A stretch of DNA of 46,078 nt from Oscillospiraceae bacterium. GTDB taxonomy: Bacteria; Bacillota; Clostridia; Oscillospirales; Ruminococcaceae. Of this stretch, positions 1 to 46,078 are shown piece by piece. Numbering within the stretch: the stretch's first letter is position 1; each line of letters opens with the position of its first letter. The notes under the pieces are model-generated. The model saw only the letters and a list, made by a program, of their open reading frames with translations. It was not told the DNA's origin and searched no databases. The position numbers and the translations under genes are program-made. Where the stretch lies: positions 1-46,078 of the forward strand of contig JAFLUG010000008.1 of assembly GCA_022508885.1 (NCBI GenBank), given 5' to 3'.

Positions 1-1
1 C

Positions 2-49
2 GCTCAGGCAAATCAGCAGCCGCAGTCCATCCTCCAGCTCCTCGGCTAA
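2..49 (+). CDS. flagellin, C-terminal end only
   Basis: The first 15 codons in frame 2 read AQANQQPQSILQLLG and then stop at 47-49. This is the typical end of bacterial flagellin, the D0 helix that packs inside the filament, where families end in ANQQPQ followed by a Leu-rich tail. The rest of the gene lies before the window. A strong terminator follows directly, and a glycosyltransferase gene comes next, a common arrangement for flagellin modification loci. The call rests on a short peptide, but the motif is distinctive. Confidence 0.85.
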   Translation, partial: AQANQQPQSILQLLG

Positions 50-92
50 TAACCGAAAAGCTGCGTGACGTGGCGTAATGATTTAACAATTG

Positions 93-122
93 TGCCCTCT
101 CCGAAAGGGGAGGGCATTTATT
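93..122 (+). terminator. Rho-independent terminator of the flagellin gene
   Basis: A 10-bp stem, TGCCCTCTCC paired with GGGGAGGGCA (one G-U pair), closes a GAAA loop and is followed by TTTATTGT. It lies 43 bases after the flagellin stop codon. Confidence 0.9.
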
Positions 123-136
123 GTATAAGATGTTAA

Positions 137-166
137 AGGTAAGAAGCAGCGCGCTGCTTTTTACCT
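137..166 (+). repeat. 30-nt inverted repeat before the glycosyltransferase gene
   Basis: AGGTAAGAAGCAGCG and CGCTGCTTTTTACCT are complementary over their full length except for a G-T at 143/160, which would be G-U in RNA. The repeat has no spacer and ends about 10 bases before the ribosome binding site of the next gene. It could be an operator for a dimeric regulator or an RNA hairpin controlling read-through from flagellin. Confidence 0.6.
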
Positions 167-190
167 ATGACCTCTGAAGGGAGAAAAAAT

Positions 191-2587
191 ATGAAATTGT
201 CAATAGGAATGATAGTAAAAAACGAGGAAAAATATCTTGAAAGATGTCTTACCGCGTTAAAACCGATACTGGAAAACGTTGACAGCGAGCTTATCATCGC
301 CGATACGGGCTCTACCGACAGGACTGTCGAAATAGCAAAAAAATTTACCGAAAACGTGTTTCACTTTGAGTGGATAAACGACTTTGCCGCCGCGAGAAAC
401 TCCACCTTAGACCACGCCAGGGGCGAATGGTATATGTACATCGACGCGGACGAGATAGCGCGGGACTGTACAGGTATCATCAAATTTTTCAATTCGGGAG
501 ATTACAAAAAGTTCAACACCGCCGTTTGTTCGCTGAGAAACTATTTCGATACGGTCAAGCCCGATGGATATAGCCTTATGAAGAGCACCAGACTTTTCTC
601 TGCTAAAAACGGGGTAAGGTTTAAAAATCCTATCCATGAGATCATAACCGAGATTTTGGGTCCGATAGCACAGTTAGATCTGGTTTTTGACCATTATGGC
701 TATGCCATAAGCGAAAACGGAGTTCCAAACGGAGTCGCGAAAAAAAAGGCGGAGAGAAATCTCCCTCTTTTGCTTGAGGAACTTGAGGAAAGCGAAGCTC
801 GCGGAGAAACACAGGACCCCCGCGTATACAGCCAGATCGGCGATTGTTACAGTATGACCAATAAAAGTGATAAAGCGCTTGAATATTATAAAAAAGGTTT
901 TGAAGCCGCAGACAAAAGCTCTATTACGGTCATACATTATTACAGCAGCATTCTGGCAGAAATGGTGTATATAGGTCTTAATGACGAGGCGATGGAGCTC
1001 TGCAACAAATATTTCAGCAAAGAAAATATTGCGAGAAAAAAACCATTGGCGACAGACTGTTTCGTTTATGTATGCAGAGCAAGGATCAATTTTAAATTGA
1101 AAAATTATGACGAAGTCATATCGGACCTTATCCCGGCTTTTGACATTTACGACCGATATATCAATAACCGGCTTGTCGCCGAGGATACGTTGGTTACCGG
1201 TTTCAGGGTATCTCCGAATAAAATAAAACTTAGCCTGTTCACTTTTGGCCGCGCCTGCGAAGAAACAGGAAGATATAAAGAAGCGGCGGAAGCGCTTAAA
1301 AATTTTACGCTTTCGGAATGTCTGTCCGACTCTTCTTTTATGCGCAGCCATATCCGTCAGCGTATAAATATGATGGAGCATACGGATTTTTCCTCGCTTG
1401 CGGTTCTCTATAACAAGCTTGACGAGCCTAACAATGAGCTGCTTGTAAACGAGATGTTCTGGCATATATTTGAGACAAATAAGCCTGAGCAGGTCATCGC
1501 CGCTGTAAAGAAGATTATCAAGGGAGACAAGCGTCTCGAGGAGACCGTCAGGTTATACGAGTATTTCGTTTTGAGAAAAGACCTCACCTTTGAGGCGGTA
1601 AAAAAGTATATTGAAAAATACGGCGCGCTGGGAAACGAGAATATTCTTTGCCTTATGATGAGAGCCAGCTTTGATATAACGCCGTTTATCACCGCCGATA
1701 GTATAGACGCCGGAAATAGCGCGGGCAGCGTATTCTTAAATCTCAGATCTGCCGCGAAGCTTTTCGCGGAATATGATATAAACGCGATATCTCCCGAGGG
1801 TCTGGAAAAAGCCGCCGCGTTATACAAATTGGCCTTGTCCGGCGCGCAGCAGAACAAAGCCGAGATCACGCCGCTGTTTGAGAAGTTCGGAACGATCGGG
1901 ACGAGGTGGTTTGAAAACTACCCGGATTCGGAGAGTTTCCCCGATGATATTAAGGCCGCGCTGATGGCGAATACGGTAACAATTGCGCGAAACGCGGGAA
2001 ACAACGAGCTGTGTGAAAGTGAGCTGACGGGGATGGCGCAGACTTTCCCGGATCTCGCGCCGATAATCTGGGCTTACAGCAAGGAGGCGGGACTTGATGT
2101 TAAAGTAAAACAAGCCAAGCAGAAAAATGATTTCCACTTCGATATGGGAAGCACGTACGGTAAAAAAAACGTCAGCCTCAAAATAGGAAACTTGCTTGAA
2201 CAAAGCTCCGCAAAACCGTCAGAACCCCCAAAACCCCCAAAACCCAAAGATGAGTTCGCCGCGCTCGCGCAGCAGTTCAAACAGAATATCCGCTCTCTGA
2301 CAGATGCGGGAAAATTTGACGATGCGAAAGCTCTTATCGCGGAGTATGAAAAACTTTGCCCAAACGATCCCGAGCTCGGGGAACTTAAAAAGCTGTCCGT
2401 ACCTGATACGGTATCGGAATTTGAAAAGCTGTCGAAGCAGGTCAAGCAGAACATTATCTCTATGATAAATGCCGGAGACATTGCAGGCGCGCAATCGCTG
2501 ACAGCGGAGTACGCTCAGCTTTGCCCCGACGATCCGGAGCTCAAACTTATCAAACTGCGTATATTGGCAAAAAATAAAAACGAGTGA
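191..2587 (+). CDS. family 2 glycosyltransferase with TPR region, probably flagellin-modifying
   Basis: This 798-residue protein begins with a GT-A type glycosyltransferase fold: SIGMIVKNEE at the N-terminus, DTGSTDRT near residue 40, and a YIDADEIA metal/nucleotide-sugar (DXD-like) motif near residue 90. A TPR-like stretch follows (QIGDCYSMTNKSDKALEYYKKG, about 210-235), then a long helical region. The C-terminus holds two ~42-residue tandem repeats, each with KQNI and ending LCP.DPEL. The ATG at 191 was chosen because AAGGGAG lies 7 bases upstream; an upstream ATG in the same frame (167) has no such site. GT2-TPR proteins next to flagellin often glycosylate flagellin, so that role is inferred from position. 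The sugar is unknown. Confidence 0.8.
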   Translation: MKLSIGMIVKNEEKYLERCLTALKPILENVDSELIIADTGSTDRTVEIAKKFTENVFHFEWINDFAAARNSTLDHARGEWYMYIDADEIARDCTGIIKFFNSGDYKKFNTAVCSLRNYFDTVKPDGYSLMKSTRLFSAKNGVRFKNPIHEIITEILGPIAQLDLVFDHYGYAISENGVPNGVAKKKAERNLPLLLEELEESEARGETQDPRVYSQIGDCYSMTNKSDKALEYYKKGFEAADKSSITVIHYYSSILAEMVYIGLNDEAMELCNKYFSKENIARKKPLATDCFVYVCRARINFKLKNYDEVISDLIPAFDIYDRYINNRLVAEDTLVTGFRVSPNKIKLSLFTFGRACEETGRYKEAAEALKNFTLSECLSDSSFMRSHIRQRINMMEHTDFSSLAVLYNKLDEPNNELLVNEMFWHIFETNKPEQVIAAVKKIIKGDKRLEETVRLYEYFVLRKDLTFEAVKKYIEKYGALGNENILCLMMRASFDITPFITADSIDAGNSAGSVFLNLRSAAKLFAEYDINAISPEGLEKAAALYKLALSGAQQNKAEITPLFEKFGTIGTRWFENYPDSESFPDDIKAALMANTVTIARNAGNNELCESELTGMAQTFPDLAPIIWAYSKEAGLDVKVKQAKQKNDFHFDMGSTYGKKNVSLKIGNLLEQSSAKPSEPPKPPKPKDEFAALAQQFKQNIRSLTDAGKFDDAKALIAEYEKLCPNDPELGELKKLSVPDTVSEFEKLSKQVKQNIISMINAGDIAGAQSLTAEYAQLCPDDPELKLIKLRILAKNKNE

Positions 2588-2619
2588 TATTCTTAGCCGG
2601 ATATAAGCAATGCGAAAAT

Positions 2620-2657
2620 AAAATCCCCCGAAGGCGGCTCGCCTTTAGGGGATTTTT
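2620..2657. terminator. bidirectional terminator between convergent genes
   Basis: AAAATCCCC and GGGGATTTT form the outer stem, with a smaller AAGGCG/CGCCTT stem inside. An A-run lies on one side and a T-run on the other, so it can end transcripts of both the glycosyltransferase gene and recR. Confidence 0.85.
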
Positions 2658-2682
2658 CCTTTATATCGGATTATTTGAGCAA

Positions 2683-3279
2683 TTAAAGCTCGTTTCTGTT
2701 TTCAAGCGCCTTTGCTAACGTCACATCGTCGGCAAACTCCAGCGCCGAACCCGCGGGAAGTCCATAAGCAAGCCGCGTGACTTTAATTCCCATAGGCTTG
2801 ATGATCCGCCCGAGGTACATCGCGGTGGCCTCTCCCTCAACAGTCGGATTTGTCGCCATAATGACCTCTTTTACGTCGGATAGCCTCGATATAAGTTCCT
2901 TTATCTTAAGATTCTCGGCAGTTATCCCGTCCATTGGCGATAAAAGCCCATGCAGAACGTGATAAAGTCCGTCAAATCCGCCCGCGCGCTCAAACGCCGA
3001 AACGTCCTTGGGCGATTCAACTACGCAGATCACGTTTTTGTCGCGGTTGTCATCAGAGCAGATAGAGCATTGCTCGCGCTCGGTAAAGTTCTGACAACAG
3101 CGGCATAAATGCACGCTTTCTCGCGCCTTTATTATGCTTTCCGCAAAGGCCCTGACCTCGTTTTCAGGAAGGTTAAGCATATGGTATGCCAACCTCTGCG
3201 CCGTTTTCATTCCGATCCCCGGAAGCTTCGCAAACTGCTCTGCCGCAAGAGCCAACGGCATTGACACAAATTCGGACAT
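2683..3279 (-). CDS. recR: recombination mediator RecR
   Basis: RecR acts with RecO (and RecF) to load RecA on single-stranded gaps. The 198-residue length is normal for the family. The N-terminal helix-hairpin-helix is visible (KLPGIGMKTAQRLAYHML, about 18-35), then a four-cysteine zinc motif (CRCCQNF...CSIC, about 58-74). The Toprim domain begins with VICVVESPKD near 84 and contains the conserved ATNPTVEGEATAMYL near 142. The start ATG has AGGTTG about 7 bases upstream. It is the last gene of the minus-strand operon dnaX-ybaB-comEC-recR; dnaX-ybaB-recR is a widely conserved order, with comEC inserted here. Confidence 0.97.
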   Translation of the reverse strand: MSEFVSMPLALAAEQFAKLPGIGMKTAQRLAYHMLNLPENEVRAFAESIIKARESVHLCRCCQNFTEREQCSICSDDNRDKNVICVVESPKDVSAFERAGGFDGLYHVLHGLLSPMDGITAENLKIKELISRLSDVKEVIMATNPTVEGEATAMYLGRIIKPMGIKVTRLAYGLPAGSALEFADDVTLAKALENRNEL

Positions 3280-3312
3280 ATTTCAACCTCGCTTTAGTTT
3301 TATACCTTTACT

Positions 3313-5319
3313 CTATATGATCTTTACTTCCGCCGATCCCGAGTTCAATACGACCCGATAATCGCGCAAGCGATATATGTTTACGGAATTTTCGGGCAGC
3401 TCATACTTTGTGTTTGTAAAGTATACCGCAAGCTTCGCCGACGTCTGCGGCGAGCGTCTGATCGAGCCGTGACAGAGAATAATATCCGCGCTTGCTTCGC
3501 TGTCGGAAACCGCCGCCGAAGCAAGCGTAATTCCGTTTACGCTGAACACTGATTTTTTATCGACGATCTTCGCGGATATTCCCGAAATGCTGTCACTGAG
3601 ATAAATACTGTCGATTTCGACCAGCTCTGAAAGCTCGCTGAGCGCAAGTTCTCCGCTGAAATCCGCTTCGAGAGCTGCCAAGGTTTTGATATTGTACGCG
3701 CCGTGTTCCCGCATACACCGCGAAATGTCATCTGCAAGGCCCACGCCGCTTCCAGCAACAAACACGTCCGCCGAATTTTTACATATAACGATCGCCGCGC
3801 TTGTGGTGCTGTTTCCTACAAAGCGTATCTCACAGCGGGTCTCGTTTGTATAAACCATAAGCCCGATGGAGATAGTCGAAACCACAGCAATTTCCAACGC
3901 GCATTTACGCAGTGTTTTCATATTTCCAAACGCCGCCGCCAATACAAGAACAGCACAGATAGCCGCCAATATCCAGGCTCCCGTGAAATCAAGGTTGATA
4001 AACGCCGTTCGGCTTTTACCGAAAATATTGACTATCATAACGATCAGTCTTGTCGAAAGCCCGACCGGTACGGCAAAAACTCTCGCCCCCGTTATTCCGA
4101 GAAGCAGCATAAACGTCATTCCTACCGCCAGCAGCGGCATTACCAACATCGACGTAAACACCGCGTTAAGTGAAACCCCCTTGAAAACCGCAGCGCTTAT
4201 CGGCGCGGTACAAATAACCGCGCACATCGACGAGAAAAATACCGTAATTATCGGGGAGACAAATTTCGCCTTATCAGGCAAGAGTTCAGCGATCTTAGTC
4301 CCTATGGCAGGACCCGCGACGCCCGCGCCAAGAACACCCAAAACCGACATCGCAAAGCCTATGTCAAGCACCGCCTGCGGCATAAAAGTCAGGATCGCGC
4401 AAACTGTAACGCAAAGCGAATTAAGCGTGTTTGAACGTCTGTAAAACAACGGCGCGACGCTCATGATGAAAAACATAAGCGACGAGCGTATGACCGAGAT
4501 CGACGCTCCGAAGAAAACAACCGCAAACGGCGTTATTAAAAACGAAAACACAGCCCTTGCCCTGCGGTTTTTACTCGGAAACAACTGAAGCAAAACCGAA
4601 GCCAGAACCGCGAAGTGCGCTCCCGAAACGGCGGTAAAGTGCGAAGCTCCGCTTATCCTTATGCGCTCGGAAAACGACTGAGAAAGCCCCTCGTCCTTTC
4701 CGAAAAACATTGATAAAGCAAGCTCGCGATCGTCTCCGAAAACCGCCGAAGAAAGCTCGTTTATCATTTTTCCGCGAAGTTTTTCCACAATCACTTCAAA
4801 CGTATAGACAGGTCTTTTTATCTCAATGTACTCCGAAACAGTTCCCGAAAGTAATATACCCTTTGCAAGATTTATTATCTCGTTTTCCCTGTCAGCTCTC
4901 TCCAGCCCGATAACCGCCACGGCTGTGTCTCCGACCTCGACCTCGCTTGCTCCGGTAAGCTTTACGGCCGCTCGAAATGAATCGAGATTCATCTCGCCGA
5001 TAAACTGCCTTGTATCCCCCGAATCGGAAGTAACCTCCGTCACCTTTACCTCAGCACGCACCGTCTTATCCGCGTAGCTTAATATAACCGAGCTGTAAAC
5101 GCAGGTATATATCAGCATCACCGCGGCGCCCACCGCCGCTCCCGCCGAGCAGACCGCCGCCGTTTTCAGTCTTCGCGCGAAAACAATTGTAAAAGCGGCG
5201 GCAGCGGCGAAAAGAATTCCGCCCGCAAAACCGCCGCCGAAATATGCTGTCAGCGCTCCCGCCGCCAGAAAAGGCGCAAAAAGTACGGGCGGGAGTTTTA
5301 AAAGCTCATCTTTATCCAA
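3313..5319 (-). CDS. comEC: ComEC/Rec2 family DNA-uptake channel protein with degenerate C-terminal domain
   Basis: ComEC forms the inner-membrane channel for single-stranded DNA in natural transformation. The 668-residue protein has several N-terminal membrane segments, an extracellular OB-like region (about 75-160), then the competence domain with SGASHFTAVSGAHFAVL near 225-240 and many hydrophobic helices to about residue 475. The C-terminal part aligns in layout with the metallo-beta-lactamase-like domain, but the expected HxHxDH signature is replaced by LEADFSGEL, so metal binding is probably lost. The reading frame opens with TTG at 5319, six bases after the ybaB stop; no strong ribosome binding site is visible, suggesting translational coupling. 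Whether the cell is transformable cannot be judged, since no other com genes lie here. Confidence 0.88.
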   Translation of the reverse strand: MDKDELLKLPPVLFAPFLAAGALTAYFGGGFAGGILFAAAAAFTIVFARRLKTAAVCSAGAAVGAAVMLIYTCVYSSVILSYADKTVRAEVKVTEVTSDSGDTRQFIGEMNLDSFRAAVKLTGASEVEVGDTAVAVIGLERADRENEIINLAKGILLSGTVSEYIEIKRPVYTFEVIVEKLRGKMINELSSAVFGDDRELALSMFFGKDEGLSQSFSERIRISGASHFTAVSGAHFAVLASVLLQLFPSKNRRARAVFSFLITPFAVVFFGASISVIRSSLMFFIMSVAPLFYRRSNTLNSLCVTVCAILTFMPQAVLDIGFAMSVLGVLGAGVAGPAIGTKIAELLPDKAKFVSPIITVFFSSMCAVICTAPISAAVFKGVSLNAVFTSMLVMPLLAVGMTFMLLLGITGARVFAVPVGLSTRLIVMIVNIFGKSRTAFINLDFTGAWILAAICAVLVLAAAFGNMKTLRKCALEIAVVSTISIGLMVYTNETRCEIRFVGNSTTSAAIVICKNSADVFVAGSGVGLADDISRCMREHGAYNIKTLAALEADFSGELALSELSELVEIDSIYLSDSISGISAKIVDKKSVFSVNGITLASAAVSDSEASADIILCHGSIRRSPQTSAKLAVYFTNTKYELPENSVNIYRLRDYRVVLNSGSAEVKII

Positions 5320-5325
5320 CGAAAC

Positions 5326-5673
5326 TCAGAACAGTCCCGGCATAGTTACGCCGCCCGTAATTTTCTCCATTTCCGCCGTACTGTATTCCTCGATCTCGGC
5401 AATAACCTCATTTACTCCGCTGATGATAAGATCCTGAAGCATCTCGATATCCTCGGGGTCAACCGCCTCGGGCTTGATAGTTACGGCTTTAAGCTTTTTG
5501 TCGCCTGTCATTATAAGCTCAAGCGCGCCTCCGCCGACCTGCTTTTTAAATTCTCTCTGCTCAAGCTCTTCCTGAACGCGGGCGATGTCCTCCTGCATTT
5601 TCTGAGCTTTTCTTACCATCTGGTTCATATTCGCGTTGGAATTCTGGTATTCTTTTGGCAGTCTTGATTTCAT
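5326..5673 (-). CDS. ybaB: YbaB/EbfC family nucleoid-associated protein
   Basis: This 115-residue protein matches the family: an N-terminal helix NMNQMVRKAQKMQEDIARVQ, a short glycine-containing beta segment (GGGALELIMTGDKKLKAVTI), and a C-terminal ITGGVTMPGLF tail. Family members are small dimers that bind DNA. It lies between dnaX and comEC, and conserved linkage with dnaX and recR supports the call. The ATG has AAAGGA about 8 bases upstream. The N-terminal MKSRLPKEYQ is a few residues longer than many homologues. Confidence 0.95.
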   Translation of the reverse strand: MKSRLPKEYQNSNANMNQMVRKAQKMQEDIARVQEELEQREFKKQVGGGALELIMTGDKKLKAVTIKPEAVDPEDIEMLQDLIISGVNEVIAEIEEYSTAEMEKITGGVTMPGLF

Positions 5674-5725
5674 AATATTTTCCTTTCGATTTTTATCAAA
5701 GCCATGCGGCTTGTGTCAACCTATT

Positions 5726-7486
5726 TTAACCTATTTTTACATCAATGCCAAGGCTTTTCGCCTTTTTCAACAGCTTTTCCACTTCGCTCTGCTTTTCGGA
5801 AGAGTTCTCCTCAGACAGGTCCTTTTCTATTTTAAGGACTATCGGATAACCCAGCGCCTCCGACAGCTTTCCCTGCAATTCGCTCAGCGTGTCGTTATTC
5901 GCGTTGTTAAGCAAAAGCGTTCTGCCCGAGCGTACAGTAAGCACTCCGTTTACAAGCTCCGCTGTAGAGCTGTCCAGAAGCGTCTGTGTAAACCTGTCGC
6001 ACTTTCCGATCGTCTCGAGCCATTCTTCGGGGGAAATACTTTCGGGGATCTTCGGGCTTTCGTTCTGCTTTTCTTCGGGAGCTTCTGACTCCTTTGTATT
6101 TTCATTTTCCCGCCCGTCCAAAACCGGCGGCTCTGTGTTTGTCTCAACCGGCGGTTCTTGGAAAACAGCTTCGGGAGCGTTTTCCGAAACATTCTCCGAA
6201 TTATTTTCCGAAGCTTCCTCACGGCTATTCTCCGCTTTGGAGTTCAGCTCGAAAACTTCCTTCGCCACCTCGCGCATTCTCGTAAGGTTTATGAGATTTC
6301 CGCGCGACATCTGCTCGGGCGGAGTAGGAATAAACTCCTCTTTCTTCGGCTGTTCTATGCGGTATTCTCCCCGCCTTGTCACGGGTCTTTCGCCGCTGTC
6401 CGCCGCCGCGCCTGTACACATTTTAACAAAGCACATCTCCGCATAGGTCTTGCGCTGTCGGGTCTTTCCTATCCCGTCCGCGCATTCACGCAGAATCGTA
6501 AGGCATCTGAGAATATCCCCCAGCGTAAACATCTCGGCGGATAACTTCGCGTTTTCATACTCCGACGGCATGCACGAAAGCAGGTCCGTATCGTCCGGCG
6601 CGGTCTTGCACAGCATAAGGTCGCGGAAATGACCCGAAAGCTCGTCCACAATAACCGCCATGTCCTTCGACTGTCTGTGAAGCTCCGACAAAAGCCTTAT
6701 ACAGCCGCCCGTATCGCCGCCCGCTATCATTCGGGAAAAGTCGAACAAATATCTGTTATCCGCCACTCCCGCGCAGTCGCGCACTATCTCACCCGTAACA
6801 TGATCATCCGTCGAAGCGCATCTGTCCAGAATCGACAGCGCGTCTCTCATTCCGCCGTCCGAAAGCCTTGAAATAAGCAGCGCCGCGTCCTCGTCAAGCT
6901 TTACGCCCTCTTTATCCGCTACCTCAAGCAGCCTTTCCGCGCTTTTCGCCGCGTCAACTCTGCGAAACTCAAACCTCTGACATCTCGAAACGATCGTCGC
7001 GGGAACTTTATGCAGCTCCGTTGTTGCCAGAACGAACTTAACGTGCTCGGGCGGTTCTTCAAGCGTTTTCAACAGCGCGTTGAACGCCTCGGTCGTAAGC
7101 ATATGCACCTCGTCGATTATATAAACCCGGTACTTACAGCTTACAGGAGAATACGAGACCTCGTCCCTAAGCTGTCTTACATCGTCCACGCCTCTGTTGG
7201 ACGCCGCGTCCATTTCGACGATATCCGTCGCCGACCCGCTTAATATCTCCTTACAGCTCTCGCATTCAAGACAGGGGTTTCCGTCCTTGGGAGCTAAGCA
7301 GTTCACCGCCGCCGCGAATATCTTCGCGCAGGTCGTTTTTCCCGTTCCTCTCGAACCTGTAAACAGGTACGCGTGAGCCGCCGCGCCGTTTTTTATCTGG
7401 TTTTTCAGCGTAGTGGTGATATGCTCCTGCGAGATAACGTCGTCAAATGTCCTCGGACGGTATTTTCGATATAAAGCAAGATACAT
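5726..7486 (-). CDS. dnaX: DNA polymerase III subunit gamma/tau
   Basis: This is the clamp-loader ATPase of the replicative polymerase. The 586-residue protein shows Walker A GSRGTGKTT at 44-52, the zinc-binding cysteines C63, C72, C75 and C78, Walker B IDEVHML near 125, and the sensor SRCQRFEFRR near 165. Residues beyond about 360 form the tau-type part: a Glu/Asn/Pro-rich linker (about 425-490) followed by a folded C-terminal domain ending KSLGIDVKIG. The start ATG lies after GGTGA. It heads the operon with ybaB, comEC and recR, and the SRP RNA gene lies upstream on the same strand, a frequent arrangement in Firmicutes. Confidence 0.97.
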   Translation of the reverse strand: MYLALYRKYRPRTFDDVISQEHITTTLKNQIKNGAAAHAYLFTGSRGTGKTTCAKIFAAAVNCLAPKDGNPCLECESCKEILSGSATDIVEMDAASNRGVDDVRQLRDEVSYSPVSCKYRVYIIDEVHMLTTEAFNALLKTLEEPPEHVKFVLATTELHKVPATIVSRCQRFEFRRVDAAKSAERLLEVADKEGVKLDEDAALLISRLSDGGMRDALSILDRCASTDDHVTGEIVRDCAGVADNRYLFDFSRMIAGGDTGGCIRLLSELHRQSKDMAVIVDELSGHFRDLMLCKTAPDDTDLLSCMPSEYENAKLSAEMFTLGDILRCLTILRECADGIGKTRQRKTYAEMCFVKMCTGAAADSGERPVTRRGEYRIEQPKKEEFIPTPPEQMSRGNLINLTRMREVAKEVFELNSKAENSREEASENNSENVSENAPEAVFQEPPVETNTEPPVLDGRENENTKESEAPEEKQNESPKIPESISPEEWLETIGKCDRFTQTLLDSSTAELVNGVLTVRSGRTLLLNNANNDTLSELQGKLSEALGYPIVLKIEKDLSEENSSEKQSEVEKLLKKAKSLGIDVKIG

Positions 7487-7537
7487 TCACTCACCGCCGT
7501 TCTTGATAAAAAATTCAGCTTGTACAAAAAGCCTGAT

Positions 7538-7647
7538 TTCAGACTGTCGAGAAAGTCCCAGATGCTAGGAAGCGGCTTGTCAGCCAGCCTTTGTGGCTGC
7601 TGACCAAGCCGCTGACAACGCAGATGGGGCTTTATCGACAGTCTGAA
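7538..7647 (-). repeat. palindromic intergenic element, copy A
   Basis: The ends TTCAGACTGTCGA (7538-7550) and TCGACAGTCTGAA (7635-7647) are a perfect 13-bp inverted repeat. Inside, AGCGGCTTG pairs with CAAGCCGCT around a central AGCC-TTTGT-GGCT (minus strand: AGCCACAAAGGCT). The element faces the minus strand relative to copies B, C and E. It abuts the 3' end of the SRP RNA helix and separates ffs from dnaX. Confidence 0.85.
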
Positions 7648-7773
7648 GTGTTCTCGATTATGGACGCAAACTGACCGTACACACACAGCTATCCGCTTAA
7701 TGCTGCTCGGTTCCCCGCCTGACATGGTTCACGGCGCAGTGCTGTCGGGGCCTGCGCCCATAATCGAAAACAC
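7648..7773 (-). ncRNA. ffs: signal recognition particle RNA, short bacterial type
   Basis: On the minus strand the conserved SRP apical domain is read directly: ACCATGTCAGG, a CGG-GGAA-CCG tetraloop hairpin, then AGCAGCATTAAG. These form the symmetric and asymmetric loops bound by the Ffh M domain. The flanks GTGTTTTCGATTATGG and CCATAATCGAGAACAC pair to make the long closing helix, which sets the approximate ends. The RNA targets nascent membrane proteins with Ffh and FtsY. A clear sigma-A promoter lies just upstream. Exact 5' and 3' ends are inferred from the pairing and may be off by several bases. Confidence 0.93.
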
Positions 7774-7793
7774 TCGTTACAAATACACATTAT

Positions 7794-7822
7794 ATTATAC
7801 ACTATTCCGGCATAAAAATCAA
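7794..7822 (-). promoter_or_regulatory. sigma-A promoter of ffs
   Basis: Minus strand: TTGATT (7817-7822), 17-bp spacer, TATAAT (7794-7799). The predicted start near 7787 is about 13 bases before the SRP RNA closing helix. Confidence 0.85.
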
Positions 7823-7880
7823 GTACTTTTTCAAACTTTGTCGTCACGCGGTCCTCCTGTCATTTGTTTCTCAAAACATA

Positions 7881-7909
7881 TTGAAATTTCCCGCATATTA
7901 TGGTATAAT
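7881..7909 (+). promoter_or_regulatory. sigma-A promoter of the aspartokinase gene
   Basis: TTGAAA (7881-7886), 17-bp spacer, TATAAT (7904-7909), about 44 bases before the start codon. Confidence 0.85.
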
Positions 7910-7952
7910 GGTATGTAATTTTATAATATTTTAATATGAGAGGTATTTATAT

Positions 7953-9275
7953 ATGAGCAAAGTGGTAAAATTCGGCGGAAGCTCGCTTGCCGACGCAAAG
8001 CAGTTTAAAAAGGTCGCGGATATAATCCATGCCGACAGCGAGCGTTGTTATGTTGTTCCCAGCGCTCCCGGAAAGCGCTTTTCGGACGATACGAAAGTAA
8101 CGGATATGCTTTATCAGTGCTATGAGAGAGTCCTCACCGGCGAGGATTTCGCAAAGGCTTTCGCCCCTATCAGAGAACGCTATAACGGAATAATCAGCGA
8201 GCTCGGTCTTTCCCTGTCGCTCGAGGACGAGTATGTAAAGATCGGAACAAAGCTCCGCGCGGGCGCAAACCGCGAATACGCGGCTTCGCGCGGCGAATAT
8301 CTCAACGGAATTATTCTCGCGAATTATTTAGGCTTTGAGTTTGTGGACGCGGCAAAGGGAATTTTCTTCGACCGCGAGGGAAAATTCGACGCTGATGTTA
8401 CAAACGCCTGTCTCGGCGCTATCCTTGACAGAACTCCCAAGGCTGTCATTCCGGGATTTTACGGCGCGATGCCCGACGGCTCGATAAAGACTTTTTCGCG
8501 CGGCGGCTCGGACTTTACCGGCTCAGTCGTAGCAAAGGCGGCAAACGCCTCGCTCTATGAAAACTGGACGGACGTTTCGGGATTTCTTGTCGCCGACCCG
8601 CGTATAGTAAAAGACCCCGAGGGAATTGAAGTGATAACCTATTCCGAGCTTCGCGAGCTTTCGTACATGGGCGCGGGAGTTCTTCACGAGGACGCTATCT
8701 TCCCCGTAAGAAGCGCGAATATCCCCATCAACATCAAAAACACCAACGCTCCCGACGACAAGGGAACGCTTATTGTTCCCACAGCCGACAACATTCCCTC
8801 AAAGTATCAGATCACAGGCATCGCGGGCAAAAAGGACTTTTCCGCTATCTCGATAGAAAAGGACAGAATGAACACCAGCAAGGGCTTTATGCGCAGACTT
8901 TTGCAGGTGCTTGAAAACCACGAGGTATTCCCCGAGCATATGCCCACGGGAATAGATACCATAAGCGTTGTCGTAAACTCCCATGAGCTTGACGGCCAGC
9001 GCGACAAGCTCGCCCAGAGAATACGCGAAACTGTCCGCCCCGATCATTTTGAGATAATCGACGGACTCGCGCTTATCGCCGTCGTTGGACGCGGAATGAA
9101 GTCAGTAAAGGGAATCGCCACCCGCGTTTTCGCCGCGCTTTCCCACGCCGACATCAATATCCGCATGATAGACCAGGGCTCGTCCGAGCTTAACATCATA
9201 GTAGCGATCGACGAAGCTGATTTTGAAGACGCGATAAGAGTGATCTACGATATGTTTATTCTCAGTGAGCAATAA
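7953..9275 (+). CDS. lysC: aspartate kinase
   Basis: Aspartokinase phosphorylates aspartate in the first step of lysine, threonine and methionine synthesis. The 440-residue protein starts with the family ATP-binding motif VKFGGSSLAD (4-13). It also has FSRGGSDFTGSVVAKA near 180 and the catalytic-domain segment TYSELRELSYMGAGVLHEDA near 230. Two ACT-type regulatory modules follow from about residue 285, the last containing HADINIRMIDQGSSELNIIVAID, the usual site of amino-acid feedback. Translation starts at ATG 7953 with AGAGG about 11 bases upstream. It has its own promoter and is followed by a large structured intergenic element. Which amino acid inhibits it cannot be told, so the symbol is approximate. 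Confidence 0.93.
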   Translation: MSKVVKFGGSSLADAKQFKKVADIIHADSERCYVVPSAPGKRFSDDTKVTDMLYQCYERVLTGEDFAKAFAPIRERYNGIISELGLSLSLEDEYVKIGTKLRAGANREYAASRGEYLNGIILANYLGFEFVDAAKGIFFDREGKFDADVTNACLGAILDRTPKAVIPGFYGAMPDGSIKTFSRGGSDFTGSVVAKAANASLYENWTDVSGFLVADPRIVKDPEGIEVITYSELRELSYMGAGVLHEDAIFPVRSANIPINIKNTNAPDDKGTLIVPTADNIPSKYQITGIAGKKDFSAISIEKDRMNTSKGFMRRLLQVLENHEVFPEHMPTGIDTISVVVNSHELDGQRDKLAQRIRETVRPDHFEIIDGLALIAVVGRGMKSVKGIATRVFAALSHADINIRMIDQGSSELNIIVAIDEADFEDAIRVIYDMFILSEQ

Positions 9276-9300
9276 GCTTAGTGTGCATACCGCAGACCGC

Positions 9301-9397
9301 GAATTTCAAAAAGCACGAAATTTTTCTAAAGAAAAATTTCGTGCGGTTCCGATTTGACGGCAGCTCCGCTGCCGCCAAATCGTGAATTTTGAAATTC
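9301..9397. repeat. three-way-junction palindromic element between aspartokinase gene and thyA
   Basis: GAATTTCAAAA (9301-9311) pairs perfectly with TTTTGAAATTC (9387-9397). Enclosed are two hairpins: GCACGAAATTTTTC with GAAAAATTTCGTGC (9313-9344, 14 bp, TAAA loop), and GATTTGACGGCAGC with GCTGCCGCCAAATC (9351-9381, one mismatch, TCC loop). The first hairpin is not followed by a T-run, so it is not a classical terminator. It fills almost the whole 141-bp gap. Its sequence is unrelated to the TCAGACTG element family. Confidence 0.75.
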
Positions 9398-9416
9398 TAT
9401 TTAGATAGGGGTAATT

Positions 9417-10244
9417 ATGAGCAGAGCTGACGATATTTTTATTCAAAATTGCCGCGATATTCTGGAAAACGGAGTTTCCGACGAGGAGTTTTCCGTTCGT
9501 CCGCACTGGGAGGACGGAACGCCCGCGCATACGATAAAGCGATTCGCTTTGGTAAACCGCTATGATCTGTCCGAGGAGTTTCCGCTTCTTACGCTCCGCA
9601 GAACCTTTTACCGCTCGGCGATAGAGGAAATATTATGGATATATCAGAAAAAGTCGAATAACGTAAACGAGCTTTCCACGCGGATATGGGACGCGTGGGC
9701 TGACGAAAGCGGCTCTATCGGAAAAGCCTACGGCTATCAGATGAGCGTAAAGCATAAGTACCCCGAGGGCGAGATGGATCAGGTAGACAAGGCGCTTTAC
9801 GACTTAAAGCACAATCCCGCCTCGCGCAGAATTTTGCTTACAATGTACGTTCCTCACGACCTCAACGAAATGGCTCTCGCGCCGTGCGCCTATTCGCTCA
9901 CTCTCAACGTAAGCAAGGGAAAACTCAACGCGATACTCAACCAGCGCTCTCAGGATATGCTCACCGCGTCAAACTGGAACGTCTGCCAGTATTCGGCGCT
10001 TGTGATAATGCTCGCAAAAGCGAGCGGACTTGAAGCGGGAGAGCTTGTACACGTTATCGCCGACGCGCATATCTACGACCGTCATATTGACACAGTCAAG
10101 CGCCTTATAGAGCAGAAGCCATTTCCCGCGCCGAAAATGAACGTCGAGGATATAACGGATTTCTACAAGTTTACGAAAAACAGCTTTACCGCCGAGGACT
10201 ACAAGTTCCACGACTTTACAGAGAAAATTCCGGTTGCGATTTAA
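9417..10244 (+). CDS. thyA: thymidylate synthase (ThyA type, divergent)
   Basis: This enzyme makes dTMP from dUMP using methylene-tetrahydrofolate. The 275-residue protein keeps the catalytic cysteine (Cys157 in LAPCAYS), the phosphate-binding Arg177 and Asp180 in QRSQD, Asn188, and the dUMP-contacting DAHIYDRH (His218, Tyr220). The segment IWDAWADESGSIGKAYGYQ matches the family. It is divergent: the usual PCH is PCA, and the usual GLPFN loop is ASNWN. RBS AGGGG precedes ATG 9417. It overlaps no gene but lies 13 bases before the NYN gene, so the two are probably cotranscribed. No dihydrofolate reductase gene is present in the window. Confidence 0.93.
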   Translation: MSRADDIFIQNCRDILENGVSDEEFSVRPHWEDGTPAHTIKRFALVNRYDLSEEFPLLTLRRTFYRSAIEEILWIYQKKSNNVNELSTRIWDAWADESGSIGKAYGYQMSVKHKYPEGEMDQVDKALYDLKHNPASRRILLTMYVPHDLNEMALAPCAYSLTLNVSKGKLNAILNQRSQDMLTASNWNVCQYSALVIMLAKASGLEAGELVHVIADAHIYDRHIDTVKRLIEQKPFPAPKMNVEDITDFYKFTKNSFTAEDYKFHDFTEKIPVAI

Positions 10245-10257
10245 TTAAGGAGATATT

Positions 10258-11934
10258 ATGACCGAAGAAAAAAAGCTTGCGTTACTTATAGACAGCGACA
10301 ACGTTTCGGCAAAATACGCGCAGTTTATTCTGCAAGAAGCCGCAAAGTTCGGCGAGCTTACCTATAAGCGCATCTACGGCGATTGGGAAAAGGGCGGAAA
10401 CGGCTGGCACTATCCCGCGCTGAACAACTCCATTATGCCCGTTCAGCAGACGACATATATCACGGGAAAAAACGCCACCGACTTTTCGATGATAATCGAC
10501 GCAATGGACATTCTTTATACGGGAAACGTCGACGGCTTTGTACTTGTCACAAGCGACAGCGACTTTACGCGTCTCGCGATAAGACTTCGCGAGGCGGGAA
10601 AAACAGTAATAGGGATAGGCGAGGTAAAGACCCCGCTTCCTTTTACCTCAAGCTGTCACCGTTTTATTTATCTCAATCAGCTCTGCGAGCCTGCTTTCAC
10701 CTATGATGAAAAATTGCTCAGAAAAGCTGTTCTGGATTACGTTTCCGAAAACGACGACGGAAGACTCGACCTGCTTAAAATTCAGGGCTTCCTCACCTCA
10801 AAGTACGGGAATATAAATTACAGCTCGATAGGCTTCAACCGTTTCTCAAACTTTATCGACAGCTTTCCCGAGTTACGCCGCAACAGCACCTTTGTCACGC
10901 TTAAAAATTCTCCCAAGAAAGCCTCAAAATCAGCCGAAAATCTCCCGACAGACCGCGAGATAACCGAGGTGATCGTCGGCTACTTAAAGCGCAAGGACGG
11001 CGGTCATGAGGACATTTCAAAGATAGAACAGTACGTCACAGCGACATTGGGAAAGATAGACTACTCGCGTTTCGGCTCTAAACGCTTCGCGAAATTTCTT
11101 GATAAACAAAGCGCGCTTTACCGCAAAAGCACATCTGTTTACCTCGCGGAAAACGCCGCAAAGCCCGAGCCTAAAAAGTCCGTCGCTCCCGAAGAAAAAC
11201 TCCCCTCGGACAGCGAGATAATAGATGTTATCGTAAACTATCTGCAGTCGGCGGAAAACGGAGCTTCCAAGCTGTCAGATATCGAAAAGCAGGTTGAAAG
11301 CTCCTTCGGAAAAGTCGATTTCTCCCGATTCGGAGCAAAGACTCTCGCGAAATTTCTCGATATGCAAAGCGAGCTTAACCGTACAAACAACTCCGTCGCT
11401 CTTTCGGAAAGCAAGCCCGAGCAGAAAACATCCGCAAGCTCCGCCGAGATTTCGGATAATATATCTAAGCCCCAAAACAGGAAAACCAAAAAGTCCGCAA
11501 ATGCGGAAATTCACGAAAAACCCGAGCTTAATACAGTCAAACGCGAAATACAGATACAGACTGTCCGTCATGAAAACAGCATTTCGCTTCCCGCGCTCGG
11601 AAAAATTCTCCGTGAAAAATACGGCGACAATTATCTCAAGGATATCGGAGCCGTAACGCTCAAACAGCTTGTGACAGCCGTCGCGGGCGTAAAGCTGAAG
11701 GGTAACTCGATAAAGATCGACGAGGATTTTATAAACCAGACCGAGCAGATAGAACAGTTTGTCTGCGATTTTGTCGCGAAAAACAAAAAGGTGAGCATAA
11801 AGTCGCTTTCAACTCAGATAAAAAAGAAGTTTTCGGGCTTTGATTTTACCGACTACGGCTATTCGCGCTTTTCGGATTTTATAAACGCGATAGACGGAGT
11901 AAAGGCGGACAGATATTATGTCAAAACAGAGTAA
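10258..11934 (+). CDS. NYN-domain protein with tandem OST-HTH (LOTUS) domains
   Basis: The N-terminal ~140 residues form a NYN/LabA-like PIN-fold nuclease domain, with acidic residues in LLIDSDN (9-15), NATDFSMIIDAMD (72-84) and VTSDSDFTRL (97-106). About five winged-helix modules of the OST-HTH/LOTUS type follow, each with a K..GKIDYSRFG..RFAKFLD-like signature: about 150-215, 232-300, 318-385, 430-490 and 497-558. The fourth is the least regular. Charged linkers separate them. LOTUS domains bind RNA in other proteins, so an RNA-processing role is plausible but unproven here. A perfect AAGGAGAT site precedes the ATG. It follows thyA by 13 bases, and its stop codon directly abuts repeat copy B. 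Confidence 0.85.
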   Translation: MTEEKKLALLIDSDNVSAKYAQFILQEAAKFGELTYKRIYGDWEKGGNGWHYPALNNSIMPVQQTTYITGKNATDFSMIIDAMDILYTGNVDGFVLVTSDSDFTRLAIRLREAGKTVIGIGEVKTPLPFTSSCHRFIYLNQLCEPAFTYDEKLLRKAVLDYVSENDDGRLDLLKIQGFLTSKYGNINYSSIGFNRFSNFIDSFPELRRNSTFVTLKNSPKKASKSAENLPTDREITEVIVGYLKRKDGGHEDISKIEQYVTATLGKIDYSRFGSKRFAKFLDKQSALYRKSTSVYLAENAAKPEPKKSVAPEEKLPSDSEIIDVIVNYLQSAENGASKLSDIEKQVESSFGKVDFSRFGAKTLAKFLDMQSELNRTNNSVALSESKPEQKTSASSAEISDNISKPQNRKTKKSANAEIHEKPELNTVKREIQIQTVRHENSISLPALGKILREKYGDNYLKDIGAVTLKQLVTAVAGVKLKGNSIKIDEDFINQTEQIEQFVCDFVAKNKKVSIKSLSTQIKKKFSGFDFTDYGYSRFSDFINAIDGVKADRYYVKTE

Positions 11935-12058
11935 TCAGACTGCCAATAAACCCTCATCTGCTTTGTTCAGCTGAACTTCAGCTTTGCCGCACCACGGCAG
12001 CCACAAAGGCTGGCCGTGGCACGGCTTTCGTGCATATGAGGGCTTCTTGACAGTCTGA
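11935..12058 (+). repeat. palindromic intergenic element, copy B
   Basis: TCAGACTG (11935-11942) and CAGTCTGA (12051-12058) bound the element. The inner arm CCCTCATCTGC pairs with GCATATGAGGG. The central AGCCACAAAGGCT is exact, and a variable stem (GCCGCACCACGGC with GCCGTGGCACGGC, two mismatches) lies between. It begins right after the NYN gene's stop codon and reads in the plus orientation. Confidence 0.85.
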
Positions 12059-12099
12059 AATAAAGCCTTTTATACCAGAATATAAAAATCGGAAAGAAT

Positions 12100-13044
12100 G
12101 TGAAAGCCGTGAAGAAAGAAATAATTTACAGCCTTTCGGGACTTTACCGCGACGATTTCCGCGTTACGGGATACCGTTTCGGCAAAGGCGAAAAAAGCTG
12201 TTGTATAATCGGCGCGCTTCGCGGAGATGAGATCCAACAGCTCTATATGTGCGGAAAGCTTGTTAAGATACTTTCAAAACTTGAAAAGCAGGGCGACATT
12301 GCCCACGACAAGGAAATACTTGTGATCCCCTGCGTCAATAACTACGGGATAAACACAAACCGCCGCTTCTGGTGTCTTGACAACACCGACATAAACCGAA
12401 TGTTTCCGGGCGACGAAAACGGCGAAACGACCGAGCGCGTTGCCGCGGGGATATTCCGTGAGATAAAGAGCTATCAATACTGCGTACAGTTTGCGTCGTT
12501 TTATATTTCGGGAGGTTTCGTTCCTCATGTTCGCATGATGGAAACAGGCAAGGAAAACACCTCTCTCGCAAACCTTTTCGGACTTCCGTTTGTCGTTCTC
12601 AGAAACCCCACGCCGCTCGATAAATCGACCCTCAATTATAATCTCCGCCTTTCGGGAACCTCCGCGTTTTCCGTTTATACAGAAAGCAAGGAGCAGATAG
12701 ACGAAAGCTCGGCAAACGTGGGGGTTTCCGCAGTGCTTCGTTTTCTGTCGAGAATGGGAATGGTAAAGTATAAATCGCTCGGCGGTTCTATGGGAATAAC
12801 CGTAAACGAGGACGACCTGATGAACGTCCGCAGCCCCTCCGCGGGAATTTACCGTTCTGTCTGTGAAATAGGAAGCGAGGTCGCAAACGGCGATCTGCTC
12901 GCCGAAATTTACCACCCCTACGACGGGGAAATTATCGGCGAAATAACCGCGCCCGTTGACGGAATAGTGTTCTTCGCTCATCAGAAGCCGCTTATCGCCG
13001 AACGCGAGCTTGCCTTTAAAATCGTAAAAAGGATGCACAACTGA
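12100..13044 (+). CDS. M14-like succinylglutamate desuccinylase/aspartoacylase family protein, zinc ligands missing
   Basis: The 314-residue protein has the AspA/AstE layout: a peptidase-like fold with NTDINRMFPG (95-104) and ETTERVA, then a C-terminal barrel-like domain with GSEVANGDLLAEIYHP. In active members zinc is held by HGxE and a later DLH. Here the first is RGDE (Arg41, Glu44), and the second is replaced by VQFAS (129-133). Both histidines are therefore absent, and hydrolysis by the standard mechanism is unlikely. The start is GTG 12100 after GGAAAG; GTG 12109 is an alternative. The substrate is unknown. A clear terminator follows. Confidence 0.78.
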   Translation: MKAVKKEIIYSLSGLYRDDFRVTGYRFGKGEKSCCIIGALRGDEIQQLYMCGKLVKILSKLEKQGDIAHDKEILVIPCVNNYGINTNRRFWCLDNTDINRMFPGDENGETTERVAAGIFREIKSYQYCVQFASFYISGGFVPHVRMMETGKENTSLANLFGLPFVVLRNPTPLDKSTLNYNLRLSGTSAFSVYTESKEQIDESSANVGVSAVLRFLSRMGMVKYKSLGGSMGITVNEDDLMNVRSPSAGIYRSVCEIGSEVANGDLLAEIYHPYDGEIIGEITAPVDGIVFFAHQKPLIAERELAFKIVKRMHN

Positions 13045-13046
13045 TT

Positions 13047-13084
13047 AAACCGCCCTTTTGCAAAATGCACAGGGGCGGTTTTTT
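13047..13084 (+). terminator. Rho-independent terminator
   Basis: AAACCGCCC (13047-13055) pairs with GGGCGGTTT (13073-13081), followed by TTTAG. It ends the plus-strand gene and lies in the convergent gap before queT. Confidence 0.88.
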
Positions 13085-13100
13085 AGTTTTCAGTGTAGGT

Positions 13101-13637
13101 TTAATTTAACTCTTGTTTACGTTCCTTTTTGCTGTTCACCAGCGGCTTTGTATTTCCGATAAGGTTCATAAGGTGTGTGCTCTTTTCAAAAACAAGCTTG
13201 AACAGCAGCACTCCCAATACGCAGACCACGACCGCCTCTCCGAGCGCGACCGTTCCCGCGCTGAACCAGAACGGTTCTCCGCATAAAAACAGCTCAAATC
13301 CGACAATAAACCCGTTGCTTATTACAGGCAAAAGCGAGGCGACATAGATGTTTTTGATGTAGTACATGGGTATAACCGCAACCGCCGTAGCAAGCGTTCC
13401 GAAGATAATGTCGTAAAGACCGAACGGGCTGAAAAGATTCGCGATAAAACAGCCCAATATCATCGACGCGCAGTAGTCCTTGCGGTAAAAGCACAACAGC
13501 ACCAGCGCTTCGGAAAATCTGAACTGAACCGCGGCGTATGACAGCGGAGCTATCACTAAAGTTAAAACCGCGTAAGCCGCCGCGACCAGCGCAAGCCTTA
13601 CCATGTTTTTCGTGTTGAAAATTTCATTTTTCTGCAT
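13101..13637 (-). CDS. queT: QueT family transporter component (preQ1/queuosine precursor uptake)
   Basis: The 178-residue membrane protein matches QueT-type substrate-binding (S) components of ECF transporters. It has an N-terminal helix MVRLALVAAAYAVLTLVIAP, the conserved YAAVQFRFSEAL segment, and GCFIANLFSPFGLYDIIFGT, and five to six hydrophobic helices in all. The start at 13637 was chosen because AAGGAGA lies 8 bases upstream; the frame remains open further upstream into the repeat element, but that region is an untranslated leader. A preQ1-I riboswitch overlaps its ribosome binding site, which supports the substrate assignment. The energising ECF subunits are not in the window, as is usual for group II systems. 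Confidence 0.9.
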   Translation of the reverse strand: MQKNEIFNTKNMVRLALVAAAYAVLTLVIAPLSYAAVQFRFSEALVLLCFYRKDYCASMILGCFIANLFSPFGLYDIIFGTLATAVAVIPMYYIKNIYVASLLPVISNGFIVGFELFLCGEPFWFSAGTVALGEAVVVCVLGVLLFKLVFEKSTHLMNLIGNTKPLVNSKKERKQELN

Positions 13638-13644
13638 AAAAAAA

Positions 13645-13685
13645 TCTCCTTGTTTTTTTACAATGGTTAGCAGGGACAACATTGT
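13645..13685 (-). promoter_or_regulatory. preQ1-I riboswitch in the queT leader
   Basis: On the minus strand the stem ACAATG/CATTGT (13680-13685 and 13660-13665) encloses a 14-base loop ending CTAAC. The C next to the stem is at the position that pairs with preQ1 in this class. The A-rich tail AAAAAAACAAGGAG follows and contains the ribosome binding site. Layout and tail closely resemble the translational preQ1-I riboswitch of Thermoanaerobacter. Ligand binding would fold the tail into the loop (GG with loop CC) and hide the AAGGAG site, lowering queT translation. Confidence 0.8.
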
Positions 13686-13689
13686 ATGA

Positions 13690-13822
13690 AAGGCGTCAGG
13701 CAGCCGATAAGCCCTCATCTGCTTTGTCAGCCGTGACACGGCAACCAGATGGTTAGCCGTGTCACGGCTTAGGGAGATTGCTTGCAATATCCCGTGCATC
13801 TGGAGGCTTCTCGACCGCCTTA
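13690..13822 (+). repeat. palindromic intergenic element, divergent copy C
   Basis: It keeps the family arm CCCTCATCTGCTTTGTCAGC (13712-13731) and GCATCTGGAGGCTTCTCGAC, but the ends have drifted to AAGGCG/CGCCTT. The usual AGCCACAAAGGCT centre is replaced by CCGTGACACGGC paired with GCCGTGTCACGG around ACCAGATGGTTA. An extra hairpin, GGGAGATTGC with GCAATATCCC, follows. It lies between the queT promoter and its riboswitch, so it is transcribed as part of the queT leader. Confidence 0.75.
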
Positions 13823-13878
13823 TAGCAGATTCTTAAAATAGCTTAAAATACTGCCAGCCTTTATTTTTGACATTTACT

Positions 13879-13907
13879 ATTATACCACTGTTATTTACGC
13901 TTTTCAA
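13879..13907 (-). promoter_or_regulatory. sigma-A promoter of queT
   Basis: Minus strand: TTGAAA (13902-13907), 17-bp spacer, TATAAT (13879-13884). The predicted leader is about 235 nt and includes copy C and the riboswitch. Confidence 0.85.
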
Positions 13908-13926
13908 CCCCTTTTTTAAAAAACAG

Positions 13927-13955
13927 TTGATTTTATTAAAAAAATATGCTAAAAT
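13927..13955 (+). promoter_or_regulatory. sigma-A promoter of moxR
   Basis: TTGATT (13927-13932), 17-bp spacer, TAAAAT (13950-13955). It drives the divergent moxR-DUF58 pair. Confidence 0.75.
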
Positions 13956-14016
13956 AGAAATGTATACATTATAATATATATTCAATTTAATTCAAGTTTC
14001 AGAAAGGCACTTTACC

Positions 14017-14970
14017 ATGTCGGATTATTTAGACAGTCAGGAACTTTTATCCGAGCTCGCGGACGAGCTTTCCAAGGTCATAAAAGGAAAAAACAACGTA
14101 CTTTTAATTGTTCTTACCGCGCTTCTTGCGAGGGGTCACGTTCTTATAGAAGACGTTCCGGGAGTAGGAAAAACAACGCTCGCCATGGCTCTGGGAAAAG
14201 CCACGGGACTTGCGTTCCGAAGGGCGCAGTTTACTCCCGACGTTATGGCGTCGGACATTACCGGCTTTACAATGTACAATAAAGAAGAAAACTGCTTTGA
14301 ATACCGCGCGGGTCTCGCGCTTACAAATATCCTGCTTGCGGACGAGATAAACAGAACGTCCCCGAAAACACAGTCCGCTCTGCTTGAGGCAATGGAGGAA
14401 AAACGCGTTACGGTTGACGGAGAAGTACATCTGCTGCCCGAGCCGTTTATGGTCATCGCCACGCAGAACTCCGCGGGATATGTCGGGACATTCCCTCTGC
14501 CCGAGGCTCAACTCGACCGCTTTATGATGAAAGTAAACATGGGTTATCCAAGCGTTGAAGAAGAGGCGCAGATAATGCTGGACAGGATATACGAAAATCC
14601 TGTGGATAACGTCAGACAGGTCATGACCGCCGACCAGCTTTTCGATTGTATTGAAGAAGCCGAAAGCGTTACATTCGCGGAGAGCCTTTGCAGATATGTA
14701 GCCGAGCTTGCGGCGGCGACAAGAACTCACCACGCGGTAGAGCTCGGGGTAAGTCCCAGAGCGTCAGTCGCTATGATGCAGGCGGGAAGAGCCTATGCCT
14801 ATCTTCGCGGAAGAAATTATGTTATTCCCGAGGATATCGTAAGACTGCTAATTCCCGTATTCGAACACAGAATTGTATTAAAGCAGGAGGCAAGACTGAA
14901 AAAATATACGGCAAAGCAGATATTAGAGGATGTTGTCGGTATGGTTACTCCTCCGATAACAAAAAAATAA
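14017..14970 (+). CDS. MoxR family AAA+ ATPase
   Basis: MoxR ATPases act as chaperones, often assembling or activating VWA or DUF58 partners. The 317-residue protein shows Walker A EDVPGVGKTT (45-54), Walker B LLADEINR near 107, sensor 1 IATQNSAGYVGTFPLPEAQLD-type segment near 147, and the C-terminal lid with LGVSPRASVAMMQAGRAYAYL near 245. The next gene encodes a DUF58 protein, the standard partner, starting two bases after this stop. Its target in this organism cannot be read from the sequence. Confidence 0.93.
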   Translation: MSDYLDSQELLSELADELSKVIKGKNNVLLIVLTALLARGHVLIEDVPGVGKTTLAMALGKATGLAFRRAQFTPDVMASDITGFTMYNKEENCFEYRAGLALTNILLADEINRTSPKTQSALLEAMEEKRVTVDGEVHLLPEPFMVIATQNSAGYVGTFPLPEAQLDRFMMKVNMGYPSVEEEAQIMLDRIYENPVDNVRQVMTADQLFDCIEEAESVTFAESLCRYVAELAAATRTHHAVELGVSPRASVAMMQAGRAYAYLRGRNYVIPEDIVRLLIPVFEHRIVLKQEARLKKYTAKQILEDVVGMVTPPITKK

Positions 14971-14972
14971 TT

Positions 14973-16160
14973 ATGACGAAGAATCGTTTGATATACGGAA
15001 CGCTTGTCTTTTTCTGCCTTGTGTTTTCAATGGCATACAGGTCGAATTTCTCGGCAGTATTGCTGATTGCCGTAGTTTTATATCTGCCCGCCGCGGCAAT
15101 ATTTACGGCGGTTTCGCTTTTGCTCGCGGACGTAAGATTTATCAGCGGAAATTACGTCGGCGAAAAGAACGTGCGTTTTAATTTTGAGCTTGGGATAAAA
15201 AACCGCTTTATCATGCCGTTTGTTCCTATCGAGCTTTTGTGCCGGATACCTGACAGCGAAAGAGGCGTTTTTGAAGAGCGCCGGATCTTTGTCACTCTCC
15301 AGCCCTTTGGATATACGACGCTTGTTATTAATGGAATGCATAAATACAGAGGGCAGTATAAGACAGAAATTAAGAAGATATATGTTGTAGACCCTCTTGG
15401 AATAGTTCGTTTTTCCAGAAAAATTAACCGTGAGATAACCATGCTTTTCCTGCCGAGAAGATTTACGCTTGAAAAGCTGTTTAACAACTCCGAGGGAGAA
15501 GCCTCCGTTTCGCGTGCAGTCGCGAAAAACGCGGAAAGAGATGATTTTTCCCATGTCCGCGATTACCGCGAGGGAGATATTTTACAGCTTGTGCACTGGA
15601 AGCTCACCGCAAAATCCGACAGCATCATGATAAAAGAATATGAAAACATAAGCGATAAAAACGCGAGGATACTCTGCGATTTAGGCAGCTGCAAGGGAAA
15701 ACATGACGTGCTTCTCAGCGTTGATACGGTCATTGAGACCGCGCTTGCGTTCGCTAAATCCCTGCTTAATGAAAACATCGGCTCGGCTGTTGATCTTGGC
15801 GATGTTCTGCGAAAAAATATAGTCACGGTAAAAAGCACATCAGACTATGAAAGATTGTACGAGCTTATGTCAATGATACCCGCCGACGCGCCCGTATGTG
15901 ATATCGGCACAATGCTGTCCGGAACCGAGGAGGGCAAGCAGTCGATCGTTGTACTGATAACCGCAGAGCTTAACGAGCAAACCGTGTTCTGGGCAAACTC
16001 CGCGCTGAAATTCGGCTCGGTGATCATTGCGTATATAAATTTGGAAAACGCTCCCATCGAACGTGATTATTGGGAGGAAAAATTCAGCCTTATAAATATT
16101 CGCGCACCGGGCATAAACGCTTTAAGAGAGGCAACGGCGATTTTTCAAGAGAGAGCTTAA
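14973..16160 (+). CDS. DUF58 domain membrane protein
   Basis: The 395-residue protein begins MTKNRLIYG and has two N-terminal membrane helices (about 5-50). A beta-rich cytosolic or surface domain follows. The DUF58 signature is present: VRDYREGDILQLVHW, then KLTAKSDSIMIKEYE near residue 205-235. The ATG at 14973 lies two bases after the moxR stop and has no strong ribosome binding site, so translation is probably coupled. The same frame is open much further upstream inside moxR, but that part is a shadow. DUF58-MoxR pairs are linked to cell-envelope or metal-chelation processes in other bacteria; no specific role is assigned here. Confidence 0.9.
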   Translation: MTKNRLIYGTLVFFCLVFSMAYRSNFSAVLLIAVVLYLPAAAIFTAVSLLLADVRFISGNYVGEKNVRFNFELGIKNRFIMPFVPIELLCRIPDSERGVFEERRIFVTLQPFGYTTLVINGMHKYRGQYKTEIKKIYVVDPLGIVRFSRKINREITMLFLPRRFTLEKLFNNSEGEASVSRAVAKNAERDDFSHVRDYREGDILQLVHWKLTAKSDSIMIKEYENISDKNARILCDLGSCKGKHDVLLSVDTVIETALAFAKSLLNENIGSAVDLGDVLRKNIVTVKSTSDYERLYELMSMIPADAPVCDIGTMLSGTEEGKQSIVVLITAELNEQTVFWANSALKFGSVIIAYINLENAPIERDYWEEKFSLINIRAPGINALREATAIFQERA

Positions 16161-16253
16161 CACGGTTCTATACCGAAAAACGCTGAATGCTTTTGTCAAA
16201 ACCGGCGGGCGACCGCCCGCTGAAAATATACTATATAATAGGAGGTATTAAAA

Positions 16254-16496
16254 ATGGACATTAAGGCAAAAATTGAAGAGGTTGTAAACAAAGTAAAAAG
16301 CGACAAGAATTTCGCCGAAAAATTTCAGAAGGAGCCGGTAAAGGCTGTCGAAGATGTGCTCGGCGTTGACCTGCCCGACGATCAGGTCAACGGAATTATC
16401 GACGGCGTAAAGGCGAAAGTAAACCTTGACAGTATCGGCGGCAAGCTCGGCGGCGTTGCGGATAAGATAGGCGGACTTTTCGGCGGAAATAAATAA
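16254..16496 (+). CDS. small acidic/glycine-rich protein of unknown function
   Basis: This 80-residue protein has a near-ideal ribosome binding site (AGGAGG, 8 bases before the ATG), which suggests strong translation. The N-terminal half is a charged helix (KAKIEEVVNKVKSDKNFAEK). Next comes FQKEPVKAVEDVLGVDLPDD, a pattern reminiscent of Nif11/NHLP-type leader peptides (F..DP..AL...G..LP). The C-terminus is glycine-rich (GGKLGGVADKIGGLFGGNK). No modification enzyme or transporter lies nearby, so a peptide-precursor role is only a possibility. I do not recognise a characterised homologue. Confidence 0.75.
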   Translation: MDIKAKIEEVVNKVKSDKNFAEKFQKEPVKAVEDVLGVDLPDDQVNGIIDGVKAKVNLDSIGGKLGGVADKIGGLFGGNK

Positions 16497-16497
16497 T

Positions 16498-16518
16498 TCA
16501 GGCTGTTGAGAAGCCTGA
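16498..16518 (+). repeat. remnant arm of the palindromic element (copy F) forming a hairpin
   Basis: TCAGGCT and AGCCTGA (7-bp stem) enclose GTTGAGA. The 17 bases CAGGCTGTTGAGAAGCC differ by one base from the reverse complement of the copy E right end. A T-run 7 bases later (16525-16530) means it may act as a weak terminator for the small upstream gene. Confidence 0.6.
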
Positions 16519-16564
16519 CATTAGGTTTTTTACAAACCGAAATTTTTAAAAGTCGGATACTTAC

Positions 16565-16600
16565 ACAAAAATCCCGCACCGTTTTCGGCGCGGGATTTGA
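16565..16600 (-). terminator. Rho-independent terminator of the pyrE/FliD-like operon
   Basis: AAATCCCGC-A-CCG pairs with CGG-C-GCGGGATTT around TTTT (16569-16598). Read on the minus strand it is followed by TTTTTG, so it ends the minus-strand gene at 16638. Confidence 0.85.
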
Positions 16601-16637
16601 TTTATTAAATTACACTATCGACTAAGCTCTGAATAAA

Positions 16638-17858
16638 TCAAGCGTATACATTATATATAGCGCCCGTTTCATACGCGTAGTTTACGATCTTGTTCGCGTT
16701 ATAGCCCAGCGCGCTCGCACCGTTAGCAAGAGAGCTTGCCTGTTCAGCCTTCTGATTGATCTTCTCAAGATACGAGTTGTTCTTGAAAGCGTACTCCATG
16801 TCCTTTACAGTAACATTGGAAGTATCGCCGAGGCTGATCCTGCCGTTGTTATCAACATTAAAGCCCGCTCTCTGAAGCGCAAACTTATAGGACTTTGTGA
16901 TAGAAGCAGACGCAACTCCCTGTGAGTTTACACCGAGCTTATCGGAGTTTGACGACTCGGAAAGCATTTTGTTGTAGCTGTCAATAAAGTTTTTGGCAAG
17001 CTCGTTATATTCCTTCTCGTCAAAATCAACATTGCCGCTGTTCAACTTCTCAATGTAATCGCCGATCGCCCCTGACCTTTCCTTGATCTGCGCGGTAAGC
17101 TCCTTGATGGTTCCCGAATTGTCAACCTTCTCAGCCGAAGACGACGAAGACGAGGAGGAAACCTTATTCGCGGTGAAAAGTCCCGAGCCGCCGGAATACT
17201 GATTTATATTGCGCGCTCTGTACTCAACCTTAGAGGCAAAGCCCATGCTGCCGAAAGTAGACTTTACATCCGCAGCCGAAACCTTGGACAAATCGTCCTT
17301 TAACGTCAGTTTGTTATCAGAGCCGAGCGAGATACCCGCGCGCGAAAGCGCCGAGGAATAGACCTTAGCCTGATTTACCATGTAAACGCCCTGCTGTAAA
17401 ACGCTCTGGCTGTCGGAATTGCCGACCTTGTCGATCATCGCGTTGTAGCTGTCAACAAAGCCCTGAGCGGCAGTCTTATAGCTGTCGAGATCGATCTCTC
17501 CGCCGTATTTAAGGCCGTTCGCAAAATTCTGTATGCTCATAGCGGCGCTGCCCGCGTCAGCCGATGCAGTCTTTATCGACTGCAGAGAGCTCATACCCGA
17601 AGAACTGTCGCTGCTGTCGTCGGAAATATTGTAGATGTTCTTATAAAGCTCGGAGAACATATCCTTGTACTCCGCGCTCTTATTCTTAAGCGCGCTGCTC
17701 TTGAGAAGATCGTTAAGCGCGTCCAGAGAACCGCCTGTCTTCTTCGTAGAGCTGAGTTTGTTCAGATAACTCGACGAGTAAGACGAATACGTATCGCCGT
17801 ACTTTGTCATGATGCTTGCCATATTGAGCTGCGCCCTTGCCATACTTCCTACTGTCAT
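16638..17858 (-). CDS. FliD-like/surface-associated protein with duplicated domain, function unknown
   Basis: The 406-residue protein is rich in Ser, Asn and Ala. It contains two copies of a ~95-residue module: one near 115-215 (FVDSYNAMIDKVGNSDSQ...QGVYMVNQ...ALSRAGISLGSDNKLTL), and a second near 285-375 (FIDSYNKMLSESSNSDK...QGVASASI...ALQRAGFNVDNNGRISL). A Ser-rich linker (SSSSSSSS) separates them. The FVDSYN...LKFALSRAGI pattern recalls the helical ends of the flagellar cap protein FliD, but no complete FliD domains or signal peptide are seen. ATG 17858 was chosen over GTG 17867 because AAAGGGTGG lies 5 bases upstream. It follows pyrE by 33 bases and shares its terminator. Confidence 0.65.
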   Translation of the reverse strand: MTVGSMARAQLNMASIMTKYGDTYSSYSSSYLNKLSSTKKTGGSLDALNDLLKSSALKNKSAEYKDMFSELYKNIYNISDDSSDSSSGMSSLQSIKTASADAGSAAMSIQNFANGLKYGGEIDLDSYKTAAQGFVDSYNAMIDKVGNSDSQSVLQQGVYMVNQAKVYSSALSRAGISLGSDNKLTLKDDLSKVSAADVKSTFGSMGFASKVEYRARNINQYSGGSGLFTANKVSSSSSSSSAEKVDNSGTIKELTAQIKERSGAIGDYIEKLNSGNVDFDEKEYNELAKNFIDSYNKMLSESSNSDKLGVNSQGVASASITKSYKFALQRAGFNVDNNGRISLGDTSNVTVKDMEYAFKNNSYLEKINQKAEQASSLANGASALGYNANKIVNYAYETGAIYNVYA

Positions 17859-17891
17859 AAAAACCACCCTTTCGTCAAATCGTCAAAGAGC

Positions 17892-18545
17892 TTACGCTCC
17901 GTATTTTTCGCGATATTCTTTCATCTTCGGGACGAACTCCCGTCCCTCCACAACGCCGTTTTCAAGCGCCTCGATAATATCGTTTATGTTTACAATCGAG
18001 AAAACCTTTATACCAAACTCGTCGTAAGCCTCCTGTACGGCTGACTTATCGGAGTTTAACGCCTTTTCCATACGGTCTACGGTTATGATCATACCCTCTA
18101 TATCGATTTTCGCCGCTCCCGTAAGCTTCGGCAAGACCTCTCTCAGCGCCTTGCCCGAGGTCATAACGTCCTCTATAATAACGACCTTGTCTCCGTCCGA
18201 AAGCTCTTTTCCGACAAACATTCCGCCCTCGCCGTGGTCTTTAACTTCCTTTCGGTCGAAACAATAGTTTACATCGAGGTTATACTTATTATAAAGCGCG
18301 CAGCACGCCGCCACCGACAGCGGAATGCCCTTATACGCGGGACCGAACAGCGTATCCGGCTTAAGACCATGCTCGTTTATGCACTCGGCATAATACTCTC
18401 CCAACCGCGCAAGCTGCATACCCGTCTTATAGTTTCCGCAGTTTATGAAATAAGGAGCTATCCTTCCGCTTTTGAGCGTAAACTCACCGAAGCGGAGCAC
18501 CCCGCAGTCCGTCATAAACTTTATAAAGCTTTCTTTGTAGTTCAT
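17892..18545 (-). CDS. pyrE: orotate phosphoribosyltransferase
   Basis: PyrE joins orotate and PRPP to make OMP in pyrimidine synthesis. The 217-residue protein contains FTLKSGRIAPYFINCGNYKT near 23-42, FGPAYKGIPL near 70, and the PRPP-binding motif VVIIEDVMTSGKAL near 121-134. The start at 18545 (MNYKESFIKF) fits family length; the frame extends upstream through the promoter, which rules that extension out. The ribosome binding site is poor (GGAAAG about 17 bases upstream). It stands apart from other pyr genes and is followed by the FliD-like gene. Confidence 0.95.
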   Translation of the reverse strand: MNYKESFIKFMTDCGVLRFGEFTLKSGRIAPYFINCGNYKTGMQLARLGEYYAECINEHGLKPDTLFGPAYKGIPLSVAACCALYNKYNLDVNYCFDRKEVKDHGEGGMFVGKELSDGDKVVIIEDVMTSGKALREVLPKLTGAAKIDIEGMIITVDRMEKALNSDKSAVQEAYDEFGIKVFSIVNINDIIEALENGVVEGREFVPKMKEYREKYGA

Positions 18546-18599
18546 AATCACACAAGCTTCTTTCCAAAACAACAGATAGATATGGATTATCTTATACAT

Positions 18600-18628
18600 A
18601 TTATAACACTCATAGTTTCTTTTTGCAA
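18600..18628 (-). promoter_or_regulatory. sigma-A promoter of pyrE
   Basis: Minus strand: TTGCAA (18623-18628), 17-bp spacer, TATAAT (18600-18605), about 55 bases before the start codon. Confidence 0.8.
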
Positions 18629-18701
18629 TAGCTTTTGCAAACTTTTTTGAATATTTTACAAAAATTTTTTGCAAAATATATGAAAAATTTAATTTGCACA
18701 C

Positions 18702-18730
18702 TTGACAATTCAGTTAATTTAGTGTACAAT
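18702..18730 (+). promoter_or_regulatory. strong sigma-A promoter upstream of rny
   Basis: TTGACA (18702-18707), 17-bp spacer, TACAAT (18725-18730). This is the best -35 box in the window and lies about 470 bases before rny. Confidence 0.88.
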
Positions 18731-18736
18731 AGAATG

Positions 18737-19199
18737 TAGACCGTCTGTCAAGGCAGATTGTCTCTGACGTTTATGACGCTATATGCTATAGTTTAATATA
18801 ACGTTGCGGCGGCTGAATGTATGATTTACGGAGTTATCTCCTTATTTACTACATTTCTATTCTTTTTTATGCGGCAGGATATTGCCGTTCAGATATGGCA
18901 TTCGCTTTACCGGCGCTTTTCAGGCGGTTTTATTCCGCCGACAGTGGGGCTGCGGCTGTGCGCCGCGGGTTTTTCCGATATATGCCGTTTTGCGGAGCCG
19001 AAAATATAATAAAATAATAGATTAATGAGTGGGGGTACTTGCGCGGCATTTTTGTCATTTTAAACAAATTTTCGCAAGAAATTTTATTTGATCCGAATAA
19101 ATTTTTATGGCAATAGTGCGGCAGAAGAGAAATTGTATGTTCTCCGCCGGATTTTGACGCAATTTATACGCGTACTAAATTCATGGAGGGGAAACGATA
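18737..19199 (+). other. long structured leader or small RNA region before rny
   Basis: About 460 bases lie between the promoter start point and rny. Several short GC-rich hairpins occur in a row: CGGCAGGATATTGCCG (18873-18888 region), GGCGG-TTTTATT-CCGCC (18923-18939), and GCGGC-TGTGC-GCCGC (18952-18966) followed by GGGTTTTT. The last could be a terminator, giving a ~235-nt RNA, or an attenuator of rny. Two overlapping reading frames of about 60 codons begin near 18817, but they lack ribosome binding sites. I do not recognise a known riboswitch or 6S RNA signature. Confidence 0.45.
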
Positions 19200-20804
19200 A
19201 TGCAAGTCGAAATTTATGTCGCTGTGCTTATAGGGCTGGCGGCATTGGTTGTCGGAGCGGTCGCGAGCGGCTTTATCTGCTTTCAGCAGGGAATAAAGCA
19301 CCGCATCAAGTCCGCCGAGGCACAGTTCGAGTCTGCGGAGAAGGAGTCGGCGAGGATAATCGAAGAAGCGGGCGAAAAAGCGGAGACCATGAAAAAATCC
19401 GCTCTCGTTGAGGCAAAAGACGAGATATACGCTCTGCGAACAGACGCCGAAAAAGAGATCAGCAGGTTAAAGTCCGAAGCGGAAAAAGAACTTAAGGAAC
19501 GCCGCGGCGAGATATCGCGTTCCGAGCGCAGAATAGCGCAGAAAGAAGAAAATCTCGATAAGAAAAACGACAAGATGGAGAAGCTCGAAGAACAGCTTCA
19601 CCAGAAACACAAGAAAGCCGACGAGAAGATCGCCGAGGCAGAACAGCTCAAGGCGAGCCAGATGGATATTCTCGAAAGGATATCGGGCTTTACCGTAGAG
19701 CAGGCGAAGGAGCACTTGCTCCAGATGCTCGACTCGGAGCTTAATCACGAAAAGGCTCTGAAAATTTCTTACTACGAGCAGCAGCTCAAGGACGAGAGCG
19801 ACGAAAAGGCAAGAGAGTATATTTCTCTCGCGATATCAAGGCTCGCGGCGGATACTGTTTCCGAAACGGCGGTTTCTGTCGTGGCTATCCCCAACGACGA
19901 GATGAAGGGACGAATCATCGGACGCGAGGGAAGAAACATAAGAGCGCTTGAAACGCTTACAGGCGTCGATCTCATTATTGACGACACTCCTGAGGCTATC
20001 ACGCTTTCGTGCTTCGATCAGGTCAGAAGAGAAATTGCGAGAATTTCTCTCGAAAGACTTATCCAGGACGGAAGAATTCACCCCGCGAGAATCGAGGAGA
20101 CCGTCGAAAAGGCTCGCAAAGAAGTCGAAGTCCGCATCAAGCAGGAGGGACAGCGCGCTGTTCTCGAGACAAACGTAAATGGTCTTAACCACGAGCTTTC
20201 AAGACTTATCGGACGCCTGAAATACCGCACGTCGTTCAGGCAGAACGTTCTCAATCACTCGATAGAAGTAGCGCAGCTTGCGGGAATTATGGCGAGCGAG
20301 CTTGGAGTTGACGCGGCGCTCGCGAGACGCGCGGGACTGCTCCACGATATCGGAAAGGCGCTCGACCATGAAATTGAGGGTTCGCACGTTCAGATAGGCG
20401 TCGATGTGTGCAAAAAGTATAAGGAAAGCCCCGAGGTCATCCACGCCATCGAAGCTCACCACGGCGACGTTGAGTGCAAAACCGTTATCGCGTGTCTTGT
20501 TCAGGCAGCCGACGCGATAAGCGCGGCGAGACCCGGCGCGCGCTCCGAGAATTACGAAAACTATATCAAGCGTCTTGAAAAGCTTGAGGAGATATGCAAT
20601 TCGTACAGCGGAGTTGACAGCTCGTTTGCTATTCAGGCAGGCCGCGAGGTTCGCATTATGGTAAAGCCCGAGCAGATAAACGACGACGATATGAAGGTTT
20701 TGGCTCACGATATTGCCAAGCGTATCGAAAACGAGATGGACTATCCCGGACAGGTAAAGGTAAATATGATACGCGAAAGCAGAGCTATCGACTATGCGAA
20801 ATAA
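19200..20804 (+). CDS. rny: ribonuclease Y
   Basis: RNase Y is the membrane-anchored endoribonuclease that starts mRNA decay in many Firmicutes. The 534-residue protein has one N-terminal membrane helix (about 5-28), a long coiled coil (about 30-190), and a KH RNA-binding domain with [19 protein letters not shown] near 238-256. The HD metal-dependent catalytic domain follows, with [10 protein letters not shown] near 353 and [13 protein letters not shown] near 380. GGAGGGG lies 8 bases before ATG 19200. It is monocistronic, between a long leader and a pair of terminator hairpins. The long leader may allow feedback by the enzyme, which is speculation. Confidence 0.97.
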
Positions 20805-20810
20805 AATCAA

Positions 20811-20838
20811 ACGGGAGCAGGCATACGCTTGTTCCCGT
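20811..20838 (-). terminator. terminator hairpin, left copy, oriented for the minus strand
   Basis: ACGGGAGCAGGC pairs with GCTTGTTCCCGT around ATAC. Read on the minus strand the stem is followed by TTGATTTTATTT, so it suits transcripts arriving from the FlhB-like gene. It is nearly identical to the hairpin at 20967-20994. Confidence 0.7.
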
Positions 20839-20860
20839 CAGCTTGTAAAAAAGTCAATTT

Positions 20861-20967
20861 TCAGACTGTAGAGAAAGCTCCATATGCGAGGAAGCCGTGC
20901 CACAATAAGCCTTTGTGGCTATTGTGGCGCGGCTGACGAAGCAGATGGGTCTTTATATACAGTCTGA
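20861..20967 (-). repeat. palindromic intergenic element, copy D
   Basis: TCAGACTGTA (20861-20870) and CAGTCTGA (20960-20967) form the ends. The inner stem GCCGTGCCACAATA pairs with TATTGTGGCGCGGC around AGCCTTTGTGGCT, which is AGCCACAAAGGCT on the minus strand. It lies between two near-identical terminator hairpins in the convergent gap between rny and the FlhB-like gene. Confidence 0.85.
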
Positions 20968-20998
20968 CGGGAGCAGGCGTGAGCTTGCTCCCGTTTTC
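20967..20998 (+). terminator. terminator hairpin, right copy, oriented for the plus strand
   Basis: ACGGGAGCAGGC pairs with GCTTGCTCCCGT around GTGA and is followed by TTTTC. It would stop rny transcripts after they pass through copy D. Confidence 0.7.
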
Positions 20999-21009
20999 AG
21001 CTTTAAAAT

Positions 21010-21318
21010 TTACTTCCTCACTTTATCGGACGTGTATACAACTTCGGCGTAGATAGCCGCCACTATCTGATAAAGCTCCTTGGGGATAGTCTCTCCGGCG
21101 TTTAGCATAACGAGCAGAGCGGCGACCGAATCGTCGCGGTAGATAGGCACTCCCGCCTCGTCCGCGATATTCACTATCCTCTGTGCAAGCTCTCCAAGTC
21201 CCGAAGCCACAACAACCGGAGCGTAGTTCATATCCGGATTGTATTTCAGCGCGACCGCCGCGTTCTGACCGTAAAGCCGCTTGTTATTCGCGGGCGGCAT
21301 CGGACGTTTTTTTGGCAT
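21010..21318 (-). CDS. FlhB C-terminal-domain-like protein (FhlB/YlqH type)
   Basis: The 102-residue protein resembles only the cytoplasmic domain of the flagellar export gate protein FlhB. It has AAVALKYNPDMNYAPVVVASG, then ELAQRIVNIADEAGVPIYRDDSVAALL and IPKELYQIVAAIYAEV. The NPTH autocleavage motif of true FlhB is absent, as is the membrane part. Such short proteins occur as an ylqG-ylqH pair in Bacillus. Here too the larger partner gene lies immediately upstream, 21 bases away. A role in switching flagellar export specificity is inferred. Confidence 0.85.
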   Translation of the reverse strand: MPKKRPMPPANNKRLYGQNAAVALKYNPDMNYAPVVVASGLGELAQRIVNIADEAGVPIYRDDSVAALLVMLNAGETIPKELYQIVAAIYAEVVYTSDKVRK

Positions 21319-21339
21319 AGCCTTTCCTCCTCACTAAAA

Positions 21340-23727
21340 TTAAACTCTCTTGTTCAGCGTCGTTCTCTTGTCGGTAATTTTCGGAAATACCTCAAGAAGA
21401 TTATGCGGCTTTTTGAGCGGAGCTGTCTCAAACGACCTCGCCGAATAGCCCGTGTTTCTGATTATCTTGTTTACGCGCTCCTTCATCGGCTCTATTTCCT
21501 TTTCAAACTTGGGCGGATACAAAAGCGAAAGATTTACCTCGTTTCCGAGAGCGTACATATCCACCTCAAACCTTCCTATGCTGTCAATATCGAAGGTAAG
21601 GAAAAGATGGTAGTTTCTCTGCGTTCCGGGAGTGTTGTTCGGATTGTTTTCGTCGTTGTCCACCCACAGCTCGCCAAACGCCTTGGTGTTTCCTGCCTGA
21701 AGCGGCAGGATATAATGCGCCAGCGGCGTAAATACTCCCGGAGCGTTAAGCAGACTTTGCAGAAGATTCGCCGCGTTGAAGCTGTCAAGGGATTTAAGCG
21801 CGGGATTGTTTATATTCCTCTGGATAAAGTCCGTAAGATTGTCGAGAGTAGAGCTTACCGGCGGACGAATTCCGTGCTGAGGAAGCTCATTTTTTATCGA
21901 CATCTTTTCGATAATTCCCACGAAAACTCCGTAAAGCCTTTCGCGAAGAGGGATATCGGGCATTGCCTGAAGCATGCTGTTTAAGTTGTCGATAAGCTCC
22001 TGCATGGTGTTTACCTTGTCAAAGCCCGACAGCATCATGTCGCACTGGCGTATCGCCTCGGGATCGCCCTGACTTTTCAGAAACAGGCCCTCCGTCAGCA
22101 TTCTCAGCGAGTCCATACCCGAAAGCTTTCCGCGGTTGTAGTTCGCCAGAATATGCTCGATATTAAAGCCCGACGCTTTAAGCTGCTGAGTGTAGCTTCT
22201 GTCGCTCATAAGCTCGTTGAGATACTTCCGCCAGCCCTCAAACGTGTATTCAATTGCCGCGCCGCCGCCGTTTCCGCTTTCGTCGTCTCTTACATAAAAT
22301 TCGTTCCTTTGCGGGTCATAAGCCATTCTCAGGGATTTTTCATATACGTCGCCGGTGTTTTCATCAATAATTTCTCTGTCCGTCTGACCGACGTACTCAT
22401 GAGTAACCCGGTTGTAAATTTTTCCCGTTTTGTCGTCAAAAATTTTTTCTTCCGACTTTTCATATACGTCTCCTGTAGACTTATCATAGAGAACACCTGT
22501 CTTTTCATCGTAAACTATATCGTCAAATTCCCCAGAATTCTCCTCTGAAATTTTGTCATTCTGCTGAATTTGTAGATCCTGTTCAAGAATATTCAAATTT
22601 TTATCGTCAGAATTAGTTGAAAGTGCTTGATTTTGTTGTTCATTTGTAGTATAATTATTAGTAGACAACTGTCCGTCTGAGGTTTGTACCGATTCGGGAT
22701 CTGATTCTCCGTTCAAAACAGCCTCACCGGGAACATTCTCAAGATTTTCCTCCGGCAGGAGTTCTTTTCCGATATCGGTCAGTTCTCCTTCGGAAATTTC
22801 CCCGTCCGGCATATTTGCCACACCCTCCATTGTCTGCGGGTCCTGCATCGGCTTTTTGTCGAAAAGAGCGGAATAAAGACGGTTAAACGAGTTTTTGAGA
22901 GACTCGCGGAGAGTTCCCGAAGTTATCTGCGTAAGGAGCAGATTGAAATATTCCTTGCAGAGATACGGGCTGTTGTTGTAGCGGGAAAGATTATGAGTGA
23001 TAAGAGGAATAAGCATCTGAGTCTTATCATCATTCAGAAGACTTCCGCTTACGTCCTTCAATATCGCGAGTGTCTCGCTCTTTAAGTAGTCGAAATATTT
23101 TTCCGCGTCCTCCGCGCCCCATTCCTGGGAGAGATTGTAAAGTCTTTCGGAAAGCTTTTCATTCGGAGAGTAATATTCCGATAAAAACTTGAGATTGGCT
23201 CTGAGCGCTCCGAGAATTTCGTTTTTGTTCTGAACGAAGTTTATGGACTTGAGAAGATTTCCGATAAGCTCCTTTGTGTTCGGGTCCTTGGTGGTCTGGG
23301 CGACCTCGCGCAGAACGTCGTAAAACTCGTGACCCGAAAACATGGTGTTCTGCTGCTCTTGGTTCTGTATCTCCTCAACAAGCTCCTCGGGTGTAACGTA
23401 AAGCTCCTTGGCGAGATTTTCGAGACTTCCGTAAAGCTCGGTATGACCGGTTACGAGAGCCTGATTAAGAACCTCGACGTTGAGCAGGTCCTTAAGAACT
23501 TCAACCGCAAGCGTCGGGTCCTTCGCGACCGCGACCTGAAGCGGGATAAGCTCGCGGTTTCCCATCTCAAGGCGGCTTTTCGAGGCTGAGTCGGAATTGA
23601 CTCCCGCGCCCCCTACGCCCGTAAGCTTTACAATGTCAAAAGGCTCGGTGGATTCGTCCTGCTGTCTTGGGCTGTAGTTATAGTTTTTCGCGGTGATAGG
23701 ATTGTTTATCTGTGGGATTTGCGCCAT
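21340..23727 (-). CDS. large FliK-like/YlqG-like protein with internal DxxTGxxY repeats
   Basis: The 795-residue protein starts at ATG 23727 after GGAGGG (6-base spacing). The N-terminal ~320 residues are helical. A Gln/Asn/Glu-rich segment lies near 350-420 and is AT-rich at the DNA level. It is followed by about four repeats of DEKTGxxYDK/DENTGDVYEK type near 420-495. The C-terminal ~100 residues (YHLFLTFDIDSIGRFEVDMYALGNEVNLSLLYP) resemble the FliK hook-length-control C-domain, which contacts FlhB. The adjacent FlhB-like gene supports this. It is divergent from cheA. No signal peptide is seen. The function of the repeats is unknown. Confidence 0.7.
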   Translation of the reverse strand: MAQIPQINNPITAKNYNYSPRQQDESTEPFDIVKLTGVGGAGVNSDSASKSRLEMGNRELIPLQVAVAKDPTLAVEVLKDLLNVEVLNQALVTGHTELYGSLENLAKELYVTPEELVEEIQNQEQQNTMFSGHEFYDVLREVAQTTKDPNTKELIGNLLKSINFVQNKNEILGALRANLKFLSEYYSPNEKLSERLYNLSQEWGAEDAEKYFDYLKSETLAILKDVSGSLLNDDKTQMLIPLITHNLSRYNNSPYLCKEYFNLLLTQITSGTLRESLKNSFNRLYSALFDKKPMQDPQTMEGVANMPDGEISEGELTDIGKELLPEENLENVPGEAVLNGESDPESVQTSDGQLSTNNYTTNEQQNQALSTNSDDKNLNILEQDLQIQQNDKISEENSGEFDDIVYDEKTGVLYDKSTGDVYEKSEEKIFDDKTGKIYNRVTHEYVGQTDREIIDENTGDVYEKSLRMAYDPQRNEFYVRDDESGNGGGAAIEYTFEGWRKYLNELMSDRSYTQQLKASGFNIEHILANYNRGKLSGMDSLRMLTEGLFLKSQGDPEAIRQCDMMLSGFDKVNTMQELIDNLNSMLQAMPDIPLRERLYGVFVGIIEKMSIKNELPQHGIRPPVSSTLDNLTDFIQRNINNPALKSLDSFNAANLLQSLLNAPGVFTPLAHYILPLQAGNTKAFGELWVDNDENNPNNTPGTQRNYHLFLTFDIDSIGRFEVDMYALGNEVNLSLLYPPKFEKEIEPMKERVNKIIRNTGYSARSFETAPLKKPHNLLEVFPKITDKRTTLNKRV

Positions 23728-23819
23728 AAGTTTCCCTCCAAACGCAGATTCATAATAGTTATTAGTCATATAATAACATATTTTCACGGAATATAAAAGC
23801 CCTTTTTCAAAAAAATTTT

Positions 23820-23845
23820 GAATTTAAACCGTTTGGTTTGAATTC
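23820..23845. promoter_or_regulatory. inverted repeat in the cheA / FliK-like divergent promoter region
   Basis: GAATTTAAACC (23820-23830) and GGTTTGAATTC (23835-23845) are 11-base arms with a single mismatch and a 4-base spacer. Position between two divergent motility genes makes an operator for a dimeric regulator plausible. No clear sigma-A or sigma-D promoter was identified in the 178-bp gap. Confidence 0.5.
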
Positions 23846-23905
23846 TTTAACATATACAAATTAAAAAATAAACGCCACGCGCGTATTCGGAAAGGAACTG
23901 ATATT

Positions 23906-26035
23906 ATGGCAAAAATCGAACCCGGCATGGAATCGATGCTCGATATGTACTTCTTTGAAACAAACTCCCTGCTCGAGCAGCTCGACGAGATTCTGCTCAG
24001 AACCGAACAGGCAAACGCATTCGAGAATGACGACATTAAGGAAATATTCCGCATAATGCACACGATCAAGGGCTCTTCTGCAATGATGGGCTTTGACAAT
24101 CTTTCTGTTTTAGCGCATAAGGCGGAGGATATGTTCTTTGTTATCCGTGAAAACCCGGATGTTATCACCGACGTAAGCTTTGTCTACGATCTGGTTTTCC
24201 AGGTTTCAGACTCTTATAAGGCTCAGATAGAGGCTATCCAGAACAACGTTGGCGGAGAATACGAGCTGTTTGACTTCAGCGGACTTATAGACAAGCTGTT
24301 AAAGGCAAAGGATAAGCTTTCACACGAGGCAAACGGCGAGGCCGCGCCGGCCGGTTCTGCTTCGTCCGATTCCGGCAGCGCTCCGGCGTCCGCCGCGGGA
24401 GACGGAAAGGTATCCGTGCGCGTATTCTTTGAGGACGGCTGTCAGATGGAAAATCTGCGCGCGTTCCTTCTTATAAATACGATCCGCGATGAGTGCTCTT
24501 TCCTCGAGTTTTTCCCTGCCGATGTTGAGACCAATACCGAGTCCTCAAAGGAAATAGTAGACCACGGATTCCTTATCACGTTCTCAGCCAATGACGATAA
24601 GAATTATATACTGAAGCTGATAGAGACCGCTCTCAACGTTCAGTCGTACGAAGTCCTTTCAGACGGCGAAGCGGCCGAAGAAAAGACCGACGACGCTCCC
24701 CAGGCGGAAATTCCGCCCGAGCCTCCCGTAAATCTTCAGGTTGAAAAGCCCGTGGCTCCCGTTAAGGCCGCACCTCAGCCCGCGGCTCCCGCAACTCAGA
24801 ATGACGCGGCGATCGAAAAGGCTCAGGCTGCTGTTGCGGCTGCGAATCAGTCAAACGGTTCTCAGAAGCAGAGCCTTATCAGCGTAAACCTCGCAAAGCT
24901 CGACGCTCTGCATGATATCGTCGGCGAGATCATCACCACCGAGTCTATGGTTATCTCAAACCCCGACCTTGAGGGTCTTGAGCTTGAAAGCTTCAGCAAG
25001 GCGGCGCGCGACCTCAAAAAGCTCACAGGAGAGCTTCAGGATACAGTCATGTCCATCCGAATGGTTCCTCTTTCGGGAGTTTTCCAGAAGATGAACAGAA
25101 TTGTCCGCGATATGCGCAAAAAGCTGGGCAAGGACGTTGAGTTCGTAATAGAGGGTGAGGAGACCGAGGTAGACAAATCCATAGTAGACAACCTTCAGGA
25201 TCCGCTTATGCACCTTGTAAGAAACTGTATGGACCACGGCATCGAGGAAAATGTCGAGGACAGAATTGCCGCAGGAAAGCCCGCAAAGGGAACCCTTAAG
25301 CTTTCCGCGCAGAACTCCTCGGGAGAAGTAATCATCACAGTCTCGGACGACGGCGCCGGAATGGACCCCGAAAAATTATTGGCAAAAGCAAGACGTCAGG
25401 GTATACTTACAAAGCCTGAAAGTGAATATACTGAAAAAGAGATACAAAATCTCATTCTCCTTCCCGGCTTCTCTACAAACGAGCAGGTCACGGAGTTCAG
25501 CGGACGCGGCGTCGGCATGGACGTTGTCAAGGCAAACGTTGAAAAGTGCAACGGAACAATAACCGTTGAAAGCAAAAAGGGCGAAGGCACAACGTTTATC
25601 ATCAAGATACCGCTTACTCTCGCAATCATCGACGGTATGGAAATTACAGTCGGCGACATCGTATTTACCGTTCCTATCTCAACGATCCGCGAAAGCTTTA
25701 AGGTAGAGACCGAGCAGATCGTTTACGATACCGGCGGAAACGAAATGATAATGATAAGAGGCGTTTGCTATCCTATACTGCGTCTCCATGAAAAATTCCT
25801 TATTGAAAACGAGGTAAAGGCGCTCGAAGACGGAATATTGCTTCTTGTGGCTTCGGATAATAAGGATATATGTATTTTTGCCGATAAGCTGATCGGTGAA
25901 CAGCAGGTAGTAGTAAAGCCGTTCCCGAAATATCTTTCGCGCTACAATATCAAAGGCGAGGGACTTTCGGGCTGTACGATAATGGGCGACGGAAGCATTT
26001 CGCTTATCATCGACACAAACAATCTTGTCGGCTGA
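23906..26035 (+). CDS. cheA: chemotaxis histidine kinase CheA
   Basis: CheA phosphorylates CheY and CheB in response to receptor signals. The 709-residue protein has all five domains: P1 with phosphorylated His52 in MHTIKGSS, and a P2-like response-regulator docking domain (about 170-255). A Pro/Ala-rich linker (about 265-310), P3 dimerisation (SVNLAKLDALHDIVGEI, about 328) and P4 kinase with HLVRNCMDHG (N-box), DDGAGMD and GRGVGMDVVK follow. P5 is a CheW-like domain from about 570. It is the first gene of cheA-cheW-cheR-cheB, with 15 bases before cheW. Confidence 0.97.
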   Translation: MAKIEPGMESMLDMYFFETNSLLEQLDEILLRTEQANAFENDDIKEIFRIMHTIKGSSAMMGFDNLSVLAHKAEDMFFVIRENPDVITDVSFVYDLVFQVSDSYKAQIEAIQNNVGGEYELFDFSGLIDKLLKAKDKLSHEANGEAAPAGSASSDSGSAPASAAGDGKVSVRVFFEDGCQMENLRAFLLINTIRDECSFLEFFPADVETNTESSKEIVDHGFLITFSANDDKNYILKLIETALNVQSYEVLSDGEAAEEKTDDAPQAEIPPEPPVNLQVEKPVAPVKAAPQPAAPATQNDAAIEKAQAAVAAANQSNGSQKQSLISVNLAKLDALHDIVGEIITTESMVISNPDLEGLELESFSKAARDLKKLTGELQDTVMSIRMVPLSGVFQKMNRIVRDMRKKLGKDVEFVIEGEETEVDKSIVDNLQDPLMHLVRNCMDHGIEENVEDRIAAGKPAKGTLKLSAQNSSGEVIITVSDDGAGMDPEKLLAKARRQGILTKPESEYTEKEIQNLILLPGFSTNEQVTEFSGRGVGMDVVKANVEKCNGTITVESKKGEGTTFIIKIPLTLAIIDGMEITVGDIVFTVPISTIRESFKVETEQIVYDTGGNEMIMIRGVCYPILRLHEKFLIENEVKALEDGILLLVASDNKDICIFADKLIGEQQVVVKPFPKYLSRYNIKGEGLSGCTIMGDGSISLIIDTNNLVG

Positions 26036-26050
26036 GGAGGATAAAGGTTT

Positions 26051-26557
26051 ATGACAAATGACGTTATAAAAGAAGCTGTCGCGAAACAGCAGTCGGGAGA
26101 CAGAAAGCTCCTGGCCGATAATACCGTTCTGGGAAAGGTTATGACTTTCAATATCGGCGACCAGGTTTACGGAATAGAAATTCAGTATGTGACCGAAATT
26201 ATCGGCGTTCAGCCGATAACAAAGGTCCCGCACGTTCCGGATTATATTAAAGGTATAATAAACGTGCGTTCCAAGGTGGTTCCTGTTGTTGATATAAGAT
26301 CGCGCTTCGGAAAGCCGGAAATTCCGTATAACAGCAGAACCTGCATTATTACGCTGAGCTTTAACGAAACCTCTATCGGAATTATCGTAGACAGCGTAGC
26401 AGACGTTGAGGATATCCGCACAAGCGATATTTCCGCAACTCCCGAAAACAAGGGAGTAAACTCAAACGAGTTTATCCAGTATATGATACGCTCTGAAGAG
26501 AATACCACAAAGCTTATTCTTGACGTAGCAAAGCTTCTTGACGAACAGGAGAACTAA
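26051..26557 (+). CDS. cheW: chemotaxis coupling protein CheW
   Basis: CheW links receptors to CheA. The 168-residue protein contains TFNIGDQVYGIEIQYVTEI (about 34-52), the conserved VPHVPDYIKGIINVRSKVVPVVD near 60-83, and SIGIIVDSVADVEDI near 115-130. RBS GAGGA precedes the ATG at 26051. It lies between cheA and cheR with very short gaps. A ~30-residue N-terminal extension (NDVIKEAVAKQQSGDRKL) is longer than in many CheW proteins. Confidence 0.96.
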   Translation: MTNDVIKEAVAKQQSGDRKLLADNTVLGKVMTFNIGDQVYGIEIQYVTEIIGVQPITKVPHVPDYIKGIINVRSKVVPVVDIRSRFGKPEIPYNSRTCIITLSFNETSIGIIVDSVADVEDIRTSDISATPENKGVNSNEFIQYMIRSEENTTKLILDVAKLLDEQEN

Positions 26558-26563
26558 AAGCGT

Positions 26564-27391
26564 ATGGAAATAACCGATGCCGAATTTCAACGGCTTGTAA
26601 AATTTATATACGACAATTTCGGGATAAATCTGTCCGCAAAGCGTGTGCTTGTACAGGGCAGACTCGGAAATATGATTCGCGAGCGCGGATTTAAAAACTA
26701 TAATGAGTATATCGACGCCGTTATGAACGATAAAAGCGGCGCCGAGATCACCATTATATTGAATAAGCTCACCACAAACCACACGTTTTTTATGCGTGAG
26801 CCCGAGCATTATACATTTATGAAGGAAGTTATCCTTCCTTATATGAAATCGGTATGCACCGACCATGTATTAAGAATATGGAGCGCGGCTTGCTCGAGCG
26901 GCGAGGAAGTTTATACCATAGCTATGCTTATGGACGAATTTTTCGGCGCGGATAAAGCAAATTGGGATACAAGAATACTCGCTTCGGATATTTCCCAGAA
27001 CGTAATAGGAAAGGCGAAAACGGGAATCTATCAGGAAGAAGGAATGAAGGGTCTTTCAAACGAATGGAAGGCCAGGTATTTCAATAAGCTGAGCGACGGC
27101 AATTTTGAGATATGCCAGGCCATAAAAGACGAGGTTATTTTCAAGACGTTCAATCTTATGGACCCTATGCCGGATAAGTATAAGTCAAGGCCGTTCGATC
27201 TTATCTTCTGCCGTAATGTTATGATCTACTTTGACGCGCCGACAAAACAGGCGCTTGTAAACCGTTTTTATGACGTGTTAAAGCCCGGCGGATATTTTTA
27301 CATCGGTCACGCGGAAAGCATAAACAGACAGGAAACCAGTTTCGACTACATAAAGCCCGCAATTTACCGCAGACCCGAAAAACAGAAATAA
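26564..27391 (+). CDS. cheR: chemotaxis methyltransferase CheR
   Basis: CheR methylates glutamates on chemoreceptors using SAM. The 275-residue protein has the N-terminal helical domain, then TNHTFFMREPEHYTFM near 67-82. The SAM-binding fold contains RIWSAACSSGEEVYTIAM near 104-121, LASDISQNVIGKA near 145, and the catalytic-region DLIFCRNVMIYFD near 211-223. It ends GYFYIGHAESI near 250. It starts 7 bases after cheW stops. No chemoreceptor gene is present in the window. Confidence 0.97.
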   Translation: MEITDAEFQRLVKFIYDNFGINLSAKRVLVQGRLGNMIRERGFKNYNEYIDAVMNDKSGAEITIILNKLTTNHTFFMREPEHYTFMKEVILPYMKSVCTDHVLRIWSAACSSGEEVYTIAMLMDEFFGADKANWDTRILASDISQNVIGKAKTGIYQEEGMKGLSNEWKARYFNKLSDGNFEICQAIKDEVIFKTFNLMDPMPDKYKSRPFDLIFCRNVMIYFDAPTKQALVNRFYDVLKPGGYFYIGHAESINRQETSFDYIKPAIYRRPEKQK

Positions 27392-27430
27392 TAAAGCATT
27401 TTTATTCAGTTAGGAGAAAACGAGATAACT

Positions 27431-28510
27431 ATGAATAGAATAAAGCTTTTGGTAGTAGATGATTCTATACTATTCAGAGAGGTTCTCTCCCGCTATATAA
27501 AAAATGACAGCTCTATCGAGATCGTGGGAAAAGCGGGCGACGCATATTCTGCCCGTGATATGATACTTAAATACGAGCCGGATGTTATGACGCTCGATAT
27601 CGAAATGCCGAAAATGGACGGAATAGCTTTTTTGAAAAAGCTTCTTCCGCAGTATTATATTCCCACTATCGTCGTTTCATCTTCCGAAAAGCAGAAGAAG
27701 GATTGCCTGAGCGCGGGAGCTGTCGATTTTCTGACAAAACCCTCAAACCAATCGGGTAAAAATATCGAGGCTTTTGCCGCGGATCTGTGCAACGCCATAC
27801 ACAGAGCCTACAATAAATCCAATAATTCATCACCAAAGACAGATGTTAAAGAACCCGAGCAAAAGCCCGCGGAAAACAAAGCCAAACCGCAGAATAATGA
27901 TACCACCGATAAAAGGCCGAAGACCCGCTCAAAGATTATAAGGTCAAACGCGATAATCGCGCTTGGAGCTTCTACGGGAGGCACCGAGGCGCTTGTCAAG
28001 GTAGTAAAGGAATTTCCGGCCGATACTCCTCCAGTTCTTATCGTACAGCATATGCCTGCGGGATTTACAAAGATGTATGCCGAAAGGCTTGACAGAATCT
28101 GTAAAATGGATGTAAAAGAGGCAGAGGACGGCGACAGACTGAGAAAAGGTCTGATCATTCTCGGTGCGGGAGAATTTCAGCTTCGCCTTCAAAAAGACAA
28201 CAAAGGCTATTATGTAAGCTCCAAGCCGGGAGAAAGAGTATCGGGACATTGTCCCTCGGTAGATGTTTTGTTCAATTCTGTGGCAGAAGCGGCAGGTCCG
28301 GACGCCATAGGCGCAATTTTTACCGGAATGGGACGAGACGGCGCGGACGGACTTCTTAAGATGCGAAAAGCGGGAGCTTTTACTATCGGACAGGATAAAG
28401 AGACTTGCGTGGTTTACGGAATGCCCATGGAGGCGTATAATATCGGCGCGGTTGAGGTTCAGGCTCCGCTTGAGCAAATCGCAAAGATAATTCTTGACGA
28501 TCTATTATAA
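27431..28510 (+). CDS. cheB: chemotaxis response regulator / methylesterase CheB
   Basis: CheB removes receptor methyl groups once phosphorylated by CheA. The 359-residue protein has a receiver domain (VVDDS at 8-12, phosphorylated Asp56 in MTLDIEMP), a charged linker (about 130-170), then the methylesterase domain. Its catalytic residues are Ser in GASTGG near 180, His in QHMPAGF near 202 and Asp in GMGRDGADG near 300. AGGAGA is 13 bases before the ATG, a longer spacing than usual. A strong terminator overlaps the stop codon. cheY, cheC and cheD are not in this operon. Confidence 0.97.
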   Translation: MNRIKLLVVDDSILFREVLSRYIKNDSSIEIVGKAGDAYSARDMILKYEPDVMTLDIEMPKMDGIAFLKKLLPQYYIPTIVVSSSEKQKKDCLSAGAVDFLTKPSNQSGKNIEAFAADLCNAIHRAYNKSNNSSPKTDVKEPEQKPAENKAKPQNNDTTDKRPKTRSKIIRSNAIIALGASTGGTEALVKVVKEFPADTPPVLIVQHMPAGFTKMYAERLDRICKMDVKEAEDGDRLRKGLIILGAGEFQLRLQKDNKGYYVSSKPGERVSGHCPSVDVLFNSVAEAAGPDAIGAIFTGMGRDGADGLLKMRKAGAFTIGQDKETCVVYGMPMEAYNIGAVEVQAPLEQIAKIILDDLL

Positions 28511-28543
28511 TAAGGAACGGTTTGTACCGCTCCTTATTTTTTT
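28509..28543 (+). terminator. Rho-independent terminator of the che operon
   Basis: AATAAGGAACGG and CCGCTCCTTATT pair (one mismatch) around TTTGTA, followed by TTTTTT. It insulates the origin region from che transcription. Confidence 0.9.
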
Positions 28544-29160
28544 ATATATAATTAAGATAAATGAGAAAATTTCTACCATTTTTTGATTTCAACATTAAAC
28601 ACAGAAAAGTGCAAAAAATTTTTTTCCACCATAGTTTATACAAACATTCAACTTCAATAATATAATATTTAACTCTGGAAAAGCTTTAAAATAAAGATAA
28701 TTTAAACATTTTCAACGTAGTTTTCAACAAAAAGTCAAATATATCTTTATTTTTGTTCAAAAATTTTTAAATTATCTCACTAAAATTTTTTAAACGTGAG
28801 GTTTTCAACAAAAATAAATTTAACTAAAAAATAAAGCGCGATTTCATGCCAAATTTGAAAAATACAATTTGTAATATTTTTATTCATTAAAATCATAATT
28901 GAATATTATTCTATATTTTTTTATCAAAAAGTCCCATATTTAAAAGAGTTTTTCACATTTTCAACCGAGTTTTCAACTAAAATCCGAATTTATCAAATAG
29001 TATATTCAAAAAATGATTTTTCAATAAATAATTGTTTAAAGACGTTGAATACAGTTAATTAAACAAAAATAAAGTTATATAATTTATTTAATAACTTAAT
29101 TTAATCCGATTTTTGTTGAATTTTCACATATTGGTGACGGTTTTACCTTACTTTTTTTCC
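28544..29160. other. probable chromosomal replication origin (oriC) with atypical DnaA boxes
   Basis: This ~620-bp stretch is very AT-rich, holds no convincing gene and directly precedes dnaA. TTTTCAAC occurs exactly at 28709, 28721, 28802, 28958 and 28970 on the plus strand. Related forms are TTTTCCACC (28622) and TTTTTCACA (28949). Four of the five exact motifs form two pairs with the same 12-base period, inside a ~30-bp repeat copied 249 bp apart. The canonical TTATCCACA box was not seen. AT-rich tracts near 28860-29100 could be the unwinding element. Confidence 0.8.
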
Positions 29161-29189
29161 TTGCAAAAAATTACAGTTTATGATATAAT
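29161..29189 (+). promoter_or_regulatory. sigma-A promoter of dnaA
   Basis: TTGCAA (29161-29166), 17-bp spacer, TATAAT (29184-29189). It lies downstream of the presumed DnaA boxes and 44 bases before the dnaA start. Confidence 0.85.
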
Positions 29190-29232
29190 TATTATAAGTA
29201 AAAATATGTATCATACAGAAATGGTGAAAAAA

Positions 29233-30594
29233 ATGAGTTCTTTATCCTCTCTTTCGGATATTTATAAGCATGTTGTGGATAACTGCATGGAAGAATATAA
29301 CGACCTGTCAAACTCTGCGAGAGCTTTGTGGCTCGATCCGCTTGTCCCGATAAAAATGGACGGGTCTACGTTTGTTCTTGCCGCTGAAACAGAGTTTCAG
29401 AGGGATACGCTTAACGATCTGTGGCTTGTAAGAATTGAAGAACAGCTCAGAAAAGTTCTCGGAGTTCCGATGAAAGTCGAAATAATTGTAGACAATAATC
29501 TTTCCGCGAGAAAGCCCGTTATTTCCGAAGTGATCAAAGCCGAGTCTGTCAACGAAGCCGCGCAGGTCATTGATAAGAAAATAACCTATACATTTGATAA
29601 CTTTATCGTCGGACCGTCAAACAATCTTGCGTTCGCAGCGGCTAAGTCTGTTTCCAAAAAACAGCACGAGCGCTATAATCCTTTGTTTATTTACGGAGAT
29701 TCGGGACTTGGAAAAACTCATCTGCTCTCCGCTATAAAGTCCGAAATGCAGAAAAACTATCCCGGGATAAACATTATTTATATACCCGCGGAAACATTTA
29801 CAAACGAATTTTTGCATTCTATCTCAAATAATACAGTAGAGAAGTTTGACGATAAATATCGCGGAGCTGACGCTCTCCTTATAGACGATATACAGTTTAT
29901 CGCCGGTAAGGAACAGACCGAGGAAAAATTCTTCCATATATTCAATGAGCTTTATAATCAGAATAAGATTATTGTACTTACCTCTGACCGTCCCGCAAAG
30001 GAAATAAAATCTATTTCCGACAGACTGAAAACAAGATTTAGTTCCGGACTTATCGCGGACGTAAAGCCGCCGGAGTATGAGACCCGCCTTGCAATTATTC
30101 AGCGTAAAGCGGAGCTGCTCAATTTTTCGATCTCAGACGATGTTATTGATTATATAGCAACAAAGCTAAAAAGCAATATCCGTCAGATTGAGGGAGTTGT
30201 TACCAAGCTTAACGCGCTTTATGTCGTATCCCAGGTAAAGCCCTCAATAACTGTCGCGCAGAATGTGATAAACGATATTGTAACAGACCATCAGCCTATA
30301 CCTATTACGGTCGATAAGATAATAAGCGAGGTCAGCAAGATATATAATATCGAGCCTGAGGAAATGCGTTCTCAGCGCAGAACCGCAAACATTTCGCTGG
30401 CCCGTAAGGTCGCTATTTACGTTATTCAGGAAGTAACCGGTCTTCCTTATGAAAGCATAGGACAGGAATTTAACGGAAGAGATCATTCTACCGTTGTTTA
30501 CGCGATAAAGTCCGTAAAGGAAGAAATGGAACACGACAGCGGCTTTAAGTCGATAGTCGAGGATATAATAAAGAATATCAAGACCAACCAGTAA
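29233..30594 (+). CDS. dnaA: chromosomal replication initiator DnaA
   Basis: DnaA binds origin boxes and opens the duplex. The start at 29233 (MSSLSSLSDI) gives 453 residues, the normal length, and has GGTGA 5 bases upstream; 29221 is an alternative, and the longer frame crosses the promoter. Domain I is about 1-85. The AAA+ domain has Walker A GDSGLGKT (155-162), Walker B LLIDDIQF (about 218) and sensor 1 LTSDRPAKEI. The C-terminal DNA-binding domain has ISLARKVAIYVIQEVTG and the signature GRDHSTV near 415. In its recognition helix, LPYESIG replaces the more usual SLPKIG, and HST replaces HTT. This fits the atypical box sequence. Confidence 0.97.
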   Translation: MSSLSSLSDIYKHVVDNCMEEYNDLSNSARALWLDPLVPIKMDGSTFVLAAETEFQRDTLNDLWLVRIEEQLRKVLGVPMKVEIIVDNNLSARKPVISEVIKAESVNEAAQVIDKKITYTFDNFIVGPSNNLAFAAAKSVSKKQHERYNPLFIYGDSGLGKTHLLSAIKSEMQKNYPGINIIYIPAETFTNEFLHSISNNTVEKFDDKYRGADALLIDDIQFIAGKEQTEEKFFHIFNELYNQNKIIVLTSDRPAKEIKSISDRLKTRFSSGLIADVKPPEYETRLAIIQRKAELLNFSISDDVIDYIATKLKSNIRQIEGVVTKLNALYVVSQVKPSITVAQNVINDIVTDHQPIPITVDKIISEVSKIYNIEPEEMRSQRRTANISLARKVAIYVIQEVTGLPYESIGQEFNGRDHSTVVYAIKSVKEEMEHDSGFKSIVEDIIKNIKTNQ

Positions 30595-30616
30595 AAGCAA
30601 AATACAAAAAGTCTTT

Positions 30617-30667
30617 GAGAAAGGGGTTTGGGGAAAAGCCCTTTCTTCAGAAAGGGTTTTCCCCAAA
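30617..30667 (+). promoter_or_regulatory. alternative hairpins between dnaA and dnaN
   Basis: Three arms can pair in two exclusive ways. GAGAAAGGG (30617-30625) can pair with CCCTTTCTTC (30639-30648). The same CCCTTTC (within TTTGGGGAAAAGCCCTTTC, 30627-30645) can instead pair with GAAAGGG inside a longer stem ending CCCCAAA at 30667. No T-run follows, so it is not a classical terminator. It could be an attenuator or processing site between dnaA and dnaN. The rest of the 259-bp gap is AT-rich without a clear promoter. Confidence 0.5.
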
Positions 30668-30853
30668 AAATACAGATAAAATTTTGTCAACTGATTTAAA
30701 CTGTGATTCAACATAAAAAATTGAAAATTTGTTTTGAAAGTTTGGCTTTGCTGCTGAGCTTACAGACATTCCACAGTTTAAACCGACCTTATTATTATTA
30801 TTAAAAAGATAATTATATATTTTTGAAAAGACCGAAAACCGAGGAGAGAAAAA

Positions 30854-31954
30854 ATGAAATTTTCGTGCTCTAATGATCTGATACTCGACGCGTTTCAGAC
30901 AACTGCCAAGGCTTCAAGCTCCAAATCGACGATCCCAGCGCTTGAAGGGTTGCTGCTCGAGCTTACCGATAATATTCTTGTTATAACAGGATATAATCTT
31001 GAAATAGGAATACGCACGGAGATAGAAGTTTCCGGTTCGGAAAACGGATGCGCTGTTTTAAACGCGCGTACTCTCTGCGATATAACAAGAAAAATGCCTT
31101 CGGGTATAATAATGTTTGAGATAAACGAGGGTAAGGACGCTAAGATCTCATGCGGCTCGGTTGAATTTGCCATAAGCTGCACTCGCTCCGATGAATATCC
31201 TACTCTTCCGGATATGAGTCTGGGAAAGGGATTTACCGTTTCACAGCCTGTTCTTAAGAGTATGATAAATCAGACGAAGTATGCCTGCGCGACAGTTGAT
31301 ACAAAACCGGCGTTTATGGGCTGTAAGTTTGAAATAAACGATAATGTTCTTAACGTTGCCGCAACCGACACTGTAAGAGTTGCTCTTCGTCAGGAAAATA
31401 TCGAATATGAAAATATAGATTTTATCGTTCCGAGTAAGACTCTTGACGAGCTTACGCATATTCTTTCAGATAATAAAGAAGATAATGTAAAGATAAGCGT
31501 AGAAAAAAATCAGGTTTCGTTTGAGGTCGGAAAATATATAATGATCTCCCGTCTGTTAAACGGAGATTTTCTTGATTATAAAAAGTTTATAAGCTGTGAT
31601 GAAAGCGTTTTTGCCGAAGTAAAATGCTCGAAGATAATTGAAATGCTTGACAGAGCGCTTTTGGTCATAAACGATAAAAACCGTTTGCCTTTAAGGTGCG
31701 AGTTTTCATCGGACAGTATGGCAATTTCATGTCAGTCGGCTCTCGGAAAGATAAACGATAAAATAAATATAAAATACGGCGGAGAGCCTATAACAATAGG
31801 ATTTAATGTTAAGTTTATGCTTGACGCGTTTCGTGCCTGTGATACGGAAGAAGCAAAGATAATCTTTACAGGCTCGTCGACCTCTCACATTCTTATAGTT
31901 CCGAAAGACGGCAGAAGCTTTACGTTTTTGCTTGTTCCTATGAGATTAAGATGA
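30854..31954 (+). CDS. dnaN: DNA polymerase III beta sliding clamp
   Basis: The 366-residue protein is the ring-shaped clamp that holds the polymerase on DNA. It has the three-fold repeated clamp fold: MKFSCSNDLILDAFQTTAKA at the N-terminus, the SEYPTLPD-like DEYPTLPDM near 115, and the C-terminal LVPMRLR, the family's conserved end (usually MPMRL). GGAGAG lies just before the ATG. It follows dnaA in the universal origin order and precedes yaaA and recF. It may be transcribed with dnaA, since no separate promoter was found. Confidence 0.97.
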   Translation: MKFSCSNDLILDAFQTTAKASSSKSTIPALEGLLLELTDNILVITGYNLEIGIRTEIEVSGSENGCAVLNARTLCDITRKMPSGIIMFEINEGKDAKISCGSVEFAISCTRSDEYPTLPDMSLGKGFTVSQPVLKSMINQTKYACATVDTKPAFMGCKFEINDNVLNVAATDTVRVALRQENIEYENIDFIVPSKTLDELTHILSDNKEDNVKISVEKNQVSFEVGKYIMISRLLNGDFLDYKKFISCDESVFAEVKCSKIIEMLDRALLVINDKNRLPLRCEFSSDSMAISCQSALGKINDKINIKYGGEPITIGFNVKFMLDAFRACDTEEAKIIFTGSSTSHILIVPKDGRSFTFLLVPMRLR

Positions 31955-32008
31955 GAGATTAAGATAAGAGATAAAGGTTAATATAAAATACAGATAAGGA
32001 AGGATAAT

Positions 32009-32245
32009 ATGGAAGAATTAAAAATAATGACACCTTTTATAAAGCTCGACCAGCTTGTTAAATTTGCGGGCTTTACCGAAACAGGCGCAAAGGCAAAAAT
32101 TCTTATTGACTTGGGAGAATTTAACGTAAACGGGATTTGCTGTACAAAGCGCGGAAAGAAAATAAAGCCCGGAGACGTTATCGAATACAAAAATAAAAAG
32201 TACAAGGTTGTTTATGACGGACAGGCTGAGGAAGCAGCCGAATAA
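32009..32245 (+). CDS. yaaA: S4-domain RNA-binding protein (YaaA/RlbA type)
   Basis: This 78-residue protein is one S4 RNA-binding domain: IKLDQLVKFAGFTETGAKAKILIDLGEFNVNG, then KRGKKIKPGDVIEY. In Bacillus the homologue lies between dnaN and recF and affects ribosome assembly. The position here is the same: 54 bases after dnaN and 2 bases before recF. AAGGA precedes the ATG. It ends with a short acidic tail (EEAAE). Confidence 0.93.
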   Translation: MEELKIMTPFIKLDQLVKFAGFTETGAKAKILIDLGEFNVNGICCTKRGKKIKPGDVIEYKNKKYKVVYDGQAEEAAE

Positions 32246-32247
32246 AA

Positions 32248-33378
32248 ATGTACCTTACAAAAATTTATCTTAAAAATTTTCGCAATATAGGCGAAGCCGA
32301 ACTTTGTTTTGACAAAGATCTTAACGTTTTCGTAGGAAAAAACGCTCAGGGAAAGACAAATATCTGCGAGGCGATTTCGGTTTGTCTCGGAGGAAGTTTC
32401 AGAAAAGCGCGTTTTTCTCAGTTTGTTCCCGCAAATAATACAAAAGCCGAGGTAAACATTCGGCTTTTTTTTCGTGATGATAATAACGAGCGTGAAAATG
32501 TCGTAAATTATGTCATCTCTAAAAATACCGTCAGGATAACTTATAACGATATAAAAATGAAAGACGCCGCTGAATTATACGGTGTGCTGAAGTATGTTAT
32601 TTTTATACCCGAGCATCTTAATCTGATAAAGGGTTCTCCGGATATGAGACGTGATTATCTTGACGACGTTGCGCTGATGCAGACCAAAACGCATTTTGAA
32701 AAACTCTCGCGGTATAATAAAGCTTTAAAACAGCGCAACAATATTCTGACCGGATATTCCGGAACAGAACAGGACCTTTCACAAGAGCTTTCAGCTTGGA
32801 ATGAAATTTTAGCTGCGGAGGGAATAAACGTCACATACGGAAGGCTGAAGTATTTTAATTTTCTCAGACTATGCGCGGCGGATATATATTCAAATCTGAC
32901 AAACAATGCCGAAGAGCTTGAAATGAATTACTTCAGTTCAATTTTTAAAACGGATTGTATAGATTTTGATGAAAAAGACAATTTGTATAATATTTATATG
33001 AGGTCTCTTTTAAAAAATCTATCGGCGGAAATGAGGCTTGGTTATACTTTATCCGGAATTCACCGCGACGATGTGAATTTTTTCATAAATAATCTGCCTG
33101 TCCGTGATTTTGCTTCTCAGGGTCAGCTCAGAAGCATCGCGCTCGCGCTCAAGCTTTCGGAAGCGGAAATCATAAGGCGAAAGAACAAAACCAATCCCGT
33201 TATCATTCTTGACGACATTTTAAGCGAGCTGGACAATGTTCGCCGTGATTTTGTAATTAACCATATTGAAAAAAGTCAGGTTTTTATTACTTGTTGTAAT
33301 ATAAATGATTTGTCTCAGTTGAATTACGGAAAGGCTTGGGCTGTAGAAGACGGGAATTTTTCAGAGTTTAAATTTTAA
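32248..33378 (+). CDS. recF: DNA replication/repair protein RecF
   Basis: RecF is an ABC-type ATPase that recognises gapped DNA and works with RecO and RecR (recR lies at 2683). The 376-residue protein has Walker A GKNAQGKTN (30-38), an arm of helices in the middle, the signature-like SQGQLRSIALALKLSEAE near 288-305, and Walker B PVIILDDILSELD near 315-327. It starts 2 bases after yaaA stops, so translation is probably coupled. Gene order dnaN-yaaA-recF-remB-gyrB is typical. Confidence 0.97.
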   Translation: MYLTKIYLKNFRNIGEAELCFDKDLNVFVGKNAQGKTNICEAISVCLGGSFRKARFSQFVPANNTKAEVNIRLFFRDDNNERENVVNYVISKNTVRITYNDIKMKDAAELYGVLKYVIFIPEHLNLIKGSPDMRRDYLDDVALMQTKTHFEKLSRYNKALKQRNNILTGYSGTEQDLSQELSAWNEILAAEGINVTYGRLKYFNFLRLCAADIYSNLTNNAEELEMNYFSSIFKTDCIDFDEKDNLYNIYMRSLLKNLSAEMRLGYTLSGIHRDDVNFFINNLPVRDFASQGQLRSIALALKLSEAEIIRRKNKTNPVIILDDILSELDNVRRDFVINHIEKSQVFITCCNINDLSQLNYGKAWAVEDGNFSEFKF

Positions 33379-33387
33379 GGAGTATCT

Positions 33388-33618
33388 ATGTTTTTGCATC
33401 TTGGCGGAGATATTACCGTGAAATCCTCGGAGGTTATAGGAGTATTCGATATAGAAGCCTGTTCGGTAAGTAAAATTACGGTTGATTATCTGAATGGCTG
33501 TTCTAAAAATCAACAAATCGTAAATATTTCCGATGATATGCCTAAAAGTTTTATTGTCGCGGAAAATAAAACATATATTTCAAATGTGGCATGCGGGACG
33601 ATAAAGAAAAGAATTTAA
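33388..33618 (+). CDS. remB: DUF370 / extracellular matrix regulator RemB-like protein
   Basis: This 76-residue protein starts MFLHLGGDITVKSSEVIGVFDIE, the typical opening of the YaaB/RemB family found between recF and gyrB. It continues with PKSFIVAENKTYISNVACGTIKKR. AAGGAG lies 7 bases before the ATG. In Bacillus RemB contributes to control of biofilm matrix genes; that role is not demonstrated outside such species. A terminator follows, so the dnaA cluster ends here. Confidence 0.9.
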   Translation: MFLHLGGDITVKSSEVIGVFDIEACSVSKITVDYLNGCSKNQQIVNISDDMPKSFIVAENKTYISNVACGTIKKRI

Positions 33619-33633
33619 GGACGATTATAAATG

Positions 33634-33680
33634 AAATCACGGGTGTGTTTTAACGAAAACACACCCTGATTTTTTTCGAT
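33634..33680 (+). terminator. Rho-independent terminator after remB
   Basis: GGGTGTGTTTT pairs with AAAACACACCC around AACG. The stem is extended by ATCA/TGAT with one bulged C and is followed by TTTTTT. Confidence 0.92.
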
Positions 33681-33719
33681 AATTTTTTTGTAATATTCAT
33701 GAAAAATGGCTGAAAATGC

Positions 33720-33748
33720 TTGCAATTATAACAAATTTGTGGTATACT
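33720..33748 (+). promoter_or_regulatory. sigma-A promoter of gyrB
   Basis: TTGCAA (33720-33725), 17-bp spacer, TATACT (33743-33748). The predicted start point near 33755-33757 is only a few bases before repeat copy E. Confidence 0.82.
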
Positions 33749-33761
33749 ATATATAATATAG

Positions 33762-33872
33762 TTTCAGACTGTCGATAAACCCTCATCTGCTTTGTCAGCG
33801 GATTTTCGGCAGCCACAAAGGCTTGCCGAAGATCCGCTTTCGCGCATCTGAGGGCTTCTCAACAGTCTGAAA
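33762..33872 (+). repeat. palindromic intergenic element, copy E, in the gyrB leader
   Basis: TTTCAGACTGT (33762-33772) and ACAGTCTGAAA (33862-33872) are perfect 11-bp ends. CCCTCATCTG pairs with the internal right arm CATCTGAGGG with few mismatches. The variable stem GCGGATTTTCGGC pairs with GCCGAAGATCCGC around AGCCACAAAGGCTT. This is the most complete copy. It falls between the gyrB promoter and the gyrB start codon. Confidence 0.88.
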
Positions 33873-33918
33873 GTGTGCTGATATTTTGAATTGTAATGTT
33901 TTTCACTCAGGAGGAAAA

Positions 33919-35916
33919 ATGGCTGATAATGAAAATCTGACGGAAGTAACGGAAGTCAATTACGGCGCGGACGAAATAAAGGTTTTAAAAGGACTTGACC
34001 CTGTAAGAAAACGTCCCGGAATGTATATAGGCTCTACGGGTGAAAGCGGACTGCATCATCTTGTTTACGAGATAGTGGACAACGCTATTGACGAGGCGCT
34101 GGCGGGATTTTGTACGGAGATAGACGTTTCGATACTGCCTGACAATGTTATACGCGTTATAGATAACGGACGCGGCGTTCCTACGGGTATAAATCACTCG
34201 GAGGGAATTTCCGCGGCGACGCTTGTTTTTACCGTGCTTCACGCGGGAGGTAAATTTGACAACGATGTGTATAAGGTTTCGGGCGGACTGCACGGAGTAG
34301 GTGCGTCTGTAGTAAACGCGCTTTCGGAGTGGCTCGAGGTTGAGATACACGACGGCGAGAATGTTCATTTCCAGCGATTTGACAAGGGCGAGTATTCCGA
34401 GCTGATAAAGGTTATAGGAAAAACCGACCGTACCGGAACGACCGTTACTTTTAAACCCGACGGCGAAATCTTTCATACGACTGTATTCAGCTATGAAACA
34501 CTTCAGGATCGTATGCGCGAGGAAGCGTTTCTGAACGCGGGTCTTAAGATAAAGCTGCACGATCTCCGCGATGAGAATAACGTTAAAAACGACGAGTTTT
34601 GCTATGAGGGCGGAATTTGCTCTTATATAGAGTGGCTGAATAAAAAGCGTGACGCCGAGGTTCTTCACCCGGATATAATCTATCTCAAGGGAACGGCGAA
34701 CGATGTTCAGATAGAAGCTGCCTTTCAGTATACCACGGATTTCAACAGCGAGATATTCCGTTCTTTCGCGAACAATATCCACACGGGCGAGGGCGGAATG
34801 CACGAGCTTGGCTTTAAGCGCGCTCTCAACAAGGTAATTAACGATTATACAAAACAGTATAAAGAAACGAATGAAAAGAACAAGGTAAAGAAAAAAGCCG
34901 CCAAAAAGGGCGAGGAGGAAAAGGCGTTTACTCCGATAAGCGGAGAAGCTATCCGTGAGGCAATAAACGCGATAATCTCCGTTAAGTGTCACGAGTGCGA
35001 GTTTGAGGGTCAGACAAAGGGCAAGCTCGGAAATCCCGAGGTCCAGCCGGCTGTATATAAGGTAATAACCGAGCAGCTCACCTATTATTTTGAAGAGCAC
35101 CCCGAGACCGCGCAGATAATAATGAACAAGGCCATAAATTCTCAGGCGGCCCGCGACGCGGCAAAGCGCGCGATGGAGGCAAAGAGAAAGTCTATCATGG
35201 ACAGCAACGGACTTCCCGGAAAGCTTGCGGACTGTTCAGACTCGGACCCTACTCATACCGAGATATATATCGTCGAGGGAGACTCGGCGGGCGGCTCGGC
35301 AAAAGAGGGCAGGGACAGACGTTTTCAGGCGATACTGTCGCTTTGGGGAAAGATGCTGAACGTAGAAAAGGCGCGCGCCGATAAGGTTTATAACAACGAC
35401 AAGCTTTTGCCTGTCGTAAAGGCTCTCGGTACGGGAATCGCCGAGGACTTCGATCTGTCAAAGCTGCGCTATGGAAGAGTTATTATAATGGCAGATGCCG
35501 ACGTAGACGGACTGCATATCAGAACGCTTATGCTTACGTTTTTCTTCAGATTTATGCGGCCGCTTCTGGAAAACGGACATGTATATATCGCTCAGCCGCC
35601 TTTATTTAAGATATCAAAGGGAAAGCAGGTAAGATACGCGTTTTCCGACGAGGAGCGCGACGCTTATATCTCCGAGCTTGGCGGAGGAGAAAACAGCAAA
35701 ATAGACGTTCAGCGGTACAAAGGTCTCGGTGAGATGGATCCCTCTCAGCTTTGGGAGACTACAATGAATCCCGAGACGCGCACGATGCTCAGAGTATCCG
35801 TAGAGGACGCGGCAAAGGCTGACGAGATAATGACAATCTTAATGGGCGACAAGGTAGAGCCGCGCCGCAGATTTATAGAGCAGAACGCTAAGCTTGCCGA
35901 AAATTTAGATGTATAA
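33919..35916 (+). CDS. gyrB: DNA gyrase subunit B
   Basis: GyrB supplies the ATPase of DNA gyrase. The ATG at 33919 (MADNENLTEV) has AGGAGG 5 bases upstream; an earlier in-frame start at 33886 lacks a good site. The 665-residue protein has the GHKL ATPase domain with EIVDNAIDEAL near 56, GRGVPTG near 89 and GGLHGVGASVVNALS near 125. The Toprim domain follows with IVEGDSAGGSAKEGRDR near 440 and DADVDGLHIRTL near 515. It ends with the usual QRYKGLGEMDP and tail. The middle KNKVKKKAAKKGEEEK insertion is lysine-rich. Confidence 0.98.
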   Translation: MADNENLTEVTEVNYGADEIKVLKGLDPVRKRPGMYIGSTGESGLHHLVYEIVDNAIDEALAGFCTEIDVSILPDNVIRVIDNGRGVPTGINHSEGISAATLVFTVLHAGGKFDNDVYKVSGGLHGVGASVVNALSEWLEVEIHDGENVHFQRFDKGEYSELIKVIGKTDRTGTTVTFKPDGEIFHTTVFSYETLQDRMREEAFLNAGLKIKLHDLRDENNVKNDEFCYEGGICSYIEWLNKKRDAEVLHPDIIYLKGTANDVQIEAAFQYTTDFNSEIFRSFANNIHTGEGGMHELGFKRALNKVINDYTKQYKETNEKNKVKKKAAKKGEEEKAFTPISGEAIREAINAIISVKCHECEFEGQTKGKLGNPEVQPAVYKVITEQLTYYFEEHPETAQIIMNKAINSQAARDAAKRAMEAKRKSIMDSNGLPGKLADCSDSDPTHTEIYIVEGDSAGGSAKEGRDRRFQAILSLWGKMLNVEKARADKVYNNDKLLPVVKALGTGIAEDFDLSKLRYGRVIIMADADVDGLHIRTLMLTFFFRFMRPLLENGHVYIAQPPLFKISKGKQVRYAFSDEERDAYISELGGGENSKIDVQRYKGLGEMDPSQLWETTMNPETRTMLRVSVEDAAKADEIMTILMGDKVEPRRRFIEQNAKLAENLDV

Positions 35917-35920
35917 AATA

Positions 35921-35952
35921 TCGACTGTAGAAAAAGTCAACTCTCAGACTGA
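35921..35952 (+). repeat. decayed remnant of the palindromic element (copy G)
   Basis: TCGACTGTAGAAAAAGTC resembles the family left end TCAGACTGTAGAGAAAG of copy D, and CTCAGACTGAT follows shortly after. No complete arm pairing remains. Confidence 0.45.
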
Positions 35953-35969
35953 TGATATAATAATCAGAG

Positions 35970-36653
35970 GTGATAATTATAAACAACGGACTATTACCCG
36001 ATTTAAAAAAAGAAGAGCTTGAGAAAAAGGCTAAAAACGAGCCGATAGCAAGCTTCACCTACGATAACTCGCTTGAGGAAACAGACGCGGCGATGAAAAT
36101 GTTTCAGAAGAATTTTTCCTCTAAACGCGGAATTATGTTTACCGTCGCCTATCTACTGATAATGGCCGGAGGGATCGTCGCGACAGTGTTTAATCCGACG
36201 AACGTAATTCTTTATATCGCTGTGGCGTGTTGTTTGTTCGGACTGATATATCATCTTACGTCAAAATACAGGGTAAGAAAAAGCATTATAAAGACGCTCA
36301 GCAAAATGAATCCCGAGGATTATCACTGTACGATCTATAAAAATAAGCTCGAGATCGAAACAATAATCAAGCCGAAGGAAATACCCGAAGCTGAAGAAAA
36401 GTCCGGGGATATTGCTGAAAATAATTCCGAAGAAAAAGCGGATGGCGAAGAAATTGAACTTAAAGAGCCGACTCCGATAAAATCGGTCTTCAGGTTTAAA
36501 GACGATCTGCTTGATTTTTCCGAGGACAATATCTCATTTTATCTTGTATACAACAGACAGCAGATATATTGCTTTCCGAAGCGCTGTCTTTCGGAGGACG
36601 TACAGAATACAGTCAGAGATCATCTGACTAAGATGACGGAAAAGGATTTTTGA
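35970..36653 (+). CDS. YcxB-like membrane protein
   Basis: The 227-residue protein has two adjacent membrane helices (about 49-67 and 71-90: GIMFTVAYLLIMAGGIVATV, then VILYIAVACCLFGLIYHL). A cytosolic domain follows, with a Glu-rich insertion (about 140-170) and a C-terminal FRFKDDLLDFSEDNISFYLVY plus IYCFPKRCLSEDVQ that fits the YcxB-like family. The function of that family is unknown. The start is uncertain: GTG 35970 opens the frame, but GAGGTG would then overlap the start codon, so a non-standard start a few codons later is possible. It sits between gyrB and gyrA and is probably cotranscribed with gyrA. Confidence 0.75.
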   Translation: MIIINNGLLPDLKKEELEKKAKNEPIASFTYDNSLEETDAAMKMFQKNFSSKRGIMFTVAYLLIMAGGIVATVFNPTNVILYIAVACCLFGLIYHLTSKYRVRKSIIKTLSKMNPEDYHCTIYKNKLEIETIIKPKEIPEAEEKSGDIAENNSEEKADGEEIELKEPTPIKSVFRFKDDLLDFSEDNISFYLVYNRQQIYCFPKRCLSEDVQNTVRDHLTKMTEKDF

Positions 36654-36665
36654 TTTGGAGGATAA

Positions 36666-39302
36666 ATGGAAGTAGATTTTAGCCTTGAAAAGCTTCAGAA
36701 TATCGACCTCGAGGAAACGATGAAATACTCGTTTATCGAGTATTCGATGGCGGTAATAACTTCGAGAGCGCTGCCCGATGTGCGCGACGGATTTAAGCCC
36801 GTTCACCGCAGGATCATATACACGATGAACGACGCGGGAAACACCTCGGACAAGCCTTTCAGAAAGTGCGCGTATACCGTCGGAGAGGTTCTTGGTAAAT
36901 ACCACCCTCACGGAGACGCTTCCGTGTATGACGCGCTGGTGCGTCTCGCGCAGAAATTTTCCATGCGCTATCCGCTTATAGACGGTCACGGAAACTTCGG
37001 CTCGATAGACGGCGATCCGCCCGCGGCATACCGTTATACAGAGGCCCGTTTGTCGAAGCTTTCAAACGAAATGGTGTCGGATATCAACAAAAGGGTCGTT
37101 GATTTTCAGACAAACTACGACGATAAGCTTGTAGAGCCGGTCGTTCTTCCGTCGCGTTTTCCCAATCTGCTTTGCAACGGCTCTAACGGAATTGCCGTGG
37201 GAATGGCGACAAACATTCCTCCGCACAATTTAGGCGAGGTCGTAGACGCGATACAGCTTATGATAGAAAACCCCGAGGTTTCAATCGAGGAGCTGATGTC
37301 TTGCATAAAGGGACCCGATTTTCCGACGGGCGGAATAATCATGGGCTACAGCGGGATACGCTCGGCGTATTATACCGGACGCGGAAAGATAATTCTCCGC
37401 GGAAGGGCGAATATTGTCGAAGAGGCTTCTCATACCCGTATCATTATTGACGAGATTCCGTATATGGTAAACAAGGCGCGTATGCTTGCGAATATCGGCG
37501 AGCTTATGCGCGACAAGAGAATTGACGGAATTTCGGCGGTCCGCGACGAGTCAGACCGCGACGGAATGAGAATTGTAATAGAACTTAAGCGCGACGCAAA
37601 CGCTAATGTCGTGCTTAATAAGCTGTATACTTATACTCAGCTTCAGGATACTGTCGGCGTAATAATGATAGCTCTCGTAAACGGCGAGCCGAAAACTCTT
37701 ACGCTGAAAGAAATGCTTGAGCATTATCTCAACCACCAGGTAGACGTTGTTACAAGAAGAACAAAGTACGACCTCGATAAGGCGAAAGAGCGCGCGCATA
37801 TCCTTGAAGGTCTGATGTTAGCTATCGACTTTATTGACGAGGTCATAGCAATTCTGAGAAGTTCTAAGACTATCCAAGAGGGTAAAGAGCGTCTTATCGA
37901 GCGCTTTAAGAATGTTGACGTTTCCAAGACGGGACTTTTCAGCGAGCAGACTTATTCTCTCTCGGAAGCTCAGGCGGACGCTATCGTAAAAATGACGCTC
38001 GGTTCTCTTACGGGAATGGAAAAGAGCAAGGTAGAGGACGAGCTTGTGCAAAAGCGCGAGACTGTCAGGAGCCTTGAGGAATTGCTTTCGGACAGCGGAA
38101 AAATGCTGCACCTTGTCGGCGAGGAGCTTGCGGAGATAAAGAAGAAATATTCCGACGAGCGCCGCACGGCTATTGAACCTGTAAGCGGAGAAGTTGATAT
38201 CGAGGATCTTATCCCCGAGGAGGACGATGTTGTAACCTTTACGAATATGGGTTATATAAAGCGCCAGCCCGTAGAGGTGTACAATATCCAGAAGCGCGGA
38301 GGACGCGGCGTTTCGGGAATGAAGCAGCGCGAAGAGGACTTTGTGGACAGTATGTTTATCTCGTCAACTCATGAAAACATTCTGTTTATCACAAACAAGG
38401 GAAATATGTTCCGTCTCAAATGCTATGAGATTCCCGAAGGAAGCAAGCAGTCGCGCGGAATGAACATCGTAAATCTTCTCCAGCTTTCGGAGGACGAAAA
38501 GGTTGCCGCGATGATGACGACAAAGGACTTCGCGGAAAACAAATACTTTATATGCATAACTAAAAACGGACTTGTAAAGCGCACAAAGCTTTCGGAGTTT
38601 AAGAATATCCGTAAGGGCGGACTTAGGGCTATTACTCTTAACGACAACGACGAGATAGCGGCGGGCTTCCTTACCGAGGGCGACTGTACGGCTATCGTCG
38701 CTACACATAACGGCGCGGCGATACGATTTGACGAAAACAACGTCCGCTCAATGGGAAGAATAGCGCATGGCGTAAGAGCGATACGCTTCCGCGGAGACGA
38801 CTATGTTGTTGGAGCGACAAAGATATTCGACGAAAACGCTACTATCCTTACCGTTACCGACAGAGGAATGGGCAGACGCTGCGCGGTATCGAGCTACCGT
38901 TTGCAAAACCGCGGCGGTCTTGGACTTAAAAACTATCCCGTAAGCGACGAAAAGGGTCACGTTATCGGAATACGCACGCTCGGTCCGGACGACGATGTAA
39001 TTCTCATAAGCGCGGAGGGCGTTATCATAAGAATACGCGCGAATGATCTGCGTGTTATGGGCAGGACCGCCTCGGGCGTTCATGTTATGCGTCTCGGAGA
39101 AAACGACAGGCTTGTAACCTTTACGCGCACGGCTCACGATGAGGACGAGCAGACGGAAGAAGTCGAGAAGTCGACCGACGAAGAGGTCGCGGCTTCTCTC
39201 GCGGAGGACGCGGCGGAGGTTGTCGAGCCTGACGAGCCTGTGACCGATGACGAGGAAAATTCAGACGATGAAGACTCTGATGAAGGTAATTCACAAGAAT
39301 AA
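36666..39302 (+). CDS. gyrA: DNA gyrase subunit A
   Basis: GyrA cuts and rejoins DNA. The 878-residue protein has the catalytic tyrosine (Tyr124 in RYTEARL), the winged-helix region with [11 protein letters not shown] (80-90), and the coiled-coil tower. The C-terminal beta-pinwheel carries the GyrA box [10 protein letters not shown] near 540, which marks gyrase rather than topoisomerase IV. The tail from about 822 is strongly acidic ([15 protein letters not shown]). The quinolone-determining position equal to E. coli Ser83 is Ala85. GGAGG precedes the ATG. A terminator and a parS site follow. Confidence 0.98.
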
Positions 39303-39308
39303 ATGCGG

Positions 39309-39340
39309 TTTTCCCGAACAGCTTGTTCGGGAAAATTCTT
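39309..39340 (+). terminator. Rho-independent terminator of gyrA
   Basis: TTTTCCCGAACA (39309-39320) pairs perfectly with TGTTCGGGAAAA (39324-39335) around GCT, followed by TTCTT. Confidence 0.88.
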
Positions 39341-39345
39341 GTAAT

Positions 39346-39361
39346 TGTTCCATGTGGAACA
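39346..39361. promoter_or_regulatory. parS site 1
   Basis: TGTTCCATGTGGAACA differs from the consensus TGTTCCACGTGGAACA at one base. The palindrome extends outward as AATTGTTCCA/TGGAACAATT (39343-39364). It is a likely ParB (Spo0J) loading site between gyrA and the GyrI-like gene. Confidence 0.92.
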
Positions 39362-39383
39362 ATTTTTAAAAGTGAGGTTTAAA

Positions 39384-40016
39384 ATGGCTTTTGATTTTAA
39401 AAAGGAATATAAGGAGTTTTATCTTCCGAAAAACAAGCCCGCAATTATAGATGTGCCGGAAATGAACTATATTGCCGTTCGGGGAAAGGGCGACCCGAAT
39501 GCGGAGGGCAGCGAATATAAGGCGTCGATAGGGCTGCTTTACGGGATTGCTTTTACAATAAAAATGAGCAAAATGGGCAATCACAAAATAGACGGTTATT
39601 TTGATTTTGTTGTTCCGCCGCTTGAGGGATTCTGGAAGCAGGAGGGCTGTGACGGGATAGACTTTTCTCAAAAGGATAAATTTGAGTTTATTTCGGTAAT
39701 AAGGCTTCCGGATTTTGTAACGAAAAGTGAGTTTGATTGGGCAGTTTCAGAGGCAGAAATGAAAAAGAAAACCGATTTTTCAAAGGTCGAATTTCTGACT
39801 GTGGACGAGGGACTTTGCGTTCAGTGTATGCACGTCGGTTCTTATGATAATGAGCCGAGGACTATCGCACTTATGGAGGAGTTCCTTGATAAAGAGGGAT
39901 ATGCCGTAGATATGAACGATGTTCGTCTTCACCACGAAATATATCTTTCGGACCCGAGGAGAACAGCTCCGGAAAAGCTGAAAACGGTGATAAGAATTCC
40001 GATAAGAAGAGTTTAA
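39384..40016 (+). CDS. GyrI-like small-molecule-binding domain protein
   Basis: The 210-residue protein matches the GyrI-like family: MAFDFKKEYKEFYLPKNKP, then IIDVPEMNYIAVRGKGDPN. Later come YFDFVVPPLEGFW and LHHEIYLSDPRRTAPEKLKTVIRIPI near the C-terminus, the usual family end. Such domains bind hydrophobic small molecules, but most members are uncharacterised. ATG 39384 follows TGAGGT by about 5 bases. A longer frame starting MFHVEQ comes from reading through the parS site and is not a real N-terminus. Its closeness to gyrA does not prove an effect on gyrase. Confidence 0.85.
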   Translation: MAFDFKKEYKEFYLPKNKPAIIDVPEMNYIAVRGKGDPNAEGSEYKASIGLLYGIAFTIKMSKMGNHKIDGYFDFVVPPLEGFWKQEGCDGIDFSQKDKFEFISVIRLPDFVTKSEFDWAVSEAEMKKKTDFSKVEFLTVDEGLCVQCMHVGSYDNEPRTIALMEEFLDKEGYAVDMNDVRLHHEIYLSDPRRTAPEKLKTVIRIPIRRV

Positions 40017-40031
40017 TAAGAGAGGATTGTT

Positions 40032-41915
40032 ATGTACACTCTTGAAGAATACGACGTCTGTGTTATCGGCGCGGGACACGCGGGCTGTGAGGCAGCTTTG
40101 GCGGCGGCGAGACTTGGTATGAAAACCGCGGTTTTTACCCTGTCGCTCGACTGCATAGCGAATATGCCGTGTAATCCGTGTATCGGCGGGTCGGCAAAGG
40201 GACAGATAGTCTGCGAGATTGACGCGCTCGGCGGTGAAATGGGAAGGGCGGCGGACGCAACCTTTATCCAGTCGAGGATATTGAACAAGGGTAAGGGTCC
40301 CGCTGTTCACAGTCTGAGAGTCCAGAGCGATAGAGTGAAATATCACGGGTATATGAAATCCGTTCTCGAGCAGACCGAGAATTTGTTTATAAAACAAGGC
40401 GAGGTTACGGCAATTGATGTTGAAGACGGGAGAGTGACCGCCGTTCGGACAAAGCTTGGCGCGGTCTATCCCTGCAAGGCGGCGATAATCACAACAGGCA
40501 CATACCTCAACGGAAAAATACACATCGGAGAGCTTAATTACGCGTCGGGTCCCGACAATGTTCTCCCATCGACCGAGCTTACTGAGTGTCTGAAAAACCT
40601 CGGGATATCAATGCGGAGGTTTAAGACGGGAACACCCGCGCGCGTTCACAGGCGTTCGGTTGATTTTTCGGTTATGGAAAAGCAAAGCGGCGACGAGGAG
40701 ATAATGCCGTTTGCGTTTGACAACACCGACGAAATGACCAACAAGGCGGACTGCTATGTTACTTACACCAATGCCGAAACTCACCGCGTGATACTTGAAA
40801 ATCTCGACCGTTCGCCGCTGTATTCGGGAGTCATCGAGGGAGTAGGCCCGAGGTATTGTCCGAGCATTGAGGACAAGATAGTGCGTTTTAAGGATAAGGA
40901 AAGGCATCAGCTTTTCGTTGAGCCGATGGGTCTTGATACGGACGAATGCTATTTACAGGGAATGTCAAGCTCGCTTCCCGAGGACGTTCAGCTTAAGTTC
41001 CTCAGAACGATTAAAGGTCTTGAAAATGCGGAGATAATGCGCCCGGCGTACGCTATCGAATACGACTGCTGTGACCCGCTTGAATTAAACGCAACGCTTG
41101 AGTTTAAGAACATAAGCGGACTTTACGGCGCGGGGCAGTTCAACTGTACTTCGGGCTATGAAGAAGCCGCCGCGCAGGGGCTTGTCGCGGGAATAAACGC
41201 GGCGCTTAAATTAAAGAACAGACCTCCGCTTATTCTTGACAGGGCGTCGAGCTATATCGGAACGCTGATAGACGATCTGGTGACAAAGGGCTGTTCGGAG
41301 CCTTACAGAATGATGACCTCGAGGAGCGAGTTCCGATTGATCTTGCGGCAGGATAATGCTCCCGAGAGGCTACTTCCCATTGGTCATGAGGTCGGGCTTG
41401 TGTCGGATGAGAGATACGAGCGTTTTCTTGAAAGCTGTAAAGCTCTCGAAAATGAGCTCGCGCGGATAAAGAAAGTGACGATCCACCCGACCGATGAAGT
41501 AAACAAGATGCTGGTTGAAAAAGGAACTTCCGCGATAGCCGCGGGAGTACGCCTGTACGAGCTTTTAAAGCGTCCCCAGCTTTCGTATGCGGATTTCGCT
41601 GAGTTTGACGCCGAACGTCCGAAGCTTGGTGTTTCACTTGTAAACAGGCTCGAAACCGAACTGAAATATTCGGGATATATCAAAATTCAGCAGGAGCAGA
41701 TCGAGAAAATGCGTAAGCTTGAAAAGAAGCTGCTCCCGACCGATATCGACTACAGGACAATAAAAGGTTTAAGGCTTGAGGCTCAGGAAAAGCTGAACAA
41801 GCACAAGCCGCTTAATATAGGACAGGCGGGCAGGATCTCGGGAGTTAATCCCGCGGACGTTTCGGTTTTGCTTATCTGGCTTGCGGGGAAAGGAAATCAG
41901 GGTGAACAGGACTGA
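40032..41915 (+). CDS. mnmG: tRNA uridine-5-carboxymethylaminomethyl modification enzyme MnmG
   Basis: MnmG (GidA) works with MnmE to modify U34 of certain tRNAs. The 627-residue protein has the FAD-binding [19 protein letters not shown] (11-29), the signature [14 protein letters not shown] near 47-60, and [15 protein letters not shown] near 272-286. [24 protein letters not shown] and [21 protein letters not shown] follow. Its last bases overlap rsmG. mnmE is not in the window. A GAGAGGA site precedes the ATG. Confidence 0.97.
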
Positions 41916-42600
41916 TTATATTTTAGAACAATTTGGTAGAGCGGGCATTGAGCTGTCAAAGGATAAAGCGGAAAAGCTTGTTGCGTTGTGCGATTTTATG
42001 GTCGAATACAACAAAAACGTAAATCTGACAGCGATAACCGAGTTTGACGAGGTCGTTGAAAAGCATTTTATCGACAGCGTGCTTCCTTTTACAATGATCG
42101 ATATTCCGAAAGGCGCGCGCTTTGTTGATGTGGGTACGGGCGCGGGATTTCCGTCTCTGCCGCTGCTTATCTGTCGGGATGACCTTCGCGGAACGCTTGT
42201 GGACAGTTTGGAAAAACGATGCGTTTATCTGCGCAAGGCGTGCGAACTGCTTGGAATAAAAGCTGAAGTCATTCACGCGCGGGGCGAGGAGCTTGGACGA
42301 GTACGCCGTGAGGAATTTGATTTTGCCTGCGCGAGAGCAGTCGCGGCGCTCCCTGCGCTTTCGGAATATTGTGTTCCGTTTGTCAGGGTCGGTGGATTTT
42401 TCGCGGCATTGAAATCGGTTAATGAAGAACCGAAGCTTGCTGAGAATGCCCTGAATGAACTCGGCGCGGGGTTTGATAATATAGTTGATTATAAACTTCC
42501 GAGCGGCGATTTGAGAAGACTGATTATTATAAAAAAAGTTCGGCAGACGCCGACAAAATATCCCCGAAGCTCCGCGAATATCAAGAAAAAGCCGTTGTAA
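41902..42600 (+). CDS. rsmG: 16S rRNA 7-methylguanosine methyltransferase RsmG
   Basis: RsmG (GidB) methylates G527 of 16S rRNA. GTG 41902 ([11 protein letters not shown]) was chosen: it lies after AAAGGAAATCAGG and gives a normal 232-residue protein, overlapping mnmG by 14 bases. The SAM-binding fold is clear: [17 protein letters not shown] near 73-89, [20 protein letters not shown] near 98-117, and [18 protein letters not shown] near 140-157. It closes a mnmG-rsmG pair, and noc follows after 100 bases. Confidence 0.95.
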
Positions 42601-42700
42601 AACAGCTTTTTTCGTCGGTAAATGTAAGTTTTTGCGATATTTTCCTGTGGAAATAATTTCCCCTTTGTGATAGAATTTAATCAACAAAGGAGGTTGTTTT

Positions 42701-43513
42701 ATGAACGGACTGTTTAAACAAAAGGAAAAAATTGCGGGACAGGTGATAATGGCGGAGGTCGGAATGATTATTCCAAACAAATCACAACCGCGAACGGAAT
42801 TTGACGACAACGCGCTTAAATCTCTTTCCGACAGCATAAGAGAAAACGGAATATTACAGCCGATAATTGTAAGACGGCGGGGCGCGATTTACGAGATAAT
42901 AAGCGGAGAACGCCGGTTTCGCGCCGCGAAGCTCGCGGGAATAAGAGAGGTTCCGTGCATTGTAAAAAATGTAGACGAGGAAAAATCGGCTGTTCTCGCG
43001 CTGATTGAAAATATTCAGCGAAAGGATCTGAGCTATTTTGAGGAAGCCGCGGCTATTGAACGTCTATTGAATGTATACGGGCTGACTCAGGAACAGGCGG
43101 CGGCTCGTCTCGGAAAGGCTCAGTCGACTATCGCAAACAAGCTTCGATTGCTGAGGTTTACCGAGGGGGAGAGGCGCTTGCTTTTGACGGGCGGACTATC
43201 CGAGCGGCAGGCAAGGGCGCTGGTGAGAATTGACGATGATCTGACCCGTTCGGGCGCTATTGAAACGGTCGTATCAAAGAGGCTTAATATCGAGCAGACG
43301 GAAGAGTTGGTGACGCATATCCTTTCGGGAACCGTACAAAGACGGAAGAAAAAGCGCGCGAGCATAGTTTATTCAACTCCCGCGAGACTGTACTTAAACT
43401 CGCTTAACGCGCTTATCAAGCGCATTAAAGACGACAATGTCCCATGCGAGCTGTCCGAGCAAAAGTCTGACGGCTATTATGAATATACGTTGAGATTTCC
43501 TGTTAACATATAA
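42701..43513 (+). CDS. noc: nucleoid occlusion protein Noc (ParB family)
   Basis: Noc binds dispersed DNA sites and blocks division over the nucleoid. The 270-residue protein has the ParB/Srx CTP-binding domain, with ISGERRFRAAKLAG near 67-80 and ALIENIQRKDLS near 103-114. A helix-turn-helix follows (LTQEQAAARLGKAQSTIANKLRLL, about 127-150). The location after rsmG is typical for noc. The short N-terminus MNGLFKQKEKI could be the amphipathic membrane-binding helix. AAAGGAGG precedes the ATG. A second-ParB assignment cannot be excluded without testing its binding site. Confidence 0.85.
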   Translation: MNGLFKQKEKIAGQVIMAEVGMIIPNKSQPRTEFDDNALKSLSDSIRENGILQPIIVRRRGAIYEIISGERRFRAAKLAGIREVPCIVKNVDEEKSAVLALIENIQRKDLSYFEEAAAIERLLNVYGLTQEQAAARLGKAQSTIANKLRLLRFTEGERRLLLTGGLSERQARALVRIDDDLTRSGAIETVVSKRLNIEQTEELVTHILSGTVQRRKKKRASIVYSTPARLYLNSLNALIKRIKDDNVPCELSEQKSDGYYEYTLRFPVNI

Positions 43514-43525
43514 ACAAGAGTAAAA

Positions 43526-43541
43526 TGTTCCGCGCGGAAAA
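43526..43541. promoter_or_regulatory. degenerate parS-like site directly next to parS site 2
   Basis: TGTTCCGCGCGGAAAA matches 13 of 16 bases of the parS consensus and keeps a TTCCGCGCGGAA palindrome. It abuts the perfect site without a gap. Confidence 0.5.
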
Positions 43542-43557
43542 TGTTCCACGTGGAACA
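43542..43557. promoter_or_regulatory. parS site 2, perfect consensus
   Basis: TGTTCCACGTGGAACA is identical to the bacterial parS consensus palindrome. It lies between noc and soj. Confidence 0.96.
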
Positions 43558-43577
43558 TTTTTTTATCGCGGAAGAAT

Positions 43578-43593
43578 TGTTCTACGTGGAACA
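43578..43593. promoter_or_regulatory. parS site 3
   Basis: TGTTCTACGTGGAACA has one base change from consensus. Its centre is 36 bp from the centre of site 2. The flanks AAT/ATT extend the palindrome. Confidence 0.92.
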
Positions 43594-43743
43594 ATTAAAA
43601 ATACACAAATAATTCCGACGCCCAAACGAATATATATATAAAATTACGAAAATTGAAAAAAGCACTTTATTTTTGACGAAAAGTATGATATACTTAGATA
43701 CGTAATCTTATTACCTGAAAATATTGTGAAAAGAGGAAAGACT

Positions 43744-44532
43744 TTGGGAATTGTAATCGGAGTAGTCAACCAGAAGGGCGGCGTCGGAAAAACAACGACA
43801 TCGGTAAATATTGCCGCGGGACTTGGCGCACTTGGGAAAAAAGTTCTGCTGATTGATTTTGACCCGCAGGGAAACTCAACAACGGGTTTCGGGGTGGAGA
43901 AAAAATCGCTTGAACATACGGTATATGATGTTATTACGGGAGAGGTAAGACCCGAAAAGGCGATAATAGAAACTAAGTTTAAAAACGTTTCCATTTTGCC
44001 TTCAACAAGCAAGCTCTGCAACGCCGAGCCGCTTCTTACACAAATGGAGCAGAAAAACCTTCAGCTCAGAAAGGTAGTGCTTCAGATAAAGGATAAATAC
44101 GATATCGTGCTTATTGACAGTCTGCCGTCGCTTGGGATTCTGGCGGTGAATGTGCTGGCGGCGTGCGATACGATAATTGTTCCGATGACCTGCGAGCATT
44201 TTTCGCTTGAGGGTCTGGCGCAGCTTATGGTTACGATAAAAAAGGTAAGACTTAAATCAAACCCGAATATAAGCATAATGGGAATAGTATTTACAATGCT
44301 TGACAAGAGACTGATATCGAGCGTTGAAATAAAGAATGAGATAAAAAAGAGCTTTAATAAAAATATGATATTTCATGCGGAGATCCCGCGCAACGTCAGA
44401 ATTTCCGAGGCACAGAGCCACGGGGAGCCGATTATTTATTTCGACAAATTGTCAAAGGGCGCGGACGCGTATATGAGATTGTCGAAAGAAATTCTCTTAA
44501 AATGCCGTGAACGTGTAAAGGAGAAGGTTTAA
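43744..44532 (+). CDS. soj: chromosome partitioning ATPase ParA/Soj
   Basis: Soj is a ParA-type ATPase that works with Spo0J in origin segregation and DnaA control. TTG 43744 was chosen because AGAGGAAA lies about 5 bases upstream and the product then opens MGIVIGVVNQKGGVGKTT, as in other Soj proteins; a GTG at 43726 is the alternative. The deviant Walker A KGGVGKTT is at 11-18, Walker A' LLIDFDPQGNST near 40, and Walker B VLIDSLPSLG near 120. The stop codon TAA shares its last A with the spo0J ATG. It follows a cluster of parS sites. Confidence 0.95.
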   Translation: MGIVIGVVNQKGGVGKTTTSVNIAAGLGALGKKVLLIDFDPQGNSTTGFGVEKKSLEHTVYDVITGEVRPEKAIIETKFKNVSILPSTSKLCNAEPLLTQMEQKNLQLRKVVLQIKDKYDIVLIDSLPSLGILAVNVLAACDTIIVPMTCEHFSLEGLAQLMVTIKKVRLKSNPNISIMGIVFTMLDKRLISSVEIKNEIKKSFNKNMIFHAEIPRNVRISEAQSHGEPIIYFDKLSKGADAYMRLSKEILLKCRERVKEKV

Positions 44533-45392
44533 TGGGAAGAAAAACAGACAGCAGCTTTAACGATCTGCTTTTTGACAACGACATTGGCGGCGACGAAAGC
44601 GCGGTCACTCTGAGAATAAGCGAGATAGAGCCGAACAAGTCACAGCCGCGAAAGACATTCGACAACGAAAGCCTTAAACAGCTCGCCGATTCGATAAAAG
44701 AACACGGAATTTTACAGCCTATTCTTGTAAAGTCAACTTCTGTCGGAAGCTATAAGATAATAGCCGGCGAAAGACGCTGGAGAGCCGCGAAAATGGCGGG
44801 ACTTTCGGATGTCCCCGTGCTTATCCGCGACGATCTGAGCGAGGAGCAGGCGGCGCAGATAGCGCTTATTGAAAACTTACAGCGCGAAAATCTCAATCCC
44901 GTTGAAGAGGCGCTGGGGTATAAAGAACTTCTTGACGAATACTCCATGACGCAGGAACAGCTTTCAAAAGCGCTCGGAAAGGCGCGCTCGTCAATAGCGA
45001 ACAGCCTCGGACTTTTAACGCTTCCGGACGAAGTGAAAAAGCTGCTTGCGGAGGGAAAGATATCGTCGGGACACTGCAAAGTGCTTAAAAGCTTTAAGGA
45101 CGAGGAAAATATAATTCAGGCGGCAAAGCTTGCGGCAAAGGACAATATGTCGGTAAGAGAGCTTGAAGATTATGTAAAAAGCTTTGAAAGCGCCAGAGCG
45201 GCGGAAAAAAAGAAAAAGCGGATAAAACAAAAGGCTAATTATTATACTGAAATAGAAGCAAGTCTTTCGGATATTCTCGAAACAAAGGTAAGAATAAACG
45301 AAGGGAAGAGATCAAATATTTTGCAGATCGAATTTTCCGATGAGGAATTTTTGAGGAATATTGTAGAAAGATTTTTTATGGAGGAAAATTAA
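44532..45392 (+). CDS. spo0J: chromosome partitioning protein ParB/Spo0J
   Basis: Spo0J is a CTPase clamp that loads at parS and spreads. The 286-residue protein has the N-terminal domain motifs [14 protein letters not shown] near 76-89 and [21 protein letters not shown] near 112-132. A helix-turn-helix follows ([24 protein letters not shown] near 139-162), then a Lys/Glu-rich linker and a C-terminal dimerisation domain. The start overlaps the soj stop by one base, so translation is coupled. Three parS sites lie within 6 kb. serS follows one base after its stop. Confidence 0.96.
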
Positions 45393-45393
45393 A

Positions 45394-46078
45394 ATGATAG
45401 ATATCAAGCTTATCAGAGATAATCCCGATGTAGTTCGTGAAAACATAAAGAAGAAGTTTCAGGACGACAAGCTCCCCCTTGTAGACGAGGTAATAGAGCT
45501 TGACGTTGAAAACCGCAGGACCATTCAGAAAATGGAACAGCTCCGCGCGGACAGAAACCGCATTTCCAAGGAGATAGGCGGATTTATGTCCAAGGGAATG
45601 AAAGACGAAGCGGAAAAGGCAAAGGCAAAGGTGGCGGAGTTTGCCGAGGAGCAGAAGCAGCTTGAGGAAAAGCAGGCCGAACTTTCCGAGAGAATAAACA
45701 AGATAATGATGACCATTCCGAATATCATCGACCCTTCCGTTCCTATCGGAAAGGACGACAGCGAGAATGTTGAGATAACAAAATACGGTGAGCCTGTTGT
45801 GCCGGATTTTGAAATTCCTTATCACAGCGAGATCATGGAAAAGCTGAACGGAATAGACCTCGACTCGGCGAGAAAGGTTGCGGGAAACGGCTTTTATTAC
45901 CTTATGGGCGATATCGCGCGTCTGCATTCGGCGGTGCTTTCCTACGCGAGAGATTTTATGATAGACAGGGGATTTACCTACTGCATTCCGCCGTATATGA
46001 TAAGAAGCAACGTCGTAACGGGAGTTATGAGCTTTGCGGAAATGGACGCGATGATGTATAAGATAGAGGGCGAGGATC
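45394..46078 (+). CDS. serS: seryl-tRNA synthetase, N-terminal part (runs off the window)
   Basis: The first 228 codons are present. The N-terminal tRNA-binding coiled coil spans about 30-105 (RRTIQKMEQLRADRNRISKE, then EQKQLEEKQAELSERINKI). The start of the class II catalytic core follows, with GNGFYYLMGDIARLHSAVL near 170 and FTYCIPPYMIRSNVV near 200. GGAGGA lies about 8 bases before the ATG. The frame stays open to the last base. It is probably cotranscribed with soj-spo0J. Confidence 0.95.
   Translation, partial: MIDIKLIRDNPDVVRENIKKKFQDDKLPLVDEVIELDVENRRTIQKMEQLRADRNRISKEIGGFMSKGMKDEAEKAKAKVAEFAEEQKQLEEKQAELSERINKIMMTIPNIIDPSVPIGKDDSENVEITKYGEPVVPDFEIPYHSEIMEKLNGIDLDSARKVAGNGFYYLMGDIARLHSAVLSYARDFMIDRGFTYCIPPYMIRSNVVTGVMSFAEMDAMMYKIEGED

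Follow-up and report, generated by a model that had tools for sequence, protein, structure and literature searches.

The window, that is, the whole stretch of 46,078 nucleotides analyzed here (contig JAFLUG010000008.1 of the Oscillospiraceae bacterium assembly GCA_022508885.1), carries dnaX, the SRP RNA gene, the RNase Y gene (rny), gyrB and parB/parA genes, together with a set of palindromic hairpins and associated features (Table 1). The hairpin in the gyrB leader lies between a promoter-like TATAATATA stretch, discerned by eye, and the gyrB ribosome-binding site. Five hairpin copies and two remnants (16498 and 35921) are all present where a sequence-only reading of the window had put them, three copies in the plus and two in the minus orientation by covariance-model bounds, the same split as reported there; the centre AGCCACAAAGGCT is exact in four of the five, as described, the copy at 13696 reading AACCAGATGGTT.

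The hairpin itself was correctly recognized in that reading; the 24-nt tail, the extra arm in two copies and the terminator duplicated on either side of 20861-20967 were overlooked. The description of all copies as intergenic holds for most of them, with the exception of 8 of 152 copies in a wider set that lie inside a mechanically called open reading frame (ORF), including window copy 7539, located within a called 106-aa frame. A called ORF has its start within the copy at 13696-13822: the QueT frame (13101-13799) as called extends into the element but, with a domain match that starts at residue 66, is probably translated from a point downstream of the called start. A Pfam search of 30 of the 86 listed ORFs of at least 90 aa produced no match to a transposase family except for a DnaA-IstB AAA+ cross-match, in agreement with the reported absence of a transposase from the window, and an Rfam scan of the window detected only the SRP RNA. 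Near the parB/parA genes, there are three near-palindromic GTTCYAYGTGGAAC-like sites (39343-39364, 43539-43560 and 43575-43596), which resemble parS sites.

Table 1 Hairpin elements and associated features of the window (G012 is a related genome, 94% identical at gyrB; L021 is one of the compared loci).
Feature	Coordinates	Strand	Basis or remark
24-nt tail with second terminal repeat, TCAGCTTGTACAAAAAGCC on the + strand	7515..7538	-	tail of the 7539..7646 copy
MITE hairpin body between dnaX and the SRP RNA gene	7539..7646	-	model bounds; site called empty in G012
MITE hairpin, extra arm on the left side of the internal loop	11935..12058	+	begins immediately behind the stop codon of the gene upstream
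MITE hairpin, extra arm on the right side of the internal loop	13696..13822	+	model bounds
Collapsed hairpin remnant TTCAGGCTGTTGAGAAGCCTGAC	16498..16520	.	similar scar in G012 at the L021 site
Terminator-like hairpin, target-duplication copy 1	20812..20837	.	26-bp near-exact direct repeat of 20968-20993, abutting both ends of the unit
23-nt tail of the 20861..20967 copy	20838..20860	-	flank analysis
MITE hairpin body at the rny terminator	20861..20967	-	model bounds; G012 has a copy too
Terminator-like hairpin, target-duplication copy 2, followed by TTTT	20968..20993	.	repeat of 20812..20837
MITE hairpin body in the gyrB leader	33764..33870	+	covariance-model match, 120 bits
Probable degenerate tail of the gyrB-leader copy	33871..33896	+	the 26 bases following the hairpin on the right do not align with the empty G012 site
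Remnant: tail and collapsed hairpin	35921..35952	-	tail pattern

Copies, abundance and distribution of the element

A BLAST search with one copy as the query produced 45 matches in the genome of the window (a 2.28-Mb draft in 176 contigs). The covariance model (107 positions, 42 pairs), built from 30 aligned copies with the shared structure written by hand, identified 54 distinct places in this genome at E ≤ 0.001, counted from 106 strand-matches; the family reading, which called for further copies elsewhere in the genome, is borne out by these counts. Matches to the model are present in 40 of the 43 genomes of the genus (24 of 25 in the first set and 16 of 18 in a further set), in very uneven numbers, and in none of the 16 genomes of other families. 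Among 245 genomes sampled from the order, a single one, that of the window itself, produced matches, in a weaker scan in which 15 candidates were scored per genome and even the window's genome yielded only 15 matches. The order scan and the genus scan that covered the first 25 genomes and the 16 outsiders were run with the stricter filters for over 40 genomes. Scanning a collection of 84,980 species for an exact 23-base pattern yielded 70 stretches, all from metagenome-assembled genomes labeled as Oscillospiraceae, Ruminococcaceae, Clostridia or Selenomonadales. The repeats are a family of a small mobile DNA element, a MITE.

The analyses below rely on a set of 163 unique copies, in which the window's genome is represented by 49 entries only and the relatives by fetched loci only; copies of 104-110 nt were retained for the alignment in which pair changes were counted, and those of 100-140 nt for the gene-context, duplication and hairpin-foot analyses. 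One contig of the draft contains a second gyrB-like region (G000:C135:8301-11144) that is 79% identical to that of the window, with a recF-like flank 69% identical; this may be a contaminating contig from a sister species that could slightly inflate the copy counts (the stated contamination of the draft is 3.23%). Two loci from relatives depart from the common arrangement. In one (L163, JAIDPG010000151.1, 4123-4443), three hairpins follow head-to-tail with 1-base spacers, forming a tandem array of the MITE body; in the other (L069, G011:C19, 1501-1607), the outer ends, AAATTAAAG...CTTTAATTT, are quite different but still pair, an extreme case of end covariation.

Terminal repeats, duplicated stem-loops and IS1182-family elements

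Inspection of longer flanks revealed, on one side of many copies, a second end reading TCAGCTTGTAGAAAAAGTCC, along with a GC-rich hairpin that adjoins the element, often on both sides. The first reading of the element, as a simple flush palindrome without target duplication, was overturned by these flanks. The tail end was detected with 0-2 mismatches in 59 of 152 copies vs 7 of 595 control windows, with 3 mismatches in 23 of 152 vs 36 of 595, and with 4 mismatches in 35 of 152 vs 108 of 595, the last value being hardly above chance. The tail is exactly 24 nt long in 39 of the 58 copies with distinct flanks and at most two mismatches. Together, the second end and the modal tail length extend the unit beyond the hairpin, to about 131 bp, with 107 nt in the hairpin and modally 24 nt in the tail, and with the consensus ends CAGACTGTCGATAAACCCTC and CAGCTTGTAGAAAAAGTCCA (n = 58). 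The layout is as follows: left terminal repeat, long hairpin ending in an inverted copy of the repeat, 24-nt tail and right terminal repeat; the small size suggests a MITE without coding capacity. In 39 of 152 copies, the hairpin is longer, 115-140 nt, and the extra bases mostly fold, by eye, as an added arm in the internal loop. This arm, itself variable in sequence, was observed in the window copies 11935-12058 and 13696-13822 as well as at L026, L029, L070 and L144 (here and below, L numbers denote loci and G numbers genomes).

Stem-loops are conspicuous next to these ends. Of 146 unique left flanks of the MITE, 36 have a hairpin foot no more than 3 nt from the end of the element; the controls give 6 of 571 for shifted windows and 6 of 730 for shuffles. 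When tail matches of whatever quality are admitted, a loose criterion given that tails with four mismatches barely exceed the control, 20 of 114 copies have flanking repeats above the 99th percentile of mismatched flank pairs, against about 1 expected, and 94 show no significant duplication. The null maximum, 23.5, is not exceeded by any observed repeat, likely because the null set includes orthologous flanks. Nineteen of the 20 significant repeats are no more than 5 nt away from either end, with 18 of the 19 folding into 5-11 pairs; the repeat at L063 is only a part of its hairpin, and that at L147 is not of this kind. Of the 39 best-preserved tails, 19 are accompanied by a left hairpin and 10 by hairpins on both sides; since this is only part of the set, either other targets, such as stop codons and the gyrB leader, are used as well, or old duplications have decayed.

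Empty sites in sister strains, which the sequence-only reading had proposed to look for, were found by comparison with G012. For 37 of the 49 copies from the window's own genome, the G012 site could be assessed: 20 are filled and 17 were called empty, one of the 17 being a collapsed scar; for the remaining 12 copies, no flank pair was present in the available G012 sequence (1.39 Mb, partly overlapping). At the L004 site, G012 has one terminator, and the window's genome has terminator, element, tail and terminator; most of the other empty G012 sites contain no duplicated hairpin. Downstream of rny, five relatives (G002, G005, G006, G009 and G013) carry a single hairpin of a different sequence near the stop codon, the window's genome and G012 carry two around the element, and G053 has no such hairpin at this position. 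The gyrB-leader site is filled in the window's genome and G009, and the element is absent from it in G012, G022, G006, G002, G005, G019, G003 and G015.

A transposase, for which the sequence-only reading had likewise proposed to search, was found in relatives: the DDE_Tnp_1_6 domain is present in 7 of 25 genus genomes, scoring above the family cut-off in 6 of these. The transposases of this type combine DUF772 with DDE_Tnp_1_6 and exceed the 270-bit cut-off of the IS1182 transposase model NF033551 in G020 (325.5 bits), G010 (277.7), G053 (379.1), G241 (400.3), G202 (401.8), G158 (405.7) and G077 (403.8). The G020 member is bounded by CAG.CTGTCGAAAAA ends, and AGCTCCCCGTTACGGGGAGCT is found on either side of it. 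In G053, the element is intact, 1551 bp long, with a 477-aa frame 77% identical to the G020 member and a 34-bp stem-loop on either side. The G020 protein has matches in 9 of 43 genomes of the genus, namely, IS1182 pieces of 55-100% identity in G020, G053, G019, G007 and G057, and weak matches of 21-31% in the other four; in the order sample, the G053 protein is matched in 44 of 245 genomes. With 98 MITE strand-matches, G053 is the richest of the 18 further genomes of the genus; the counts in the other genomes with IS1182 pieces are poor or middling (1 in G020, 4 in G019, 17 in G007 and 10 in G057). The IS1182 transposase was not found in the draft genome of the window or in the copy-rich G005, G006, G009, G012, G013 and G047 (74 strand-matches); draft genomes can lose repeated elements.

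Seven IS1182 ends from the genus agree with whichever MITE end is closer at 15-17 of 20 bases (12-17 when both MITE ends are considered); only 12 of the window's 20-mers, counting both strands and including the MITE ends themselves, reach 15. IS1182 elements elsewhere in the order carry similar ends as well. Among 11 IS1182 loci, six (L228, L229, L341, L343, L344 and L347) are flanked at the ends of the element by exact direct repeats, 21-34 bp long, each of them a stem-loop in its own right; at one (L345), the exact repeat measures 17 bp and is part of a longer stem-loop that differs in its loop; and four (L342, L346, L348 and L350) show no duplication. The duplicated stem-loops are mostly terminator-like. 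G241 contains six copies of a 1526-bp IS1182 element, five of which sit in five different stem-loops, each duplicated exactly over 20-30 bp; the sixth (L342) is flanked by two hairpins that differ from each other. For the IS1182 family, listings give direct repeats of 0-60 bp. The same duplication habit is found in the MITE, in a minority of copies, and in the IS1182 elements. The MITE family is new, belongs to a known IS family and has the unusual target duplication in common with its autonomous relatives.

Several details of these loci are of separate interest. The stems flanking the L345 element (1413-2934, G037:C44) are common to both sides, with loops that are the reverse complement of each other. 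A small terminator-like hairpin with a T-run lies just inside the terminal repeat at L228 (1320-1360) and at the left ends of L342, L343 and L344, and is frequent at IS1182 ends. A stretch of about 190 bp at L074 (2521-2711, G021:C55), with IS1182-like ends and similar but not identical hairpins (CCGCAGAC...) on both sides, seems to be another MITE with the same kind of mover.

Strand-biased covariation of the hairpin

The middle stem, which was described as differing between the copies while remaining paired, does covary: in the 30 aligned copies, 26 of the 42 pairs have changed on both sides (shuffled mean 15.1). The number of pair cells changed on both sides, 127, was not reached in any of 500 shuffles (34.6 ± 4.5), and six slid registers gave 10-23 such cells, although the structure was drawn from the same, related copies and the slid-register control flatters it. 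The covariation accordingly goes beyond that expected from independent point mutation; a level no higher than this expectation would have spoken against the earlier claim. A stem that changes while remaining paired suggests that the folded state matters.

The mismatches in the stem are unevenly distributed between the two possible wobbles. After reduction of 111 copies to 75 by an ungapped 90% identity cut-off, the forward reading includes 192 A.C and 42 G.T pair cells; by column, A.C exceeds G.T in 24 pairs and the reverse holds in 11. Parsimony reconstruction on one midpoint-rooted FastTree tree indicates 136 changes from Watson-Crick pairs to A.C and 40 to G.T (48 vs 20 in the inner stem alone), the bias being present both in GC pairs (61:20) and in AT pairs (50:20) and retained on terminal branches alone (52:19 and 41:20, respectively). 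Returns to Watson-Crick pairs proceed via A.C 59 times and via G.T 0 times, with Watson-Crick pairs preferred at ties, which may raise the former count; in addition, 218 double Watson-Crick changes were inferred. Given that A.C in the forward reading is G.U (or G.T) on the reverse strand, the latter appears to be the strand whose fold is kept. The mismatches at T13/C95 and T23-C24/T84-C85 are conserved in 92-97% of the copies, and T.C corresponds to G.A on the reverse strand. Cytosine deamination as the sole source of the strand bias is out, AT pairs showing the same bias, and so is terminal-repeat constraint, the inner stem being biased as well. The strand-biased wobble suggests selection on a single-stranded fold, either RNA or single-stranded DNA. 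Of the 152 copies examined for gene context, 113 were classified, the other 39 lacking a usable gene pair. Where the neighbouring genes are in tandem, the forward strand is the sense strand in 50 of 72 cases, so that the G.U-carrying strand is antisense there.

Interpretation and known systems

These observations can be accounted for in several ways. The repeats might be a family of genes for a structured RNA, dispersed by some kind of mobility, with the strand TCAGACTGTTGAGAAG...CAGTCTGA transcribed and the folded RNA as the selected product. The compensatory changes beyond the controls would fit a new structured RNA, as would the wobble excess, which extends to the inner stem and to both kinds of pairs, the one-sided returns to pairing and the G.A mismatches of the reverse strand. 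Against this stand the weaker column-wise bias and the gene context, in which the sense strand is mostly the forward one rather than the reverse. Matches of the element to Rfam families all stay below the respective gathering scores (the best, a weak one, scores 19.2 bits, with a gathering score of 80), no promoter consensus is discernible by eye in the tail, and single-stranded DNA would give the same pattern. We consider an RNA gene family rather unlikely. Unlikely, too, is a purely mechanical origin of the palindrome, whereby template switching within the hairpin copies one arm onto the other without selection on the fold. The abundance of double changes is compatible with such switching, and the collapse scars suggest arm-to-arm slippage, but arm copying should erase the conserved internal mismatches, and the single-side changes are strand-biased.

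A REP-like element, moved as a single-stranded hairpin by a RAYT or another Y1 (HUH) transposase, would resemble the present family in its imperfect palindromes, mostly intergenic location, high copy number and strand-asymmetric wobble, and a Y1 transposase is encoded in the window's own genome. The Y1_Tnp domain, however, is present in only 4 of the 25 genomes of the genus, that of the window included, and in none of the copy-rich G005, G006, G009, G012 and G013, so that among the copy-rich genomes only that of the window has it; the ends and the hairpin duplication match IS1182 instead. A RAYT-type mover, which the sequence-only reading had put forward as a candidate to look for, is rejected by this genome distribution, and we regard this alternative as extremely improbable.

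Very probably, the element is a MITE of about 131 bp that is moved in trans by an IS1182-family DDE transposase favouring stem-loop targets, often intrinsic terminators. The evidence, all of it at the level of sequence, consists of the dispersed family with its ends, the related autonomous elements, the stem-loop duplications, the empty and filled sites and the collapsed remnants. The earlier conclusion that the fold is under selection, rather than decaying, stands as far as the palindromic dispersed family, the conserved ends and the paired, covarying stem are concerned, but was incomplete, in that the element is a MITE with IS1182-like ends that is often located at terminators. In the proposed mechanism, a transposase acting on the same kind of ends would mobilize the MITE; it would prefer DNA able to fold into a stem-loop, often an intrinsic terminator, and attack at the 5' feet of the target would duplicate the whole stem-loop, leaving a copy on each side.

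As a rule, the target duplicated by a DDE transposase is short and nearly constant in length. In the present elements, the length of the duplication varies with that of the target stem-loop (20 to 30 bp among five copies of a single element), suggesting that an extruded cruciform or hairpin is recognized, a directly testable mechanism. Terminator duplication would let the element sit behind genes without breaking termination, and the strand-biased covariation allows one to ask whether the MITE body works as RNA or as single-stranded DNA. A more elaborate scenario, which we offer only tentatively, combines a shape-reading IS1182 lineage that attacks the 5' feet of extruded stem-loops and duplicates the terminator, leaving the host with a working terminator on each side, with a hairpin MITE that acts in its own transposition as a strand-specific folded RNA or single-stranded DNA, is kept by selection via wobble intermediates and is able to gain extra arms.

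No account of the hairpin MITE family was found in the literature searched, nor any description of whole-stem-loop duplication by such elements, with most subscription papers and ISfinder outside the scope of the search. The REP/RAYT systems are likewise many-copy intergenic palindromes but differ in ends and targets, and the Y1 transposase is absent from five copy-rich genomes here. The pneumococcal BOX, RUP and SPRITE repeats are also small, dispersed, structured and probably parasitic, but belong to another host and have other sequences, and a link to IS1182 was not found in the accessible parts of PMC3049150. The IS1182 family in general has in common with the elements described here the NF033551 model, the DUF772 and DDE_Tnp_1_6 domains and, in some members, palindromic targets, the latter credited to Siguier et al. 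2015 in the available text of PMC5678879 and PMC4923244. For the family member ISPse1, the accessible part of PMC3281130 gives the value 4 in a table column that we take to be the direct repeat; an equation of the direct repeat with the whole stem-loop was not found in the accessible portions of PMC5678879 and PMC4923244.

As described in the available portions of the two sources, IS1272 and TnSha1, IS1182-family elements of staphylococci, insert into hairpins without sequence specificity, which are deleted in part or as a whole (PMC4923244, PMC5678879); five of the seven TnSha1 target hairpins are confirmed terminators (PMC4923244), and 3 of 13 common IS1272 copies have targets that are not inverted repeats (PMC5678879). 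In the model outlined there, the outcome depends on which feet are attacked: the stem-loop is lost if these are the 3' feet and would be duplicated as a whole if they are the 5' feet ('pathway b') (PMC5678879). The elements described here resemble IS1272 and TnSha1 in the IS1182-family transposase and in the choice of stem-loop targets without primary sequence specificity; in those elements, however, as far as the accessible text goes, the target stem-loop is partly deleted or replaced, with no duplication, whereas the present elements duplicate the whole stem-loop and look like the 5' foot case of that model, a step that we infer from the flanking repeats.
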